Shown: one piece after another, positions 1-64,000 of the stretch
How positions within the stretch are numbered: the first letter of the stretch is position 1
Layout of the letters: every line of letters starts with the position of its first letter
Source of the DNA: Dolomitihabitans soli
GTDB taxonomy: Bacteria > Actinomycetota > Actinomycetes > Streptosporangiales > Streptosporangiaceae
Direction of reading: 5' to 3'
DNA length: 64,000 nt
NCBI RefSeq assembly: GCF_022213955.1
Contig: NZ_JAKNTW010000020.1
Span: forward strand, 62,001 to 126,000
The notes under the pieces: model-generated
Told to the model about the DNA's origin: nothing
Database searches by the model: none
The model's input: the letters and a program-made list of their open reading frames with translations, nothing else
Program-made: the position numbers and the translations under genes

Positions 1-321
1 CACGAAGATGTAGTCGCCGGGCTTGGTGTCGACGCGCACCTCGTGCGGCTCCCCGGCGTCCACGTCGAGGAACACGAACGAGGGTGTGCCGCTGACGACG
101 TAGATCGCCGTCTCGGACTCGCCATGGTGGTGGTTGGCCGACGAGGTCGCCGGCGCGACGTGGGTCTGCCCCATCCACAGCCGTCGCGACCCCACCGACG
201 TGCCGCTGATCGCCGCACGCCGGTGCATCCCACCGGTCTGCGCGGTCTCGGAGGTGAGCCCGGCGGGCGCGATGTGGTGCAACCGCCGGTGGAACGGGTC
301 CTCGGGCATGATGATCGCCAT
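1..321 (-). CDS. Cupin-domain protein (3' end outside window)
   Basis: The 107 codons visible hold the N-terminal part of a small cupin. A His cluster and acidic residue around residues 64-70 (HHHGESE), followed by an AIYVVSG strand, match the first cupin motif, where His and Glu hold a metal ion. The strand ending GDYIFV at the window edge begins the second motif. The start ATG at 321 is preceded by a good GAGGAG ribosome site; a second in-frame ATG lies four codons in. No signal peptide, so cytoplasmic. Cupins range from dioxygenases to sugar isomerases, and the substrate cannot be told from this fragment. It lies 210 bp downstream of the WYL regulator on the same strand; co-transcription is possible but not shown. 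Confidence 0.75.
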   Translation of the reverse strand, partial: MAIIMPEDPFHRRLHHIAPAGLTSETAQTGGMHRRAAISGTSVGSRRLWMGQTHVAPATSSANHHHGESETAIYVVSGTPSFVFLDVDAGEPHEVRVDTKPGDYIFV

Positions 322-531
322 CAGAAGCTCCTCGGGTCGTCGGCGGGATGCGGTGCGAGCACCCCGAAGGCTCCATCGTGGTACATCAGCGGGCGGCGTC
401 GCGGACAGGCGTACCCCATCCGGCATCCGGCTCACGTACGAGGCCCGGATGTACCGCCGGTGGTGCGGCGCTGACGGCCCGACGGCAGGGCGCCGATGCG
501 TTCGCGTCACCGGTTGCGCGGGGCGGCGTTC

Positions 532-1485
532 TCACTCGCGATCGAGGAGGCGTGCACCGAACGCCTGGGAAGCAGTTCGAAAGCCGGACGGTTCCCGGAT
601 GGTGAAGTCGGCGTCCACGAAGGCGAGGCTCGGGAGCAGCCATTCCCAGGTGTCTAGCGTCAGGACCACCTCGGTACGGCGGTCGCCACGGGCGGCGAGT
701 TCGGCATCTTGGTACTTGAAGGCGTCGGCGACCGCCGGGAGGGGCGCGTCGACGGTGAGCACGACCCGCTCGCGGGGCCGGTTCAGTCCTTGCCGGAGGT
801 AGTCCAGCGCGGTCTCGGCGGGCAACGGCCTTGGCGTGTAGGTGGTCGTCGACACCTGGAGGCGGGAGAGGCGGTCCACACGGAAGACGCGCCAGTCGCC
901 CTTGTGGGTGTCCCAGGCGAGCACGTACCACCGCAAATGGTGGTGAATCTGGCGGTGGGGTTCGACCCGGCGGGACGAGCCTGAGCCGTCCTTGCCTCGG
1001 TAGTCGAAAGTGACGACCAGGCGGCGCTGGATGGCGTCGGCCAGGGTCGCCAGGTCGTCGGCGCTGGTACTCGGGCCGAGCGAGGCACTGGTCTCCAGGC
1101 TCGCGCGGAGCTGGGTGGCGCGGTGCCGGAGGCGCTTCGGGAGGTACTGGTCGACCTTGCCGTAAGCGCGGGTCGCAGCCTCGTCCACGCTTCCCTCGGC
1201 GGCGCTGCCGGTGGCGGCGAGGGTGGCCAGCCCGAGGAGGGTCGCGATCGCCTCGTCGTCGTCGAGCACGAGCGGTGGCATGGCGGTACCCGCGGTGAGC
1301 CGGTAGTAGCCGCCAGGACCTGGCTGGGTCTCGACGGGGTAGCCGTAGCCGCGGAGACGGTCGATGTCGCGGCGCAGGGTCCGGGGGCTGACGCCGAGCC
1401 GTACGGCGAGTTCGTCGCCGGTGAACGCCCGTCCGGACTGGAGGGTGGTGAGCAGGGCGAGGATGCGCTGGGTGACGTCCGCCAT
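532..1485 (-). CDS. HTH-WYL domain transcriptional regulator (YafY/DeoR-like)
   Basis: A 317-residue regulator. The N-terminus (about 6-60) is a winged helix-turn-helix, with LGVSPRTLRRDIDRL as the recognition region. The C-terminal half carries a WYL domain, visible as RWYVLAWD near residue 187 followed by FRVDRLSRLQVS. WYL domains in known families sense small ligands or nucleic acids. The start at 1485 has a GGAGG site seven bases upstream; a longer reading from further upstream would cross the divergent promoter and is rejected. It is divergent from the UvrA-like gene, and a perfect inverted repeat in the 62-bp gap is the obvious operator. Infer local control of the UvrA-like gene and of itself. 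Confidence 0.9.
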   Translation of the reverse strand: MADVTQRILALLTTLQSGRAFTGDELAVRLGVSPRTLRRDIDRLRGYGYPVETQPGPGGYYRLTAGTAMPPLVLDDDEAIATLLGLATLAATGSAAEGSVDEAATRAYGKVDQYLPKRLRHRATQLRASLETSASLGPSTSADDLATLADAIQRRLVVTFDYRGKDGSGSSRRVEPHRQIHHHLRWYVLAWDTHKGDWRVFRVDRLSRLQVSTTTYTPRPLPAETALDYLRQGLNRPRERVVLTVDAPLPAVADAFKYQDAELAARGDRRTEVVLTLDTWEWLLPSLAFVDADFTIREPSGFRTASQAFGARLLDRE

Positions 1486-1505
1486 GCCTCCAGTCTCACA
1501 AGTAT

Positions 1506-1526
1506 TGCGGTCATCTTCTGACCGCA
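1506..1526. promoter_or_regulatory. Candidate WYL-regulator operator (perfect 8-bp dyad)
   Basis: Inverted repeat TGCGGTCA, 5-bp spacer, TGACCGCA. The arms are perfect complements. It sits in the middle of the 62-bp gap between the divergent WYL-regulator and UvrA-like genes, about 20 bp from either start codon, so a bound protein would cover both promoters. Assignment to the adjacent regulator is inference from position. Confidence 0.6.
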
Positions 1527-1547
1527 TCTGTTCATAGCGTTGCCGGC

Positions 1548-3779
1548 ATGCAGAGTCGAACGATCCGTATCCGGGGTGTCCGGACCAACAATTTGAAGGC
1601 CATGAACGTGGACATCCCTCGCGGCGAGCTCGTCGTGTTCGCGGGCGTGTCAGGGTCGGGCAAGTCATCGCTCGTGTTCGACACGATCGCGGCAGAGGCC
1701 GGGCACCAGCTGAACGAGACATTCCCCCCGTTCGCCCGCAATCGACTGCCGAAATGGACGCGCCCCGAGGTGGACGAGATCAAGGGACTGTCGCCGGTAG
1801 TGGTGATCGACCAGCGCAGGCTCGGCGGGAACGCCCGGTCCACGGTCGGCACCATCACCGACGCCTGGACCTACCTGCGGCTGCTGTTCTCTCGCGTCGG
1901 CTCACCGCACGTCGGCGAGTCGAACCACTTCTCGTTCAACGACCCCGCCGGCATGTGCCCGGCCTGCTCCGGGCTCGGCGAGGTCGTGGTGAGTGCCGTA
2001 GACCGGTTCCTGGACCTGGACAAGTCGCTCGCCCAGGGGGCGATCCTGCTTCCCGGGTTCGGCAACGGCGGCTACTGGTACGCCCAGTACGCCGATATCG
2101 GCAGTTTCGCGGCGGACACCCCGCTCCGGGACTGGACCGAGGCGGAGCGCGAGGCCCTGCTCTACGGCGGTGAGCACGCAACGCGCCTGGGCGCCAAGCC
2201 GCCCAAGGACTACGAGGGCGTCGTGGAGCGGTTCGAACGCGTCTACCTGCACACGTCCGACAATCTGTCCGATCGCAAGCAGGAGGCCATCGCCCGGTTC
2301 ACCCGGTCCGAGCTCTGTCCTGAGTGCCACGGCGACCGGCTCAACGAGGCCGGCCGTACCGCCACCGTCCTCGGGCACACCATCGGTGAGCTGGCCCGCA
2401 TGGAGATCACCGAGCTGGCCGGCCTGGTCGAGCGCGTGGCCGACCCCGCTGTCGCGCCCATCGCGGCCGCCCTCGGGGACAGGCTCGGAGCCATGGTCAC
2501 GATGGGGCTCGGCTACCTCCACCTCGGCCGCGCCACCACCAGCCTGTCCGGCGGGGAGTCGCAGCGGATCAAGACGGTCAAGCACCTGGGCAGCAGCCTC
2601 ATCGAAATGCTCTACATCTTCGACGAACCCACCGTGGGCCTCCACCCGCACGATGTCGTATCGATGACCACCCTGCTGCGGCAGCTCCGCGACCAGGGCA
2701 ACACCGTCCTCGTCGTCGAGCACGACCCCGCCGTCATGGCCATCGCCGACCAGATAATCGAGATCGGACCCGCCGCCGGCGCAGACGGCGGCGAACTGGT
2801 CTTCCAAGGCACCTTCGACCAGCTCAAGACCGCGCGCACGGCGACCTCCACCGCTCTCACCACGCGGACGTCGATCCCCGCGAACCCGCGAGCGGCCACC
2901 GGCGCGATCACGGTGACGAACGCCACCCGCAACAACCTCAAGAATCTGACCGTCGACATCCCCGCCGAAGTCCTCACCGTGCTCACCGGCGTCGCGGGGT
3001 CGGGCAAGTCCAGCCTCGCCACGGAGCTGGTCTCACAGCACAGTGCGGTCGTGATCGACCAGAGGGCGGTCAGCACCAACCGGCGCTCCACCCCGATCAC
3101 CTACACCGGCATCGCTACCCCTGTCCGCAACCTCTTCGCCAAACACAGCGGCCTGCCCGCCGGCTGGTTCAGCGCCAACTCCGAAGGCGGCTGCCCGCAC
3201 TGCAATGGTTTGGGCGTCATCTACACCGACCTGGCCTTCATGGACGGCCAGGAAACCGTTTGCGAGACCTGCCAGGGGCGACGCTTCACCGGCGAGGTGC
3301 TCCGCCATCGAGTCAACGGCCTGTCCATCGCGGACATCGACGACCTGACCATCAGCGACGCCATCGGCCGGCTGTCCGACAAGAAGATCCGCATGGCGCT
3401 GCAGCACCTCGAACATGTCGGACTCGGTTACCTGCACCTCGGCCAGCCGCTACCGACGCTCTCCGGCGGTGAGTGCCAGCGCGTCAAGATAGCCAAGGAA
3501 CTGCGCGACACCGCCGAACCAGCCCTCTATGTGCTCGACGAACCCACCACGGGCCTGCATCCGCGCGACATCGCGGCCCTGCTCGGCGTACTCGACCAAC
3601 TCGTCGACCAGGGCCATACCGTTGTCGTCATCGAACACAACCTCGACGTCATCCGGCACGCGGACTGGGTCATCGACCTCGGCCCCGGGCCCGGTAGACA
3701 CGGCGGCGAGATCCTCTACCAAGGACCGGTCGCCCACCTGGAAGGCACGGTCACCGCCGACGCCCTGCACGCCCGGTAA
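1548..3779 (+). CDS. Short UvrA-like ABC ATPase (UvrA paralogue)
   Basis: 743 residues with the duplicated ABC layout of UvrA. Walker A motifs are GVSGSGKSS (about 33-41) and GVAGSGKSS (about 480). Signatures are LSGGESQ (about 333) and LSGGECQ (about 639). Walker B regions read FDEPTVGLHP and LDEPTTGLHP. Zinc-type cysteine pairs are CPAC, CPEC, CPHC and CETC. Housekeeping UvrA is about 950 residues, so this copy lacks roughly 200 residues, probably including the UvrB-interaction/insertion region. Short paralogues of this type are linked in some producers to resistance against DNA-binding antibiotics (DrrC-like). Here that role is inference from size and from the private divergent WYL regulator. 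Nucleotide-excision repair itself is unlikely to depend on it. Confidence 0.9.
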   Translation: MQSRTIRIRGVRTNNLKAMNVDIPRGELVVFAGVSGSGKSSLVFDTIAAEAGHQLNETFPPFARNRLPKWTRPEVDEIKGLSPVVVIDQRRLGGNARSTVGTITDAWTYLRLLFSRVGSPHVGESNHFSFNDPAGMCPACSGLGEVVVSAVDRFLDLDKSLAQGAILLPGFGNGGYWYAQYADIGSFAADTPLRDWTEAEREALLYGGEHATRLGAKPPKDYEGVVERFERVYLHTSDNLSDRKQEAIARFTRSELCPECHGDRLNEAGRTATVLGHTIGELARMEITELAGLVERVADPAVAPIAAALGDRLGAMVTMGLGYLHLGRATTSLSGGESQRIKTVKHLGSSLIEMLYIFDEPTVGLHPHDVVSMTTLLRQLRDQGNTVLVVEHDPAVMAIADQIIEIGPAAGADGGELVFQGTFDQLKTARTATSTALTTRTSIPANPRAATGAITVTNATRNNLKNLTVDIPAEVLTVLTGVAGSGKSSLATELVSQHSAVVIDQRAVSTNRRSTPITYTGIATPVRNLFAKHSGLPAGWFSANSEGGCPHCNGLGVIYTDLAFMDGQETVCETCQGRRFTGEVLRHRVNGLSIADIDDLTISDAIGRLSDKKIRMALQHLEHVGLGYLHLGQPLPTLSGGECQRVKIAKELRDTAEPALYVLDEPTTGLHPRDIAALLGVLDQLVDQGHTVVVIEHNLDVIRHADWVIDLGPGPGRHGGEILYQGPVAHLEGTVTADALHAR

Positions 3780-3813
3780 GCCATACGAACCGCGCACGGT
3801 GCTGACGGTCCCA

Positions 3814-3837
3814 GGCGGGCCGGGCCGACGGCCCGCC
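3814..3837. terminator. GC-rich hairpin between convergent genes
   Basis: Arms GGCGGGCC and GGCCCGCC (8 bp, perfect) with an 8-base loop, 34 bp after the UvrA-like stop and 49 bp before the end of the convergent pectate lyase. No U-tract follows, as is usual for high-GC actinobacterial terminators. Confidence 0.5.
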
Positions 3838-3886
3838 GGATCATGTCCGGCGGGCGTTCCGCCGTCCCCGTGCGGTGTCGTCGCCG

Positions 3887-4933
3887 TCAACCGCCGGCAC
3901 CGGGCTGGAGCCCGGCCACCGTGACCTTGCCCGCTCCCGCGCCCGCGCGCACCGCGGCCGGGACACCCGCCGGGGCGTCGACCGTGTAGGCGTAGTAGGT
4001 GCGCGGTTCGACGACGGTGCCGGCCGTCTCCGGCGTGCCCGAGTTCACCAGGATGTTGTTGCGCTGGACCGCACGGCCGGGACCGCTGTCGGCGTAACCG
4101 CTGGCCGAGATGAGCGGGTGCGGGACGTTCTCGAAGTAGTTGCCCTCGACCACGGCTCCGGCGTTCTCCGTCGAGGCCACGCCGTACAACTCGTTGGACA
4201 GGAAGTAGTTGTTGAAGACGTGCACCGGCTCGCCGAAGCGGATGCGCGGATGGCGCTGACGGCTGTGGTCGAAGAAGTTGTGGTGCAGGGTCACCTTCAG
4301 GTGGCCGACGTCGGTCGAGGCCGCGCCGTCGGAGTGGCTGATCAGCATGCTCTTGTCGGCGTGGTCGAAGTGGTTCCACGAGACGGTGACGTAGTCGGCG
4401 CCGCGCACGACGTCGATCGAGCCGTCCACCGCGCCGGAGAAGGTGTTGTGGTCGATCCAGATGTGGTGCGACTGCTGGCCGACGTTGACGGCGTCGTCCT
4501 CCGCCGCCGTGAAGCGAAGGTTGCGCACGATCACGTTGTAGGACCGGTAGAAGTCCAGGCCGCCGCCGGTGATGTGGCCGGAGGAGCCGACGCCGACGAT
4601 GGTCTTGTTCGGGCGAACGCCCTGTTTGCTGCTGATCTCGATCCTGCCCGCCACCTGGATGACCAGCGGCTCCAGGCTGTCGATGTAGCCGAGGAACTGC
4701 GCCGCGTTCGTCGCGGTGACGGTCCGCCCGGCCGCGCCGCCGGTGGTCCCGTTCTGGCCGAGGGCGTTGACGGAGGCGAAGCCGATCGGCGCCGCGGCGA
4801 GCGGTACGGCCTGCGGCACGGCGGCTTCCGCCTGGACGGTGGTGGCGTGCGGTGTGACGGCGACCAGCACGGCGGCGAAGGCGGTCGCCAGCGCCCTTCC
4901 CAGGCGCGGCGGATAGTGCTCCAGGCGAGTCAT
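3887..4933 (-). CDS. Secreted pectate lyase, polysaccharide lyase family 1
   Basis: 348 residues. The N-terminus is a Sec-type signal (basic start, hydrophobic ALATAFAAVLVAV, likely cleavage near residue 35). The rest is a right-handed beta-helix with PL1 hallmarks: IWIDHNTF (about 163), DGSIDVVRGADYVTVSWNHF, and RHPRIRFG (about 231), which holds the catalytic Arg of the PelC type. Product: calcium-dependent beta-elimination of polygalacturonate outside the cell. The start at 4933 is chosen because it follows a GGAAAGG site and begins the signal peptide; an upstream ATG at 5116 would add about 60 unlikely residues. A LacI-like operator lies about 247 bp upstream. Convergent with the UvrA-like gene. 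Confidence 0.9.
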   Translation of the reverse strand: MTRLEHYPPRLGRALATAFAAVLVAVTPHATTVQAEAAVPQAVPLAAAPIGFASVNALGQNGTTGGAAGRTVTATNAAQFLGYIDSLEPLVIQVAGRIEISSKQGVRPNKTIVGVGSSGHITGGGLDFYRSYNVIVRNLRFTAAEDDAVNVGQQSHHIWIDHNTFSGAVDGSIDVVRGADYVTVSWNHFDHADKSMLISHSDGAASTDVGHLKVTLHHNFFDHSRQRHPRIRFGEPVHVFNNYFLSNELYGVASTENAGAVVEGNYFENVPHPLISASGYADSGPGRAVQRNNILVNSGTPETAGTVVEPRTYYAYTVDAPAGVPAAVRAGAGAGKVTVAGLQPGAGG

Positions 4934-5709
4934 GTGCTTGCCTTTCCGGTGGGGGACGGACGCGGAGCGGGTGGCACGGCCGATCTCTTCCGACGCTCGT
5001 GCTGCCATTCGGGCGACGTTCAGCCACAAATGTTCAGTCAGAAGTCGCCTGCCGGGTAACTCTTCTCCCGAGAATTCCCCGAGAAATCCCGAGCAAGGCG
5101 GGGCATGCTGAATCAATGGGCGCAGCGGATATGTTCACAGCGTCCGATGTGATTTGTCCTGCCCGATTCACCTCCGCTTGGAAAACGCTTTCCGCAGTCA
5201 CTGTTACTTACCGCATCAGGCGCGTTTCGTGAAGCGTCCGGCGTCAAGTACTCCATCGGCGAGCGGCCCCGACCCCATCCCCACCAGGCAGGAGACCCGC
5301 TCCCACCTGGCCGGACGCCCATATCGACCAGTTGACGCCAGAGGTACGGCCGGCGGAGCCTCATGAAAATTTCATACCGCGACCGGCCTGCCGGAAAGGC
5401 GGGAAACCGAGCGGGTGCGATGAAGGTCCCACCAGGCGAACGAAAGCATGACCTGCCGCGATTCCCGCCTACCCCGACGGCCGGCAGCGTGGGTGTCCGC
5501 CATCGCTTTTCACGTCTTTATGTTGGTTTATAAATCAAACTATTGACGCTTGATACGGCGGTGGGTGAACCTCTGCTGGAGCCGGTCGAGAACGAATCCA
5601 CACAACGACCGGCTTCCGACGGCAGACGTCCATCGTCCATGCCGTCCTGTTCAAGAACGCGGGGCGCCCCTCCCCGGCGCCGTACCTCTCTGATGGGAGC
5701 AGTGACATC
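4934..5709. other. 776-bp intergenic region between two divergent pectate lyase genes
   Basis: No convincing coding sequence. It holds the LacI-like dyad at 5180-5193 and, nearer the PL3 gene, an AT-rich imperfect palindrome at 5523-5538 (core TTTATAAA, outer TTG/CAA). A TTGACG hexamer follows at 5543, but no good -10 could be placed 16-18 bp downstream. The AT content around 5515-5545 is far above the local average, consistent with a promoter region. Confidence 0.55.
5180..5193. promoter_or_regulatory. LacI-family-like operator
   Basis: GGAAAACGCTTTCC: perfect GGAAA/TTTCC arms and the CG centre typical of LacI-family operators for sugar regulons. It lies between the two divergent pectate lyase genes, nearer PL1. 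No LacI gene is adjacent. The two in this window have associated dyads of different sequence, so the regulator may be encoded elsewhere. Confidence 0.5.
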
Positions 5710-6990
5710 GTGGCATTCGAATCTCGTCTCTCGGGCAGTCCGCCGCGCGGGCCCCGGCGTGGCTGGCGGCGTCTGTTCGTCGCCGTGGCCACGATGGTCC
5801 TGGCCATGACCGGCACCGTGGTGGCCGGCACGGTGATGACCGGCCCGGCCCACGCGGCGTCGGTGGACACCTCCGCCTGGTACGTGCTGGTCAACCGGCA
5901 CAGCGGCAACGCGCTGGACCTCTACGACTTCCAGACCAACGACGGGGCGGCCATCGTGCAGTGGGCCCGCAACGACGGCAACCAGCAGCAGTGGCAGTTC
6001 GTCGACTCGGGCGGCGGCTACTACCGGCTCAAGTCGCGCCACAGCGGCAAGGTGCTCGACATCTACGAGTGGTCGACCGCGGGCGGAGCCAACGTCGTGC
6101 AGTGGGCCGACCTCAACGGCAACAACCAGCAGTTCCGCCTCGCCGACTCCGAGGGCGGACACGTCCGCCTGATCAACCGCAACAGCGGCATGGCCTTGGA
6201 GACCTGGGAGTGGGCCACCGCCAACGGCTCCCGGGTCTCCCAGTACACCGACCTTGACGGCCACAACCAGCAATGGAGCCTGGTGAAGGTCGGCAGCGGC
6301 GGCTCCTCCGGCGGCGACGGCAGCGGCCCGTGGCCCTCGTCGACGGGCAATGTGCACACCCCCACCACCCGGAACGCCGGCACCTTCTTCGACGGCGGCA
6401 TGAAGCGCTACTACGGCATCGGCGACGGCGGCCAGGGCGAAAGCCAGGACCCCATGTTCGTCGTCGCCAACGGCGGGACGATCCAGAACGTCATCCTCGA
6501 CGCGCCGGCCGGCGACGGCATCCACTGCGAAGGCTCCTGCACCATCCGCAACGTCTGGTGGAACGACGTGGGCGAGGACGCCGCCACGTTCAAGAGCTCC
6601 AGCTCCTCGGCCACCTACCTGGTCGACGGCGGCGGCGCCAAGTCCGGCTCGGACAAGGTGTTCCAGCACAACGGCGCGGGCAAACTGACCATCCGCAACT
6701 TCCAGGTGCACGGCTCCGGCAAGCTCTACCGCGCCTGCGGCAACTGCTCCAGCTCCTACCAGCGCCATGTGGTGATGGACGGCGTCACCGCCCGATCCAC
6801 CAAGGTCCTGGCCGGCATCAACACCAACTGGGGCGACACCGCCCGCTTCTCCCGGATCACCGTGTACGGCAGCGCCACCATCTGCGAGAAGTACAAGGGC
6901 GTGCCCAAGGGCAGCGAACCGGAGAAGATCGGCTCCGGCGCCGACGGCGTCAACTGCCTCTACTCCTCCTCCGACATCACCTACAGGTAA
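5710..6990 (+). CDS. Secreted pectate lyase family 3 with N-terminal ricin-type (CBM13) module
   Basis: 426 residues in three parts. First a signal peptide (about 1-49, ending AHA/AS). Then a ricin-type beta-trefoil (about 50-196) with three repeats around GNALDLYDF, GKVLDIYEW and GMALETWEW, each followed by an NQQW/NQQF motif. A Ser/Gly linker leads to a PL3 catalytic domain (about 216-426). The PL3 signature is DGIHCEGSCTIRNVWW followed by VGEDAATFK. The trefoil should bind plant cell-wall sugars and the PL3 domain cleaves pectate outside the cell. The GTG start at 5710 has GGGAG about ten bases upstream. A 16-bp-stem terminator follows directly. With the divergent PL1 it forms a two-gene pectinolytic pair. 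Confidence 0.92.
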   Translation: MAFESRLSGSPPRGPRRGWRRLFVAVATMVLAMTGTVVAGTVMTGPAHAASVDTSAWYVLVNRHSGNALDLYDFQTNDGAAIVQWARNDGNQQQWQFVDSGGGYYRLKSRHSGKVLDIYEWSTAGGANVVQWADLNGNNQQFRLADSEGGHVRLINRNSGMALETWEWATANGSRVSQYTDLDGHNQQWSLVKVGSGGSSGGDGSGPWPSSTGNVHTPTTRNAGTFFDGGMKRYYGIGDGGQGESQDPMFVVANGGTIQNVILDAPAGDGIHCEGSCTIRNVWWNDVGEDAATFKSSSSSATYLVDGGGAKSGSDKVFQHNGAGKLTIRNFQVHGSGKLYRACGNCSSSYQRHVVMDGVTARSTKVLAGINTNWGDTARFSRITVYGSATICEKYKGVPKGSEPEKIGSGADGVNCLYSSSDITYR

Positions 6991-6994
6991 TCCC

Positions 6995-7033
6995 GCAGGG
7001 CCGGCCGGGGAACACTCCCCCGGCCGGCCCTGC
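6995..7033. terminator. Strong intrinsic-type hairpin after the PL3 gene
   Basis: Perfect 16-bp stem (left arm 6995-7010, right arm 7018-7033) with a 7-base loop, four bases after the PL3 stop. There is no T-run. It isolates the pectate lyase gene from the convergent gene ending at 7132. Confidence 0.75.
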
Positions 7034-7131
7034 TCGCCGATCAACCCGCCGAGCCCGGATCCGGACCCACCAGGCGCCCCCGCGACCCGCTTCGCACCCC
7101 CGTCATCCGCTTCCGCGCCCCGGCGGCCGAT

Positions 7132-7815
7132 CTAACGCGCGAAGAGCTCAGCGGCCAGTTTCCCAGCCATCTTCCGTGCCTGGGGGCCGCCGAAGTCCGA
7201 TTCCCGCCAACCCTGCGGATAGCCGGGGAAGGTGTAGATCGCCACCGCCCTGCCCTGCCGCGTCACGGTGCCCGTCATGCCCGAGGCGACGTAGAAGCCC
7301 TTGACCAGGAACGCCTCCTCACCGATGTGCGCGCGTCTGGTGCGGTGGGTGAACTTCGCGCCGTCGCCCACGTCCCGCACGGCGCATTTGCGCAGTTGTG
7401 ACCGCAGGCCGTCGATCGCCACACGGGCGGCGGGCTCGTCCCGGTAGACGATCAGCTGCTCCGAGTAGACGCCGTCCCAGCCCACGACCTCGCCGTACAC
7501 GGTCCGCGCCGCGACCCGGCCCCGGTCCGTCCGCTTCCGCACGTCGCAGGGATCGATCAGCAGCGGCACGCTCCGCCGGTCGCTGACCTTCCAGGACAGC
7601 CGGCCGTACTTCTTCTCGGCCTTCTTCCTGGTCACCTTGCCCTCGTACAGCAGGAACCCGTCAGGGATACGCACGCCCGCGGCGTCCGCGGTGGTCGCGG
7701 TGGTCGCGGTGGCGGTCCCGCCGAAGCCGGCCAGTGTCATACAGGCGACCGCCAGCACCGCGGCCATTCGCCGGGCGGTGCCCGACCGCCCTCTGCTCTC
7801 CCGCGTCGTGTTCAT
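7132..7815 (-). CDS. Secreted protein of unknown function
   Basis: 227 residues with a signal peptide (Arg-rich start, hydrophobic VLAVACMTLAGFGG, cleavage near ADAA at about 45) and a soluble remainder of mixed alpha/beta character. Two cysteines (in IDPCDV and RKCAVRD) could form a disulfide. The pattern of a conserved SEQLIVYRDEPAA segment followed by a helix recalls actinobacterial extracellular sensor-like domains such as the PknH C-terminal family, but this is only a resemblance. A GGAGG site precedes the ATG at 7815. No neighbour suggests a function. Confidence 0.75.
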   Translation of the reverse strand: MNTTRESRGRSGTARRMAAVLAVACMTLAGFGGTATATTATTADAAGVRIPDGFLLYEGKVTRKKAEKKYGRLSWKVSDRRSVPLLIDPCDVRKRTDRGRVAARTVYGEVVGWDGVYSEQLIVYRDEPAARVAIDGLRSQLRKCAVRDVGDGAKFTHRTRRAHIGEEAFLVKGFYVASGMTGTVTRQGRAVAIYTFPGYPQGWRESDFGGPQARKMAGKLAAELFAR

Positions 7816-7962
7816 CTGAGCCTCCGTCCCTTTCCCATGTGGGGATTAGATGATGGAAGCGGATGATTCGTTCACCCCAGTAGAAATCAAGCCTTCGTCG
7901 AGGTCGAGCGGTACCTGCTGGAGGGTGACGAGATCCCGTGGGTCACGCTGCGGCTCTCCTGG

Positions 7963-8556
7963 TCAGGCTTTCGGCTGGCCGAGGATCAGGTCGGCTGAGG
8001 CGGCCAGCCGGTCAGCGCGCTCGCCCTGCAGGGCGCCGGGGCCTGAGACGTATTCGGTGTACGCCTCGAACTGTGCGGTGCCGCACAGGGTGAGGGCGAG
8101 CGTGTACGGCTCGGCGCCGCGCGGCAGCTCACCGGCCTTTTGGCACTCGGCCAGATAGCGGGCCATCTGGTCGAGCGCCAGGTGGGGGCCGGTGCCGTGC
8201 TTGCGGTTGGTCGCCTGGTAGGCGGCGAACAGGTCCTGGTCGGCGGCGGCCCCGGCCACCAGCGGCAGTGACGCCGTGTAGAAGGCGATGCCGCGCTCCA
8301 GCAGATCGACGAGCACGGTGCGCATCGGCCGCTGTCCGGGCGGGGTGGCGGCCTTCTGCCAGGCCCGCAGCTCCGGCAGTTCCTGCGACAGCAGCGCGAT
8401 CAGCAGGCCGATCTTGCCGCCGAAGTTTTTGGTGATGCTGCCCTCGGCGGCGTCCGCGGCCTGGGCGATCTCGCGGGTGGTGAGCCTGGCCAGGCCGCGT
8501 TCGCGCAGCAGCCGGGCGGCGGCGTCGAGGATGCGCTGGCGTGCGGGTGGAGCCAT
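7963..8556 (-). CDS. TetR/AcrR-family transcriptional repressor
   Basis: 197 residues. The N-terminal HTH (about 8-52) reads RQRILDAAARLLRERG, then LTTREIAQAADAAEGSITKNFG, the standard TetR recognition pattern. The C-terminal all-helical domain would bind a ligand. The start at 8556 follows GGGGAG. It is divergent from a membrane protein gene, and the 96-bp gap carries two copies of a palindromic operator. Infer repression of both genes, released by an unknown compound. Confidence 0.9.
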   Translation of the reverse strand: MAPPARQRILDAAARLLRERGLARLTTREIAQAADAAEGSITKNFGGKIGLLIALLSQELPELRAWQKAATPPGQRPMRTVLVDLLERGIAFYTASLPLVAGAAADQDLFAAYQATNRKHGTGPHLALDQMARYLAECQKAGELPRGAEPYTLALTLCGTAQFEAYTEYVSGPGALQGERADRLAASADLILGQPKA

Positions 8557-8580
8557 TGGTGATCTCCCCGGATTGACAAG

Positions 8581-8635
8581 TGAGGTGAGCGCGCACCACA
8601 GTAGCAAGGAGAAAATCAGGTGCGCGCGCACCTCA
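8581..8635. promoter_or_regulatory. Duplicated TetR operator
   Basis: Two 17-bp arms (8581-8597 and 8619-8635) are inverted copies of each other with one mismatch. Each is itself palindromic: the right copy contains the perfect 16-bp dyad AGGTGCGCGCGCACCT (8618-8633), and the left is GGTGAGCGCGCACC. They lie between the TetR gene and the membrane-protein gene. The right site ends about 17 bp before the latter's start codon. Confidence 0.7.
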
Positions 8636-8652
8636 CTATTGCTGGAGGGCTT

Positions 8653-9246
8653 GTGAGCGTCTCCCCCATCGTCGGCACCCCCGCGCGGCCGCCGCGTGTG
8701 CTCGGATACTCGCTGATCCTGGGCCTGGTCTTCGCCGCGGCCTGGCTCGGCTTCACCGCGGTCAGGGCCCGAGACGGGCGCATGCCGATCACCGACTGGC
8801 TGGATCCGATGCTCGCCGGCTCGACCCTGCTGGTCACGCTCGGGGCGATGGCGGCCCTGATCGCCCTGTGGCCGCAGGTGCCCGCCACCCGGTGGCGCAC
8901 CGTCGTCGTCGCCCTGCTGATCACTACCGAGTGGGTCTACCTGACCGGGGAGATCCTGTCCAACACCCTCACCGTCGGCGAGCCACCGTCCGACGTCGGC
9001 AGCCTGCTGGAGATCTCCGCCGGAGCCGTCGCCGGGGTGGCCCTGATCGTGGCCGCCGTCGCGCTGTCGGGACCGGCCTGGCGCCAGAACCGTCCGGCGA
9101 CCGCGGCCGTCACCCTCGCCGCCCTGCTCCTCGCGCTCGGCATGACCTGGTGGTTCACCCACCCGATCGATCAGAGCGCCCCGGGGGCGCCGGCGTGCAT
9201 CCCCGGTAACCCCCTCTACAACACCTTCCATCGGGCGAGCTGCTGA
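8653..9246 (+). CDS. Small multi-pass membrane protein
   Basis: 197 residues with about five hydrophobic segments (near 16-37, 55-75, 82-102, 115-140, 150-170) and no recognised domain. The GTG at 8653 is chosen because GGAGG precedes it by four bases. The earlier GTG at 8620 lies inside the operator palindrome and has no ribosome site. As the target of a divergent TetR repressor it may protect against or export a membrane-active compound, but no transporter motif is visible. It ends about 50 bp before the convergent sugar ABC operon. Confidence 0.75.
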   Translation: MSVSPIVGTPARPPRVLGYSLILGLVFAAAWLGFTAVRARDGRMPITDWLDPMLAGSTLLVTLGAMAALIALWPQVPATRWRTVVVALLITTEWVYLTGEILSNTLTVGEPPSDVGSLLEISAGAVAGVALIVAAVALSGPAWRQNRPATAAVTLAALLLALGMTWWFTHPIDQSAPGAPACIPGNPLYNTFHRASC

Positions 9247-9297
9247 TCGCCCGATAGGTACGGGCTGATTCGCACTCATGGTCCTCGGCATCCTGGG

Positions 9298-10113
9298 TCA
9301 GCCCTTGACCGCGCCGGCGGTCAGGCCCTCGACGATGTAGCGGCGGATCGCCGCGAACAGGACCAGGGTCGGGACGACCGACACCACCGTGGCCGCGGCC
9401 ATCTGGCCCCAGTCGATGTCGTACTGGGTGATGAAGGAGTTCATGGCGACGGGGATGGTCTTGGCGTCCTCGCTGTCGATGAAGGTGATGGCCAGGAACA
9501 GCTCATTCCACACCTGGACGAAGCCGAAGATGAACGTCGCGGCGATACCGGGCAGCATGACCGGGATGACCACGCGGACCATCGCCACCAGCCTGGAGGC
9601 TCCGTCGACCTGCGCGGCCTCCTCAAGGGCGACCGGGATCCGCTCGTAGAAGCCGCGCATGATGATCGTCGCGAACGGCACCAGCATGGCCACGTAGACC
9701 AGCATCAGCCCGGCCAGCCGGTTGAGCAGGTCGAGGTCGGACATCATCAGGTACAGCGGCCCGAGTGCGATGAACAGCGGGATCATCTGGGTGACCAGGA
9801 ACGCCATCATGACCGCGCCGCGCCCGGCGAAGGAGAACCGGGCGAGCACGTACCCGCCGAGCACCCCGATCACCGTCACGATCGCGGCCGAGACCAGCGA
9901 CACCATGAGCGAGTTGAGCAGGTAGACGTCGAAGTCGGCGAACGAGAACAGTTCCTCGTAGTGCTCGAACGTCACGTTGGCCGGCCAGTAGCGCAGCGGC
10001 ACCGAGAAGATCTCGGCCTTCGGCTTCAGCGAGGTGACGACGATCCAGTAGAGCGGGAACAGTGTGATCAACAGCCACACCGTGAGCACCACGGTCTTAG
10101 CGAGTCGTCTCAT
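9298..10113 (-). CDS. Carbohydrate ABC transporter permease, MalG type
   Basis: 271 residues with six predicted membrane spans. The cytoplasmic EAA loop reads EEAAQVDGASRLVAMVRVV followed by the IPVMLPG stretch, which docks the ATPase. This is the CUT1-family MalG partner. Its start overlaps the end of the MalF-type gene by 17 bp, showing translational coupling. No ATPase gene lies in the operon. In actinobacteria such importers usually share the MsiK ATPase encoded elsewhere. Confidence 0.93.
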   Translation of the reverse strand: MRRLAKTVVLTVWLLITLFPLYWIVVTSLKPKAEIFSVPLRYWPANVTFEHYEELFSFADFDVYLLNSLMVSLVSAAIVTVIGVLGGYVLARFSFAGRGAVMMAFLVTQMIPLFIALGPLYLMMSDLDLLNRLAGLMLVYVAMLVPFATIIMRGFYERIPVALEEAAQVDGASRLVAMVRVVIPVMLPGIAATFIFGFVQVWNELFLAITFIDSEDAKTIPVAMNSFITQYDIDWGQMAAATVVSVVPTLVLFAAIRRYIVEGLTAGAVKG

Positions 10114-10990
10114 CGGACCTCGTCACGTTGAGGTAGAAGATGCTGAACGCCAGCAGCAGCGCCAGCACGAGCAGGCCGACCGCTCCGGCCTTGCCGTAGT
10201 CGCCACCGATGACCTGCTGGATGAGGAAGGTGGTGACGATGTCGGTGCTCCCCGCGGGCCCTCCGCCGGTCATCGAGTAGATGAGGTCGGGGAAGTTCAG
10301 GATCCAGATGACGCGCAGCAGCACGATCAGCGCCAGCATCGGCCTGATGTGCGGCAGCGTCACGTGCCAGAACTGCCGCAGGCGCGACGCCCCGTCCACC
10401 CCGGCCGCCTCGTACAGTTCGCGCGGCACCCCCTGCAGGGCGGCGAGGATCATGATGGCGAAGAAGGTCACGCCGTACCAGACGTTCGCCACGATCACCG
10501 AGGTCATCGCCCAGCCGGGCGAGGCGAGGAAGCCGATGGGCTCCTCGATGATCCCGGTCTTGAGCAGCAGGTCGTTGATCACGCCGAACTGGCCGTTGAA
10601 CATCCACCGCCACAGCAGCCCGATCAGGAAACCCGACATCGCCCACGGGAAGAACACCCACGCCTGGTAGAGGCCGCGGCCGCGGAAGTTCCGCCGCAGG
10701 ATCAGGGCCAGCCCGAAGCCAAGGACGAACTGGAAGAACAGCGAGGCCCCGACCCAGGTGCCGGTGTTGCGCAGCGCCGTCCAGAACCTGTCCTCGGCCA
10801 GCACCGCGCGGAAGTTCTCCAGGCCCACGAACGGCGTCGAGGTCAGGTCGAACAGGTTGTAGCGCTGGAACGCGATGACGGCGCCGCGCACCATCGGGTA
10901 GTACGTGAAGAGCATGACGAAGACCACGCCGGGGAGCAGGCAGAGGGCGATGAACCCAGCCCTGCGGGGGGTGAACGCGGGTCTGGTCAC
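10097..10990 (-). CDS. Carbohydrate ABC transporter permease, MalF type
   Basis: 297 residues with membrane spans from the N-terminus (RAGFIALCLLPGVVFVMLF) and an EAA loop YEAAGVDGASRLRQFWHVTLP. It would pair with the MalG-type permease to form the membrane channel of a CUT1 sugar importer. The GTG start at 10990 overlaps the stop of the binding-protein gene by four bases (GTGA), so the three genes form one operon read binding protein, MalF, MalG. Confidence 0.93.
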   Translation of the reverse strand: MTRPAFTPRRAGFIALCLLPGVVFVMLFTYYPMVRGAVIAFQRYNLFDLTSTPFVGLENFRAVLAEDRFWTALRNTGTWVGASLFFQFVLGFGLALILRRNFRGRGLYQAWVFFPWAMSGFLIGLLWRWMFNGQFGVINDLLLKTGIIEEPIGFLASPGWAMTSVIVANVWYGVTFFAIMILAALQGVPRELYEAAGVDGASRLRQFWHVTLPHIRPMLALIVLLRVIWILNFPDLIYSMTGGGPAGSTDIVTTFLIQQVIGGDYGKAGAVGLLVLALLLAFSIFYLNVTRSDETTR

Positions 10991-12243
10991 GACACCTTCT
11001 TGGCCTGGTCCGTCCAGAAGGCGTCCCAGGACTTCAGCACCTCGGCCGCCGTCTTCTTGCCGGTGATGAGGGCCTGGGTGTCACGGTCGGAGTCGACCTG
11101 GAACTGGCTGAAACCGGGATAGTCGGTCGGCCGGATCGTGATGACCTGCTTGGGGTCCTGCTGCGCCTCCAGATACGCCTTCCACGCGCCGCCGGAGAAC
11201 TGCGGGTCGCTCTGCGCCTGCTGGGAGATCGGCATCAGGGAGTTGTCCTTGGCGAAGCGGATGCTCTGCCGGGCGTCCGAGAGGAACTCCACCAGCTTGA
11301 CCGCCTCCGCCTTGTGCTCGGTGAAGGAGGTGACGCCCCAGCCTGCGTAGCCGACCGGCTGGTAGGCGTACCCGGTGGGGCCCTTGGGGAGGGGCGCGGT
11401 GGACCAGTTCTTCAGGCCGCTCTCCTCGACCGTCTTGATCACCTCGGGGTCCTGGATGAGCATGCCGGTGATGCCGGAGGTGAATCCCTGCACCATCTCG
11501 GGATAGCCCCAGGACACCGAGTCGGGCGGCGACGCCTCCTTGAAGATCTTGACGAAGAGGTCGAGCGCCTGGGCGGCCTCGGGAGTCGAGAAGATGGTCC
11601 GCTTGTCCTTGAGAAAGAATGATTTTTCGGGATTCACGGTGTCGCCGTTGTAGGCGCTGATCATCAGGATGGCGTAGTCGGCTCCGCCCTTGCCGCCCCT
11701 GAACGAGTAGCCGAACTTGCCGCCGGTCGACATCCTCTTACCCGCCTCGTACAGCTCCTGCCAGGTCTTCGGCGCCGCGCTCATGCCCACGTCGGTGCGG
11801 TAGAACAGGGTCCGCTGGTAGAAGCCGTACGGGACGAGGTACGGCTTGCCGCCGACCTCGACGGCCTTCTTCCGCGCCAGCTCGGTCAGGCCGTTCCAAC
11901 CGGCCCAGTCCTTCGTGGGCAGCTCGGACAGCCACCCGTTGTTGACGAAGGACTTGGCCGTCAGGTCGCGGACTTCGAGAACGTCCAGGTTCTTCTTGGT
12001 CTGCAGGATTTGGGTGATCTTCTGGTCCGCGCTGTCGAGCGGCGGCGAGATCAGCTCCACCTCGACCTTCGGGTTCGCCTGCTCGAAGTCGGCGATCAGG
12101 CTTTTGATCAGCTTCGTCCGGTCGGGGCTGGTCAGGCTCTCGATCATGCGGAGCCGTACCTTGCCCTCGCCTGCGCCTGAGCCGCCGCAGGCGGTGATCG
12201 TCAACGTGGCCGCGGCGAGGGCCGCGAGGAGGGGTGCTCTCAA
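10987..12243 (-). CDS. Extracellular sugar-binding lipoprotein (ABC family 1)
   Basis: 418 residues. The N-terminus is a lipoprotein signal with a lipobox at ITAC, so the protein is anchored outside the membrane. The body is a two-domain family-1 solute-binding protein (a DRTKLIKSLIADFEQ-like opening, and a Trp- and Tyr-rich cleft region around YAYQPVGYAGWGV). It captures a carbohydrate for the MalF/MalG permeases. The start is TTG at 12243, supported by GGAGG five bases upstream and by the signal peptide beginning there. A perfect LacI-type operator sits 18-31 bp upstream. The sugar is unknown. Confidence 0.92.
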   Translation of the reverse strand: MRAPLLAALAAATLTITACGGSGAGEGKVRLRMIESLTSPDRTKLIKSLIADFEQANPKVEVELISPPLDSADQKITQILQTKKNLDVLEVRDLTAKSFVNNGWLSELPTKDWAGWNGLTELARKKAVEVGGKPYLVPYGFYQRTLFYRTDVGMSAAPKTWQELYEAGKRMSTGGKFGYSFRGGKGGADYAILMISAYNGDTVNPEKSFFLKDKRTIFSTPEAAQALDLFVKIFKEASPPDSVSWGYPEMVQGFTSGITGMLIQDPEVIKTVEESGLKNWSTAPLPKGPTGYAYQPVGYAGWGVTSFTEHKAEAVKLVEFLSDARQSIRFAKDNSLMPISQQAQSDPQFSGGAWKAYLEAQQDPKQVITIRPTDYPGFSQFQVDSDRDTQALITGKKTAAEVLKSWDAFWTDQAKKVS

Positions 12244-12260
12244 CTGAGCCTCCTAGGGAG

Positions 12261-12274
12261 TGACAGCGCTGTCA
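12261..12274. promoter_or_regulatory. LacI-family operator, perfect palindrome
   Basis: TGACAGCGCTGTCA, a perfect 14-bp dyad with the CG-centred LacI pattern. It starts at the base after the PLP-enzyme stop codon and lies just upstream of the sugar-binding-protein start. The regulator is probably the LacI protein encoded at 13459-14457, whose own start codon carries a half site. Confidence 0.8.
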
Positions 12275-13447
12275 TCAAGCTAGGGGACGTCCCCCCTCCA
12301 GCGCCACCCCGAGATCGGCGATGAGAGTGTCGGCCGGCTCCAGGCCGACGGACAGCCGGACCAGCCCGACGGGGATGCCCATCGTGGCCCGCACCGACTC
12401 CCGCTCCTCTTGCGCGCCCACCGCCGGGGCGACGGCCAGGCTCTCGAAGCCGCCCCACGACACCGCGACGCGGAAGTGGCGCAACCCGTCGACGAACGCG
12501 GCCACCTCCGCGCGGGAGTCCGTGTCCAGCTCCAGGCTGAACAGGCTGGAGAAACCGCTCATCTGCCGCAACGCCTGCTCGTGTCCGGGATGGCCGGGCA
12601 GTCCGGGATGGTTGACCGCGCGCACCCGTGGGTGCCCGGCCAGGAAACGGGCCACGGCCAGGCCGCGTTCCTGGTGGGCGGCCATCCGGACGGACAGGGT
12701 GCGCAGTCCCTTGATCACCTTGGCCGCGTCGTGCGGTGACATAGCCGCGCCGTAGAGCTGGTATTCGGTCAACGCGAGCGGCCTGATCAGCTCCGTGGCA
12801 CCCGCGACCACGCCGCCGACCAGGTCGCTGTGGCCGCCGATGTACTTCGACAGCGAGTGCACCACCAGGTCCACGCCCAGCGTGAGCGGTTTCTGGTAAA
12901 GCGGCGTGGACCAGGTGTTGTCCATCACCGAGATCAGCCCGTGGGCGCGCGCCCAGGCGGACACGGCGGCGATGTCGAAGATCTCGTAGCGCATGTAGGA
13001 CGGCGACTCGAAGTAGAGTGCTCGGGTGGTGGACCTGATAGCGCTGTCAAGATCAGCGAGGCTGCTGACATGAGTGTGCGTGACGCCGTACTTCTCCAAG
13101 TAGCGCAGGAACTGCGTGGTCGGCCCGTAGACCGCGCCGAGCACCAGCACGTGGTCGCCGGCCGACACCAGCGAGGAGATCGTCGCCGAGATCGCGCCCA
13201 TCCCGGAGCCGAAGCACTTGGCCCGCTCGGCACGCTCCAGCGCCGCCAGCTTCCGCTGGACCAGATCGACGGTCGGGTTGGTGCCTCGCCAGTAGACGTA
13301 GCGCTCGTCCTCGTCCTTGACGGCCTCGGCCAGCTCGCCTGCCGTGTCGAAGGTGAACAGGGAGTTCTCGAACACCGGCGGATTCACCGCGCCGAGCATC
13401 CAGGGGGCGTCCTCACCGAGGCGGCTACAGATCCAGTCGTCATCCAT
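12275..13447 (-). CDS. Cys/Met metabolism PLP-dependent enzyme (transsulfuration family)
   Basis: 390 residues of the cystathionine gamma-synthase/gamma-lyase fold. The PLP-binding Lys lies in HSLSKYIGGHSD (about 199). Phosphate-loop residues are in CFGSGMGAISA, and VMDNTWSTPLYQ is the cofactor-stacking Asp region. A conserved C-terminal substrate-carboxylate Arg is in VRLSVGLE. Substrate specificity among gamma-synthase, gamma-lyase, beta-lyase and methionine gamma-lyase cannot be read from sequence. It is placed upstream of a sugar ABC operon on the same strand and is divergent from the LacI gene, with only 11 bp between start codons. No other sulfur gene is nearby, which is odd for this family. 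Confidence 0.85.
   Translation of the reverse strand: MDDDWICSRLGEDAPWMLGAVNPPVFENSLFTFDTAGELAEAVKDEDERYVYWRGTNPTVDLVQRKLAALERAERAKCFGSGMGAISATISSLVSAGDHVLVLGAVYGPTTQFLRYLEKYGVTHTHVSSLADLDSAIRSTTRALYFESPSYMRYEIFDIAAVSAWARAHGLISVMDNTWSTPLYQKPLTLGVDLVVHSLSKYIGGHSDLVGGVVAGATELIRPLALTEYQLYGAAMSPHDAAKVIKGLRTLSVRMAAHQERGLAVARFLAGHPRVRAVNHPGLPGHPGHEQALRQMSGFSSLFSLELDTDSRAEVAAFVDGLRHFRVAVSWGGFESLAVAPAVGAQEERESVRATMGIPVGLVRLSVGLEPADTLIADLGVALEGGRPLA
13036..13049. promoter_or_regulatory. Second copy of the LacI operator, inside the PLP-enzyme gene
   Basis: TGATAGCGCTGTCA differs from the perfect site at 12261 by one base and lies about 400 bp inside the PLP-enzyme coding region. An intragenic copy would allow looping or a transcriptional roadblock. 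Chance is possible but unlikely for a 13/14 match in this interval. Confidence 0.5.
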
Positions 13448-13458
13448 GGGGGCACATT

Positions 13459-14457
13459 ATGACAGCGCGCAACTCGGCCCGCCCTCCCACGATGGCCGAC
13501 GTGGCCCGGCACGCGGGAGTCAGCCTGAAGACCGTCTCGCGGGTGGTCAACCGGGAACCTCATGTCAGGGCCACGTTGCGGCAGCAGGTGCTGGCGTCGA
13601 TCAGTGCGCTCGGCTTCCGGCGCAACGAGGCCGCCAGCCGGCTGGCCCGCGGCGCCTCCATGCTGACCATCGGCCTGATCATGGAGAACATCTCCAACGA
13701 GTTCTCCTCCCGCCTGGCCAAGGCCGTGGAGGTCGCGGCGGCGGAGCACGAGGCGCTGGTGGTGTTCGGCACGTACGAGGAGCGGCCGGAGCGGATGCGG
13801 ATGCTGGTGGAGTCGATGTACGCCCGGGGGGTGGACTCGCTGATCATCGTGCCCTCCGAGGGGGATCACTCCTGGCTCGCGAAGGGCCCGAGGACCGTGT
13901 TCGTGGACCGCGTCCCCGCCGGGCTCGACTCCGACGTGGTGCTGCTCGACGACCTGACCGGCGGCCGGGTCGCCACCGAGCACCTGCTGGCCAGGGGCCA
14001 CCGCCGCATCGCCCTGGTCTCCGACCACGCCGGGCTGAGCTCCGTGCACGACCGCGCGTCCGGATACCGTACGGCGATGCGGTCCGCCGGCGTGGCGGTC
14101 GAGGAGACGCTGGTCGTGCACGAGGTGTTCGACCCGTGGCGGGTCAGCCACGAGGTGGGCCGGCTGCTCGACCTGGCGGAGCCGCCCACGGCCTTCTTCG
14201 CCACCAACAACCGGGCGGCGATCGGCATCCTCCAGGCGCTCAGGGACCGTACCGAGCGGCCCGCCTTCGTGGGCTTCGACGACTTCGCCCTGGCGGAGGT
14301 CTTCAATCCCGGCGTGACGGTGGTCCGCTACGACACCGCGAGGCTCGGCCGCAGCGCCGTCGACCTGCTGCTCTCCCCCACCGGCACGCCCCGGCGGGTG
14401 AAGGTGCCGGTCGAGCTGGTCGTCCGGGGATCGGGAGAGATCCCGCCCCCGGCCTGA
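13459..14457 (+). CDS. LacI-family transcriptional regulator
   Basis: 332 residues. The HTH (about 12-36) reads MADVARHAGVSLKTVSRVVN, followed by the hinge helix region EAASRLARG and a periplasmic-binding-like ligand domain (SLIIVPSEG, FVGFDDFALAEVF). It most likely senses the sugar imported by the adjacent transporter. Its start codon overlaps a half site TGACAGCGC (13460-13468), suggesting tight autoregulation. With 11 bp between divergent starts, one or both messages may be leaderless. Confidence 0.92.
   Translation: MTARNSARPPTMADVARHAGVSLKTVSRVVNREPHVRATLRQQVLASISALGFRRNEAASRLARGASMLTIGLIMENISNEFSSRLAKAVEVAAAEHEALVVFGTYEERPERMRMLVESMYARGVDSLIIVPSEGDHSWLAKGPRTVFVDRVPAGLDSDVVLLDDLTGGRVATEHLLARGHRRIALVSDHAGLSSVHDRASGYRTAMRSAGVAVEETLVVHEVFDPWRVSHEVGRLLDLAEPPTAFFATNNRAAIGILQALRDRTERPAFVGFDDFALAEVFNPGVTVVRYDTARLGRSAVDLLLSPTGTPRRVKVPVELVVRGSGEIPPPA
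13460..13468 (+). promoter_or_regulatory. Operator half site overlapping the lacI-type start codon
   Basis: TGACAGCGC equals the left nine bases of the perfect operator at 12261 and overlaps the start codon of the regulator (ATG at 13459). Confidence 0.4.
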
Positions 14458-14466
14458 CCCGTGGGA

Positions 14467-15606
14467 TCAGCCGCCTCGGACGCCGTGCGCGAGCCAGCGG
14501 CGCAGCACGGCGGCGGCGAGCGGCGGCGGCACCGTGCCCGCGCCGAGTCCCACCTCGACCAGCAGGTCGAACACCTTCCGGTGCCGGGCGGCGACGTCGA
14601 TCGCGGCGTCGATGAAGCTCGGCGACTGGGCCGCCCGAGCCAGCACGTCGGTGGTGCGAAGGTGCCGTCCCAGATGCTTCCGCAGCCCGCGGCGGTAGGC
14701 CGGCAGGGGGTCTCCGGCCGCCTGGACGGCGGATTCGCCCGCGAGCCGGCCGGAGAGGAGCGCGTAGTAGATGCCCTCTCCGGTGAGCGGGTTGATGAGG
14801 CCGGCGGCGTCACCGGCGAGCAGCACCCGGCCGGTTCCCGGCCGGGGCCTGCCGGGGGACAGCGGCAGGTGGTGCGCGCGGAGATCACGGGCGGGCAGGT
14901 GCGGCAGCAGTTCGGCGAGCCGGCCGTGCAGGACCTCGCGGCCGGGAAGGCCGGTGGCGCGCAGCCGGGGCAGCAGCATCCCGAAGCCGACGTTGGCGGT
15001 TCCGTCGCCGATCGGGAACGACCAGGCGTAGGCGGGCCAGCCGTCCCGCTGCATGGCGATGTGCTGGACGTCGTCGTCGGCGGGCACGTCCGCGTAGCCC
15101 CGGACGGCGATCGCGACGTGTCTGTCCCGGGTCGCCGCGATGCCGATGAGGCGGCGCACGGCCGAGTTGGCCCCGTCGGCGCCGACGACCACGCGAGCGG
15201 CGAGGACACCGTCGACGAGGACGTGATCGCCGTGGGGCGTGAGCGCGCGGACCCGGTGCCGGCGGACCTCGACCCCGCGGGCGCGGGCGGCCTCGACGAG
15301 GCGGGCGTCGAAGACCTTACGGGGGACCACGTGGTTGGGCCGGGCGACGGTCGCACAGACCCGCGCGCCGCCGGGAGAGATCACCGACAGGCGGTGCGTC
15401 GGCCGGTAGTCGGCGATGAGGCCGGGGACGCCCAGCAGGTCGAGTTCGTCGCGGCCGTGGGCGGCGATCCCGTCGCCGCACGCCTTGTCCCGGGGGAAGT
15501 CCGCGCGGTCCAGGAGGAGCACCCGCGCCTTCGGGCGTAGTTGCTTCGCGCGCAGGGCCGCCGCGGAACCCGCGGGACCACCGCCGACCACCACCAGATC
15601 CCACAT
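14467..15606 (-). CDS. FAD-dependent oxidoreductase, geranylgeranyl-reductase-like
   Basis: 379 residues. The Rossmann motif VVVGGGPAGSAAALRAKQL opens the protein. The DKACGDGI stretch and the second FAD motif GDAAGLINPLTGEGI (about 265) are typical of the geranylgeranyl-reductase/CrtI-like group that reduces polyprenyl double bonds. Substrate (menaquinone side chain, lipid or pigment) is not indicated by neighbours. The ATG at 15606 is chosen because the Rossmann strand begins immediately; a GTG three codons upstream is equally possible. Divergent from the aldo/keto reductase across 199 bp. Confidence 0.8.
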   Translation of the reverse strand: MWDLVVVGGGPAGSAAALRAKQLRPKARVLLLDRADFPRDKACGDGIAAHGRDELDLLGVPGLIADYRPTHRLSVISPGGARVCATVARPNHVVPRKVFDARLVEAARARGVEVRRHRVRALTPHGDHVLVDGVLAARVVVGADGANSAVRRLIGIAATRDRHVAIAVRGYADVPADDDVQHIAMQRDGWPAYAWSFPIGDGTANVGFGMLLPRLRATGLPGREVLHGRLAELLPHLPARDLRAHHLPLSPGRPRPGTGRVLLAGDAAGLINPLTGEGIYYALLSGRLAGESAVQAAGDPLPAYRRGLRKHLGRHLRTTDVLARAAQSPSFIDAAIDVAARHRKVFDLLVEVGLGAGTVPPPLAAAVLRRWLAHGVRGG

Positions 15607-15739
15607 GTCGTCCACCCGGCTGAGCCTGCCACACCAGGCGGTCGGCGACCCCCGCAGCATGGAGAGCGCCACCGGCCGCCCGCGCACTGGGCCAGGCCGG
15701 ACCGGCCCCGCACTTCTCATAACGGTTCTCCAGTTCCAT

Positions 15740-15759
15740 TAGCACCGCATGGCGTGCTA
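15740..15759. promoter_or_regulatory. Inverted repeat in the divergent promoter region
   Basis: TAGCAC, 8 bp, GTGCTA: perfect 6-bp arms between the FAD oxidoreductase and the aldo/keto reductase. Flanking sequence also has related AACGGTTCT (15721) and AGAACCATT (15781) words in inverted order. No regulator gene is adjacent; the binding protein is unknown. Confidence 0.45.
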
Positions 15760-15805
15760 GTTTCATCTTAACGGAACCAAAGAACCATTAAGCGGGGGCA
15801 AGATC

Positions 15806-16840
<1,035 letters not shown>

Positions 16841-16986
16841 AGGGCTCCTTGGTCCGCCGGGCGATGGTGCGACATGGCCGGGACCAAGGTCACCTCACAG
16901 ACCCGGAGAACGACCAATCCGAAGACGGTCCAGCGGCGAATAGGGATCTGGAAATCCGGCCGGATGCTTCCTCCCCAGAATTTCAG

Positions 16987-17008
16987 GCCGGTCACCTCGG
17001 TGACCGGC
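16987..17008. promoter_or_regulatory. 10-bp-arm palindrome before the DUF4331 operon
   Basis: GCCGGTCACC, two bases, GGTGACCGGC: perfect arms ending 22 bp before the DUF4331 start and just ahead of its AAAGGA ribosome site. It could be an operator, or an mRNA hairpin near the ribosome site. Confidence 0.5.
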
Positions 17009-17030
17009 AGCCGAAAGGACTGAACGACCC

Positions 17031-18413
17031 ATGGAGCTCCGAATCAATCGGCGCGCCCTGATCGGCATCGGCGTCGCGGGAGCACTGACCGTCTCCTCGC
17101 TCGCGCTGCTCAGAGCGGAGACCGGAGTGGCGTCCTCGCACCGCGAGGCGCCCATGATCGCGGGTGACCCCCGCAACGACAACACCGACGTGTACGCGTT
17201 CGTCAGCCCGGACAAGCCCGACACCGTCACCCTGATGGCCAACTTCATCCCATTCGAGGAGCCGACCGGCGGACCGAACTTCTACCAGTTCGACACCAAG
17301 TCGCGCTACAACATCAAGATCGACAGTAACGGCGACGCGATGCCCGACATCGTCTACGAGTGGACGTTCCGCGACGACGACAAGCGCGGCACCGGCACCT
17401 TCCTGTACAACAACGGCCCGGTCACCTCGCTGAACGACAAGAACCTGCTGTTCAAGCAGCGCTACACGCTCAAGCGGATCGCCCACGGGCGGACCCGCAC
17501 CCTGGTCGCGAACGGCGTGGCGGCCCCGAGCAACACCGGCCCCGCCTCGATGCCCGCCTACGACACGCTCCGCGCCCAGTCGATCAAGAAGCTGGACGGC
17601 GGCGGCCGGGCGTTCGCCGGGCAGGCCGACGAGGCGTTCTTCGCCGACCTGCGGGTCTTCGACCTGCTCTACGGCGGTGACCTCTCCGAGGTCGGCCAGG
17701 ACACGCTCAAGGGCTACAACGTGCACAGTCTCGCGTTGCAGCTGCCCAAGAAGGAGATCGCGCTGAAGGGCGACGCCCGTCGCAACCCGGTCATCGGCGT
17801 CTGGTCCACCGTGGACAAGTGGAGCCCGCAGGGCTTCGTCCAGGTTTCCCGACTGGGCCAGCCGCTGGTCAACGAGGTCGTGGTGCCGGCCGGTCTGAAG
17901 GACACCTTCAACGCGCTGCCGCCGCACAAGGACGCCGGCGTCCCGGCCGTCGTCAAGCGCGTCACCTCCCCTGAGGTCCCCCGGCTCATCGAGGCCATCT
18001 ACGGCGTCAAGGCGCCGAAGACCCCGCGGAACGACCTGGTCGAGATCTTCCTGACCGGCATCGCCAAGGCCAACGGTCCCATCAAGGCCGATCTCAACTC
18101 GCAGAGCCTCAACAAGGACGCGGGCAAGCTGCGCCCGGCGGAGATGCTGCGGCTGAACATGGCCGTCCCGCCCGCCGCGACTCCCAACCGGCTCGGTGTG
18201 CTCGCGGGTGACCTGCAGGGCTTCCCGAACGGCCGCCGCCTCGGGGACGACGTGATCGACATCGCGCTGCAGGCGATGGTCGGCGCCGCCCAGACCGGAA
18301 AGCTGGTCGACGCGCTGGCCGCCGGCGACAAGGTGGACCAGAACGACAAGCCGTTCGGCACCCGGTTCCCCTACATCGCGCTGCCCGGCAACACGTCGGT
18401 CAACGCGACCTGA
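17031..18413 (+). CDS. DUF4331 family exported protein
   Basis: 460 residues. It starts with an N-terminal signal or anchor (NRRALIGIGVAGALTVSSLALL, twin-Arg-like RR) and then the SSHREAP motif that opens DUF4331 proteins, followed by DPRNDNTDVYAFVSPD and FIPFEEPTGGPNFYQFD. The fold is probably a large beta-rich domain outside the cell; the biochemical role of the family is unknown. It is first in a three-gene same-strand set with a TPR protein and a Ni/Co-transporter-like protein. This association suggests a shared envelope or metal-related function (inference). The start is supported by AAAGGA upstream. Confidence 0.9.
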   Translation: MELRINRRALIGIGVAGALTVSSLALLRAETGVASSHREAPMIAGDPRNDNTDVYAFVSPDKPDTVTLMANFIPFEEPTGGPNFYQFDTKSRYNIKIDSNGDAMPDIVYEWTFRDDDKRGTGTFLYNNGPVTSLNDKNLLFKQRYTLKRIAHGRTRTLVANGVAAPSNTGPASMPAYDTLRAQSIKKLDGGGRAFAGQADEAFFADLRVFDLLYGGDLSEVGQDTLKGYNVHSLALQLPKKEIALKGDARRNPVIGVWSTVDKWSPQGFVQVSRLGQPLVNEVVVPAGLKDTFNALPPHKDAGVPAVVKRVTSPEVPRLIEAIYGVKAPKTPRNDLVEIFLTGIAKANGPIKADLNSQSLNKDAGKLRPAEMLRLNMAVPPAATPNRLGVLAGDLQGFPNGRRLGDDVIDIALQAMVGAAQTGKLVDALAAGDKVDQNDKPFGTRFPYIALPGNTSVNAT

Positions 18414-18422
18414 CCCGACGAC

Positions 18423-18447
18423 GCGGGACCCGGTCCCCGGGTCCCGC
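18423..18447 (+). terminator. Intercistronic hairpin (possible attenuator)
   Basis: Arms GCGGGACCCG and CGGGTCCCGC (10 bp, perfect) with a 5-base loop, ten bases after the DUF4331 stop and 24 bases before the TPR gene start. It could reduce downstream expression or stabilise the 5' message. Confidence 0.5.
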
Positions 18448-18470
18448 ACCCGGTCACGAGGGACATCACA

Positions 18471-19760
18471 GTGAAGACATCCGCGAAAGCCCTGATCGCC
18501 GCAGGCGTGCTGAGCCTGGCGGCGGCGCTGACGGCGGGGGCGGCCCTGATCCCCGGCGAGCCACCCCCGCCGGCCGCCGCCGTCCCCGCGCAGGCGGCCG
18601 ACATCCCGGTCTCGGCCGCCTCCCACGCGGACGCGATCCGGTCGCTGAACCTCCGGCTCCGGCGGCTGCCCGCCGATCACCAGGCGTGGGCCCAGCTCGG
18701 TTCCGCCTACGTCCAGCAGGCCCGCCTCACGGCCGACCCGTCCTTCTACCCGAAGGCCGAGCAGGCGCTGGCCCGCTCCGCCGTACTGGCGCCCGGCAAC
18801 TTCGCCGCGCTGACCGGTCAGGCCGCGCTCGCCGCCGGTCGGCACGACTTCACCGAAGCCGTACGGCTGGCCAGGCTGTCGGAGCGGGCCAACCCCTACG
18901 GCCAGGGTGCGCAGGCGGTGCTGGCCGACGCGTACACCCAGCTCGGCCGGTACGGCGAGGCCACCCGGGCGATCAACAGGATGCTGGAACTGCACCCCGG
19001 GGTCGCGGCCTACACCCGGGCCTCCTACGACGCCGAACTGCGGGGGGATCGCCGGACGGCGCGCCGCATGCTGGAGTACGCCCTCGACGGCGCCTTCTCC
19101 CTCGCCGACATCGCCTACTGCCGTCACTACCTGGGTGAGCTGGCCCTGCACTCCGGTGACCTGCGCGGCGCCACCGAGCAGTACCGCCTCGCGTTGCGGG
19201 CCGCCCCGGACTACACGCCGGCCCTCGCCGGGACCGCCAGGGCCGCCGCGCTCGCCGGCCGACCGGCCGAGGCCGCCGACGTCTACGCCACCGTGGTCGA
19301 ACGCCTGCCTCTGCCGCAGTACGTCATCGAGTACGCCGAGGTGCTGGTCGCGGCGGGCAGGGACCCCGCGGAGCAGTGGGCGCTGCTGCGCGCGCAGCGG
19401 GACCTGATGCGGGAGACCGGCGTCCGGGACGACCTGACCTGGGCCGAGTTCGAAGCCGACCACGGCTCCCCCGCGCGGGCCGTCGCGCACGCCGAAGCCG
19501 AGTACGCCCGCAACCCCAACGTGGTCGCCGCCGACGCGCTGGCCTGGGCCCTGTACCGCGACGGCCGGGCCGAGGAGGCGCTCCCCCGCGCGCGCGAGGC
19601 CACCGCCACCGGCTGGCGCAACGCCCTGTTCCACCATCACCGCGCCGAGATCGAACGCGCCCTCGGACTCGACGGAGCATCCCGGCGCTCAGCCGCCCGG
19701 GCCCGCGACGCCGATCCGGCCTTCTCCCCCGCCCTCCCCGCACTGGCGAGGTTCTCATGA
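18471..19760 (+). CDS. Exported tetratricopeptide-repeat protein
   Basis: 429 residues with an N-terminal hydrophobic signal/anchor (ALIAAGVLSLAAALTAGAALI) and then about ten helical TPR-like repeats. Recognisable units include WAQLGSAYVQQARL, AVLADAYTQLGRYGEA and ALAGTARAAALAGRPAEA. TPRs are protein-protein scaffolds, probably on the outer face of the membrane here. The GTG start follows a GAGGGA site. Its stop overlaps the start of the transporter gene (ATGA), so the two are translationally coupled and probably made in fixed ratio. Confidence 0.88.
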   Translation: MKTSAKALIAAGVLSLAAALTAGAALIPGEPPPPAAAVPAQAADIPVSAASHADAIRSLNLRLRRLPADHQAWAQLGSAYVQQARLTADPSFYPKAEQALARSAVLAPGNFAALTGQAALAAGRHDFTEAVRLARLSERANPYGQGAQAVLADAYTQLGRYGEATRAINRMLELHPGVAAYTRASYDAELRGDRRTARRMLEYALDGAFSLADIAYCRHYLGELALHSGDLRGATEQYRLALRAAPDYTPALAGTARAAALAGRPAEAADVYATVVERLPLPQYVIEYAEVLVAAGRDPAEQWALLRAQRDLMRETGVRDDLTWAEFEADHGSPARAVAHAEAEYARNPNVVAADALAWALYRDGRAEEALPRAREATATGWRNALFHHHRAEIERALGLDGASRRSAARARDADPAFSPALPALARFS

Positions 19761-21421
19761 CGCCCGGAACGGCCCTCCGGACGGCGGCGGCCACGGCCGT
19801 CGCCGGCCTGCTGATGTGCGCGACCCTCCTGGCGCCCGCCGCGCCCGCCCACGCCGGGGTGACGCATCCGCTGGGCAACTTCACCGTCAACCACTACAAC
19901 GGCCTGCGGGTCACGCCCGGTCAGGTGGCGAATCTGGCGGTCGTGGACAGCGCCGAACTGCCCACCCTCCAGGCCCGCTCCGCGGTGGACGCCGATCGGT
20001 CGGGAACGGTCTCGGCGGCCGAAAGCACGGCGTACGGCACCGCCAGATGCGCCGAACTCGCCGCCGCGCAACGATTGACGGTGAACGGGGTCGCGACGGC
20101 GTGGCAGGTCGCCGAGGCCGTCTTCGCCTATGAGCCCGGCCAGGGCGGCCTGCGGACCAGCCGCCTGACGTGCCGGCTGACGGCCGACGCCGAACCGCTC
20201 CGGGCCGCCGCCCTTTCGCCGGAGGACGGCGGGACGATCGGGTTCAGCGACGGCTTCCTGGCCGACCGGCTGGGCTGGCGGGAGATCACCGCGGTGTCCT
20301 CCGGAGGACTGGGGCTGGCACGATCGTCGGTGCCCGGCGCGAGCGTGAGCCGTGAACTGCGGGCCTACCCGGACGACCTGCTGGCCGTACCGCTCGACCA
20401 GCGTACGGCCGAGCTCGTCGTGCGGCCGGGAGCCGGTTCGACGACGACGGCGCCGCTGCCGCCGGTGTCCGGCGGGCCTCTCGGGGACGCGCTGGCCGCG
20501 CTGGACCGCCTGTTCACGGAGCTGATCGGCGCCGAGTCCCTGACCGTGCCGCTGGGCGTGCTCGCCGTACTGCTGGCCGTTGTGCTCGGCGCGGGCCACG
20601 CCCTCATCCCCGGCCATGGCAAGACCATCATGGCCGCGTACCTCGCCGGGCGGAGCGGCCGGCCGCGTGACGCACTGGTCGTCGGGGCCACCGTGACGGC
20701 CACCCACACGCTGGGCGTTCTGGTCGTCGGCCTGTGCCTGACCGCCTTCTCCGCCCTCACCGGGGAGTCCGTGCTCGGCTGGCTCGGCCTGGCCAGCGGG
20801 GTGTTGATCACCGCCGTCGGCGCGGGTCTCCTGTGGTCGGCCTGGCGCGCCCGCCACGGCCACGCCCGCTCCGGCCACGGACATGGACACGGCCACGGAC
20901 CTTTCGGGCACGGACACGGACACGCCCATGGGCATGGGCATGGGCATGGGCACGGGCACTCCGCTCAAGAGCGGGACCAGTGGCCCGGCCGCGACGGGGG
21001 CCGGGCGGGCGAGACCGAGTATGACCACCCGGATCAGGGAGGCGTCCGGACGCTGGTGCGGGAGCACGAACGGCCCGCGCGTGCCGAGGCCCCGCGTTCT
21101 GCGAGCGGGCTGGTGGGGATGGGGGTGGCGGGAGGTCTGGTGCCCAGCCCTTCGGCGCTCGTCGTCCTGCTCGGCGCCATCGCGCTCGGCCGCACGTGGT
21201 TCGGGGTCGCGCTGGTGTTCGCCTACGGCATCGGCATGGCGGGCACGCTGACCGCCACCGGCCTGCTCCTAGTCAAGCTGGCGGGACGGCTCGACGCGCT
21301 GGCGGCGAAGGGGAACGGCATGGCGGCCCGCCTGTCGTCGCTCGCCCCGATCGGCACCGCCGCCGTCGTCATCGTGCTCGGCGTGGGCCTGGCCGTACGG
21401 GGGATCGCCGGAGTCGTCTGA
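19757..21421 (+). CDS. Ni/Co-transporter-like membrane protein with N-terminal extracellular domain and His-rich loop
   Basis: 554 residues. A signal peptide (ending AHAG, about 34) is followed by an extracellular domain (about 35-250) opening HPLGNFTVNHYNGL and containing an EF-hand-like loop DADRSGTVSAAES. The C-terminal half has about six membrane spans with the RcnA/NiCoT-type motifs HALIPGHGKTIMAAYLAG, THTLGVL and GLVPSPSALVVLLG. Between spans lies a cytoplasmic loop with about 20 histidines alternating with Gly (about residues 370-405), a typical metal-binding stretch. Role: probably transition-metal transport; direction and ion are unknown. The ATG at 19757 is fixed by the 4-bp overlap with the TPR gene. 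Confidence 0.85.
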   Translation: MTPGTALRTAAATAVAGLLMCATLLAPAAPAHAGVTHPLGNFTVNHYNGLRVTPGQVANLAVVDSAELPTLQARSAVDADRSGTVSAAESTAYGTARCAELAAAQRLTVNGVATAWQVAEAVFAYEPGQGGLRTSRLTCRLTADAEPLRAAALSPEDGGTIGFSDGFLADRLGWREITAVSSGGLGLARSSVPGASVSRELRAYPDDLLAVPLDQRTAELVVRPGAGSTTTAPLPPVSGGPLGDALAALDRLFTELIGAESLTVPLGVLAVLLAVVLGAGHALIPGHGKTIMAAYLAGRSGRPRDALVVGATVTATHTLGVLVVGLCLTAFSALTGESVLGWLGLASGVLITAVGAGLLWSAWRARHGHARSGHGHGHGHGPFGHGHGHAHGHGHGHGHGHSAQERDQWPGRDGGRAGETEYDHPDQGGVRTLVREHERPARAEAPRSASGLVGMGVAGGLVPSPSALVVLLGAIALGRTWFGVALVFAYGIGMAGTLTATGLLLVKLAGRLDALAAKGNGMAARLSSLAPIGTAAVVIVLGVGLAVRGIAGVV

Positions 21422-21516
21422 GGAGCCGGAGCCGTCCATGGAAACGCCGTTCCGCGGGAGGCGCGCCCGCGGATCGCCGCCGGCCGGCGGGCCTCACCGG
21501 CCTACCGGCCCGGCCG

Positions 21517-21595
21517 GCCTGCGGGTCCGGCCGGCCTGCGGGTCCGGCCGGCCTGCGGGTCCGGCCGGCCTGCGGGTCCGGCCGGCCTGCGGGTC
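21517..21595. repeat. 17-bp tandem repeat, four full copies plus 11 bp
   Basis: Unit GCCTGCGGGTCCGGCCG repeated exactly at 21517, 21534, 21551 and 21568, with a partial fifth copy at 21585-21595. It lies between the convergent transporter and glycosidase genes and provides part of the latter's stop codon. Each junction contains CCGGCCGG, so the array can fold into alternative GC hairpins and may act as a terminator. Confidence 0.85.
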
Positions 21596-22601
21596 ACGCC
21601 GAACGCGCGACGGAGATGCCGCGGCTCTCGTTCTGGCGATACCCGTCCAACATGATCGGCTCGATCCTGCGCACCGCGCAGTAGTAGTGCTCCAGCACGC
21701 CGTCCCGCCAGAGGACTGCCGGCTTGTGGGCGTAACACTCGTCGACGCTGCCGGGCGGGCCCACGTCGACCAGGATTTCCCCGCCCTTGGTCCATTGGAG
21801 CAGGTCCGGCGATGTCGCGAAGGAGTCGCGCGCCTTGCCGTTCGCCGAGAGCCCGAAGTAGAACATCACCCAGGTGTCGTCCGCTCTGAGCACGCAGGGG
21901 TCGGAGGCGAAACGCTCGTCGAACTCGCCCGCCTCCCCCCGCACGAGCAACGGCCGGTCCGACACGCGCCGCCAGCTGACGAGGTCGGTGGAGACGGCTG
22001 CGCCGGTCTGTTCCGCCCAGCCCCGGGGCGAGTCGTCCTTCGCGTTGTAGAACAGCCAGAAACGGCCCTCATGCTCGAGCAGCCACGACTTGTACAGGCC
22101 GCCGCGCTCCCAGTCCGCGCCGTCCTCCGGCCGGAGCACGTCGCCGAAATCCTCCCACTCGCGCAGGTCACGGCTGCGCACGATGCCGATGACGGCGGAG
22201 CCCTCCTCATATCCCGCGGACGGATAGGCGTGGTAGGTGCCGTAGTACCAGCCGTCGACGGTTAGGAGTTCGCCCGTGCCGAACAGGTCGTTGTCACGCA
22301 GGATCGACGTCAGCGCCGCGTTGTACCGTCGATGGGGAGACGATTCCGCCCGTGCGAACACGACCTCCGGTTCCGTCCAGGTGCCGTCCTCGTTCAGCCA
22401 GGTGAGCGCGGTCTGGTAACCGACGCCGTCCCACCCGACGAAGGTCATACCGGTCGTGCCGTCGCGGGTGAAGACGAACGGGCAGTCCACGGAGTGGCTG
22501 TCGAACCGGCCGGGCGTGTGGCTCGGCGCGATGAGGAGCTCTCCGGCTTTGACGGGCGTGCGGAGGCGCGCGGTGAGGGCCGCGCCGTTTCCTGGCTTCA
22601 A
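21594..22601 (-). CDS. Glycosidase-like five-bladed beta-propeller protein
   Basis: About 335 residues with no signal peptide. Blade-like strands with acidic turns recur: DCPFVFTRDG, FASDPCVLRADDTWVMFYFG, AHKPAVLWRDGVLEHYYC. Phrases such as LYKSWLLEHEGRFWLFYNAKD match the GH43/GH32/GH130-type propeller superfamily that acts on arabinosides, fructosides or manno-oligosaccharides. Family and substrate are not resolved. The start is uncertain: the TTG at 22601 with AAGGA five bases upstream is chosen because it keeps the first blade; no ATG upstream fits. The C-terminus runs to the tandem repeat, where the stop falls. Confidence 0.7.
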   Translation of the reverse strand: MKPGNGAALTARLRTPVKAGELLIAPSHTPGRFDSHSVDCPFVFTRDGTTGMTFVGWDGVGYQTALTWLNEDGTWTEPEVVFARAESSPHRRYNAALTSILRDNDLFGTGELLTVDGWYYGTYHAYPSAGYEEGSAVIGIVRSRDLREWEDFGDVLRPEDGADWERGGLYKSWLLEHEGRFWLFYNAKDDSPRGWAEQTGAAVSTDLVSWRRVSDRPLLVRGEAGEFDERFASDPCVLRADDTWVMFYFGLSANGKARDSFATSPDLLQWTKGGEILVDVGPPGSVDECYAHKPAVLWRDGVLEHYYCAVRRIEPIMLDGYRQNESRGISVARSA

Positions 22602-22678
22602 CGAATTCCTTAGCGTGAACCCTGGCCTGCAGGGCGGGAGGACGTCGGCTCTCGCCTCTCCCGGGGGCGTTGCGGATC

Positions 22679-23365
22679 TCAGCGAACGGGCAGGGTCGGA
22701 TGCGGGTCGGCGGGAACATGGCCGGCCATGGCGTTGGTGATGGCCCATCGTTCGTGATCCCGCCAGGCGCCGTCGATGAACAGCAGGTCGGGCGAGCGGC
22801 CCTCGTAGCGGAAACCATGGCGCTGGACCAGCTTCAGGGAGGCGTGGTTCTCGGACTGGATCTGGGCCTCCAGCCGGTGCAGCCGCAGCTCCAGGAACGC
22901 GTGGCGCAGCACCAGGCCGAGACCTTCGGTCATGTATCCCCGGCCGGCGGTGGGGGCGAAGGCCGCGTAACCGAGAGCGCCGCTCTGGAGGCGTCCGCGG
23001 ATGATGCTGTTGATGTTGACGTTGCCCGCGATGGCACCCGTGTCGCGCACACAGACCAGCAGTGCTCGGGCGGTCTGCGGGTCGTCGAATCGTCCGATGT
23101 AGGCCTGGAACTCCTGCGGCGTGCTGGGCAGGGACATCCACGGACTGTGCAGGTCGACGCTGGCACGGACCAGTTCGACGAACTCGTCCTGGTCATCGCG
23201 GATGATCGGGCGCAGGGTGACGCGGGAGGGGTCTCCCCGCCGCGCGGCCGGAGCCGTGTCGATCGCCGCCGGGTGTCCGGTTCCTTCGGTCCCATCGTCG
23301 TGACTCACGGGTGGAACGGTATCGCGGCTCGTCCGGTGCGAGCCAGCCGATGAAGTGACGCTCAC
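22679..23365 (-). CDS. GNAT acetyltransferase, RimJ/RimL type
   Basis: Up to 228 residues. The GNAT core runs from VTLRPIIRDDQDEFVELV to ENHASLKLVQRHGFRYEG, with the acetyl-CoA loop at PTAGRGYMTEGLGLVL (variant of Q/RxxGxG/A). These enzymes acetylate N-termini of ribosomal proteins or small amines; the target is unknown. The GTG at 23365 is the longest reading. A GTG about 19 codons later is equally plausible, and neither has a clear ribosome site. It ends 77 bp before the propeller gene on the same strand. Confidence 0.85.
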   Translation of the reverse strand: MSVTSSAGSHRTSRDTVPPVSHDDGTEGTGHPAAIDTAPAARRGDPSRVTLRPIIRDDQDEFVELVRASVDLHSPWMSLPSTPQEFQAYIGRFDDPQTARALLVCVRDTGAIAGNVNINSIIRGRLQSGALGYAAFAPTAGRGYMTEGLGLVLRHAFLELRLHRLEAQIQSENHASLKLVQRHGFRYEGRSPDLLFIDGAWRDHERWAITNAMAGHVPADPHPTLPVR

Positions 23366-23472
23366 CCACGCCGGCCCGCACCTCCCGCGGTCCCGCCGCG
23401 CCGATGGCGGGGCCGCGGAGGCGTCGCGTCCGCCGGGTCGCCCGGAACACGATCACGGGCGACGGGGGCGGT

Positions 23473-24165
23473 TCAGCTCGACGACACGGAGAAGGTGTTG
23501 GTGCGGAAGTCCATGCCGCCGCTCGACGAGGTGATCTCGTAGCCGAACTGGACGTCGCCCAGGGTCACGTCACCGAACCAGTTGTTGGTCCTGAGCCAGG
23601 TGAGGACCGCCTTGATGTCCACGGTTCCGGAGTTCGTGTTGCCCTGCCGTACGAAGGAGAAGACCTGGTTGGAACCGTTGGAGCCGCGGTAGACGTCCCA
23701 GGAGTGGCCGCCGACCGACAGGGATCGCTGCCAGGTCCCGAGCGGGCCCACCGCGCCGCGCTTGTTCATCCAGAGCATGATCTCGTAGGCGTGGTTGTCA
23801 CACCAGATGTCGTACGCCGTCGCGTACGCGCCGCCGTTCGGCACCGTGACGTTGAAGGTACTGGTCACGCTGCCCAGCGCGCTGATCCGACGGTTCACGT
23901 TCCGGGTGGCGTTGGGGTAGGACTTCACGCCGCCGGTGTTGGGGTGGTTGGCCCAGACGCCCCAATTGCTGAAGGAGTTGGCCCAGATCGACTGCGGGCC
24001 CGCACCACTCCCCCAGATGTTGTTGTAGAGGGTGTAGCCGCCGTTGTTCCAGGTGCCCCACTGGTCCGACGAGGACCAGACGGCCGCCTGGGCCGGGCTG
24101 GCGAGCAGCCCGACGAGCATCACGACCATGGATACCGGAACGAAGAGACGTAGCGTCCTGAGCAT
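23473..24165 (-). CDS. Secreted GH12 endoglucanase
   Basis: 230 residues. A signal peptide (LFVPVSMVVMLVGLLASPAQA) is followed by a single GH12 beta-jelly-roll. The nucleophile Glu is in AYEIMLWMN and the acid/base Glu in VQFGYEITSS, both in expected positions. It hydrolyses beta-1,4-glucan or xyloglucan outside the cell. The start at 24165 is chosen for the GGGAG site and the signal peptide; an ATG 17 codons upstream would precede a basic non-signal stretch. No carbohydrate-binding module. A perfect LacI-type operator lies about 65 bp upstream. Confidence 0.92.
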   Translation of the reverse strand: MLRTLRLFVPVSMVVMLVGLLASPAQAAVWSSSDQWGTWNNGGYTLYNNIWGSGAGPQSIWANSFSNWGVWANHPNTGGVKSYPNATRNVNRRISALGSVTSTFNVTVPNGGAYATAYDIWCDNHAYEIMLWMNKRGAVGPLGTWQRSLSVGGHSWDVYRGSNGSNQVFSFVRQGNTNSGTVDIKAVLTWLRTNNWFGDVTLGDVQFGYEITSSSGGMDFRTNTFSVSSS

Positions 24166-24229
24166 GATCTCCCACTCCCGCCGTTGTCCTGCCGGCGGCC
24201 GGCCCCCCATCGTCATCGATTTCCGGAAA

Positions 24230-24243
24230 TCGAAGCGCTTCGA
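24230..24243. promoter_or_regulatory. Perfect palindromic operator upstream of GH12 gene
   Basis: TCGAAGCGCTTCGA, a perfect 14-bp dyad with the AGCGCT core used by actinobacterial LacI regulators of cellulose and oligosaccharide genes (CebR/CelR sites share this core). A second short dyad TTCCGGAA lies seven bases before it. Confidence 0.65.
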
Positions 24244-24553
24244 CGATATTTCGACTTGATCGGGACCGGTTCGCCGCGAGTGGGGTCACCGTAAGTTCGC
24301 CTCCCGGGCCGCACAACACCTCTGGTAAACCTTTTCCGACACCCCAGGTCGGACGGCGCGCACTCGTGAAACTTCCACCCCGGACCCACGCGGCGGTCCC
24401 GTGCGCCCGCGCGGGACTTGCCTTGACACCGGCGGCAACGTTCTAGCGTGGCAGCGCCCCGTGCTCGAAGAGGGCCCGCACACCACCGCGGCCCCCGGGC
24501 GCACGGGTTCGTACGGCACAGCTATCGCCTAACGGCCGACCAGAGGAATGACG

Positions 24554-25426
24554 ATGAGGTTCGGGATCAGCTACAACACGGCCCACTACGGTTTCGTCGA
24601 CCCCGACGCGATCACGGCCTATGCCCGGCATGCCGAGGAGTGCGGCTTCGAGTCGCTGTACCTGCCGGAGCACATCGTGCTGTATCCCGGCGCGACGGTC
24701 GGCCCCTGGGAGATCCCGCCGTCGCTGCCGTACGTCGATCCGCTCGACTGCCTGAGCTTCGTCGCCGCGGCCACCCGGCGGATCCTGCTCGGAACGGGCG
24801 TACTGCTGCTGCCGTACCACCATCCGGTGATCCTCGCCAAGCGTCTGGCGACCATCGACGTGCTGTCCAAGGGACGGATGCGGCTGCTGACCGTGGGACT
24901 CGGCACCCTGCCGGGCGAGGCGGAGGCCGTGGGGGTCGACTTCGGCAGCCGCGGTCGTCGGGCCGACGAGGCGATCGACGTGCTGCGGCTGCTGTGGGGC
25001 GGGGACGCGGACGGCGTCAGCTTCGACGGCGAGTTCTTCGCCTTCGAGAACCTGAGCAGTTTCCCGAAGCCCCACGGGGTCGCGCACCTGCCGATCCACG
25101 TCGGCGGATCGAGCCGGGCGGCGGCCCGCCGCGCCGGGCGGCGTGGCGACGGCTACTTTCCCGGCGGCGCGGTCGGTCCGGACGAGCGCGCCGTCCAGCT
25201 GGACCTCGCCCGGGCGGCCGCCGTCGAGGCCGGCCGTAGCCCTGACGAGCTGGAGTACACCCGGTGGGGGTCGATCGACATGCCCGTCGAACAGGTCGAG
25301 GAGTACGCCGCCCAGGGCGTGACCCGGATCGTCGTGAGCGCCACGGCGGCCGAACCTGCCGGGCAACACGCGGAGATGTCGGCGTTCGCCGAGCGGTTCG
25401 CCCTCCTCGACCGCCTACCCGGATGA
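24554..25426 (+). CDS. LLM-class (probably F420-dependent) oxidoreductase
   Basis: 290 residues, a luciferase-like TIM barrel. The opening MRFGISYNTAHYGFVDPD, the GFESLYLPEHI strand, and the GTGVLLLPYHHPVILAKRLATID stretch are typical of actinobacterial F420-dependent LLM proteins. The second ATG at 24554 is preferred because AGAGGA lies six bases upstream, whereas the first ATG (24548) abuts it. Substrate unknown. Stands alone between GH12 (divergent) and the STAND gene. Confidence 0.9.
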   Translation: MRFGISYNTAHYGFVDPDAITAYARHAEECGFESLYLPEHIVLYPGATVGPWEIPPSLPYVDPLDCLSFVAAATRRILLGTGVLLLPYHHPVILAKRLATIDVLSKGRMRLLTVGLGTLPGEAEAVGVDFGSRGRRADEAIDVLRLLWGGDADGVSFDGEFFAFENLSSFPKPHGVAHLPIHVGGSSRAAARRAGRRGDGYFPGGAVGPDERAVQLDLARAAAVEAGRSPDELEYTRWGSIDMPVEQVEEYAAQGVTRIVVSATAAEPAGQHAEMSAFAERFALLDRLPG

Positions 25427-25798
25427 TCAGCGGGCGGTGCGGGCGCCCCGGAACCACTGCGAAGGATCCAGACGGCTCGCGAATTCAATCCAACGGATAT
25501 ATGCGGATATTTCCCATCTAAAGACACTAAATCATTATATTCGTCGCTCGAAATGCGCACATTCCACCGAAGGCTCCGCATAACTCTTGACCGAGCCGCC
25601 CGAATCAGCGATCGTGTCGTCATCCAGCCCTTCACGTCGCCTTCACCGGCGACCATGACGTTCACGCCATTGTCCGGGAGGGTGCTTTCGGATGAATCGC
25701 CCAGCGAACAGAGTCAGTGCGGCACGCCGTCCATCAAAGGCAGTCGATGACGGCCCGGAGTCGGATAGCGTCACCCCATCCCGGCCGAGCGGGCCGGG
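25427..25798. other. 372-bp intergenic region with AT-rich island
   Basis: No coding sequence is supported. About 25485-25560 is markedly AT-rich (repeated GGATAT words, ATCATTATATTCG), which is a likely promoter region for the downstream STAND gene. The 3' end forms the start-codon hairpin described separately. Confidence 0.5.
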
Positions 25799-25801
25799 AT
25801 G
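25777..25801 (+). promoter_or_regulatory. Hairpin enclosing the STAND gene start codon
   Basis: Arms CATCCCGGCC (25777-25786) and GGCCGGGATG (25792-25801), perfect over 10 bp with a 5-base loop. The right arm ends with the ATG of the STAND gene (25799-25801). No Shine-Dalgarno-like sequence is present. An in-frame stop at 25766 excludes any earlier start beyond this element. Confidence 0.6.
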
Positions 25802-28800
25802 ACCGGGGAAACTCCCCTTCCCGACCGCGTTCACACCCGCCAGGATTTCGCGCGGGAGTTGTCGCTGCTGCGCGACCAGGCCGGGCTGACGGTCCGGCAG
25901 GTGGCGGGGAAGGTCGGCGCCCGGAGCGCGCACAGCACGATCGGAGACTGGTTCGCCGGCCGCGGGCTGCCCTCGACGACCTCACGTGAGCTGCTGGTGC
26001 AGGTCCTGCGGGCGTGCGGAGTCGCCGATCCGGAGTTGACCGAGCGGTGGCTGCTGGCCTGGTTACGGGTCAGGCGGGCGCCGGGACCACGGCCCGCCGG
26101 GCCTGAGCCGTACCGGGGGCTGGCGGGGTTCCAGGCGGAGGACGCCGAGTGGTTCTTCGGACGGCGGGCGCTGACCACGGCGCTCATCGACCGCCTGGCC
26201 GGCCTGCCGGGCGCGGGCGGCGGCGTGCAGGTGGTGGTGGGGGCCTCCGGGTCGGGGAAGTCGTCGCTGCTGCGCGCGGGCTTGATCGCGGGACTGAGCG
26301 CCGGCCGGGTCCCCGGGTCGGAGCGGTGGCCCGTCGCGTTGTTCACCCCCGGCGCCGCTCCCGTGACCGAGCTGGCGGCCCGGCTGGCGGAGCTCGCCGG
26401 GATCCCGGTGGCGGAGGTGGCACCCGAGCTCCGGGCCGATCCGGCTCGCGCCGCGGAGTTCGCCCGGCTGGCCCTCGCGCGGCGTGACCCGGATGCCGAA
26501 CTGCGGCTCGTGCTGGTGGCCGACCAGTTCGAGGAGGTCTTCACCGCGTGCGCCGAGGAGGGCGAGCGGCGGCTGTTCATCGCCGCCCTGCACGCGATCG
26601 CCTCCTGCGCCGACCGAGCACTGGTGGTCCTGGGCCTGCGCGCCGACTTCTACGCCCAGGCGCTGCGTTTCCCCGAGCTCGTCACCGCCCTGCGCGACGG
26701 CCAGTTCACGGTGGGGCCGATGAACACGGCCGAGCTTCGCGAGGCGATCGTTGAACCGGCGCGCAAGGCGAAGGCCGACCTGGAGGACGGGCTGGTCGAG
26801 TTGCTGCTCCGTGAGGTCGCCCCGCCGGAGACCGCGGCGGGGGCACAGGCCGGGGCACATGCGGCCCACGACGCCGGGGTGCTGCCGCTGCTCTCGCACG
26901 CCCTGTACGCGACCTGGCGCCAGGGGCGCGGCGGCCGGCTCACCATCGACGGCTACCGCGAGGTGGGCGGGATCGGCGGCGCGGTGGCCGCCAGCGCCTC
27001 CGCCGTCTACGACGAGTTGTCCGAGCGAGACCGGGACCTGGCCCACCGCCTGTTCCTGAGCCTCGTCCACGTCTCCCCCGACACCGCGGCGACCCGGCGC
27101 CGGGTCGCCGTCGCCGAACTGCTCGCCGGGCACGACCCCGTGCGGACGGCCGAGGCACGTGACGTGCTCGACCGGTTCGTCGCCCAGCGGCTGGTCACCG
27201 CGCACGTCGGCACCGTCGGGATCAGTCACGAGGCGCTGCTGACCGCCTGGCCCCGGCTGCGGGCCTGGCTGGACGCGGACCGGGCCGGGCTCGCCGTCGG
27301 CCGGCGGCTCGCCGAGGCCGCGTCCGCCTGGTACCGCGAGGACCGCGACGCGGCGGCGCTGTACCGGGGCGCCCGGCTCGCCGTGGCCCAGGAGTGGGCC
27401 GAGTCCGCCGGGCGGCCCACGGCCCCGACCGGGCTGGCCCGGGAGTTCCTGGACGCGTCCCTCCGGCTGGCCGAGTCCGAACGGCTGCTGGCCCGGCGGC
27501 GGACCCGGCGCCTTCGCCAGCTGGTCGCCGGCCTGGTCGTGCTGCTGCTCGCGACCGGGGTGGCGGCCACCGTCGCCGTCGACAACCTGGGGATCAGCCG
27601 GCGGCAGCACGAGAACGCGCTGTCGGGGAAGGTCGCCAACGAGTCCCTCGCGCTGCGGTCGACCAATCCCGCGCTGGCCGTACAGCTCGCCCTGGCCGCC
27701 CATGACCTGACGCCGACGTTCGAGGCGCGAGGGAGCCTGCTGAGCGCGTTCGGCACGCCGTACGCCACGGTGCTGACCGCGCACACCGGCACCGTGTACG
27801 CCACCCGGTTCCGTCCGGACGGGCGGGTCATGGCCACGGCCGCGCTGGACGGCACCGTACGGCTGTGGGACGTGTCCCGGCCGCACCGCCCGCTGGCGCT
27901 GGCCGTCGTCGCCGCGCATCCCGGCGGTGCCCTCGGTCTCGACTTCACCCCCGACGGCCGCGTCCTCGCGACCGGCGGCGAGGACGGCACGGCGCGGCTG
28001 TGGGAGGTGTCCGATCCGCGGCGGCCGGCGGCTCTGGCCACCGTGCGCGGGCACTCCGCGGCGGTCCGCCGGGTGGCGCTCAGCCCCGACGGACGCGTGC
28101 TGGCCACCGCCGGCTACGACCGTACGGCGCGCCTGTGGGACGTCGCCGATCCCCGCCGGCCACGGCCGCTGGCCACGCTCACCGGTCATCGGGAGGGTGT
28201 CGCCGCGGCGGTCTTCGGCCGTGACGGACGCACCCTGGTCACCGTCTCCGCCACCGATCCCGTGCGCGTGTGGGACATCGCCGATCGGCGGCGCCCCCGG
28301 GTGCTGGCCCGGCTCACCGGGCACACCGACCGCGTGCTCTCGGCTGCGTTCAGCCCGGACGGGCGGGTGCTCGCCACCGGCGGCTTCGACCGTACGGTGC
28401 GGCTGTGGGATCTGGCACGGCCGGACGACCGCCCGCCCCCGATCGTCCTCACCGGCCACGGCAACGGCGTCTCCGCCCTCGCGTTCAGCGCCGACGGGAA
28501 GTCCCTTGCCGCCGGCGGCTACGACCGGTCGGTACGGGTGTGGGACGTCGGCGACCTCGGTCGCATCGGCGCTCCCGCCGTGCTCACCGGCCACGCGGAC
28601 ACCGTGCACGGGATCGGTTTCAGTCCCGACGGGCGCTCGCTGGTCACCGGCGCCGCCGATCACAGCGTACGGGTGTGGCAGGTGAGCGGCCCGCTGGTGC
28701 CCGATCCCGGCGGAGCCGTCCTCGCCGTGGCTCCGGCCCCCGGCGGGCGGACCCTCGCCACCGCGAGTCAGGGCACCGCACGGTTGTGGGACATCACGGA

Positions 28801-29698
28801 CCCCGACCGGCCGACCCGGCTGGCCACCCTCACCGGCCACACCGACGGCATCTTCGCGGTGGCCTTCGCACCGTCCGGGCGGACGCTGGCCACCGGCAGC
28901 CTCGACTCGACGGTACGGCTGTGGGACGTCACCGACCCGCGCCGGCCGCGCCGGCTGAGCACCCTGACCGACCACACCGACAACGTCTTCGCCACGGTCT
29001 TCAGCCCGGACGGGCGCACCCTCGCGACCGCGAGCGCCGACCAGACCGTCCGCCTCTGGGACGTCACGGATCCGCGCCGCCCCCGGCACCGGGCCACCCT
29101 GACCGGCCACACCAACACCGTCAACGGCCTCGCCTACAGCCCCGACGGCCGAACCCTCGCCAGCGCGAGCACCGACCACACCGTCCGCCTGTGGCACACC
29201 ACCGGCCCGCGACCGCTCGCCACCCTGACCGGCCACACCAACAGCGTGATGGCGGCGGCCTTCAGCCCGGACGGGCGTTCCCTGGCCAGCGCGAGCGCCG
29301 ACCAGACCATCCGCCTGTGGAACGTCGCCGACCAGCGCCGCCCCCGGCACCAGGCCACCCTGACAGGCCACACCAACACCGTCAACGGCCTCGCCTACAG
29401 CCCCGACGGCCGAACCCTCGCCAGCGCGAGCACCGACCACACCGTCCGCCTGTGGCACACCACCGGCCGGCAACCCGCCGCGACCCTCACCGGGCACACC
29501 GACACGGTCTGGGCGGCGGCGTTCACCTCCGGGAACCATCTCGTCACCGCCGGCGGCGACGGTGACGGCGTGGCGAGAATCTGGGACCTGGACACCGGAC
29601 GCGTCTCCCGCCGGATCTGCGCTCTCGCCCACCCCCGGATCACCCAGGCCGAATGGGCCCGTCATCTCCCCGGCGTGCCCTACCGGCCGCCCTGCTGA
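25799..29698 (+). CDS. HTH-STAND NTPase-transmembrane-WD40 protein
   Basis: 1299 residues. Order: an HTH of the XRE-like kind (about 13-60, LTVRQVAGKVGARSAHSTIGDWF); a novel-STAND NTPase beginning PYRGLAGFQAEDAEWFFGR with Walker A GASGSGKSS (about 150) and Walker B LVLVADQFEE (about 240); and helical regions. A transmembrane helix follows (about 577-597, LVAGLVVLLLATGVAATVAV), then 14 WD40 repeats (about 650-1290), enough for two seven-bladed propellers. STAND proteins act as ligand-triggered switches. In actinobacteria this architecture is common and poorly understood (development, stress or phage sensing). The combination of a DNA-binding-type HTH with a membrane helix implies the HTH works at the membrane or as an interaction module. 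WD blades 11 and 13 are identical at DNA level. Stands alone. Confidence 0.93.
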   Translation: MTGETPLPDRVHTRQDFARELSLLRDQAGLTVRQVAGKVGARSAHSTIGDWFAGRGLPSTTSRELLVQVLRACGVADPELTERWLLAWLRVRRAPGPRPAGPEPYRGLAGFQAEDAEWFFGRRALTTALIDRLAGLPGAGGGVQVVVGASGSGKSSLLRAGLIAGLSAGRVPGSERWPVALFTPGAAPVTELAARLAELAGIPVAEVAPELRADPARAAEFARLALARRDPDAELRLVLVADQFEEVFTACAEEGERRLFIAALHAIASCADRALVVLGLRADFYAQALRFPELVTALRDGQFTVGPMNTAELREAIVEPARKAKADLEDGLVELLLREVAPPETAAGAQAGAHAAHDAGVLPLLSHALYATWRQGRGGRLTIDGYREVGGIGGAVAASASAVYDELSERDRDLAHRLFLSLVHVSPDTAATRRRVAVAELLAGHDPVRTAEARDVLDRFVAQRLVTAHVGTVGISHEALLTAWPRLRAWLDADRAGLAVGRRLAEAASAWYREDRDAAALYRGARLAVAQEWAESAGRPTAPTGLAREFLDASLRLAESERLLARRRTRRLRQLVAGLVVLLLATGVAATVAVDNLGISRRQHENALSGKVANESLALRSTNPALAVQLALAAHDLTPTFEARGSLLSAFGTPYATVLTAHTGTVYATRFRPDGRVMATAALDGTVRLWDVSRPHRPLALAVVAAHPGGALGLDFTPDGRVLATGGEDGTARLWEVSDPRRPAALATVRGHSAAVRRVALSPDGRVLATAGYDRTARLWDVADPRRPRPLATLTGHREGVAAAVFGRDGRTLVTVSATDPVRVWDIADRRRPRVLARLTGHTDRVLSAAFSPDGRVLATGGFDRTVRLWDLARPDDRPPPIVLTGHGNGVSALAFSADGKSLAAGGYDRSVRVWDVGDLGRIGAPAVLTGHADTVHGIGFSPDGRSLVTGAADHSVRVWQVSGPLVPDPGGAVLAVAPAPGGRTLATASQGTARLWDITDPDRPTRLATLTGHTDGIFAVAFAPSGRTLATGSLDSTVRLWDVTDPRRPRRLSTLTDHTDNVFATVFSPDGRTLATASADQTVRLWDVTDPRRPRHRATLTGHTNTVNGLAYSPDGRTLASASTDHTVRLWHTTGPRPLATLTGHTNSVMAAAFSPDGRSLASASADQTIRLWNVADQRRPRHQATLTGHTNTVNGLAYSPDGRTLASASTDHTVRLWHTTGRQPAATLTGHTDTVWAAAFTSGNHLVTAGGDGDGVARIWDLDTGRVSRRICALAHPRITQAEWARHLPGVPYRPPC
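29105..29468 (+). repeat. 103-bp exact direct repeat inside the WD40 region
   Basis: 29105-29207 is repeated identically at 29366-29468, an offset of 261 bp (87 codons, two blades). The flanks on the 5' side are nearly identical too. This records a recent duplication of a blade pair and offers a substrate for blade gain or loss by recombination. Confidence 0.85.
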
Positions 29699-29843
29699 AC
29701 CGTGGCCCCGTACAACCCCGTACCAGCCGGTGTACGGGCTTGTACGGGTAATTCGAATTCCCTTCCCACCTGCGGCGATCGTGCCGAATCTCGAAGTCGA
29801 CGCCCCTGCCCCAAGACGGCGGGGACCCTCCGAGAGGATCTGC

Positions 29844-30224
29844 ATGAGTATCCGGACAAGCCGACTGCGCAAGGGAACGATGGCGCTGCTCACCGCCGCG
29901 ACGCTCGCCGTGGGCGCGAGCGCCGCCCCCGCACAGGCGGCGTCGGCGCTGGGCGCGAGCACGAGCAGCGCGGCCAGCTCCTTCTGCTTCGCGAACCAGT
30001 GGACGCAGGTGCACTGGTACATCAACCCGTTCTGGCCGGTCTCCTACCGCTACCACGTGCCCGGCGGCGGGCTCGTCCGGTGGCGCTGGTTCTCCGGCGG
30101 GGTCCCGCCGTACTGGGAGAACAGCTTCACCGGCACCGGGGACATCTGGACCCCGCCCAGCCCCTACACCAGCGTCGAGTTCAACTGCAGCAACAACTCC
30201 GACGTGTTCATCAACGGGCTGTGA
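29844..30224 (+). CDS. Small secreted protein of unknown function
   Basis: 126 residues with a signal peptide (KGTMALLTAATLAVGASAAPAQA). The mature part is small and rich in aromatics (HWYINPFWPVSYRYHVP, VRWRWFSGGVPPYWE), with two cysteines (SSFCFAN, EFNCSNN) that could pair. It looks like a compact extracellular beta-sheet domain. GAGAGGA precedes the ATG at 29844. The next gene (45 bp downstream) is also secreted, so the two may be co-expressed. The function is not recognised. Confidence 0.75.
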   Translation: MSIRTSRLRKGTMALLTAATLAVGASAAPAQAASALGASTSSAASSFCFANQWTQVHWYINPFWPVSYRYHVPGGGLVRWRWFSGGVPPYWENSFTGTGDIWTPPSPYTSVEFNCSNNSDVFINGL

Positions 30225-30269
30225 TCGTCGATGGCCGCCATCCGGATCCGTCCCGAGAAAGAGGTGACC

Positions 30270-30827
30270 ATGGCGACGCTCCCGACTCGCCATCCGCGGC
30301 GCCGGCGGCGACTCGTGGCGCTGTCCCTGCTCACGACGCTGGTCGTGGTGCCCGCCGCGCCCGCCGACGCGGATGCGGCGAGCGCCCTGAGTCGCTGCCA
30401 GACCGGTGGGCAGGCCGACTTCTCGGACGCGGCCGACGTGCTCGGCAACGGCGGGGGCAGCATCCCCGACACCGCCGACCCGGACAACATCCTGCTGCCC
30501 GACGACGCGTTCGTGGTGCGCCCTCTGCTCTCTGATCGCGTACGGGTCGACCTGTGGGGCGCCAATTACGGCCCCGACGGTAACGGGACGGTCGCGCAGG
30601 GCAACTGGCCTTTCCCCGGTCGCAACCAGTTCTCCGAGATTCTGCGATTCAACAACAAACCGGGAGGATGGGTCGGTCCCCCTGAGCAGGCCACCAGCTT
30701 CCAGGGCTGCCGCACCTGGAACGGAGGAGTTCCCGTACGGCTGCTCTTCGCGGTCAACGATCCCACGACCTGGGACAACGGCGGCCTGTGGGCGACCAAT
30801 GTCTCCATCTGGCGAGCCAGTAAGTAG
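30270..30827 (+). CDS. Secreted protein of unknown function
   Basis: 185 residues. Signal peptide (RRRRRLVALSLLTTLVVVPAAPADA). The mature part includes CQTGGQADFSDAADVLGNGGG, FPGRNQFSEILRFNNKPGGWVG and FQGCRTWNGGVPVRLLF, with a likely disulfide. No domain recognised. The ATG at 30270 is chosen for AGAGGTG upstream and the signal peptide. It ends before a long hairpin shared with the convergent nucleoside locus. Confidence 0.75.
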   Translation: MATLPTRHPRRRRRLVALSLLTTLVVVPAAPADADAASALSRCQTGGQADFSDAADVLGNGGGSIPDTADPDNILLPDDAFVVRPLLSDRVRVDLWGANYGPDGNGTVAQGNWPFPGRNQFSEILRFNNKPGGWVGPPEQATSFQGCRTWNGGVPVRLLFAVNDPTTWDNGGLWATNVSIWRASK

Positions 30828-30900
30828 CTCCCCGGCGGGCGGCACCGGAGCAGGTCGGGCCGCGCGTTCGAGCGGGGCCTCGCCGAACGTGGTCTGACCT

Positions 30901-30945
30901 TGTTGTTCCCGGCCCGCGAGGGTCCGGCCCGCGCGGGCCGGGAAC
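30901..30945. terminator. Bidirectional hairpin with 16-bp perfect stem
   Basis: TTGTTCCCGGCCCGCG (30901-30916) pairs perfectly with CGCGGGCCGGGAACAA (30930-30945) around a 13-base loop. It lies between the secreted-protein gene and the convergent adenosine deaminase gene. The outer A/T-rich ends give short T runs on both strands. Confidence 0.7.
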
Positions 30946-31071
30946 AACATCTCGTCGATCCCGGCGCGCGCGTCCCACGTGGCGGGCGCGTCGGACGCGG
31001 CCAGGGCGATGTGGTCACCGGTCCGGGTCGCCTGTCGGGATCACCGCGTCGAGGGCTCTGGAGACGGCCGT

Positions 31072-32040
31072 TCAGCGTGGTGGCGGAGGGCTGTCGAAGG
31101 CGGCCCGGGTGGCGTTGGCCTGGCAGCGGGTCTCCTCGTCCGCGGTCCAGCCGAACTCGGCGCGCATGGCGGCGAACTCCCGTTCGACGGTGGTGTCGCA
31201 GGTGGTGCGGGCGTCGGTGCTGATGGTGACCCGTAGGCCGGCCGCCAGCAGCCGATCGGCCGGATGCGCGCGAAGATGGGGAACGGCCGCGGTCCGCACG
31301 TTGCTCGTCGGGCACATCTCCAGGGTGACGTCCTCCGAGCGGAGCCGGGCGAGCAGAGCCTGGTCGGTCGTGCAGCGCACGCCGTGGCCGATCCGGCGGG
31401 CGCCGAGGACGTCCAGCGCCTCCCAGATGCTCCGCGGCCCGGCGGCCTCGCCGGCGTGCACGGTGCAGGGCAGGCCGGCCGCGTGGGCGAGGTCGAACGC
31501 GGCCCGGTGCGGGACACCCGGGCATCGCTCGTCCCCGGCCAGGTCGAGCCCGGCGACCTGGTCACGGTTCCGCAGTGCGGTCTCGGCGACGGACAGGCTC
31601 TCCTCGGGCGTCTGGTGACGCAGGCAGCACAGCAGCAGCCCGGTGCCCACCCCCGTCGTGTCCCGCCCCTCGGCCAGACCCTCGGCGACCGCGCGCACCG
31701 CCTCGTCCTGCGTCATGCCGAACCGCCCGTGCAGCTGGGGGGCGAACCGCGCCTCGCCGTACGTCACCCCGTCGGCGTGCCAGTCCTCGACCAGTTCGCG
31801 GGCCGCCCGGCGCAGGGCGTCCGGAGTCTGCAGCACGCGCAGGGGGAGGTCCAGGTAGGTGAGGAAGCGGGGCAGGCCGCCACAGTCGGAGGGCGCTGTC
31901 ACCAGGTGCTCCACCGGCGCGTCCAGGGGAACGCCCTGAACGCCGGCCAGATCCGCGACGGTGCCGGGGCGGACCGAGGCGTCGAGATGGCAGTGCAGTT
32001 CCACCCGGTTCCCGGGGGACGGGCCGGTCACGGCGGTCAC
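31072..32040 (-). CDS. Adenosine deaminase family protein
   Basis: 322 residues, a metal-dependent TIM barrel. Zinc ligands are visible in ELHCHLDAS (HxH), CTVHAGE (His, with the catalytic Glu) and ISTDARTT (Asp). GHGVRCTTDQALL and EMCPTSNVRT complete the family signature. It would deaminate adenosine or deoxyadenosine in the cytoplasm. The residue after the zinc-ligand Asp, Asp in classical enzymes, is Ala here, so substrate preference may differ. The GTG start at 32040 has GGAGGAA upstream and overlaps the nucleoside hydrolase stop (GTGA), coupling the two. Confidence 0.88.
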   Translation of the reverse strand: MTAVTGPSPGNRVELHCHLDASVRPGTVADLAGVQGVPLDAPVEHLVTAPSDCGGLPRFLTYLDLPLRVLQTPDALRRAARELVEDWHADGVTYGEARFAPQLHGRFGMTQDEAVRAVAEGLAEGRDTTGVGTGLLLCCLRHQTPEESLSVAETALRNRDQVAGLDLAGDERCPGVPHRAAFDLAHAAGLPCTVHAGEAAGPRSIWEALDVLGARRIGHGVRCTTDQALLARLRSEDVTLEMCPTSNVRTAAVPHLRAHPADRLLAAGLRVTISTDARTTCDTTVEREFAAMRAEFGWTADEETRCQANATRAAFDSPPPPR

Positions 32041-33011
32041 GCGGGTTCCTCCGTGCGGACGGGCTGCACGGTCCGCGCGCAGGTGTCGAACAGCATCTTC
32101 TTGAAACCGGCCGTATCGACGCGGCGTACCAGCGTGACGTTGGGCTCGGCGGTCGCACCCCGGCGCCGGTCGACGAGCATCTGCCCGCGGGCCTCCTCCC
32201 CGACCGCGATGTCGACCCGCGCCACCTCCCGCTCGACGACCAGGTCCGGCCGGAGCGCCACGGCCATGGCCAGGGGGTCGGGGAGGTCGTAGCCGTCCAG
32301 GCCGGTGACCTCGCGCGCCCACACGGCGACCGTACGGTTGACACGGTGGGCGAAGGTGGCCATCGGTGTGCCCAGTCGTTCGAGGTGGAGCTGGTCACCG
32401 GTGGTCATGACGGCGTCCTGGCGGGAGGCGTCCCAGCCGATCCAGGTCATCTTGCCGGGGGTGGCGGCGCTCAGGACGACGCGGGCGGCCTCGGGGTCGG
32501 CCCAGACGTTGAACTCCGCGGTGGCGGAGACGTTGCCGCGAGCGTCGGCGGCACCGGCCATGCAGTACACGTGCCGGTAGCGGGTGAGCAGGTCGCGGTC
32601 CTGCAGGAGGGCGGCGGCCAGGTTGGTGAGCGGCCCGAGGGTCACCAGGGTGAACCGGCCGGGGAACCGGCCGGCCTCGGACAGCAGCACCTCCACGGCG
32701 TGCCGGGTGCCGGGCGAGCTGCGCGGAGCCGGCAGGCCCAGATCGCCCATGCCGTCCTCGCCGTGCACGTGCTGCGCGTGGGACGGCGACCGCAGCATGG
32801 GACGCTCACAGCCCGGATGAACTGGAACATCGGCCGCGCCGGCCATCTCCAGGGAGATCAGCGCGTTGCGGGTGGCGAGATCCAGCGGGACGTTGCCGGC
32901 CACAGTGGTCACGGCATGCACCCGCGCATGGCCTCCGGCGGCGGCCAGCAGCAGGGCGACCGCATCGTCCGACGCGGTGTCCGTGTCGATGATGAGCGGC
33001 AGTGCGGACAT
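32037..33011 (-). CDS. Nucleoside hydrolase (inosine-uridine type)
   Basis: 324 residues. The calcium-binding N-terminal motif DTDTASDDAVAL and the FNVWADPEAARVVL segment identify the IunH family, which cleaves N-glycosidic bonds of nucleosides to base and ribose. With the coupled adenosine deaminase it forms a purine nucleoside salvage or catabolic operon. AAGGAG precedes the ATG at 33011. A LacI-type operator lies 46 bp upstream, shared with the divergent regulator. Confidence 0.93.
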   Translation of the reverse strand: MSALPLIIDTDTASDDAVALLLAAAGGHARVHAVTTVAGNVPLDLATRNALISLEMAGAADVPVHPGCERPMLRSPSHAQHVHGEDGMGDLGLPAPRSSPGTRHAVEVLLSEAGRFPGRFTLVTLGPLTNLAAALLQDRDLLTRYRHVYCMAGAADARGNVSATAEFNVWADPEAARVVLSAATPGKMTWIGWDASRQDAVMTTGDQLHLERLGTPMATFAHRVNRTVAVWAREVTGLDGYDLPDPLAMAVALRPDLVVEREVARVDIAVGEEARGQMLVDRRRGATAEPNVTLVRRVDTAGFKKMLFDTCARTVQPVRTEEPA

Positions 33012-33056
33012 GGGGGAACTCCTTGGGTGGCACGATCTAGGGCCGCGAAACCCATG

Positions 33057-33070
33057 TCTAATCGTTTAGA
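33057..33070. promoter_or_regulatory. LacI-family operator of the nucleoside locus
   Basis: TCTAATCGTTTAGA: arms TCTAA/TTAGA are perfect and the centre is CG. It lies in the 97-bp gap between the divergent nucleoside hydrolase and LacI genes, so it could control both. Confidence 0.7.
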
Positions 33071-33108
33071 TGGCAAGATGCAACTCACGGGAAAGAGGAG
33101 GTACGGCG

Positions 33109-34155
33109 ATGGCGGTGACGCTCGCCGACGTGGCCCGCCGAGCCGGCACCTCGACGGCCGTCGTCAGCTACGTCATGAACAACGGTCCGCGCCCGGTCGC
33201 GGCGGCCACCCGCGACCGGGTCCTGGCCGCGGCCGCCGAGCTCGACTACCGCCCCAACCGCATCGCGCGGGCCTTGCGGGCCCGCACCTCCGGTGTCGTC
33301 GGGCTGGTGCTGGCCGGCGCCTCCAACCCCTACTACGCCGCCCTGGGCCGCCACATCGAGCAGGAACTGGAGACCCGCGGCAAACTCACCCTCTTCGGCA
33401 ACGCGGCCTTCGCCCCCGACCGGCAACAGCAACTCATCGAACGCTTCCTGGCCGCGCAGGTCGACGGCCTGGTCATCGTCTCCGCCGACGGCGGCCACGA
33501 CGTGGCCGCACGGGCGGCGGCGGCCAAGGTTCCCGCCGTCTATGTCCACCACCGTCCAGCCGAGGCCCGCACTCCCCTGGTCGCCGCCGACAACGCGACC
33601 GCCGTACGCAGCGCCGTCGAGCACCTGCGGCGGCACGGCCACCAGCACATCGCCTTTCTCGCCGGCCCGGACGACGCCGGCCCCGTCGGCGAACGCAGGC
33701 GCGCCTGGCACGAAGCCCTGACCTCCCGACCCGGGCCCGCCCCTGACGCCGCGGACGAGCAGGCGCCCGTACTGCTGCGCTCCGCGGACGAGCAGGCGCC
33801 CGTGCTGCTGCGCTGCGACTACTCGCGTGCCTCGGCGGCCGCTCTCGTGCACCGCCTGGCCGCCGAGGACCGGTTGCCACGCGCCCTGATCATCGCCACC
33901 GACGAGCAGGCCATCGGCATCCTCGCCGGCGCCTCGGCCATCGGCCTGCGCATCCCGGAGCAGCTGGCCGTCATCAGCCTCGACGGCACCCCGGAGAGCG
34001 CCTACACCGCTCCCGCCCTGAGCGCCACCCGGCAACCCCTGGAGGCCATGGCCCACCACGCGGTGAATCTACTGTTCGTCCCCACCGCCGAGCCGTTCCT
34101 CCCCCACGCCCCCCTGATTCCCCGCCGCAGCTGCGGATGCGTGCCCACCGGCTGA
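33109..34155 (+). CDS. LacI-family regulator of the nucleoside locus
   Basis: 348 residues. The HTH reads TLADVARRAGTSTAVVSYVMN (about 4-24), followed by the hinge RIARALRART and a sugar/nucleoside-type ligand domain (VVGLVLAGASNPYYAALG, DGLVIVSADGG, LAVISLDGTPESAY). Its position opposite the nucleoside hydrolase suggests a nucleoside or ribose ligand. The start at 33109 follows AAAGAGGAGG. An 11-residue segment (ADEQAPVLLRS) is duplicated in tandem near residue 215, from a 33-bp DNA duplication. Confidence 0.92.
   Translation: MAVTLADVARRAGTSTAVVSYVMNNGPRPVAAATRDRVLAAAAELDYRPNRIARALRARTSGVVGLVLAGASNPYYAALGRHIEQELETRGKLTLFGNAAFAPDRQQQLIERFLAAQVDGLVIVSADGGHDVAARAAAAKVPAVYVHHRPAEARTPLVAADNATAVRSAVEHLRRHGHQHIAFLAGPDDAGPVGERRRAWHEALTSRPGPAPDAADEQAPVLLRSADEQAPVLLRCDYSRASAAALVHRLAAEDRLPRALIIATDEQAIGILAGASAIGLRIPEQLAVISLDGTPESAYTAPALSATRQPLEAMAHHAVNLLFVPTAEPFLPHAPLIPRRSCGCVPTG
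33751..33816 (+). repeat. 33-bp tandem in-frame duplication in the LacI gene
   Basis: Two adjacent 33-bp units (33751-33783, 33784-33816) differ at two positions and encode ADEQAPVLLRS and ADEQAPVLLRC. The insertion is in the C-terminal ligand domain and keeps the frame. Confidence 0.85.
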
Positions 34156-34737
34156 CACCACGCCCACGTTCTCCGGGCTGGCCCCGGCCCCGGCGTGTTG
34201 TGATCGCGGGGAATCCGCCCGGTCAGCCGAACGCGCCGACGGCGAAGCTCGCCCCCGCGCCGCCAAGCGGACGTATGCCGGCTCAGACGGACCGAGCGAC
34301 GCCGAGCGCGAGCGAATCGCGACGGCGCTCCGCGCGGTTAGTTTGATCGACTAGACGTACACATCCACAGGGAGAGATCGTGCCGGGTCAGATCGTCCAG
34401 CTCTCAAAGGACTACGCGTCATCGGCGCGACAGGCCCGCACCACATCGCCGGCTCCACCCGCCGCCACCTGGAGATCCTCGACGCCATGGCCCGCCGCAA
34501 CGCCGCGCAGCAGGCCGCGGCCGTCCACCTGACGAGGTCGAGGAGTGGACCGTCACCGACATGGAATCCCACGCCATCACGACCTGAATGCTGGGGCCGA
34601 TCGCCGAGATCAAGCGCCTGCTCGACGCCGTCCTTGGAGCACGCCGCCACCTACTGGCCTGGCGCCGCCGGCACCGAGCACGCTCCCGCCTGCCTACCGC
34701 ATACACCCATCTCAGCCAACGAATAGCGGCTGCCGTA
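34156..34737. other. 582-bp region without intact gene
   Basis: It contains the GntR/FCD remnant described separately. A second operator-like word TTTGATCGACTAGA lies near 34342, resembling one half of the nucleoside operator. After 34588 there are only open frames with no recognisable product. Confidence 0.5.
34403..34587 (+). pseudogene. Remnant of a GntR/FCD-type regulator, frameshifted
   Basis: One frame from 34403 gives RVIGATGPHHIAG then STRRHLEILDAMARRN and AAAVHL, which matches the last helices of an FCD ligand domain (His and EILDA pattern). The family's usual continuation DEVEEW appears at once in the other frame (from 34531) and ends at a stop at 34585. Restoring a single G after the HL codons would join the two. 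The HTH half is absent. A GTG with GGGAGAG upstream at 34380 reads only a nonsense frame here. Confidence 0.55.
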
Positions 34738-35475
34738 CTAGGAGACGTGTTCGACGAAGCCGTGGTGGGCCAGCCCATCGTCTTCGATCCGTGCCGGTTG
34801 CCCTGGAGGCAGCGGAGTGCCGGAAAGGGGCGGAATCTCCACCGCGTCCCAGTCTGTGTCGTACTCGCCCAAGTGGTCGCCCAGGTCGATCCGCTCGGCC
34901 GCGACGCCCGACCGGTAGACCGTGAGGGTCAGCTCCCCCTGGTCCCAATACCCCTCCTCGTCCGCCGCCCACCGATCGCAGGCCCAGCGCAGTTCGTCGG
35001 CGTCCGTCACCACGAGCCGTTGCAGGAACTCGACGGACCCTCCCGCCGTCTCCCTTTCCACCACGTACCAGGAGTGCTCGTATGTCGGCGCGACGTACAG
35101 GCGGCCATCCTCATCCAGCAACTCCTGCAGTGCCGCCAGGCATACCCGGGCAACGCCGTCGGCGGGGTTGCGGAGCCGCAGAGCCTGGCACAGCCCCGCG
35201 ATCTCCTCGCTCACCCGGTCGAGCGCCGGCTGCGGCTGATTGGGCCGGTAGGAGAAATCCTCCCGAATCGCCACGACGGTACGGAGCAGATCAGCGATCA
35301 GCAAATGCGTGGCCACGGAGTCATGCGGCAGGCACTCCACCAGGGCGCGGAGGCGCTCCTCGGCGACCTCCTCCTCCTCACGGAGCAGGGCGGCCAGCCG
35401 CGCGTGTTCGCGAGCGGCGTCCAGGTCCCCTGCGGCGGCCGTCGCCCGCAGGACCATGAATCGTGCATCGATCAT
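34738..35475 (-). CDS. Hypothetical cytoplasmic protein
   Basis: 245 residues with no signal peptide, helix-rich in the first half (AREHARLAALLREEEEVAEERLRALVE) and beta-rich in the second (RLYVAPTYEHSWYVVERET, ELTLTVYRSGVAAERIDLG). Acidic overall. No family is recognised. The ATG at 35475 is chosen because GGGAG lies about ten bases upstream; a longer reading adds nine residues. It lies between two decayed gene fragments, so it may be a survivor of an eroded region. Confidence 0.6.
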   Translation of the reverse strand: MIDARFMVLRATAAAGDLDAAREHARLAALLREEEEVAEERLRALVECLPHDSVATHLLIADLLRTVVAIREDFSYRPNQPQPALDRVSEEIAGLCQALRLRNPADGVARVCLAALQELLDEDGRLYVAPTYEHSWYVVERETAGGSVEFLQRLVVTDADELRWACDRWAADEEGYWDQGELTLTVYRSGVAAERIDLGDHLGEYDTDWDAVEIPPLSGTPLPPGQPARIEDDGLAHHGFVEHVS

Positions 35476-35916
35476 GACGCCATGATCTCCCACCGAGACC
35501 ACCAGCCTGTGAGCCGGCAGCAGGCGTTCGCATCACATTCGGTGTCCTGGCTGCCCAGGCGGTCGCGACCTACGGTCAGCACCGCACCAGCGGCGTGAAG
35601 TACTGCTCGCGCGAATGCGCCCACCGCCGATTCGGACGAGCGGGAGGACATGCGCCCGGGCCCAGCGAGCCCTGCGTCGGCGACGCAGACAAATCCCCCG
35701 ACCAGAGCAGGAAAGCCTGAGACCACGACATCAAGGTGGAGAAGGGCGACCAGGGCACGGCCAAGACGGTCCATCCCCTGTGCGGTGCCGGTGGCCGTGC
35801 CTGCCCGCCCGAGGACTGTGGCGGCCCGGAGGGCTACATCGAGCACCTGCGTGCGCTGCGGTACCGCAAGGCTGAGCGGCGGCCCGGTTCTTGTCCTCGG
35901 CCGCCGCTGCGCACGT
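35476..35916. other. 441-bp region between hypothetical gene and NmrA-like gene
   Basis: It holds the pRiA4b ORF-3-like fragment (35721-35878). Upstream of it, 35550-35720 encodes a possible Cys-containing snippet (YCSREC) too short to assign. No promoter or operator was recognised. Confidence 0.45.
35721..35878 (+). pseudogene. Fragment of a plasmid pRiA4b ORF-3-like protein
   Basis: The frame starting at 35721 encodes DHDIKVEKG, then HPLCGAGGRACPPEDCGGPEGY and a following EHLRAL helix. The Cys-rich CPPEDCGGPxGY signature and preceding VEK strand are diagnostic of the pRiA4b ORF-3 (IS1096-associated) family. The N-terminal half and the C-terminus are missing, so this is a relic. Confidence 0.6.
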
Positions 35917-36714
35917 CTATCCGAGGAACTCCCGCAGCGAACGCGGTTCGCGACCCAGGATGTCGGCCACGGTCGTGGTCGTGCTCGCCCAGCGCCCATC
36001 CCCGATCTGCGACATGAGTTCGGCCAGGTCACGGGCCGCTTGGGCGGGCATGCCGCGCTTCTCCAGGTGAACGGCGGCTTCCTCGACCGACAGGTCCACG
36101 TAACGCACGTCCCGGCCGAGTGCTCGGGTGAGTTCGACAGCGACTTCGTCATGCGTAGGCGCCACCGGCCCGGTGAGCTCGTACGTGGCGTCGGCCCCGA
36201 CGGGACGCGTGAGCAGCACGGCCGCGACCGCCGCGATGTCACACGCGTCGATGTAGCCGACCCTGCTCCTACCGTACGAGCCGAAGATCCGCCCCTCCTC
36301 GTCGACGTCGCCCGCGAGATTCTGCATGAAGCCGACCGGAGCCAGGATCGACCACGGCACTCCCGACGCCTTGAGATGCTCGTCGACGTGCCCGTGCATG
36401 CCGAATCCGAGCAGGCTGCTCGACGTCACGCCGCGCACGGAGACGGTCATCACCTGCGCCACGCCTGCGGCCACCGCATGATCGATGACCGTCTGGTGCG
36501 CTCGCGCGAAACCCGGCCACAGCGCGCTGTTGAGAAAGAGCCTGTCACCCGGCTCAAGCGGGATGCTCTCCGGCCGCTCCAGGTCGCCGACCACGTAGTC
36601 GCATCCCAGTTCCTCACCCTGTTCCACGCGCCGTACCACGGCTCGCGCCGCACCGCCGAGTTCCTCGATCAGCGCACGCCCGATCGTGCCTGTCGCACCC
36701 GTCACCACAATCAT
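35917..36714 (-). CDS. NmrA-like NAD(P)-binding protein (atypical SDR)
   Basis: 265 residues. Rossmann motif VVTGATGTIGRALIEEL at the N-terminus, no catalytic YxxxK, and the WSILAPVGFMQNLAGD and ATYELTGPVAPTHDEVA stretches typical of NmrA/QOR2-like sensors or quinone reductases. Such proteins bind NADP(H) and may act as redox sensors. AGGAGG precedes the ATG at 36714. Divergent from a TetR gene, with direct-repeat operators between, so probably induced by an electrophile or similar ligand (inference). Confidence 0.9.
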   Translation of the reverse strand: MIVVTGATGTIGRALIEELGGAARAVVRRVEQGEELGCDYVVGDLERPESIPLEPGDRLFLNSALWPGFARAHQTVIDHAVAAGVAQVMTVSVRGVTSSSLLGFGMHGHVDEHLKASGVPWSILAPVGFMQNLAGDVDEEGRIFGSYGRSRVGYIDACDIAAVAAVLLTRPVGADATYELTGPVAPTHDEVAVELTRALGRDVRYVDLSVEEAAVHLEKRGMPAQAARDLAELMSQIGDGRWASTTTTVADILGREPRSLREFLG

Positions 36715-36726
36715 CGCGTAACCTCC

Positions 36727-36767
36727 TAAGCGGAATGTCAGTTTCCTGTTCTATAATAAGCGGAATG
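36727..36767 (+). promoter_or_regulatory. TetR promoter with perfect TATAAT and direct-repeat operators
   Basis: TAAGCGGAATG occurs at 36727-36737 and again at 36757-36767. A perfect -10 TATAAT (36752-36757) for the TetR gene lies between, so the first repeat falls over the -35 and the second over the end of the -10 and the start site. Spacing is 30 bp, about three helical turns. Confidence 0.6.
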
Positions 36768-36792
36768 CCGTCGTCCACTTCAAGGGGGTTCA

Positions 36793-37302
36793 ATGCGCGC
36801 CGATGCCCGCCGTAATCGGGACAGGATCCTGGAGGCGGCACGCGACGCGGTGGCCGAGCTCGGCGCGGACGCACCGATGGCACTGATCGCCCGCCGGGCC
36901 GGAGTCGGCGTCGGCACGCTCTACCGCCGCTTTCCCGACCGCAGTGTGCTGCTCGCCGCCCTGGCGGAGCAGTACGTTCACGAGCTCTTGGACTCCATCG
37001 ACCGCGCCGTGGCGGCCGAGCCTGACGCGTGGGCGGCCGTTCGCGCCTTCGTCGTCTACAGCGTGGAGAAGGGCCGCGGCGCCATCGCGGCCGCGCTGGC
37101 CGGGACCTCCGCGCCACAGGCGAGGCAGGCGCTGGTGCAACGACTCGACGAGCTGGTACGGCAGGCGCAGGCGGACGATGCGATGCGTTCAGATGTCGGC
37201 ACCGACGACCTCATGGAGCTGCTCAACGTGTTCGCCTGCCACCCCGGCATCATCCCTGAGCGCTTCCTCTCCCTCATGCTCGACGGCCTCGAGCGGCGTT
37301 AG
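36793..37302 (+). CDS. TetR-family transcriptional regulator
   Basis: 169 residues, short for the family. HTH: RNRDRILEAARDAVAELG then MALIARRAGVGVGTLYRRFPDRSVL (about 8-52). The C-terminal domain is helical with a compact ligand pocket. It lies divergent from the NmrA-like gene, 78 bp between starts. It most likely represses both through the repeated TAAGCGGAATG sites. Confidence 0.92.
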   Translation: MRADARRNRDRILEAARDAVAELGADAPMALIARRAGVGVGTLYRRFPDRSVLLAALAEQYVHELLDSIDRAVAAEPDAWAAVRAFVVYSVEKGRGAIAAALAGTSAPQARQALVQRLDELVRQAQADDAMRSDVGTDDLMELLNVFACHPGIIPERFLSLMLDGLERR

Positions 37303-37414
37303 CCTCGCCGTCTTAGGGACGGGGATGCGTTCCGCGCGACCGGCCAGATAGTGGACGCGGGGATGGACGGCAGACTCCAGCGCCTTTGCCCCAGGATCAT
37401 TGCGTTAGAAGTTC

Positions 37415-37437
37415 TTATTGAGACTATTCCCCAATAA
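37415..37437. promoter_or_regulatory. AT-rich inverted repeat upstream of the large hypothetical gene
   Basis: TTATTG, 11 bp, CAATAA: perfect 6-bp arms in an AT-rich pocket about 55 bp before the start at 37492. Possible operator; the binding protein is unknown. Confidence 0.4.
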
Positions 37438-37491
37438 TTCTCGGTATCGCGTGACGATGGTGAAATAGTCTGGACTGGGGCAAGGGGGGTT

Positions 37492-39468
37492 ATGAAGCCG
37501 ATTCCGCCTGGCACGGGGCCGTTGTCGCCGGACTTCACCGGGATCGACCCTGACTTGATGCAGGGGTTCGTCTCCGCGCTGGAACGGGGGCGGGACGTGA
37601 TCGCCGAGCAGTCCGAGCGGATCCGCCAGGTGCTCACGACGGCCCAGGTGTCGGCCCTCGGCCTGCAACCGATCAAGGAGATCGAGGGCTGGATCGACGA
37701 CGAACTGCCACAACTACGGAAACGCGAGCAAACCATCCGGGCGAGCGACGCCCTGGCGAAATGGCTGCCCGGCGCCGGCCTGGTTCCCTACAAGGAGGGC
37801 TCTCGGCTTCCGGTGGAGGCGCGGCGGGCGGGTACGGCGCTGGGCGAGCGTTTCCTGGCGGTCGAGGGATCACGAGAGGCGTTCGGCCACGAAACGTCCG
37901 ACCTGTACCTGAAGCTGCTCAAGGAGCTTGCGGCGAACAAGGATGACGCCGACTTCACCGCCGCCTTCTTCGCCGCCCTCGGCGTCAAACGGACCCTAGA
38001 ACTGCCCGCGCACCTGCGGGACAACGTGCACAGTCCACGCTTCCAGGCGGCCCTCTCTCCGCCCGACCCGCAGGACCCGGTCCTTCGCACGCTGAGCCAG
38101 GCTCTCGGCACGGCCGTCACTGCGGGCTCGCACGTCCCCGGCTTCGCCAAGATCAAGGACAAGATCGCTAGCCCGAGCCCGACCGAGCGCTCCGGGGCCG
38201 ACCTGCTGCTGAGCTCGGGAAAGTTCCCCGCCGGCTGGCTGGCGGGCGTGGCGGCGGCGCACGGTCTGGCGAATCCCGGCAAGGTCGGCACCGGAGTTCT
38301 GTACGCCCTGGGAAACAATCCGGCCGCCGCCCGACTGGCGATGGGAAAAGCGGTCGGACCCGCCACCGGAGACCAGAAGAAGCTGAAGGATTATCTGAAG
38401 AAGCTCAACGACTCCACCAAGGACAACGCCATCATCGGAGAAGGTCTCCGGGCGGACGCCGTCGGGCGGATGCTCGCCGCCGCCTCCGGCGCGTATGACG
38501 AGCAGGGCGGCAAGCACAGCAAGGAGGCCGCCGCGTTCGCCTTCACGGTGATCACGACGATGAGCGGTTTCGACATCGGCGACGCGGCGCGGGTGCACAT
38601 GTCGGAGATCGCGGGTTCATACGCCACGGAGATCGTCGAGGGCGCCGACATCAGCGACGCGAACATGACCGACGACAGCTCGATGAAGCCGACGACCTCG
38701 AAACTGGGCCTGAAATCGGCGTTCACCCTGAGCCCGAACGACACCTACAAGTTCCTCAAGACCTTCGCCGACACCGACGAGCACCTCGTCCCGTTCCAGA
38801 CCGCGATGGGAGAGCTCTCGGAGCGCCTGATCACCGACACACTGGCGACGACCAAGCAGACCGGGGACATCCGGCCCCTGGATCCGATGCTCACCGCTCT
38901 GGGCAACGTTCGCGGCTTCGAACTGGCCGCCGCCCACAAGGTTCAGGGCGGTCTGGACGTGCTGGATGAGCAGCAGAAGAAGCTCAACGGGTTCGTCTTC
39001 AACACCGCGCTCGGGGTGGGCGGCCTGTTCGTGCCCGGGATACCCGGCCAGCTCGCCTGGCTGGCGCTGAGCACCGGATTCTCCGCCAAGGACGCCTTCG
39101 CAGCGGATGGCGAGACGCGGGAGGACAGGCTGGAGAAAGCCGAGCAGAACGCGACGCTCGGCCGTCAGCACACGCTCGCACAGACGCTCATGGAGAACGG
39201 CTTCACGCCGAAGGTGTCACCCGCCGAGTTCCAGGCCACCTGCCCACCCGGCGTCGCCATCACCGACGCCAACGGCAACCTCAAACCCTTCCCCGAACTA
39301 ATCAAACAAGGCAACCGGGGTCTCCAGGCCTTCGAACGATGGGCAATCGCGAACGGCATGGGGGGCGATGACGAATTGTCCGTCGGCAGCCTATCCGACG
39401 ACATGACGGGCTGGTTCGAAGGCGGTGGTACCCGGAGTAAACAACGCGCGCTCGCTTTTGATAGCTAG
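37492..39468 (+). CDS. Large uncharacterised protein, possibly WXG/T7SS-associated
   Basis: 658 residues, mostly helical. The N-terminus (about 18-110) has long amphipathic helices (LMQGFVSALERGRDVIAEQSERIRQVL). The middle holds DADFTAAFFAALG and a PAGWLAG motif, and a hydrophobic Gly-rich stretch lies near 505 (GVGGLFVPGIPGQLAWLALS). The pattern resembles large actinobacterial proteins (DUF6571-like) encoded next to small WXG100-type partners, but this is recognition by pattern only. No toxin domain is visible at the C-terminus. No signal peptide. An AAGGGGGG run precedes the ATG. Next genes: a lipoprotein (opposite strand, convergent) and a WXG-like small protein. Confidence 0.75.
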   Translation: MKPIPPGTGPLSPDFTGIDPDLMQGFVSALERGRDVIAEQSERIRQVLTTAQVSALGLQPIKEIEGWIDDELPQLRKREQTIRASDALAKWLPGAGLVPYKEGSRLPVEARRAGTALGERFLAVEGSREAFGHETSDLYLKLLKELAANKDDADFTAAFFAALGVKRTLELPAHLRDNVHSPRFQAALSPPDPQDPVLRTLSQALGTAVTAGSHVPGFAKIKDKIASPSPTERSGADLLLSSGKFPAGWLAGVAAAHGLANPGKVGTGVLYALGNNPAAARLAMGKAVGPATGDQKKLKDYLKKLNDSTKDNAIIGEGLRADAVGRMLAAASGAYDEQGGKHSKEAAAFAFTVITTMSGFDIGDAARVHMSEIAGSYATEIVEGADISDANMTDDSSMKPTTSKLGLKSAFTLSPNDTYKFLKTFADTDEHLVPFQTAMGELSERLITDTLATTKQTGDIRPLDPMLTALGNVRGFELAAAHKVQGGLDVLDEQQKKLNGFVFNTALGVGGLFVPGIPGQLAWLALSTGFSAKDAFAADGETREDRLEKAEQNATLGRQHTLAQTLMENGFTPKVSPAEFQATCPPGVAITDANGNLKPFPELIKQGNRGLQAFERWAIANGMGGDDELSVGSLSDDMTGWFEGGGTRSKQRALAFDS

Positions 39469-39469
39469 C

Positions 39470-39913
39470 TCACGAGGCCGGTAGACACTCTGTCTCGCCC
39501 CGGACTCCATACTGTCCATTACCCCGTGACTCCAGTATGAGCAGTGTCTTGTACTCCTCATTCGCAAGACGAATGGGGGCGTCGCCGATGTCTTCAACGA
39601 TCCGGTACTGAGCTACCGAGTCGAGGGCACCTATCAGGAGTGTGTTGAGTCCGTCCCCATCGATCTTCGGTGAGGCGTGTCTTCCCGTGGCCGCGAAGGT
39701 CCGTTTGGCTCTACCTTCGCCACAAGGGATATCTCGCCCCCCAGGATCGGTGATATTGACCTCTAGGACGTGGCGCTGCTTCATCAACTCAGTGATATGC
39801 CGTTTGAGGGTCTCGCCCGCTTCGGCGGCGGTGGGCTCGCTCTCGCCGCATCCCGACACCATCAACAGCGCGGCCACACCAACCATGACGCCGTGCCGTA
39901 CGAGACGCGCCAT
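39470..39913 (-). CDS. Small putative lipoprotein
   Basis: 147 residues. Signal peptide with a lipobox at VSGC (GVMVGVAALLMVSGCGES), so membrane-anchored outside the cell. The mature part begins with a helix (AAEAGETLKRHITELMKQ) and ends in a beta-rich part with two more Cys. Function unknown. GGAGGAG precedes the ATG at 39913. Its stop is one base from the stop of the convergent large gene, and it is divergent from the WXG-like gene. Confidence 0.78.
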   Translation of the reverse strand: MARLVRHGVMVGVAALLMVSGCGESEPTAAEAGETLKRHITELMKQRHVLEVNITDPGGRDIPCGEGRAKRTFAATGRHASPKIDGDGLNTLLIGALDSVAQYRIVEDIGDAPIRLANEEYKTLLILESRGNGQYGVRGETECLPAS

Positions 39914-40002
39914 GAAACTCCTCCAGGAGACTGGCCGACCTGCCGTACATCCCATAATGTCCAATAGATCGGTCCGACGTACCCATATCCGAAGGGGAAC
40001 GT

Positions 40003-40293
40003 ATGAGTCCGCGTCCCGAGGGATTGGTGCCCAATCCCCGGCGCCAGGCGTTGGAGCAGGCGTTGATCGAGGTCAAGTCTCGGGTCGCCATCCTGGAGGC
40101 CGCCCTCGATCCTCCCCACGGGCAGTTCACCGGCCAGGCCGTCTGGGTCGGCCCGACGGCCCGGCGGTTCGCCGAAGATCTCACCGCCCGCCGTGTACGG
40201 CTCCGCAAGGCGGCGCAAGCGCTGGTCACCGCCCTGGAAGAGGAACTCCACTCCGTTCCGGCACAGGTCACTCCCTCGGCCCGGCAGGATTGA
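40003..40293 (+). CDS. WXG100-like small protein
   Basis: 96 residues, predicted as two helices separated by a turn: ALEQALIEVKSRVAILEAAL, then VWVGPTARRFAEDLTARRVRLRKAAQ. The W-V-G turn (near residue 48) and the length match the WXG100 superfamily of type VII secretion substrates or partners. AAGGGGA precedes the ATG. It lies beside the large helical protein and lipoprotein, forming a possible three-gene T7SS-related cassette, though no secretion ATPase is in the window. Confidence 0.65.
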   Translation: MSPRPEGLVPNPRRQALEQALIEVKSRVAILEAALDPPHGQFTGQAVWVGPTARRFAEDLTARRVRLRKAAQALVTALEEELHSVPAQVTPSARQD

Positions 40294-40412
40294 CCCTCCT
40301 CTTGGCAGACGAGGGCGAATGGCCTCGCCTGTCATGGGTGGACCGCCTGGACCTCACGCGGTGAGACGCCGAAGGTGGAACCACATCTTGGCAGTCGGAC
40401 CTCCGTGCTCTC

Positions 40413-41525
40413 TCAGCCGGCGTGGAGGATCCGAAAGCGATCGGGTTCCGCCGGATCTCGATCAACGACTTGGATCGGCGTCCAAGCCCATTGCCAGACG
40501 CTGATGCCTGGCGTGCGGGAGAACCGGATCTGCCCGCGGGTGCCTTCGACTGCGACGCGCGGCCAGGATTCGGCGGTGCGCGCCCGGTCCGCACCGTGAG
40601 AACGCAGCACATCGGCGAGGACGGCGACCGTGTCGTAGCCCTCGAAAGCGACGAAAGAGGGCGCTTCGCCTAGCCGCTCGCGGAGGGCCGTCTCGACTCG
40701 TGCACCCAGTGGGCTGAGACGCTCGGGCAGGTAGCGCAGGAACGGGATCGCGGCGCTGGCGTCGCCTAGCAACGCCGCCCATTCGGCGAACTCCGGTTGC
40801 CCGGCCGGAGCACCAATCATGATCTCGGCGAGGCGCCGGTCGCGGCGGACAGACTTGACGATCGACACTGCCGGCTCCGGGTGGCCGACCAGAAGAAGGA
40901 GGGCTGTCGCGCGATTGTCGACGAGTTCGTCGCACACGGCCGTGGGGGCGAGCGCGTGCATGTCGAGTTCGATGACGGTGCCGCCGCGTGGAGCGAGGTA
41001 GTCCCGCAGAATGCGGGCCCCAGATGCCCAGTAGACACTCGATGCGGCTGCTACGGCGATTCGGCTGTGGCCCGCACTGAGGAGGAAGTCTGCGTAGATC
41101 TGCCAGCCGTGGGACTGCGCCGGGGCCAGGCGCGCGACCCATTCCGTCGGCTGTTCGGTGAGCGCGTCGAGAACCGCTGACGAGCAGAGGAACGGCAGGC
41201 CGAGGGCGTCGGCCCTGGTGGCGGCGGCGCGAGCGACGACGCTGTGATACTCCCCCGCCAAGGCGGCCACGCCCAGGCGAGCCAATTCGTCTACGGCCGC
41301 CGCGGCCCTCTGTGGATCAGCCGCGGTGTCTCGGACCACCAGCTCGAGTGGTCTTCCGACGATCCCGCCGGCGTCATTGACTTCGCGAACGGCCAGCTCG
41401 AGTCCAGCGAGCAGGTGCAGGCCCGCCTCAACCCAGCCAGGCCGAGTCAGCGGAACGAGAGCGCCGATCTGGACGGATGATCCGTCAGTCCGCTCCGCTC
41501 CGGGTGGCGATGGTGGCGTATTCAT
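40413..41525 (-). CDS. Periplasmic-binding-type protein (LivK-like) without signal peptide
   Basis: 370 residues of the type-1 periplasmic-binding fold used by branched-chain amino acid ABC transporters: IGALVPLTRPGWVEAGLHLLAG, ELAVREVNDAGGIVGRPLELVVRD, FEGYDTVAVLADVL. The N-terminus (NTPPSPPGAERTDG) has no hydrophobic signal and no lipobox, and no transporter genes adjoin. It could be a cytoplasmic sensor, or the real start with a signal may be missed, but no such sequence is seen upstream. GGGAG precedes the ATG at 41525. Confidence 0.8.
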   Translation of the reverse strand: MNTPPSPPGAERTDGSSVQIGALVPLTRPGWVEAGLHLLAGLELAVREVNDAGGIVGRPLELVVRDTAADPQRAAAAVDELARLGVAALAGEYHSVVARAAATRADALGLPFLCSSAVLDALTEQPTEWVARLAPAQSHGWQIYADFLLSAGHSRIAVAAASSVYWASGARILRDYLAPRGGTVIELDMHALAPTAVCDELVDNRATALLLLVGHPEPAVSIVKSVRRDRRLAEIMIGAPAGQPEFAEWAALLGDASAAIPFLRYLPERLSPLGARVETALRERLGEAPSFVAFEGYDTVAVLADVLRSHGADRARTAESWPRVAVEGTRGQIRFSRTPGISVWQWAWTPIQVVDRDPAEPDRFRILHAG

Positions 41526-41677
41526 GCGTTGGCGTCTCCCATGTGACGATTCGGTGGCAGTTTGCCCGGATCGCAGAGTATTGCCCACCGGCAGCGACGG
41601 CTCCAGGCGCTCCCACCGGCCGTCCGTCAGATCACCACGTCCCCCGGACCACGATCATCTATGACCTTGATCCACTT

Positions 41678-42844
41678 TCAGACCCTAGATCGTGGTGACG
41701 GCGCGGACAACAGGGTAAGGCGGCGCAGGCCCCATTCGATCGGGCCCTGCCGGTGGTGACGCAGCCACCAGGCGCTCAGGATCAGCAGGATCGCGTAGAT
41801 CGCGGCGGCCACGCCCATCACCGCGATCGGCGCCAGCTTGCCCGCCAGCGCCATGCCGTACCCGGTGAAGACCAGGCAGGCCAGCACCGACTGGCCGATG
41901 TAGTTGGAGGCGGCGGCCCGGCCCGCGGGAGCCAGCGCGCCGCCGATCGCCGGGACGCGCTTGACCAGCTGGAGCAGGGTGACCACGTAGGCCGCCGCGA
42001 GCAGCGGTGAGGCGACGTTGTTGACGGCCAGGCCGACCAGCTCCATCGCGTCCTCCGTCTGGGAGGACCAGGTGAAGAAGATCGCGGCGGGCAGGCCGAG
42101 GCCGTAACCCAGCCACTGGATCCGGGGAACCAGGTGGGCCCAGCGCTCCGGCTCCTCGAACAGCCTCGACTTGCCGGCCGCCAGGCCGAACAGGAACAAC
42201 GCCATCGCCATCGGTCCCTGGCCGAGCCAGACCCACATCGCGAGCATCGGGTACGTCTCCGCCTGGAACTGCAGGAAGCTCAGCGGCCCGCCGGTGACCA
42301 GCGCCTCGGCGCGCTCGACTACCGCCGTATCGAGGACGGGGGTCGCTCCGGCGGCCGGGTCGAGCAGGGTGAGCCCGGCCAGCAGGAGCCAGATCACCGA
42401 CAGCACGCCGATGATCCAGCAGCCGGCCTTGACGGCGGTCCGAGGTTTGATGCCCCGCATCGCCAGCAGGAGGAGTCCGAGGAAGGCGTAGAGGGTGAGA
42501 ATGTCGCCGATCCAGAGCAGGAATCCCTGCGCCACGCCCAGGACGAACAGGCCCAGGCAACGGCGGAGCATGCGGCCCTTGGCCCGGTCGCCCCAGGAGC
42601 GCATCTGCAACGTGAAGGAGTAGCCGAACAGGAAGGAGAAGATGACGTAGAACTTCGTCAGCACCAGGGTGCTGATGGCGAGGGCGACCGGGCCTTCGGT
42701 GATGGGCATGGAGCCGAACCCCGCGGCGTATCCGGGGTCGGCGAAGAACCCGATGTTGGCGATCAGGATGCCGCCCAGGGCGAAGCCCCGGACTGCGTCG
42801 ATCTCATGAATGCGCCTAGACGTCGGCGCCACGGTCTGCGTCAT
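41678..42844 (-). CDS. DUF418 family membrane protein
   Basis: 388 residues with about ten membrane spans. Family marks: RIHEIDAVRGFALGGILIANI at the N-terminus and ASNYIGQSVLACLVFTGYGMAL near residue 330, then LLILSAWWLRHHRQGPIEWGLR at the end. DUF418 proteins resemble acyltransferase-3-type membrane enzymes in topology; the function is unsettled. The ATG at 42844 is chosen just ahead of the conserved region; an upstream ATG (42880) is possible. Only a weak AAGGG lies near the start. Confidence 0.88.
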   Translation of the reverse strand: MTQTVAPTSRRIHEIDAVRGFALGGILIANIGFFADPGYAAGFGSMPITEGPVALAISTLVLTKFYVIFSFLFGYSFTLQMRSWGDRAKGRMLRRCLGLFVLGVAQGFLLWIGDILTLYAFLGLLLLAMRGIKPRTAVKAGCWIIGVLSVIWLLLAGLTLLDPAAGATPVLDTAVVERAEALVTGGPLSFLQFQAETYPMLAMWVWLGQGPMAMALFLFGLAAGKSRLFEEPERWAHLVPRIQWLGYGLGLPAAIFFTWSSQTEDAMELVGLAVNNVASPLLAAAYVVTLLQLVKRVPAIGGALAPAGRAAASNYIGQSVLACLVFTGYGMALAGKLAPIAVMGVAAAIYAILLILSAWWLRHHRQGPIEWGLRRLTLLSAPSPRSRV

Positions 42845-43006
42845 GCCCTTGACGCTAGGATCCGCCGGGTGAGCGCGCATCGATCTTCAGGCGCTACGGC
42901 GCGCGACTAAAGTCGACGGTCGTCCACGAAGTTGTTCAGGATCTCATCTCTCGCACTCGCTCTTCTCGGTGAGAGTGGCCAGGCCGCAGTCGGCTCTGCC
43001 CTGCTT

Positions 43007-44635
43007 TCAGTTGCGCGTGTCCCAAAAGCCGCAGTGGTGTTCGGTGGAGCCGTCGCCGTTGCTTCGGGCCGCGGAGAGGAAGCGGACATGGTTCGCGCTC
43101 TTGCCGGTCAGGGGCTTCCATCGGGGCAGGCTCGGGTCGTTGGGATCGCCGGTGGCGGCGAAGCGGGTCCAGTGACCGATCATCTGGTCGGCCAGCCGGC
43201 GTTGGCTGGTCGAGAGGGGCTGGTCGGTGGCGGCGCCGGGACCGTCGAAGAGGTAGGGCAGCTCCCCGCCGTGGTAGGCGCCCAGGGGGAAGTCGGCGGG
43301 GACGGGAAACCCGGCCGGTCTGGGGGCGGGGTCGTCGGCGAACTCGTATTGGTAGACGGGGGTCTCGCGGGCGAGCAGGCGGTTGCCCGCCCGGGTGGGG
43401 CAGGTCCAGCCGTGGTCGGTGGCGATGGCAGCCCATGCCAGGGAGGGGGAGCCGTGTGTGCTGACGGGATACCTGGCCGCGACCCGCCGGGCGTCGGCGC
43501 CGAAGGCGGTGCGCAGGAACTGCTGATAGGTCTGCCGACTCAGGGGCCGGCCCGGACCGTCGAAGTACATGGCCACGAAATAGCGGGCCTCGTGCGCGGT
43601 GGTGCCGACCATGAGCGGCACCGGGTGGACGCGTCCCTCGGCCACCGCCCGGCGCGGGTCGAGCGGCAGCGTGTCGCTTCCGTACGAGGGCGCCCAGGTG
43701 GCGGGGATCTTCTGCTGCGCGGCGAGCAGGGCTGACGCCGGGGCCCGGCGCAGGCAGGCCATCGTCTGGGCTGCGTCCGTGCATCCGATCTGTTCGGCGG
43801 CGGCCGCGGCGATCCGTTCGCCGGACTGCCGGGATGGCCACACGGTGTCGCCGCCGGCGGGGTCGATGCCCATCTGACGCATCGAGCAGGTGCCGCTCTG
43901 GATGATCGCCTTGTCGAACAGCCCCGCCGCTGTGGGAGACGTCAGCTGCGCGCAGGTGCTGAAGGCGCCCGCGGACTCGCCGAACAGGGTGATGTTGCGC
44001 GGGTCGCCGCCGAAGGCCGCCGCGTTGTGCTGTGTCCAGCGCAGCGCGGCCTGCTGGTCGAGCAGGCCGAATGCGCCCGAGCCGGGCAGAGCGGGGTGGC
44101 CGAGGAAGCCGAAGATGCCCAGCCGGTAGTTGACGGTCACGACGATCACGCCCGCGTCGGCCAGCCGCTGGGTGTCGTAGTCGCCGCCGGCGCCCTGGGT
44201 GAAGCCGCCGCCGTGCAGCCAGACCATCACCGGCAGCCGCCGCCCGGTGGGTATGTCCCGGGGGGCGGTGACGTTCAGGTACAGGCAGTCCTCGGCGGCG
44301 CTGGCCGGGTTGGAGTCGGCGGGATTGGCGTTCTGCGGGCAGCGCGGGGCCGTGCGGGTGCCGTCCTTGACGCCTTTCCACGCTTGGACGGGCTGCGGCG
44401 GCTGCCAGCGCAGCGTTGCGGTCGGTGGCGCGGCATAGGGGATGGCGTTGAACCGCTGCAGGTCCCGGCCGACGTAGGCGCCGGAGACGATGCCGGACGA
44501 GGTGTGCGCCACAGGCCGGCGTGAGCTCGATGTCGTGTCAGTGGCGCTCGCGCAGGCCGCGATGACGGACAGGCCGGCCACCGCCATGACCAGCCGCACG
44601 GGCGCCGCCCTCCGCGCCATCCCTCGGGGCCTCAT
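43007..44635 (-). CDS. Exported carboxylesterase type B
   Basis: 542 residues. An N-terminal lipoprotein-like signal (VRLVMAVAGLSVIAACAS) precedes a classical esterase fold. The oxyanion loop is VWLHGGGFTQGAG, the nucleophile Ser lies in FGESAGAFS, and EDCLYLNV is the family's second signature. The catalytic His probably lies in PLGAYHGGELPYLF. It hydrolyses carboxylic esters outside the membrane; a xenobiotic or plant ester is likely. Start fixed by a 4-bp overlap (ATGA) with the small membrane protein gene upstream. Confidence 0.92.
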   Translation of the reverse strand: MRPRGMARRAAPVRLVMAVAGLSVIAACASATDTTSSSRRPVAHTSSGIVSGAYVGRDLQRFNAIPYAAPPTATLRWQPPQPVQAWKGVKDGTRTAPRCPQNANPADSNPASAAEDCLYLNVTAPRDIPTGRRLPVMVWLHGGGFTQGAGGDYDTQRLADAGVIVVTVNYRLGIFGFLGHPALPGSGAFGLLDQQAALRWTQHNAAAFGGDPRNITLFGESAGAFSTCAQLTSPTAAGLFDKAIIQSGTCSMRQMGIDPAGGDTVWPSRQSGERIAAAAAEQIGCTDAAQTMACLRRAPASALLAAQQKIPATWAPSYGSDTLPLDPRRAVAEGRVHPVPLMVGTTAHEARYFVAMYFDGPGRPLSRQTYQQFLRTAFGADARRVAARYPVSTHGSPSLAWAAIATDHGWTCPTRAGNRLLARETPVYQYEFADDPAPRPAGFPVPADFPLGAYHGGELPYLFDGPGAATDQPLSTSQRRLADQMIGHWTRFAATGDPNDPSLPRWKPLTGKSANHVRFLSAARSNGDGSTEHHCGFWDTRN

Positions 44636-44865
44636 CGGCGTACCGCCCGATACGCCGCCAGGAGCAGGAACACGGCTCCGACGGTTCCGACGACAAGATC
44701 GGCCCAGCCGGGGATACCGACGGCACGCAGGATGCCGACCACCCCGAAGCTGGTGCCCCACTGCGCCTCGGTGATCGCCGAGCCGAACCCCTGCACGGTG
44801 AACAGAGCTCCGGCCAGCCACAGCGCCTTGTCGGCGGTGCGAGTGCGTGTTCGCGAACGACTCAT
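44632..44865 (-). CDS. Small two-span membrane protein
   Basis: 77 residues: a basic N-terminus (SRSRTRTRTADK), one hydrophobic segment near 13-35 and another at 50-72 (WADLVVGTVGAVFLLLAAYRAVRR). AGGGAGA precedes the ATG at 44865. It is translationally coupled to the carboxylesterase and divergent from a TetR gene, so it is first in a TetR-controlled two-gene operon. Function unknown. Confidence 0.75.
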   Translation of the reverse strand: MSRSRTRTRTADKALWLAGALFTVQGFGSAITEAQWGTSFGVVGILRAVGIPGWADLVVGTVGAVFLLLAAYRAVRR

Positions 44866-44882
44866 GCGGTCTCCCTTGTTCC

Positions 44883-44933
44883 GATGCGTACGCATCAAAT
44901 AAACCGGAAAAGCTGATATGATGCAACCGCATC
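44883..44933. promoter_or_regulatory. Two TetR operators GATGC-N4-GCATC with a TATGAT -10
   Basis: GATGCGTACGCATC (44883-44896) is a perfect 14-bp palindrome. GATGCAACCGCATC (44920-44933) has the same arms. TATGAT (44917-44922) fits a -10 for the TetR gene, overlapped by the second site. The first lies 18 bp from the start of the divergent membrane-protein gene. Confidence 0.75.
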
Positions 44934-44956
44934 GGAAAGTTGGCGGAAGGAACCCC

Positions 44957-45598
44957 ATGCCCAAGCAGGTCGACTACGAGACGCGCCGCCGCCACATCGC
45001 CGAAGCGGTCTGCGACCTGATCGACCGGCACGGCCCCGAAGGCGCGACCCTCCGGGATGTGGCACAGCAGGCCGGCGTGTCCATGGGGGCCGTGCAGCGA
45101 TGCTTCGCCACCAAGGACGAGATGCTCGCCTTCGCCCTGCACCGCATCACCGAACGCATCACCGCTCAGGGGCACGAGGAGATCAACGCCTCCACCGCCA
45201 AGGAGTCGGCGGTGACCCTGCTCACCGCCACCCTGCGTACGCTCGCCCTGATCGAACCGCACCAGCGACGCGACGCCAGGATCATGGCGGCCTTCACCGC
45301 CCACGCCACGGCCATCCCGTCCCTGGCGGAAATCCTGCGCCAAGCCCACGCCAAGACGCGCGACCTGCTGGCCTGGCTGATCCGCTACGGTCAGCAAACC
45401 GGCGAGTTCCGCGACGACCTCGACGCCGCCCTCGAGGCCGAGACCCTCCTGCCGCTGGTCGAAGGGCTGACCGCGCTCGCCCTGCTCGGACACCGCCCCA
45501 CCGTGCCCGCCCACGACACGCTGACCCGTCGTATCGACGGCCTGCTCATGCAGCCATCCCGGCCAGGCCGATCGGCCTCATCGACCGCGATCGTCTGA
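44957..45598 (+). CDS. TetR-family transcriptional regulator
   Basis: 213 residues. HTH: RRRHIAEAVCDLIDRHG then ATLRDVAQQAGVSMGAVQRCFATKDEML (about 8-55); the C-terminal domain (TetR_C_6-like, EIRQ-type helices) is helical. GGAAGGAA precedes the ATG at 44957. It probably represses itself and the divergent membrane protein/carboxylesterase operon through the two GATGC-N4-GCATC sites, derepressed by an ester-type compound (inference). Confidence 0.92.
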   Translation: MPKQVDYETRRRHIAEAVCDLIDRHGPEGATLRDVAQQAGVSMGAVQRCFATKDEMLAFALHRITERITAQGHEEINASTAKESAVTLLTATLRTLALIEPHQRRDARIMAAFTAHATAIPSLAEILRQAHAKTRDLLAWLIRYGQQTGEFRDDLDAALEAETLLPLVEGLTALALLGHRPTVPAHDTLTRRIDGLLMQPSRPGRSASSTAIV

Positions 45599-45836
45599 GG
45601 GCGCCTGGCGGCCGCGGCGCCGTGGCCGGCTGATCAATGCCCATCATGACCTGGTCACAGACGCACTGTTCCGGGACGGCCCTCGACGGACGGTCGTTAT
45701 TCGAAATTCCTCGCCGATCGTTTGCAGAAGCCGGGGCGGAGGCGGGCTTGTCCGGCTCGCGCAGCGGCGAACCGCCGGCCGTGACGGGACTGGGTGACGG
45801 CATGCCGGCCGTACCTCGACGAAGAGCGCCGCTGGT

Positions 45837-45867
45837 TTGACCTTGACGCTGCGTCAACTTCTAGCAT
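45837..45867 (+). promoter_or_regulatory. MerR-type promoter with 19-bp spacer and central dyad
   Basis: -35 TTGACC (45837-45842) and -10 TAGCAT (45862-45867) are separated by 19 bp, the long spacer that MerR activators correct. The spacer carries the perfect dyad TTGACGC-T-GCGTCAA (45843-45857). Transcription would begin about seven bases after the -10, at or next to the ATG at 45875, giving a leaderless message. Confidence 0.8.
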
Positions 45868-45874
45868 CGGGGCC

Positions 45875-46759
45875 ATGTCGATCACTGTTCTTGACACCTA
45901 CTCCGCCATGAGGCGGATCCTGCTGGCCCCGGTCGCGGACCGCGTTGACCTGCTGCGTTCGATGCTGGAGGCCAACAGGGGCATGTACCGCTACAACCCC
46001 GGCGAGGTCGACCTGGTTGCCGTGCACCTCGAAACGTCCGGGTTCCCCATCGACCGCGACGAGGAGCGTTGCCTCGACGCGCTCGAAACCCTGGCGGCGG
46101 CCGGAGCCTGGGAGCGGATGCAACGCGCCCTCGACGACGCTCTCGCCGTACTGCTGGAGGCGACGCCGGGGCTGGAGGCCCCGGACATCACCGTGCTGTT
46201 CGTCCTCGGCGATCCGGGTGACGACCACTTCATGGGTCCCTGCGCAGGATTGACCGGGTTCGGTGGCATCTCGGGCCACATCGCCATCACGTTCTGGCCC
46301 TTCCCCGAGAACGTGGAGCGGCTGGAGGCCACCGCCGTGCACGAACTGCACCACAACCTGCGGTGGTGCCCGGGCGGGGTGGTGTGGGACCCGATGACCG
46401 TCACGGTCGGCGAGCACATCGTCGGCGAGGGTCTGGCCGACGCCTTCGCCCGCCAGCTCTACGGCGACGAGCTCGGCCCCGCCCGCATCGGCGTGCCGCA
46501 CCTGCACGACGACGAGGTCTTCGCCAAGGTACTCACCGGGCTCGACGTGACCGGCATGCAGAACTTCACGGCCTGGGTGCACGGCGACCCCGGCGCCGAG
46601 CACCTCGGCGTCGCCCCGGTGGGACTGCCGATGGGAGCCGGGTACGCCGCGGGCAACCGGCTGGTGGACACCTACCTGGCGGCGACCGGGCAGACGGCGG
46701 CGCAGGCTCTACACGCCGACAGCTCGGAGATCATCGCAACCACGCTCCGCCGCGGGTAA
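45875..46759 (+). CDS. DUF2268-type zincin-motif protein
   Basis: 294 residues with no signal peptide. The zinc-protease-like motif HELHHN (about 157) and a downstream Glu in VGEHIVGEGLADAFARQLYG fit the DUF2268 family of putative metallopeptidases. The N-terminal part is helical (YSAMRRILLAPVADRVDLLRSML). The ATG at 45875 lies about seven bases after the -10, with no ribosome site, consistent with a leaderless start. It is first in an operon with the MerR/TipAS gene, ten bases downstream. Infer an intracellular peptidase or sequestering protein induced by the MerR ligand. Confidence 0.88.
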   Translation: MSITVLDTYSAMRRILLAPVADRVDLLRSMLEANRGMYRYNPGEVDLVAVHLETSGFPIDRDEERCLDALETLAAAGAWERMQRALDDALAVLLEATPGLEAPDITVLFVLGDPGDDHFMGPCAGLTGFGGISGHIAITFWPFPENVERLEATAVHELHHNLRWCPGGVVWDPMTVTVGEHIVGEGLADAFARQLYGDELGPARIGVPHLHDDEVFAKVLTGLDVTGMQNFTAWVHGDPGAEHLGVAPVGLPMGAGYAAGNRLVDTYLAATGQTAAQALHADSSEIIATTLRRG

Positions 46760-46769
46760 CACTGGAACG

Positions 46770-47528
46770 ATGGAGTGGACGATCCAGGAACTCGCGGCGA
46801 GGGCCGGCATCACCAGCCGCACCCTGCGTCACTACGACCGCTTCGGGCTCTTGGCCCCGTCCCGGGTCGGCGCGAACGGGTACCGCTACTACAACCCCAC
46901 CGCGGTCGCCCGGCTCCAGCGGATCCTGCTCATGCGCCGGCTCGGCATGGGCCTGCCGGCCATCGCCGAGGTCCTGGCCGACGAGGTGGACACGTGCGAC
47001 GGGCTCCGCGCCCACATCGCCACCCTGGAAGAGGAACGGGACCGCATCGAACGGCAGATCCGGTCTGTGCGTCACACGCTCGAGGCCCTGCAGGCGGGGG
47101 CGGAACCGCGGATGGACGTCATGTTGGCGGGGTTCAACGACCATTCCAAGGACGAGGTGATCTCCCGTTGGGGCGAGCGCGCGTTCCAAGTGAGCAACGA
47201 CTGGTGGCACGGCAAGACCCTTGACCAGCAGCGGGCCTGGAAGCAGGCCACCGAAGACCTCGTCGCCGCATGGGTCGCCGCGGCGAAGGCCGGAGTTTCT
47301 CCGACATCGGAACACGCTCAGTCACTGGCTGCCCGGCACGTCCAGTGGCTGAGCCAGATCCCGGGTACCCCCACGGCCGACGGCGACCGGGAGTGCTCGA
47401 TCGAGATGGTGAAAGGCCTGGGGGACATGTACGTCGACGACCCCCGCTTCACCGGCATGTACGACGACGCCGCAGGGGCGACGTTCGTCCGCGACGCACT
47501 GCACGCGTACGCGCGGACCCGGATGTAG
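46770..47528 (+). CDS. MerR-family activator with TipAS-like ligand domain
   Basis: 252 residues. The N-terminal winged helix (TIQELAARAGITSRTLRHYDRFGLL, then NGYRYYNPTAVARLQRI) is typical of MerR. A long coiled coil (LRAHIATLEEERDRIERQIRS) leads to a TipAS-like antibiotic-binding domain (about 125-250, with FTGMYDDAAGATFVRDALHAYA at the end). TipAL of Streptomyces is 253 residues with the same layout and responds to thiopeptide antibiotics. The upstream promoter has the matching 19-bp spacer, so the protein probably activates this operon on binding a drug or peptide. Confidence 0.92.
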   Translation: MEWTIQELAARAGITSRTLRHYDRFGLLAPSRVGANGYRYYNPTAVARLQRILLMRRLGMGLPAIAEVLADEVDTCDGLRAHIATLEEERDRIERQIRSVRHTLEALQAGAEPRMDVMLAGFNDHSKDEVISRWGERAFQVSNDWWHGKTLDQQRAWKQATEDLVAAWVAAAKAGVSPTSEHAQSLAARHVQWLSQIPGTPTADGDRECSIEMVKGLGDMYVDDPRFTGMYDDAAGATFVRDALHAYARTRM

Positions 47529-48073
47529 CTCGTGTGCCAGTCCGGGTGGCGTTGCCCTCGACATCGAACACCTTGACCTTGTCGGCGCTCGGGATCACCT
47601 CGTCGATGACGATGTCGCCACTCTCGCCGCTGACCGTCGTTTCCGTAGGGGCAGCAATTTTCTGCAAGCTTGCTACAAAGATCATCTCTCCGTAAATCGC
47701 ACGATCCGGAGTTTCGGCAGATCGATGCTGAAACCTCTCCTTGAATGAGACCGGCCGTCGACGATCCGTTGCCCCAACTGCAAGAACGGGGCCATCTTTC
47801 AGAAATTTGCTAGAGGTATTGCAAAGGCTCTGCGGGATAGGTAACTTCCGGGCAACACCCCCGGAATGTCGCACCGTGGAGGCCCCGGTCGTCTGGCCGC
47901 GCTCCCCTTGGGCCGCCCTCCATCCCCGTACAGGCCATCACCCCGCTGTCCGGTCCACCATGCTTTCGTCCGCTCCCGGCCCTCCAATCCGGGCCGGATA
48001 ACACATCGGGCCCGGGCGTCGCCACGCCCGAGCCCGACCAAGGGAAACACGCACCCCTCACAGGAAGCACGCC
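47529..48073. other. 545-bp intergenic region upstream of the amylase gene
   Basis: No gene supported. A minus-strand stretch at about 47530-47690 could encode a beta-rich snippet (GDIVIDEVIPSADKVKVFD) but lacks start, stop context and a partner. The palindrome GCAAGCTTGC (47664-47673) and a TTGC-N10-GCAA pattern at about 47812 recall maltose-type regulator sites, but distance and match are weak. Confidence 0.45.
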
Positions 48074-50212
48074 ATGAAAAAATACAAGGCAGGTATCACC
48101 GCGCTGTTAACTTTGGGCGGCATCGCGACGACGGTTCTGGTCGGCACGTCCGCGGCCACCACGAACACCGCGCTGGCCGCCCCTCCTGGGGACCGCTCCG
48201 TGATCGCCCACCTGTTCCAGTGGCGCTGGTCCGACATCGCCAACGAGTGCACCACCGTGCTCGGCCCCAAGGGGTACGGCGGTGTGCAGGTCTCGCCCCC
48301 GGCCGAGCACGCAGTACTGCCGAGCGCCGGGTCCGGAGGATATCCGTGGTGGCAGGACTACCAGCCGATCAGCTATCGGCTGGACAAGACCCGGCGCGGC
48401 ACCCTGCCCGAGTTCGAGGCCATGACCGCGGCCTGTGAGAGAGCCGGCGTCAAGGTCTACGCCGACGTGATCGTCAACCACATGACCGGCCAGAACGGCG
48501 GCGGCACCGGCAGCGCGGGCACCACGATCAGCACCAAGTACCGCAGCCCCGACCTGCACGGCGACGGGAAGTTCGGCTACGGGGACAACGACTTCGGCTC
48601 CTGCCGGCGGGACATCTCCAACTGGAACGACGCCGGCGAGATCCGCACCTGCGAACTCCTCGGCCTCGCCGACCTGAGGACCGGTGACGACTATGTCCGC
48701 GAGCAGGTCGCCGAATACCTGTTCCGCCTCGTCAGGAGCGGGGTCGACGGGTTCCGCGTCGACGCGGCCAAGCACATCTACCCGGCCGACATGGCGGCCA
48801 TCAAGAACAAGGTGACGAACAAGGTCAACGCCGCCGGGCTGGCCGCGCCGTACTACTACCAGGAGGTCTGGTACGAAGGCACCGGTGAGCCGATCACGCC
48901 GGCCGACTACTTCGGCACCGGTGACACCAACGAGTTCCGGGCCGGAACCGAGATCGCCAAGAAGTTCAAGAACACCGCCGGCACCATCTCCGACCTGGTC
49001 AACTCCAACTACGGCAGCGGCTGGGGCCTCATCCCCGGCGACAAGGCCGTCCCCTTCATCGACAACCACGACACCCAGCGCGACGAGCTCACCAAGGACC
49101 ACGTGCTGACCTACAAGGACGGCGCGCTCTACAAACTGGCCAACGTCTTCCAGCTCGGCTGGCCGTACGGCACGCCGGTCGTCATGTCCAGCTTCGCCTT
49201 CACCAACCGCGACACCAGCCCGCCGCGTGAGTCGAACGGCGACACCAAGCCGGTGACCTCCTGCGGCGGCGAGTGGGTCTGCGAGCACCGCTACCGGGAG
49301 ACCGCCAACATGACCGGTTTCCGCAACGCGGTCGGCTCCGCTCCGGTCGGCGACAAGTGGATCAACGGCAACCAGACCGCCTGGGGACGCGGCGACAAGG
49401 GTTATGTCGTCATCAACCGGACCAGTGGCACGCTCTCCCGCGAGTTCGACTCCAGCCTGCCCGCGGGCACCTACTGCGACGTGATCGACGGCGACTTCGA
49501 CACCGGCGCGGCCACCTGCTCCGGCCGTACGGTCACCGTGAACGCGGACGGCAGGTTCACCGCGCCGGTGAGCGGCATGGACGCCCTGGCCCTGCACGTC
49601 GGCGCGCGGACCGGCGGCGTGAACCCCACCCCGACCCCCACGTCCGCCACCGTCTACTACAAGACGAACTGGACCAATCCCAACATCCACTACGGCATCG
49701 GCGGCACCTGGACCACCGTCCCCGGCGTCGCCATGGAGACCGCCTGCACCGGCTGGTTCAAGAAGAACGTCAGCCTCGGCACCGCCGGCACCTTCGCCGT
49801 CACCTTCAACGACGGCTCCGGTTCCTGGGACAACAACGGCGACCGGAACTACACCCTCGGCACCGGCCTGACCACGGTCAAGGACGGCGTCGTGACCGGT
49901 GGCGCGACCGACCCGTGTGCCGGGAGCACGCCGTCCCCGACCGCCGGCGACCCCACGACCCTGGTCCGCGTCCACTATGACGCCGGGTTCGGCCACCGGA
50001 TCACCATCCGGGGAGACCGTGCGCCGCTGAGCTGGACCACCGGTCAGGAATGCGTCAACAAGGCCGCGGCCCTGTGGGAATGCTCGATCAAGGGCATCCC
50101 CGCCGGGCAGGGCTTCGCGTTCAAACCGCTGGTCGACGACTCGCGATGGTCCATCGGCGGCGACCACACCGGCATCGGCGGCCAGACCGTCGAGGTCACC
50201 CCTCAGTTCTGA
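48074..50212 (+). CDS. Secreted alpha-amylase, GH13 with CBM25 module
   Basis: 712 residues. Signal peptide (1-35), then a GH13 barrel opening RSVIAHLFQWRWSDIANEC. Catalytic residues: Asp in DGFRVDAAKH (about 225), Glu in YYQEVWYEG (about 264), Asp in FIDNHDTQRDE (about 330). The calcium-site motif VIVNHMTG precedes them. A beta-sandwich C-domain follows, then a CBM25-type starch-binding module (about 522-610, YYKTNWTNPNIHYGIGGTW). Last comes an extra beta domain (about 625-712, RVHYDAGFGHRITIRG), family not assigned. Hydrolyses alpha-1,4-glucans outside the cell. Near the start lies a purine-poor leader with AGGAAG. Confidence 0.93.
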   Translation: MKKYKAGITALLTLGGIATTVLVGTSAATTNTALAAPPGDRSVIAHLFQWRWSDIANECTTVLGPKGYGGVQVSPPAEHAVLPSAGSGGYPWWQDYQPISYRLDKTRRGTLPEFEAMTAACERAGVKVYADVIVNHMTGQNGGGTGSAGTTISTKYRSPDLHGDGKFGYGDNDFGSCRRDISNWNDAGEIRTCELLGLADLRTGDDYVREQVAEYLFRLVRSGVDGFRVDAAKHIYPADMAAIKNKVTNKVNAAGLAAPYYYQEVWYEGTGEPITPADYFGTGDTNEFRAGTEIAKKFKNTAGTISDLVNSNYGSGWGLIPGDKAVPFIDNHDTQRDELTKDHVLTYKDGALYKLANVFQLGWPYGTPVVMSSFAFTNRDTSPPRESNGDTKPVTSCGGEWVCEHRYRETANMTGFRNAVGSAPVGDKWINGNQTAWGRGDKGYVVINRTSGTLSREFDSSLPAGTYCDVIDGDFDTGAATCSGRTVTVNADGRFTAPVSGMDALALHVGARTGGVNPTPTPTSATVYYKTNWTNPNIHYGIGGTWTTVPGVAMETACTGWFKKNVSLGTAGTFAVTFNDGSGSWDNNGDRNYTLGTGLTTVKDGVVTGGATDPCAGSTPSPTAGDPTTLVRVHYDAGFGHRITIRGDRAPLSWTTGQECVNKAAALWECSIKGIPAGQGFAFKPLVDDSRWSIGGDHTGIGGQTVEVTPQF

Positions 50213-50231
50213 CGACCGAGGATCACCGTTC

Positions 50232-50273
50232 CCCCCGGCCGGGCGATCTTCACCCGGACCGCCCGGCCGGGGG
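50232..50273. terminator. GC-rich hairpin between convergent genes
   Basis: CCCCCGGCCGGGC (50232-50244) pairs with GCCCGGCCGGGGG (50261-50273) around a 16-base loop, 20 bp after the amylase stop and 32 bp before the end of the convergent gene. Probably bidirectional. Confidence 0.6.
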
Positions 50274-50304
50274 ACGGCCGGGCGGTGGTGGGGCGCCGCA
50301 GGGC

Positions 50305-52257
50305 CTACTTCAGGAGTCCGAGCTTCTTGGCGAGCAGAGCGGCCTTGTTGCCGCCGAGCCCGAGCTGGTCCATCGTCGTCCCGGCCGCAGTGGGGAAGAG
50401 GCGTCCCATCAGTTGTTCCGTCAAGGTCCGGTACTGCACGTAGTCGACCTTGTCGAACAGGCTCGGCGCGAGATCCTGAGGCACGTGGTACGGCCGTGCG
50501 ATACGGCGGGCGGCGCTGTTCGCGGCCTCGGTCGTGGTCGGGGTGACGCCGTCGGTGGCCGTCGTCGTGGTCGTGGCCGCGGTGATCAGCGCGGGATGTC
50601 CCACGCCGAATTCGACGCTGTACACGTGCACGTCAGGCAGGTGGCCGATGCCCTCCTGAATCGGCGTGGCCGATGCCGAGTCGACGCTGATCTCGACCGT
50701 CACGGAGTTCGCCAGAGTCACCTTGTACTTCTTTCGCAGCGACACCACGGTGAGCGCGGGCCCGAACCACCAGTTGTTCCCCTGCGGCAGCGGCGAGGAT
50801 GGGGCGGTCGTGTCGTGTCCCCGCTGCGGAGGGATGAGCGCGTCCATGAGCACCCGGCCGAAGGCGTTGTCCGCCGTCGTGTCCGTCAGGAATCTTCTCA
50901 GCTCCAGGGGGGCGGGCTCCGGCTGGAGCTGGACCTGCGAGGCGAGCCGGATGAATTCGGGCTTCGCCCCGGGCTTCCGCGGGCCGGAGGTGATCTTCTC
51001 CCGGCGCCGGCCCTTGACGGTGAGCAGGAAGACGTCGTCCTCGTCCGTGGTCACCGAGCGGTGGCGCAGCACGATCTCCCTGGACAGCAGGGTCCACTTG
51101 CATACCTTTCCGGTGTACACGTCGTAGTAGATGTCGGTGTACTTCGTCAGCTTGTCCGCACCGGTGAAGTCGAGGATGCCGAGATCCTTCCAGGACTCCC
51201 GGTCGTTCATCACCGCGTCGAGCCTCGCGGTGACGTGGGCGTGGTCCTCCTCCGTCTCCAGGACGTACTCGGACTCGGCCTCGAGTGTGGTGGCCATCTC
51301 CTTGCCCTTGCCGGCCTGCAGGATGGCGGAGAAGGAGTCGTAGACCGGACGGCCGGGCCGCAGGTCCTCCGAGACGTTCCACTCGGTGATGCGGAAGCGT
51401 TCGGTGGCCTTGAGCTGGTCCAGTCCTACGTCGACGAGCCGGATCTTCCCGATGTTCCCCTTGCCCAGCACGCCGCCGCTGGTGTGGTTGGCGGCGTTGT
51501 TGCCGCCGTTGAAGGTGAGCCATCGGGCTTTCACCCCCAGCTCGGGAAGCTCACGCTCGATCTTCTCGATCTGCTCCTTCGTGTCCTCGGGCAGGGTGAT
51601 CCGGATGAGTTTCGCCAGCTGCTCCAGCGTGTAGTGGACGGTGAATGTGATGATGTTGCCCTCGACGTCTCCCGATGCGGGAGTGAGGACGATGATCGTG
51701 TCGAGTTCGCCCTGCGGGCGTTCCAGCACGACGGGCACGAGATCGTAGGGTTTCGCGGTCAATCCGATATTGCTGCGCAGGGTTATCTCGATTTCCAGGC
51801 CGGCTTCGGAGAGCGGCTTTCCCTTGCCTCCGTCGGTGAAACCGTTCAATTTGGCCACGGGCTCCACGAGGGCGAATTCCTCGAATTTCGGATCCCGGGC
51901 GAGGGTCATGTTCGAGATGACGGGGTGCTTCGCCTTGTCGGTGCCGAACATCGCCTCCCTGGCCGCGTCGCGGTTGAAGTTCAGGGCGGCCGCGGTCGAC
52001 ACCCCGGAGCCCTCCGCCGTACAGACCTTGTGCGGGCTGGTGACGCCGCTCGATCCGGGGTGCGGGCGCACGTCAGCGGCGGGAATCCTCCTGAGCTCGC
52101 CGTAGACGTCCACCAGGTAGAAGGCCGGTCGCGTGTCCTCGCCGCCGCCCTCGGCCGCGCGGATGGTGTGGGTTCCGGGCTGCCGGGCGACGGTGACGAG
52201 CTGGTTCACCTCCAGAATCGGGGCGGACGGCGAGGAGAAATCCTGCTGCATCGACAT
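50305..52257 (-). CDS. Large uncharacterised protein with possible CYTH-like region
   Basis: 650 residues with no signal peptide and no membrane span. The first 280 are beta-rich (APILEVNQLVTVARQPG, GLEIEITLRSNIGLTAKPYDLVPVVLERP). The middle (about 360-530) has features seen in CYTH/VTC triphosphate-tunnel proteins: TDIYYDVYTGK, REIVLRHRSV, DVFLLTVKGRR, then LRKKYKVTLANSVTVEISVDS and VYSVEFGVG, i.e. alternating charged strands with an early YYD. This is pattern recognition only. The C-terminus contains a Thr run (TTTTTATDGVTPTTTE) and an MGRLFPTAAG end. GGGAG precedes the ATG at 52257. Confidence 0.7.
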   Translation of the reverse strand: MSMQQDFSSPSAPILEVNQLVTVARQPGTHTIRAAEGGGEDTRPAFYLVDVYGELRRIPAADVRPHPGSSGVTSPHKVCTAEGSGVSTAAALNFNRDAAREAMFGTDKAKHPVISNMTLARDPKFEEFALVEPVAKLNGFTDGGKGKPLSEAGLEIEITLRSNIGLTAKPYDLVPVVLERPQGELDTIIVLTPASGDVEGNIITFTVHYTLEQLAKLIRITLPEDTKEQIEKIERELPELGVKARWLTFNGGNNAANHTSGGVLGKGNIGKIRLVDVGLDQLKATERFRITEWNVSEDLRPGRPVYDSFSAILQAGKGKEMATTLEAESEYVLETEEDHAHVTARLDAVMNDRESWKDLGILDFTGADKLTKYTDIYYDVYTGKVCKWTLLSREIVLRHRSVTTDEDDVFLLTVKGRRREKITSGPRKPGAKPEFIRLASQVQLQPEPAPLELRRFLTDTTADNAFGRVLMDALIPPQRGHDTTAPSSPLPQGNNWWFGPALTVVSLRKKYKVTLANSVTVEISVDSASATPIQEGIGHLPDVHVYSVEFGVGHPALITAATTTTTATDGVTPTTTEAANSAARRIARPYHVPQDLAPSLFDKVDYVQYRTLTEQLMGRLFPTAAGTTMDQLGLGGNKAALLAKKLGLLK

Positions 52258-52321
52258 GGCACTCCCGATTTCTTCATGGATTAGGTGATTGATTTCGCCG
52301 TAAGGCATTCGCCAGCACTTC

Positions 52322-52341
52322 GCCAAGATAATAACTTTGGC
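52322..52341. promoter_or_regulatory. Inverted repeat upstream of the CYTH-like gene
   Basis: GCCAA, 10 AT-rich bp, TTGGC: perfect 5-bp arms about 65 bp before the start at 52257. The AT-rich centre GATAATAAC may hold a -10 for the minus strand. Confidence 0.35.
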
Positions 52342-52884
52342 CTAGTTTTGGAGCGACCCGAACGAAGTGTCCGTCCGGCGGGAGGCCCCCGTCAACCCAT
52401 GAAGCAAATGATGTGGAAATGTCGCGTTTATGGCGCGGAGACGACAAGTGGCCATTCTGTACACCATGCTTGCCCGTCGCGAAGTCCGGCGCATGAGTGA
52501 CGGCTCGAAGCCGCCTCAAACCGCGGTAAACCCGCCCTGCGACACATCGGAGAAGTCAGGAATCAGCGATCCTTGCCCATCCCAGGGGAGATGCTCGAGC
52601 GGATGTTTCGTGGAGTAGCCGCATGACGTCCGCGAGCCGCTCATCGCGCATCACCTCGACCCGTTTCGTTCTACGCGGGAGCCCGGGAGCGGAGCGACCG
52701 CGATGACGTGATGAACGGTCCGCCGGACCGCATTGCGGCGGCCGGCGTCGGCTACACCTGGTTCAGCCAGGACTCCGGCGAAGTGGGCGCCGGACGGCAT
52801 CCGTCGCGAGCCGCCGGATCGTGACTTTCATCCGCGGATTGGAGAACAGGTCTGTCCAGAGCGTGGCCGATATGGTTCCATCTG

Positions 52885-52905
52885 TGGCATACCAGAGGAA
52901 TGCCA
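52885..52905. promoter_or_regulatory. GntR-type operator upstream of the pectin methylesterase
   Basis: Arms TGGCAT and ATGCCA separated by 9 bp, followed closely by the gene start. The first ten bases and last six are identical to the dyad at 60859-60879, so both are probably bound by the GntR protein of this locus. Confidence 0.75.
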
Positions 52906-52921
52906 GAGATAGGGCGTGTGC

Positions 52922-54436
52922 ATGACATCCAATCGTCTGCTCGGTTTCCTGGCCCGGCCCGTGGTGCGCGCCGGGGTGGTCCTCGCCACCCTGGTCGTCT
53001 CGATGGCCGTGGCCCCTGCCGCCGGAGCCCGCGCGCCGGCGGAGGGCCGTCCCATGGCGGAGGTGTCGCCGCGCGGCCTGGACCGGGCCGCGTGCGCGGA
53101 CACCCCACTGCGCCTCACCTTCGACCGGCCCGTCCAGCTCGGCACCGAGGGCGCCCTCCGCGTGCACCGTGCGGACGGGAGCGTCGCCGACACCGTGGAC
53201 CTCGCCGACCCGGCGACCAACCAGCGGCTCATCGGCGGGGCCCGGTCCGACTACGGCGAACCGCACCGCTGGACCTACGAGCCGGTGGTGATCGACGGGC
53301 GGACCGCCTCCGTCCTCCTGCACCGGCGGCTGGACCCCGCCCAGGAATACCACGTGACGGTGGACCCGGGCTTCTTCCGCGGCCACCAGGGCATCTCCGC
53401 ACCGCACACCTGGCGCTTCCGGACCAAGGCGGACCCGGCGCCCGGCCGCGCCCGGCTGACCGTGGACGCGCGCGGCGGCGGCGACTTCTGCACGGTGCAG
53501 GGCGCGGTCGACTTCGTGCCGGAAGGCAACACCCGGCCGGTGCGGATCGACGTGGCGCCCGGGATGTACCGGGAGATCGTGTACGTCGGGCAGTCGCGGC
53601 CGCACCTGAGCGTCCGGGGCGCGGGCGCCGGCCGTACCGTCATCGGCTATCCGAACAACAGCCTGCTCAACGGGGACGCGGCGATGGCCGACGTACCGCC
53701 GGAGCAGAGCTACTGCCCGCGCCGGGTGCTGCCGCAGCCGGACCGGTTCAACTGCTGGCGAGCGGCCTTCGGGGTGGACGCGGACGACTTCCGGATGCGC
53801 GACCTCACCATCCACAACCTGACCCCCGAGGGCGGTTCGCAGGCCGAGGCGTTCCGGGGCAACGGTGACCGCATCGTGCTCGACCATGTCCGCATCCTGA
53901 GCTTCCAGGACAGTCTGCGGATACAGGGGCGCGCCTTCGTGACCGACAGCTACGTCGAGGGTGACGTCGACTTCGTGTGGGGAACCGGCGGGGTCTTCTT
54001 CCAGAACTCCGAGCTCAAGGCGCTCGACCTCGGCTACATGAGCCAGGTACGCAACAGCGGGGACGGTCCGGGCAACGTGTTCGTCAACACCCGGCTGACC
54101 CGCGGCGAGGGCGTCGCCGACGGCAGCGTGCTGCTGAGCCGGATCGACAGCCGCTTCCCCACCAGTCAGGCGGTCTTCATCGACACCACGATGGACTCCC
54201 ACGTGGCGCCGGTGGGCTGGGGCCTGACCGGGTTCGACTGTTCGACCGGCCAGGGCCTGCGGTTCTGGGAGTACAACAGCAGGGACCTGGCCGGGGAGCC
54301 CGTGGACACCAGTGCCCGGCTCGCCTGCTCGCGCGTGCTCACCGCCGCCGAGGCGGAGCCGTGGCGGGACCCCGCCCACCTGCTCGACGGCTGGGACCCG
54401 CGTGACACGACCGGCCAGACGCAGCACCAGGACTAG
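52922..54436 (+). CDS. Secreted pectin methylesterase (CE8) with N-terminal Ig-like domain
   Basis: 504 residues. Signal peptide (about 1-38), an Ig-like bacterial domain (about 50-170, LRLTFDRPVQLGTEGALRVHR) and a CE8 beta-helix (about 175-480). Catalytic Asp residues are in SFQDSLRIQG (about 328) and GDVDFVWGTG (about 349). It removes methyl groups from homogalacturonan so that pectate lyases can act. The ATG at 52922 is preferred over a GTG six bases earlier because AGGG lies seven bases upstream. Followed at 25 bp by a serine esterase gene. Confidence 0.93.
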   Translation: MTSNRLLGFLARPVVRAGVVLATLVVSMAVAPAAGARAPAEGRPMAEVSPRGLDRAACADTPLRLTFDRPVQLGTEGALRVHRADGSVADTVDLADPATNQRLIGGARSDYGEPHRWTYEPVVIDGRTASVLLHRRLDPAQEYHVTVDPGFFRGHQGISAPHTWRFRTKADPAPGRARLTVDARGGGDFCTVQGAVDFVPEGNTRPVRIDVAPGMYREIVYVGQSRPHLSVRGAGAGRTVIGYPNNSLLNGDAAMADVPPEQSYCPRRVLPQPDRFNCWRAAFGVDADDFRMRDLTIHNLTPEGGSQAEAFRGNGDRIVLDHVRILSFQDSLRIQGRAFVTDSYVEGDVDFVWGTGGVFFQNSELKALDLGYMSQVRNSGDGPGNVFVNTRLTRGEGVADGSVLLSRIDSRFPTSQAVFIDTTMDSHVAPVGWGLTGFDCSTGQGLRFWEYNSRDLAGEPVDTSARLACSRVLTAAEAEPWRDPAHLLDGWDPRDTTGQTQHQD

Positions 54437-54461
54437 GAACACAGAGAAGGTGAGGACCGTC

Positions 54462-55661
54462 ATGTCCGGTCTTGGTCGGAGAACTCTGCTGGGGTCCATC
54501 GGATCGCTCGCCGCGCTCGGCGCCGTCGGCACGGCGGGCGGGAGCCCCGCTCACGCCGCGGCGACGGCCGCCCGGCCGCGCCCGGTGGGGCCCGTCAACC
54601 AGGCGGTGGCCGATGCCCACGCCATCACGTACAAGACGCTCCCCCAGCAGGTCGTCGGGGTGGACGCCGAGGCGCTGATGACCGTTCGATCCGCGGCGGA
54701 CATCGAGCGCCTGCGGGCCGCGCTGGTCGCCGAGGTGTGGAAGTCGGCCGACGGCCGGCTGCCGGACACCCTGCCCGAGGTCGAGCGCGGGGTCACCGTT
54801 CCGGAACTGCCCGCCTTCACCGGCGTGCGGCGGATCGACAGGCTCACCGTACGGCTCCCGTACGGGCTGTCCTCCATCGTCTACCTGCTGCTTCCCCGCC
54901 GGGGCGCGCAGCACGGGCGGTTCGCGCTCTACCACAACGGCCACGGCGAGACGCCGGAGACCATGCAGCCCACCGCCCAGGCGCTGCTGGACGCGGGGTA
55001 CGGCGTGCTGCTGTTCGCGATGCCGTTCTACCACTGGAATCCGAAGCAGCTGCAGAGCCCCGCCGACCCGGAGGTCATCGTGACCGTCGAGTCGCACAAC
55101 GACCTGGGGCCCTGGGAGAGCAGCGGCTTCTCCACCCTGCGCTTCTTCCTGGAGCCGCTCGCCGTGGCCGTGAACCATGTGCGGCGGGAGTACCGGCCGC
55201 CGTCGCTGCAGATGATCGGGTTGTCGGGCGGCGGGTGGGCGGCCACCGTCTACCCGGCGCTCGACCCGCGCATCACCCGGAGCTATCCGGCGGCCGGGTC
55301 GCTGCCGTTCTACCTGCGATCCGCGCCGCCCAAGCCGAGCCCCACGACCGGCGACTGGGAGCAGCGGCTGGACCGGCATCCCGTCTTCTACGGGATCTCC
55401 GACTTCCTCGACCTGTACGCCCTGGCCGCGGTGGGCGACGACCGCCGCCAGATCCAGATCCTCAACCGGTTCGACGGGTGCTGTTTCAACGGCGTGAGCC
55501 ACCGCAGCTACGAACCGGTCGTACGGCACCGCGTCCAGGTCATCGGCAACGGGCACTGGGAGTTGCTGGAGGACGCCACCCACGGCGGTCACGCCATCAG
55601 CCCGCACGCCCTCGACGTCATCCTCTGGGATCTCGACGTCGCCTGCTCCAAGGAGCCGTGA
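54462..55661 (+). CDS. Exported alpha/beta-hydrolase esterase
   Basis: 399 residues. Twin-Arg-type signal (GRRTLLGSIGSLAALGAVG). Alpha/beta-hydrolase fold with the nucleophile Ser in MIGLSGGGWAAT (about 252) and a probable catalytic His in ATHGGHAISPHAL. A lid region with HWNPKQLQSPADPEV precedes. Probably a sugar-ester or acetyl esterase acting on pectin side groups, inferred from operon context: it lies between methylesterase and pectate lyase. A GAAGGTGAGGA stretch precedes the ATG. Confidence 0.85.
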   Translation: MSGLGRRTLLGSIGSLAALGAVGTAGGSPAHAAATAARPRPVGPVNQAVADAHAITYKTLPQQVVGVDAEALMTVRSAADIERLRAALVAEVWKSADGRLPDTLPEVERGVTVPELPAFTGVRRIDRLTVRLPYGLSSIVYLLLPRRGAQHGRFALYHNGHGETPETMQPTAQALLDAGYGVLLFAMPFYHWNPKQLQSPADPEVIVTVESHNDLGPWESSGFSTLRFFLEPLAVAVNHVRREYRPPSLQMIGLSGGGWAATVYPALDPRITRSYPAAGSLPFYLRSAPPKPSPTTGDWEQRLDRHPVFYGISDFLDLYALAAVGDDRRQIQILNRFDGCCFNGVSHRSYEPVVRHRVQVIGNGHWELLEDATHGGHAISPHALDVILWDLDVACSKEP

Positions 55662-55786
55662 GAACCCATGAGCGGCCAGCCCGTGAGCACCACATCGATC
55701 TTCTTATCGCCGACCGGTCGCGGAAGCGGCCGGCCGTACACCCTCACCGCCCTTTTGAGCACCCTTTTGAGCACTGGGAGACGCCG

Positions 55787-58078
55787 ATGACCACCGAGCA
55801 GCACAGCGTGACGGATGACACGGGGGATCGAGCGCTCGGCCGCCGGGCGTTCGTCGTCGGGGCCGGCGCGATGCTCGGTACCGCCGCGATGGGGATCCCG
55901 GCGGCGCGCGCGGCCGGGAAGATGGCCGTGGCCGCCGCGGCCGCGGGCGACGTCCTGGCCTTTCCGAGCGCGGAGGGCGGCGGGCGGTATGCCACCGGAG
56001 GCCGGGGCCACGACGTGTACGAGGTCACCACGCTGGCCGACTCGGGGCCCGGTTCGCTGCGCGAGGCGGTCTCGGCCGGCAACCGCACGATCGTCTTCCG
56101 GGTCTCCGGCAACATCGAACTCAAGGGCGGCCTGGACGTCTTGGGGTCGAACATCACCATCGCCGGCCAGACCGCGCCCGGTGACGGGATCTGTGTCATC
56201 GGCAACGAGACGAAGATCGAGAACCGCAAGAACATCATCCTGCGGTATATCCGGTTCCGGGGCACGGACACCCTGGGCACCCCGATCGACACCTTCGGCA
56301 TGGAGGGCTGCGAGAACGTCATCATCGACCACTGTTCGTTCAGCTGGGCGGTCGACGAGGTCTGCTCGCCGTACGGGAACGAGAACATGACGATGCAGTG
56401 GTGCATCATCTCCGAGGGTCTCACCATGTCCGCCCACGAGAAGGGCAGGCACGGCTACGGCGGGCTGTGGGGCGGCGACAACGTCACGTACCACCACAAC
56501 CTGCTCGTCCACCAGGGCGGCCGCAACCCGCGCTTCAGCTTCGTCGAGGACGTGGCCCTCAAGGTCGACCACCGCAACAACGTGATCTACAACCATGGCT
56601 ACACCTCCTGCTACGGGGGCGAGTGGGCCGACGGCATCAACATCATTGGCAACTACTACAAACCCGGCCCCAACACCCTGGCCGAGATCGCGCCCGTGAT
56701 CGTCTCGCCCGACCGCGGCGGCCTGTGGCACGTCTCGGGCAACGTCGTCGAGGGGAACAACGCGGTCACCGCCGACAACCGGCGCGGCATCGACCTGCCG
56801 CCGGGGGGCATCTCGCTGAGGCCCGAGCCGTTCACGTTCCCCGACCCCATCCAGGCGCAGACGCCCAGGGACGCGTACGCGGCGGTGCTGCGCGGCGCGG
56901 GGGCGATCCTGCCGCGCCGGGACGCCGTCGACGCACGGCTGATCAACGACGTCCGCAACGGCACCGGACGGCTGATCAACTCCCAGAAGGAGGTCGGCGG
57001 CGTGGTGCCGCTCGCCTCCACCGAGGCCCCCGCCGACAGCGACCACGACGGCATCCCCGACGTCTGGGAGGTCGCGCAGGGCCTGAACCCCGAGGACCCG
57101 GCGGACGGCCGCGCCATCGACCCCGCCAGCGGCTACAGCAACCTGGAGCGCTACCTCAACTCCATCGTGCCCGTCGGCGCCCCGAACCCGACCGTCGCCC
57201 TCACCTCCCCGGCCATCGACCAGGTCTTCGTGAACGCCACCGGCACCGCCGATCTCACGCTGCGGGCCGACGCCGCCGCGGCGGCCGGCGCGGGCATCGC
57301 CTCCGTCGCGTTCTACGCCGACGCCAAGAAGATCGGCGAGTCCACGTCGGCTCCCTTCGCGGTCGCGTGGACGGGCGCGCCCGAGGGCACCCACCACCTC
57401 ACCGCGCGCGCCATCGACACCACCGGCACCACCACCACGTCGAGCATGGTGCCGGTGCACGTCAACCGCAGTACCGCGCTGGGGTCCTGGACGTCCATGG
57501 ACATCGGGAAGGTGCCCATCGCGGGCGCCGCCGCGGTGGACGACGAGAACGTCTACACCGTCCGCGGCTCCGGGAAGGTCAAGGGACGCCAGGACTCGTG
57601 CCACTTCGTCTACCGGGCGATCGAGGCCCCCGACGACGAGGTGGTGGAGATCATCGCGCGGCTCGACTCGATCAGCGCGGTGTACCAGGACGTGCTCGCC
57701 GGGTTGATGATCCGCGAGAACCTCACGCCTGACTCGCCGTTCTGCCTGATGGGCATCTACGTCTCCGAGGGCGGCGGGATCAAGGCCACCGCCAAGCGGA
57801 TGCACTCCTACGGCACCGAGATGAACGTCGGCAACTACCCGTGGGAGGAGGACGAGGTGCTGAACGACCGGCCGTACTGGCTGCGCATCACCCTGCGCGG
57901 CGACGAGTTCACCTCCGAGGTCTCCCCGGACTCCCTGCAGTGGACGCGGGTCGGCTACGAGCGCATCCCGATGGGCAACCAGGTCTACGCCGGCCTGGTG
58001 GTGGAGGGGAACAAGGAGGCGAACGCCGTCGCGCACTACACCACGGCGACGTTCAGCCAACTGAGGATCAGGAACTGA
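55787..58078 (+). CDS. Secreted multidomain pectate lyase (PL1)
   Basis: 763 residues. Twin-Arg signal (GRRAFVVGAGAMLGTAAMG). PL1 beta-helix (about 55-400): GRGHDVYEVTTLADSGPGSLREAV, IIDHCSFSWAVDEV, GGRNPRFSF, with the RNPRF element in the catalytic Arg position. A calcium-binding DSDHDGIPDVWE repeat (about 425) follows, then an Ig-like domain (PTVALTSPAIDQVFV, about 465-560). The C-terminal jelly roll (about 565-763) has VLAGLMIRENLT, as in DUF1349/GLMIRE-type modules. It degrades polygalacturonate at the cell surface. GGGAG precedes the ATG. Its 3' end overlaps the convergent GH127 gene by 11 bp. Confidence 0.92.
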   Translation: MTTEQHSVTDDTGDRALGRRAFVVGAGAMLGTAAMGIPAARAAGKMAVAAAAAGDVLAFPSAEGGGRYATGGRGHDVYEVTTLADSGPGSLREAVSAGNRTIVFRVSGNIELKGGLDVLGSNITIAGQTAPGDGICVIGNETKIENRKNIILRYIRFRGTDTLGTPIDTFGMEGCENVIIDHCSFSWAVDEVCSPYGNENMTMQWCIISEGLTMSAHEKGRHGYGGLWGGDNVTYHHNLLVHQGGRNPRFSFVEDVALKVDHRNNVIYNHGYTSCYGGEWADGINIIGNYYKPGPNTLAEIAPVIVSPDRGGLWHVSGNVVEGNNAVTADNRRGIDLPPGGISLRPEPFTFPDPIQAQTPRDAYAAVLRGAGAILPRRDAVDARLINDVRNGTGRLINSQKEVGGVVPLASTEAPADSDHDGIPDVWEVAQGLNPEDPADGRAIDPASGYSNLERYLNSIVPVGAPNPTVALTSPAIDQVFVNATGTADLTLRADAAAAAGAGIASVAFYADAKKIGESTSAPFAVAWTGAPEGTHHLTARAIDTTGTTTTSSMVPVHVNRSTALGSWTSMDIGKVPIAGAAAVDDENVYTVRGSGKVKGRQDSCHFVYRAIEAPDDEVVEIIARLDSISAVYQDVLAGLMIRENLTPDSPFCLMGIYVSEGGGIKATAKRMHSYGTEMNVGNYPWEEDEVLNDRPYWLRITLRGDEFTSEVSPDSLQWTRVGYERIPMGNQVYAGLVVEGNKEANAVAHYTTATFSQLRIRN

Positions 58079-59981
58079 CGAGCGGCACCCACACCCGCAT
58101 CGCCCCGTCACCGCGGTTGTCCCACTGGAAGTAGGGCACCGCGGTGACGACGGCGGGCCGCCGCTCGTCGACGGCCCCCAGCGCGCGGTACGGCAGGCCG
58201 GCCTCGTGCGCACCGGTGACGGCCAGGCCGTCCGCCTCGATGGTCACCGTACGGCCGAGGCCGGGCAGATCCGCGTGGTCGCGCACCCGCAGTTCGGCGC
58301 CGGCGGGCAGCGCCAGCTCGTCGACCTCCGTGCCGGCGGGCTGGTCGGCCTGCTCGAAGCAGTAGACGAGCGGGCCCCGCTCGACGGCCGCGCTGCCGCG
58401 TACCGCGTCGATCCGCGGATGCGGCACGGTCAGCCGCGGCGTCATGTCCAGCTCCAGCACCACCTGCTCCCCTGCTCGCCAGCTCCGCCGTACCAGGACC
58501 CGGCCCTGGGCGTCGGGGACCACCTCGCGCCGGGCGCCGCCCGGCTCCGTCAGCCAGGTGCGGGTGCTCCACGGCGGCACCCGCAGCCCCAGCGCCCACT
58601 CGCCGGGCGGGGTGCGGTCCACGGTGACGGTGACGACGCCGTCCCACGGGTAGTCCGTGTCGATCCGCAGGCCCACGGTGCCGCCGGCGTGGGCGCAGGA
58701 CAGCTCCATCGGCGCGTACTGGTGCAGGAAGACGGTGTCGCCGGCGGTGGTCGAGGCGTAGTGCGGCAGCGAGGCGACGAGCCGGGTGACCGAGGGCGGG
58801 CAGCAGGCCGACCAGAACCACTCGTCCCGGCAGCGCGGATCGCCGACGGCCTCGGCGTGGTCGGGACGGCGTTGCAGCGGATTGCCCTTGTAGTAGGTGC
58901 GGCCGTCGACCGAGCGGGCCGCGGCGAACGCGTTGTAGAGGGTGCGCTCGACCAGGTCGGCATACCGCCCCTCGCCGGTGGCCAGCAGCAGCCGCCAGCT
59001 CCACTGGATGCTCGCCGCCGACGCGCAGGTCTCGTTGTACGACAGGTCGGGCGGCAACTCGTAGCGTTCGCCGAACACCTCGCCGACGTGCCGCGAACCG
59101 AGTCCGCCGGTGAGCGAGGTCCGGGTCGCCGCCATGTCCTCCCAGCGAGCGGCCGACGCCTCCAGCAGCGCGGTGTCACCCGTCTCCGCGGCCAGGTCGA
59201 CGGCCCCGGCCTCCAGGTAGAGCGCCCGTACGACATGACCGGTCACGGCGGGCGCCTCGCGGACCGGGAGATGGTCGAGGCGGTGCCGCGCACCGTGCTT
59301 GTGCCGTCCCACCAGGCCGTGCCCGCGCCGCTCGACCATCCGCGCCGCCAGCGTCAGGTAGCGCTCCTCACCCGTCGCCCTGAACAGCTCCACGAGTGCC
59401 GTCTCGACCTCCGGATGGCCGTCCAGGCCGGGCCCGGCGTCCGCCAGGAACTCCGCGCACAGGTGGTCGGCCAGCCGCCGCGCCACCCCGAGCAGCCGCT
59501 CGCCGCCCGTCGTACGGCAGGCGGCCACGGCGGCCTGGAAGAGGTGGCCCGCGCAGTAGTGCTCGTGGCTGTCGACGAGGCGGGTGTAGCGGCGGCCCGG
59601 CTCGGCCACCTGGTAGTGCGAGTCGAGGTAGCCGTCGTCCTGCTGGGCCCGTTCCAGCAGGCTCGCCGTATCGGAGAGGAACGCGGTCAGGGTGTCGTCC
59701 GGACCGTACTGGAGCTCCCAGGCCGCCGTCTCCAGCATCTTGTGCACGTCGGAGTCGGCGTACACGGGGCCGCGGTGAGCGCCCTCCTCCTCGCCCGCGG
59801 CGATCCGGAAATTGGCCAGCGCGCCGGACTTCTCCAGCCAGCCCAGGGCCAGCGGCACGCTGGTGGCGCGGTTGACGTGCTGCCACGTCTGCCACAGCCC
59901 GCCGGTGAGCCGGATGTGCGGGTCGTCCGGTGGCCGGTGCGCGACGTGCGCGTCCGGGGAGGGGACTACCGGGCCGTGCAT
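58068..59981 (-). CDS. GH127 beta-L-arabinofuranosidase
   Basis: 637 residues, cytoplasmic (no signal). The GH127 active-site elements are visible: Glu and Cys in YNETCASAASI (about 316) and the adjacent Cys pair in WSACCPPSVTR (about 392). In characterised members these bind zinc, and one Cys of the pair is the nucleophile. The N-terminus opens DPHIRLTGGLWQTWQHVNR. It releases L-arabinose from imported beta-arabinofuranosides, such as those on hydroxyproline-rich glycoproteins or pectin side chains. AGGAGG precedes the ATG at 59981. Second gene after gntR, eight bases downstream, so probably co-transcribed. Convergent 11-bp overlap with the pectate lyase gene. Confidence 0.93.
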   Translation of the reverse strand: MHGPVVPSPDAHVAHRPPDDPHIRLTGGLWQTWQHVNRATSVPLALGWLEKSGALANFRIAAGEEEGAHRGPVYADSDVHKMLETAAWELQYGPDDTLTAFLSDTASLLERAQQDDGYLDSHYQVAEPGRRYTRLVDSHEHYCAGHLFQAAVAACRTTGGERLLGVARRLADHLCAEFLADAGPGLDGHPEVETALVELFRATGEERYLTLAARMVERRGHGLVGRHKHGARHRLDHLPVREAPAVTGHVVRALYLEAGAVDLAAETGDTALLEASAARWEDMAATRTSLTGGLGSRHVGEVFGERYELPPDLSYNETCASAASIQWSWRLLLATGEGRYADLVERTLYNAFAAARSVDGRTYYKGNPLQRRPDHAEAVGDPRCRDEWFWSACCPPSVTRLVASLPHYASTTAGDTVFLHQYAPMELSCAHAGGTVGLRIDTDYPWDGVVTVTVDRTPPGEWALGLRVPPWSTRTWLTEPGGARREVVPDAQGRVLVRRSWRAGEQVVLELDMTPRLTVPHPRIDAVRGSAAVERGPLVYCFEQADQPAGTEVDELALPAGAELRVRDHADLPGLGRTVTIEADGLAVTGAHEAGLPYRALGAVDERRPAVVTAVPYFQWDNRGDGAMRVWVPLVSS

Positions 59982-59989
59982 GGAACCTC

Positions 59990-60715
59990 CTACATACGGG
60001 GACGGGCGAGGAAGGCGATCGTCTGGTCGCGGACTCGCAGTATGTGCGCCTCCAGCAGATCCCGGGCGCGCATCCGGTCGCCGCTCTCCAGGGCGTCGAC
60101 CACCGCGCGGTGCTCCTCGACGGCGATGTTCAGCCGGGAGGCGGTGATCGGCGCCTCCATTCCGGCGCGGGTGACGTGGATGCTCAGGTGCAGATCCTCG
60201 TGCAGCTCCAGCAGCATGGGAAGGCTGCCCAGTTTGACGATCTCCCGGTGGAAGCGGGTGTCGTTCTCCCGGAACTCGGTGTAGCGGCCCGGATCCGCCA
60301 GCGCCTGCGCGGCCAGTGCCTCGGCCTCGTCGACGAGCTCCCGCAACCGGGCCGGCGGTTCGCGGTCGGTGCGCTCGGCGAACAGGCGCAGGGCGTGCGA
60401 CTCCAGCATCAGCCGCAGCTCGAACAGCTCGTAGAGGCTGGAGAGCGACGGGATGGCGACGGTGAAGCCGACCGAGGCGTCGTACGCCAGCAGGCCGCGC
60501 TCGTAGAGCCGGCCCACCGCGCTCCGCACCGGGGTGCGGCTCATGCCGAGGCGCCTGGCGAACTCCCGCACCGGCACGGCCTGGCCGGGCGCCGGGTTCT
60601 CCTTGGTCAGCCACTCCATGATCGCCCGGCTGGCACGGCTCTCCAGGCTCTCTTCAAGACTCGGCTCCGGCACCGGGGCCTCCTCCCGAGTCGCTGTCGT
60701 TCGCGGTCGGATCAT
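59990..60715 (-). CDS. GntR-family (FCD) transcriptional regulator
   Basis: 241 residues. HTH: FARRLGMSRTPVRSAVGRLYERGLL (about 52-76). FCD domain (about 95-230) with metal/ligand residues in FRENDTRFHREIV, HEDLHLSIH and EEHRAVVDALE. FCD regulators sense organic acids, including hexuronates. It sits in the pectin locus, and the two TGGCAT-N9-ATGCCA dyads plus a half site before its own start make it the likely regulator of the locus. GGGGGAAG precedes the ATG at 60715. Confidence 0.93.
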   Translation of the reverse strand: MIRPRTTATREEAPVPEPSLEESLESRASRAIMEWLTKENPAPGQAVPVREFARRLGMSRTPVRSAVGRLYERGLLAYDASVGFTVAIPSLSSLYELFELRLMLESHALRLFAERTDREPPARLRELVDEAEALAAQALADPGRYTEFRENDTRFHREIVKLGSLPMLLELHEDLHLSIHVTRAGMEAPITASRLNIAVEEHRAVVDALESGDRMRARDLLEAHILRVRDQTIAFLARPRM

Positions 60716-60758
60716 GCCGCTTCCCCCGTCCCAAACTAAGAGATCCGTTACCGCTCCA

Positions 60759-60767
60759 TGGTATGCC
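60759..60767. promoter_or_regulatory. GntR operator half site upstream of gntR
   Basis: TGGTATGCC reads GGCATACCA on the other strand, identical to bases 2-10 of both full operators. It lies 44 bp before the gntR start codon. Possible weak autoregulatory site. Confidence 0.35.
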
Positions 60768-60858
60768 GCCGGAGAGCCGTGCGTCCGCAGGACTGTAGGA
60801 CGTCAACGGAATCATGGCCCAGAGGGGTTGACGGTTCAAGGAGCTACTAACACACTCA

Positions 60859-60879
60859 TGGCATACCACTGACATGCCA
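60859..60879. promoter_or_regulatory. GntR-type operator upstream of the DHDPS-family gene
   Basis: Same TGGCAT-N9-ATGCCA dyad as at 52885, ending 11 bp before the start codon of the aldolase-family gene. The message therefore has a very short leader, and a bound repressor would block initiation. Confidence 0.75.
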
Positions 60880-60890
60880 GCGAGGTTACA

Positions 60891-61838
60891 ATGGCGAGAC
60901 ATCTGCTGCACGGAATCATCACTCCGACGGTCTTACCCATGAATGCTTCCGCGGCACTCGACCGGTCCGCTCTGGAATGCCACGTCGAACACCTGGTGGC
61001 ATCGGGCGTCCACGGGCTCTGGATCAACGGCACCACCGGTGAGTTCCACGCCCTCAACGCCGAGGATCGAGCGCTCGCGGTGAGCGCCTCCGCGCGGGCG
61101 GCGGCCGGTCGCATCCCGGTCATCGCCCACGTCGGGGACGCGGCCACGCGCCTGGCGGTGGACCACGCCCGGGCCGCCGTCGACGCCGGAGCGGACGAGA
61201 TCGCGGTCATCGCCCCGTACTTCGCCACCTACGGGCGCGAGGAACTACTCGATCACTATCGCCTGATCGCCGAGGCCGTGGGCTTCCCGATCCTCGCCTA
61301 CCACATGCCCCAGCTCACCAAGTCGAGCCTGAGCGTCGACTGCGTGCTGCGCCTCGCCCGGGAGGGCGTCCTGAGCGGCATCAAGGACAGCGGGGGCGAC
61401 ATGACCTGGCTGCGTCAGCTGCTGCGCGGATCCGAGGAGGCCGGCCTGCGGTGCTTCACCGGCGCCAGCAGCCTCACCGACCTCTCGCTGTACGCCGGCG
61501 CGGCCGGAGCCACGTCCTCGCTGGCCAACGTCACTCCACGGACCCTGGTCGCGCTCTACGACGCGGCTCGCGCCGGGAACTGGGCGCGCGCCCGCGCACT
61601 GCAGGAACAACTGGAGGACCTTCTCGAGGCGATGCGGGCGGCACGGCGTGCGCCGACCCTCTCCTCGTTCGTCACCACCTACAAGTTCGTCCTCGTCTCA
61701 CTCGGCCTCATCAACGAGTCACACGCCGCTCCCCCGTTGGCCCGCCTGGACGAGGACGAGCGGCATCGCCTCTCCTCGACCGTGGTGCCGATGATCCGCG
61801 AGCTGGAGGCGGCAGCACACAAAGGAGAGACCACATGA
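60891..61838 (+). CDS. DHDPS/NanA-family aldolase or dehydratase
   Basis: 315 residues, TIM barrel. GTTGEF (about 46-51) binds the keto-acid carboxylate. The Schiff-base Lys is in SGIKDSGGD (about 163) and the assisting Tyr in LAYHMPQL (about 137). Family members include dihydrodipicolinate synthase, N-acetylneuraminate lyase, 2-keto-3-deoxygluconate aldolase and sugar-acid dehydratases. Here the pectin context points to a keto-deoxy-sugar acid (galacturonate or arabinonate product), but the exact substrate is inference. The GAGG before the ATG supports the start. The ATG at 61835 of the next gene overlaps its stop. Confidence 0.88.
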   Translation: MARHLLHGIITPTVLPMNASAALDRSALECHVEHLVASGVHGLWINGTTGEFHALNAEDRALAVSASARAAAGRIPVIAHVGDAATRLAVDHARAAVDAGADEIAVIAPYFATYGREELLDHYRLIAEAVGFPILAYHMPQLTKSSLSVDCVLRLAREGVLSGIKDSGGDMTWLRQLLRGSEEAGLRCFTGASSLTDLSLYAGAAGATSSLANVTPRTLVALYDAARAGNWARARALQEQLEDLLEAMRAARRAPTLSSFVTTYKFVLVSLGLINESHAAPPLARLDEDERHRLSSTVVPMIRELEAAAHKGETT

Positions 61839-63811
61839 CTCCTGACCCACTGGATCGGCGCACCCTGCTGCGAGCCGGCGCGGGCCTGCTCGCCGCCGTC
61901 TCGCTGACGAGCTGCGGGTTCTTCGAGACCGCGCCGGAAACCGAGAGAACGGCCGGGGCGAAGGGCAAGGAGGCGCCCTCGCTGAAGAAGCTGGCCGACG
62001 ACGGCAAACTGCCCGCGGTCGCGGCCAGGCTGCCCGACAAGCCGCTCGTCGTCACCCCGCTGGAGCGGAGCGGCGTCTACGGCGGCACCTGGCACTCGGC
62101 CATGCTCACCCAAGAGGACATGATGTGGCTGCGCTACAGCATGGGCTATGAGCCGCTGGTCAGCTGGGCGCCCGAATGGAAGGGCGTCGCCCAGACCGAG
62201 ATCCTGCCGAACATCTGCGAGAAGTACCAGGTCCTGGACGGCGGCAAGGCGTTCGAGTTCACCCTGCGCAAGGGCCTGAAATGGTCCGACGGCAAGCCGG
62301 TCGTCACCGACGACTTCGCCTTCGCCTTCGACGACTACAACGTCAACGCCGAGCTGCACCCGGAGTCCATGTACGACCTGTGGCTGTCCAAGTCGGGCAA
62401 GCCCGCCCGTTTCGAGAAGGTCGACGATCTCACCGTGCGCCTGACGTACGAGGAGCCCAAGCCGGGATTCATGGAGGAGCTCGCCGGCACCTCCGGGGTG
62501 CTGATGCTGCTGCCCGCGCACTACATGAAGCAGTTCCACAAGAAGTACAACCCCGATGCGGACGCCCTGGCCAAGAAGGCGGGCCTGGACAGGTGGATCG
62601 ACTACCTCCCGCTCCGGACCGAGCCCTGGGGCAACCCGGAACTGCCGACCCTGAACGCGTGGGTGGCCAAGAACGAGGTCGGCAAGGGCAGCAACGTGGT
62701 CGCCGAACGCAACCCGTACTACTGGAAGGTGGACCCGGAGGGCAGCCAGCTGCCCTACATCGACCGGGTCATCGCCGAGGTGGTGCAGGACGTCGAGGTG
62801 GAGGTGCTGAAGGTCTCCAACGGCGACCTGGACATGCAGCTCTACAACTTCGGCACGATCCGCAACAAGCCGGTGGTCGTCCGCAACCGCGACAAGGGCG
62901 GCTACGACCTGGTCGACTTCGTTCCCGACCTGGCCAACACCATGATCATCGGGTTCAACCAGACCCACCCCGACCCGGACAAGCGCAAGCTCTTCAGCAA
63001 CAAGGACTTCCGGATCGGCCTGTCGCACGCGATCAACCGCCAGAAGATCATCGACACGATCTACGGCGGCCAGGGCAAGCCCTGGCAGTGCGGGCCGGTG
63101 CCCGGCGACGAACTGTCGGACGCCGAACTCGGCTCGCAGTACACCGCGTACGACGTCGACCTGGCCAACGAGTTCCTCGACAAGGCGGGATTCACCAAGC
63201 GCAACGGCGACGGCATCCGGCTCGTCAAGGACGGCATGCCGGTCAACTTCACCGTGCTCGTCGTCTCCGACTCGCCGGATCACGTCGACGCGCTCGACCT
63301 GATCCGCGAGGACTGGCGGAAGGTCGGCGTCGACGCCAACGTCCAGCGGGTCGCCGAGACGCTGTACTGGGAACGGGTCGAGGCCGGCGAGTCGGAGGCC
63401 GCCACCTGGTCGGGAGGCCCCTTCGCGCTGCGCACCGGCACCGGCGGCAACCACTACTACGTGCCGAACAACCCACGCGGCTCGTCCCGCTTCGGGGGCG
63501 CGTGGGCCAGGTGGTACACCCGCGGCGGCAGAGACGGTGAGAAGCCGCCCGCGGAGATCCAGAAGCAGCTCGACCTCTTCGACGAGATGCGCGCCACCTT
63601 CGACGCCACCCAGGCCCTCGCCCTCGCCCGGCAGGTCCTCACCATCACGAAGGAGCAGTTCTACTACATCGGCATCTCCACGCCGCCCGGCGAGTACGGC
63701 ATCGTCAAGAGGACCATGCACAACGTGCCCAAGAGGTTCAGCGGGGCCGTGGTGCACCAGGCGCCGGGACCCAGCAACCCCTCCACCTACTTCATCTCGG
63801 GCACTGCCTGA
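61835..63811 (+). CDS. ABC transporter substrate-binding lipoprotein, family 5
   Basis: 658 residues. Twin-Arg plus lipobox N-terminus (DRRTLLRAGAGLLAAVSLTSCGFF). The body is a family-5 binding protein, the group that serves oligopeptides and, in many actinobacteria and Thermotoga, oligosaccharides (EFTLRKGLKWSDGKPVVTDDFAF, PDKRKLFSNKDFRIGLSHAIN). Infer capture of pectin or arabinan oligosaccharides for the permease that follows. AAAGGAGAG precedes the ATG; the start overlaps the previous stop by four bases. Confidence 0.92.
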   Translation: MTPDPLDRRTLLRAGAGLLAAVSLTSCGFFETAPETERTAGAKGKEAPSLKKLADDGKLPAVAARLPDKPLVVTPLERSGVYGGTWHSAMLTQEDMMWLRYSMGYEPLVSWAPEWKGVAQTEILPNICEKYQVLDGGKAFEFTLRKGLKWSDGKPVVTDDFAFAFDDYNVNAELHPESMYDLWLSKSGKPARFEKVDDLTVRLTYEEPKPGFMEELAGTSGVLMLLPAHYMKQFHKKYNPDADALAKKAGLDRWIDYLPLRTEPWGNPELPTLNAWVAKNEVGKGSNVVAERNPYYWKVDPEGSQLPYIDRVIAEVVQDVEVEVLKVSNGDLDMQLYNFGTIRNKPVVVRNRDKGGYDLVDFVPDLANTMIIGFNQTHPDPDKRKLFSNKDFRIGLSHAINRQKIIDTIYGGQGKPWQCGPVPGDELSDAELGSQYTAYDVDLANEFLDKAGFTKRNGDGIRLVKDGMPVNFTVLVVSDSPDHVDALDLIREDWRKVGVDANVQRVAETLYWERVEAGESEAATWSGGPFALRTGTGGNHYYVPNNPRGSSRFGGAWARWYTRGGRDGEKPPAEIQKQLDLFDEMRATFDATQALALARQVLTITKEQFYYIGISTPPGEYGIVKRTMHNVPKRFSGAVVHQAPGPSNPSTYFISGTA

Positions 63812-63822
63812 GGGGGGCACGC

Positions 63823-64000
63823 ATGCTGTCCTACCTCATGCGTCGGCTGCTGCTGATGGTGCTGACGCTGGGCGCCGTATCCCTGGCGTCGTTCTTCATC
63901 ATCAGCCTGCCGCCCGGCGACTACGTCTCCACCCTTCAGGCCCAGGCGGAGAGCCGCGGCGAGATGCTGGACGACTCCGTACTGGTCGCGCTGCGCGCGC
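63823..64000 (+). CDS. ABC transporter permease, DppB type (3' end outside window)
   Basis: 59 codons visible: YLMRRLLLMVLTLGAVSLAS then FFIISLPPGDYVSTL is the first membrane span and start of the periplasmic loop of DppB-type permeases. AGGGGGG precedes the ATG at 63823, eleven bases after the binding-protein stop, so it belongs to the same operon. Confidence 0.88.
   Translation, partial: MLSYLMRRLLLMVLTLGAVSLASFFIISLPPGDYVSTLQAQAESRGEMLDDSVLVALRA

What the first reader, a model, noticed from the sequence alone, without database searches (positions are those of the whole stretch)
16987..21421. DUF4331, TPR and Ni/Co-transporter-like operon as an uncharacterised envelope metal system
Three same-strand genes: an exported DUF4331 protein, an exported TPR scaffold, and a membrane transporter with an extracellular EF-hand-like domain and a loop of about 20 histidines. 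The last two are translationally coupled. A perfect dyad precedes the set and a hairpin separates genes 1 and 2. No enzyme is present. Together they look like an envelope complex for a metal ion with unknown purpose.
Basis: partly seen in the sequence, partly recalled or inferred. Interest (0 to 1): 0.65.

Follow-up and report, generated by a model that had tools for sequence, protein, structure and literature searches.

The report
SigK-linked envelope metal-capture operon
Three neighbouring genes, kept together in many soil and marine bacteria, seem to make a cell-surface system that catches a scarce metal (most likely nickel, possibly copper) with metal-grabbing protein ends and hands it to a membrane transporter, and they appear to be switched on by a regulator (SigK) whose trigger is still unknown.

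Summary
Window 17031-21421 holds DUF4331, TPR and NicO genes; 56 of 68 named actinobacterial loci with enough downstream sequence keep the trio in order on one strand. In 8 of 14 proteobacterial plasmid records opened, the same set occurs with HupE/UreJ as the transporter.

New evidence narrows it. (1) DUF4331 begins with X-X-His at the predicted mature N-terminus: Ala precedes it in 150, and a start codon in 9, of 161 motif-selected sequences. That is an ATCUN-type Cu(II)/Ni(II) chelator. (2) The transporter's outer domain best matches PDB 9gce, the copper-loaded anglerase domain of a HupE/UreJ-2 permease. (3) The promoter (CCAATCC-N16-CGAATA) and repeated neighbourhood with sigK-rskA point to SigK control. 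(4) In two Nocardioides loci the trio runs into cbiM and cbiQ, Co/Ni uptake genes.

Best reading: SigK-controlled capture and uptake of Ni(II), with Cu(II) the main rival. All evidence is comparative sequence and models; no metal binding, transport or SigK dependence was measured. It is a new variant of a known kind, and it makes the unknown SigK signal testable.

The parts
16914..16942 (+). SigK-type ECF promoter: -35 CCAATCC (16914-16920), -10 CGAATA (16937-16942), ATCC-N16-CGAAT
   Evidence: AATCCG-N12-17-CGAATA occurs twice in the 10.8-Mb genome, once here
16954..16965 (.). palindrome ATCCGGCCGGAT just downstream of the -10; core CCGGCCGG kept in 16 of 16 aligned leaders; possible operator
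16987..17008 (.). perfect dyad GCCGGTCACC-TC-GGTGACCGGC in the 5' leader; also in L043, L045, L046 with changed bases, imperfect in L082
17013..17019 (+). ribosome-binding-site-like GAAAGGA
17031..18413 (+). DUF4331 exported protein; signal peptide then predicted mature S35-S36-H37 (codons 17133-17141), ATCUN-type N-terminus
18423..18447 (+). intercistronic hairpin, 11-bp perfect stem
18471..19760 (+). exported TPR protein, probable adaptor
19757..21421 (+). transporter: signal peptide, anglerase-like outer domain (about residues 37-226; His37 codon at 19865), NicO/RcnA-type membrane domain
19988..20023 (+). EF-hand loop DADRSGTVSAAE in the outer domain
20852..20959 (+). His-rich loop between predicted TM helices

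Best explanation
The operon is a SigK-controlled metal-capture and uptake system. Shown by sequence comparison and models: the trio is conserved; DUF4331 is exported and is predicted to start with X-X-His; the transporter has an anglerase-like outer domain on a NicO membrane part; SigK-type promoters and sigK-rskA neighbours recur. Inferred: DUF4331 binds Ni(II) (or Cu(II)) outside the membrane through the N-terminal amine, two deprotonated amides and His3; the TPR protein docks it at the membrane; the metal passes to an N-terminal His/acidic site of the anglerase-like domain and then through the NicO pore (H281/H287/H317), with the cytoplasmic His loop as buffer. The hairpin after gene 1 lets the binding protein be made in excess. 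Ni(II) is favoured because it is the one metal common to ATCUN motifs, anglerases, HupE/NicO permeases and CbiMQO.
For: Trio conserved in 56 of 68 Actinomycetota loci and 8 of 14 Pseudomonadota records, with HupE as transporter. X-X-His at the predicted mature N-terminus, also directly after the start codon in signal-less relatives. 9gce is the top structural match of the outer domain: Foldseek probability 1.00, E 0.002; VIA Z 8.3 over 137 residues; its paper reports Kd 74 nM for Cu and 220 nM for Ni (PMC12537917, section 8 part 1). Ala precedes His-Pro in 66 of 77 NicO relatives. Uptake context: DUF4331-TPR-NicO-CbiM-CbiQ-CbiO in L131, DUF4331-TPR-NicO-CbiM-CbiQ in L134, divergent cbiM and cbiQ in L144; short DUF4331 followed by HupE/UreJ in Rhizobium. 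Ni-SOD in 55 of 57 DUF4331-holding and 58 of 92 other relatives (relatedness not controlled). SigK.
Against: No metal binding, transport or expression was measured. In the window's own NicO protein the residue before His37 is Thr (AHA-GVT-HPL), and 11 of 77 relatives also lack Ala there. One DUF4331 paralogue, L061, reads SNR, not SNH. Anglerases prefer Cu(II) to Ni(II). The 9gce match has E 0.002 and aligns model residue 41, not 37, with its residue 1. The nearest NCBIfam model is an efflux family (NF007454, 105.6 bits, cut-off 195). CbiM adjacency is seen in 3 held loci, all Nocardioidaceae, and not in L137 and L139. Urease does not track DUF4331 (45 of 57 vs 62 of 92, p 0.14). Only 45 of 161 upstream regions carry the strict promoter, sigK-rskA is unlinked in the window's genome, and a M. 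tuberculosis study found published sigma consensus motifs poorly predictive (PMC4821874, passages). In that germ SigK was reported not to contribute to iron homeostasis, and Rip1's chalkophore (copper) role is called sigma-independent (PMC10449499, passages). NicO was not found beside DUF4331-TPR in 10 of 10 loci L058-L067.
Confidence: 0.48

Rival explanations
1. Same architecture, but the metal is Cu(II): a copper capture or handling system for extracytoplasmic cuproproteins.
For: ATCUN motifs bind Cu(II) and Ni(II) (PMC12509749 passage) and, as recalled, Cu(II) more tightly; the two anglerases measured prefer Cu(II), and 9gce was solved with copper.
Against: The third genes belong to Ni/Co permease families; Co/Ni uptake genes follow in two Nocardioides loci. 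I saw no copper gene family among the 28 neighbour clusters printed, but only SigK, RskA, the sortase and Cbi genes were identified by family models or similarity.
Confidence: 0.25
2. The system exports Ni/Co/Cu and protects the envelope: NicO works like RcnA and DUF4331 sequesters the metal outside.
For: RcnA-like layout with His-rich loop (layout recalled); best NCBIfam match is the nickel/cobalt efflux family, below cut-off.
Against: An outward, signal-peptide-led metal-binding domain fits capture better than efflux (the anglerase authors also propose capture); uptake genes adjacent in Nocardioides.
Confidence: 0.15
3. DUF4331 is an enzyme or structural surface protein and its N-terminal His is only structural; the NicO-like protein moves something other than a metal.
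For: DUF4331 has many invariant residues not typical of a simple chelator (NGRR, QxSR), no fold match that tells a function, and sits by type II secretion clusters or class F sortases in some genomes.
Against: A structural role does not explain why the free N-terminus falls exactly two residues before His in both exported and signal-less forms.
Confidence: 0.12

Closest known systems
Ang-1/Ang-2 anglerase HupE/UreJ-2 permeases (PMC12537917, PDB 9gce)
   Same: Outer domain after a signal peptide with N-terminal His on a Ni/Cu-type permease; structural match to the window protein's outer domain. Pseudomonadota trios use HupE itself: PF13795 in 4 of 4 scanned, Ala before His and an EF-hand-like loop in 8 of 8
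   Different: Membrane part here is NicO (PF03824), not HupE; own genome has no PF13795; sequence similarity of the outer domains is weak (hhalign 12%). The paper's text has no NicO, RcnA, DUF4331, ATCUN or tetratricopeptide
RcnA nickel/cobalt efflux (NCBIfam NF007454)
   Same: NicO-type membrane part and His-rich loop (RcnA details recalled)
   Different: Below the family cut-off; extra signal peptide and outer domain; operon partners
CopC/PcoC and YcnI-YcnJ copper uptake
   Same: N-terminal His copper site next to a membrane transporter (recalled for PcoC; search listing and start of abstract for YcnI/YcnJ)
   Different: No CopC, CopD or YcnI Pfam match in the three proteins
SigK-RskA regulon (mpt70/mpt83) of Mycobacterium
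   Same: SigK-type promoter and sigK-rskA neighbourhood; signal unknown in print (PMC7509140 passages)
   Different: Target is DUF4331-TPR-NicO; sigK unlinked in the window's genome
CbiMNQO Co/Ni ECF importer
   Same: Metal uptake; downstream of the trio in Nocardioides L131 and L134
   Different: Separate transporter; CbiM/CbiQ not found at E 1e-6 in the other held loci except L144

Membership tests
DUF4331 (PF14224) | match above gathering score over the whole domain | tested here: met
   505 bits vs 27, profile 1-421 of 421
NicO (PF03824) | match above gathering score | tested here: met
   32.9 bits vs 27.7
RcnA nickel/cobalt efflux (NF007454) | match above curated cut-off | tested here: not met
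   105.6 vs 195 bits
Anglerase HupE/UreJ-2 (PF13795) | HupE_UreJ_2 membrane domain | tested here: not met
   no PF13795 in the protein at E 1 or in the own genome at E 0.001
Anglerase domain | beta-sandwich fold like 9gce | tested here: met
   top hit: Foldseek prob 1.00, E 0.002; VIA Z 8.3, rmsd 3.5, 137 aligned, next 7.4. Z is only just above the level common among unrelated folds
Anglerase domain | His at mature position 1 | tested here: inconclusive
   Ala before His-Pro in 66 of 77 relatives (6 more gave no motif and were dropped); Thr in the window's protein
Anglerase domain | binds Cu(II)/Ni(II) | not testable with these tools
   needs protein
ATCUN motif | free N-terminus with His at position 3 | tested here: met
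   predicted site: Ala before X-X-His in 150, start codon in 9 of 161; cleavage itself not measured
ATCUN motif | square-planar Cu(II)/Ni(II) binding | not testable with these tools
   needs spectroscopy
SigK regulon | SigK-type promoter upstream | tested here: inconclusive
   ATCC-N16-CGAAT at 16914-16942; the SigK consensus I compare with is recalled and was not found in print; CCATCC-type sites face divergent sigK genes in 9 loci
SigK regulon | expression lost without sigK | not testable with these tools
   needs a mutant

The most novel reading that the evidence does not exclude
DUF4331 proteins are a widespread class of secreted or surface-tethered protein metallophores that carry Ni(II) (or Cu(II)) on a genetically fixed X-X-His N-terminus, placed there by signal peptidase or by start-codon position, and deliver it to anglerase-type permeases; extracytoplasmic metal status is the long-sought SigK-RskA signal in actinobacteria outside Mycobacterium.
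Probability: 0.25. Interest if true: 0.88.

Novelty: new variant of a known kind. Interest (0 to 1): 0.66.

Why it matters
DUF4331 is a widespread family: 67 of 150 family genomes and 68 of 396 phylum genomes carry it, and searches for DUF4331, PF14224, DUF 4331 and SSHREAP found no paper in the held open-licence library. If right, this gives the family a concrete chemistry (an N-terminal Cu/Ni chelator), extends the 2025 anglerase idea to NicO transporters and to a three-gene module shared by Actinomycetota and Pseudomonadota, and offers metal status as a testable signal for SigK-RskA, whose trigger is stated as unknown (PMC7509140, passages).

Tried and rejected
Rejected: the upstream aldo/keto reductase (15806-16840) as a member; tblastn over L001-L073 found, outside the window's own genome, only weaker relatives (32-46%) in L006/L035, L012 and L052. 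Rejected: the 16987-17008 dyad as a general operator; most aligned leaders lack it. Urease as the paying enzyme: no association. NicO profile against PDB sequences: mostly His-run or other weak matches, 9gce not among the 30 listed. DUF4331 against PDB by sequence and by fold: no significant match; best VIA match CBM74, Z 7.7. Copper link of SigK in print: 2 papers listed, not opened.

Limits of the counts: the N-terminus script required X-X-His plus a D.[TSC]D. motif, so invariance of His rests on the alignments (20 of 20; 60 of 60); L061 (Arg) is an exception outside both. The promoter pattern is met by 45 of 161 upstream regions at spacing 16 and 47 at 15-19; the backwards control gives 0 and the other strand 17, of which 9 belong to loci with a divergent SigK gene and 8 do not. 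Sequences are related, so counts are not independent events. Of 43 plasmid records with a match I opened 21. No background rate of His at mature position 3 was measured.
Full report
THE OBSERVATION. The three genes are there as described: DUF4331 at 17031-18413, an exported TPR protein at 18471-19760 and a NicO-family protein at 19757-21421. The last two overlap by ATGA; a perfect 22-base dyad (16987-17008) lies in the leader and a perfect 11-bp hairpin (18423-18447) between genes 1 and 2. The genome has three DUF4331 genes: this one and two short, distant ones.

CONSERVATION OF THE TRIO. DUF4331 occurs in 67 of 150 genomes sampled from the family and 68 of 396 from the phylum. A scan of named genomes kept the best 80 of 590 relatives, all actinobacterial. 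Of the 68 with at least 3.5 kb downstream, 56 have DUF4331, TPR and NicO in that order on one strand, 5 lack NicO, 1 lacks a neighbouring TPR, and 6 have neither within the limits set, though several of these 6 have them elsewhere in the locus. In 76 loci with all three, the TPR gene ends in ATGA or GTGA in 75, while only 28 of 118 DUF4331 genes end so: translational coupling is conserved. Perfect stems of 8 bp or more follow the DUF4331 stop in 33 of 90 loci, against 3 of 90 inside the TPR gene and 2.0 expected. The stems differ in sequence, so the hairpin is a recurring device; I infer it sets the ratio of the binding protein to the membrane parts.

BEYOND ACTINOBACTERIA. Of 43 plasmid records with a match I opened 21. 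Among the 14 full-length proteobacterial ones, 8 carry DUF4331, a TPR protein and a HupE permease (Marinobacter, Lichenicola twice, Comamonadaceae, Variovorax, Paraburkholderia twice, Pseudoalteromonas HL-AS1; in Paraburkholderia L196 the order is TPR, HupE, DUF4331), 1 has DUF4331 and TPR without HupE (Pseudoalteromonas THAF3), and 5, all Rhodobacterales, have DUF4331 beside type II secretion genes instead. Pfam was run on 5 of the TPR and 4 of the HupE proteins (the Lichenicola TPR matches stay under the cut-offs); the others rest on annotation or tblastn. The Bacteroidota record has DUF4331 and TPR only. The membrane protein can thus be NicO or HupE, which argues that what is conserved is the job; the type II neighbourhood suggests that DUF4331 is a secreted substrate (inference). 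In Streptomyces, Actinomadura, Blastococcus and others a class F sortase gene lies close by, and 41 of 127 DUF4331 proteins have a C-terminal hydrophobic segment by a crude cut-off; the window's protein shows none in its sequence.

THE N-TERMINUS OF DUF4331. His37 is the only invariant His in 20 diverse members and is invariant in 60 of 60 actinobacterial ones. In 161 distinct N-termini picked by motif, the tripeptide is SSH 145, SNH 6, ASH 5, TSH 4, SHH 1; the residue before it is Ala in 150, a start codon in 9, Gly in 1 and Ser in 1, with A, G, S, V or T at -3 in 150 of 161 and Pro in 7. This is the pattern of a signal peptidase I site. The nine signal-less ones are six long forms (Met-SSHREAP) and three short plasmid ones; three further short ones (L069, L071, L073) begin Met-Ser-x-His, while in L068 and L070 a Met-Ser-x-His lies inside a longer frame. 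One of the nine (L162) is annotated with an earlier start. After Met removal, expected before Ser, they too would present X-X-His. An export form and a cytosolic form that both place the free amine exactly two residues before His is what an ATCUN Cu(II)/Ni(II) site needs and a purely structural His does not. L061 has Arg here. The AlphaFold model is good (pLDDT 80, pTM 0.84) but residues 1-37 are under 50, and no solved fold matches well.

THE TRANSPORTER. In 45 aligned sequences the invariant residues include H37-P38 at the start of the outer domain, two Cys (98, 139), D64 and E67, and in the membrane part H281, PGHGKT (285-290), H317 and a GxxPSPxA motif. Ala precedes His-Pro in 66 of 77 relatives (6 more without the motif were dropped), but the window's own protein has GVT there. 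The model (pLDDT 78, pTM 0.54) matches PDB 9gce first through its outer domain: Foldseek probability 1.00, E 0.002, target TM 0.48; VIA Z 8.3, 137 residues, 3.5 A, from model residue 41 against residue 1 of 9gce, followed by the zinc proteins ZrgA (7.4) and PA4063 (6.4). 9gce is the Cu-bound Ang-1 domain of a HupE/UreJ-2 permease. Its paper (abstract, passages and section 8 part 1 read) reports His1 and an O atom of Asn41 as ligands, Kd 74 nM for Cu and 220 nM for Ni, and proposes capture and assimilation. Sequence comparison of NicO and HupE outer domains is only suggestive: hhalign score 25.9 (12%) against at most 15.5 in 20 column shuffles, aligned through the EF-hand loops. All 8 HupE proteins of the proteobacterial trios have Ala before the His and an EF-hand-like loop. 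The conserved D64/E67 are my candidates for the second ligand, by analogy with Asp33 of Ang-2 (inference).

REGULATION. Sixteen aligned leaders from the window's family share ATCC, a CGAATA-like block, CCGGCCGG and a GGA ribosome site. ATCC-N16-CGAAT occurs in 45 of 161 upstream regions, in the family and in Streptomyces, with consensus aCCAATCC-N16-CGAAT; backwards control 0 of 161. The other strand gives 17: 9 are CCATCC-type sites in loci with a divergent sigK, 8 have no such neighbour. In the 10.8-Mb genome AATCCG-N12-17-CGAATA occurs twice, once here. The genome has one RskA_C gene with SigK beside it (276.5 bits, cut-off 226), on another contig and without the motif found upstream. SigK at 58% identity or more to that SigK lies in the same locus as DUF4331 in 19 of the 80 named loci, in 5 genera (15 of the 19 in Streptomyces), and in 6 of 40 unnamed family loci; L092, L112, L130, L141 and L143 have only weaker relatives. 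Pseudoalteromonas (L080, L201) has an ECF factor and an RskA-like anti-sigma directly upstream and Marinobacter (L075) nearby; the two ECF factors scored are below the SigK cut-off, and in L201 SigK is not the best model. The SigK consensus I compare with is recalled; searches did not find it in print. One study of the tuberculosis germ found published sigma consensus motifs poorly predictive (PMC4821874, passages). [quoted passage not shown]

WHICH METAL, WHICH WAY. In Nocardioides L131 the trio is followed on the same strand by CbiM, CbiQ and CbiO (CbiQ 150 bits, cut-off 111.8; CbiO 215, cut-off 211.8; CbiM best 154.8, below its cut-off of 219); L134 has CbiM and CbiQ there by tblastn, and L144 has them divergent from DUF4331. 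CbiMNQO imports Co/Ni (PMC7689651 table, passage). L137 and L139 gave no CbiM hit. A short Rhizobium DUF4331 is followed by HupE/UreJ (164.5 bits). Ni-SOD is found in 55 of 57 genomes with a DUF4331 hit at E below 1e-60 and 58 of 92 others (Fisher p 1e-6), urease in 45 of 57 and 62 of 92 (p 0.14); relatedness was not controlled. Taking reported preferences together (ATCUN: Cu, Ni; anglerase: Cu over Ni, with Co slightly destabilising; RcnA, NiCoT and CbiMNQO: Ni, Co, and a cyanobacterial HupE: Co), Ni(II) is the common element. Cu(II) remains a serious rival, export a lesser one.

VERDICT. Real, conserved and more specific than first thought; function inferred, not shown. It resembles anglerase permeases but fails the HupE membership test, and resembles RcnA but is below that cut-off, so it is filed under neither; it works like an outward-facing metal-capture permease with a separate exported binding protein.

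Noticed in passing
L208:3577 (minus strand), own genome C22:121549-121576: The second genome match to AATCCG-N-CGAATA (spacing one longer) lies about 120 bases upstream of a gene for a small exported Cys-containing protein (L208:3116-3457 minus); possible second SigK target.
   Followed up: partly
L199, L200, L202, L203, L078: In five Rhodobacterales plasmids DUF4331 sits beside type II secretion genes, with a prepilin peptidase gene in four of them and a 70- to 76-residue unknown protein after DUF4331 in four: a candidate dedicated secretion system.
   Followed up: partly
own genome C30:586650-587339 and C1:254462-255235 (L070, L071): Two short DUF4331 proteins with MSNH and MSHH near or at the start, without TPR or NicO neighbours found by tblastn in 16 kb.
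   Followed up: partly
L061:7367-8917: A DUF4331 paralogue with Arg in place of the otherwise conserved N-terminal His (SNR).
   Followed up: no
L058-L067: DUF4331-TPR pairs without a detected NicO gene; the partner transporter, if any, was not identified.
   Followed up: partly
window 21510-21600: Tandem repeats of about 17 bases (CCGGCCGGCCTGCGGGT, read by eye) just after the NicO gene.
   Followed up: no
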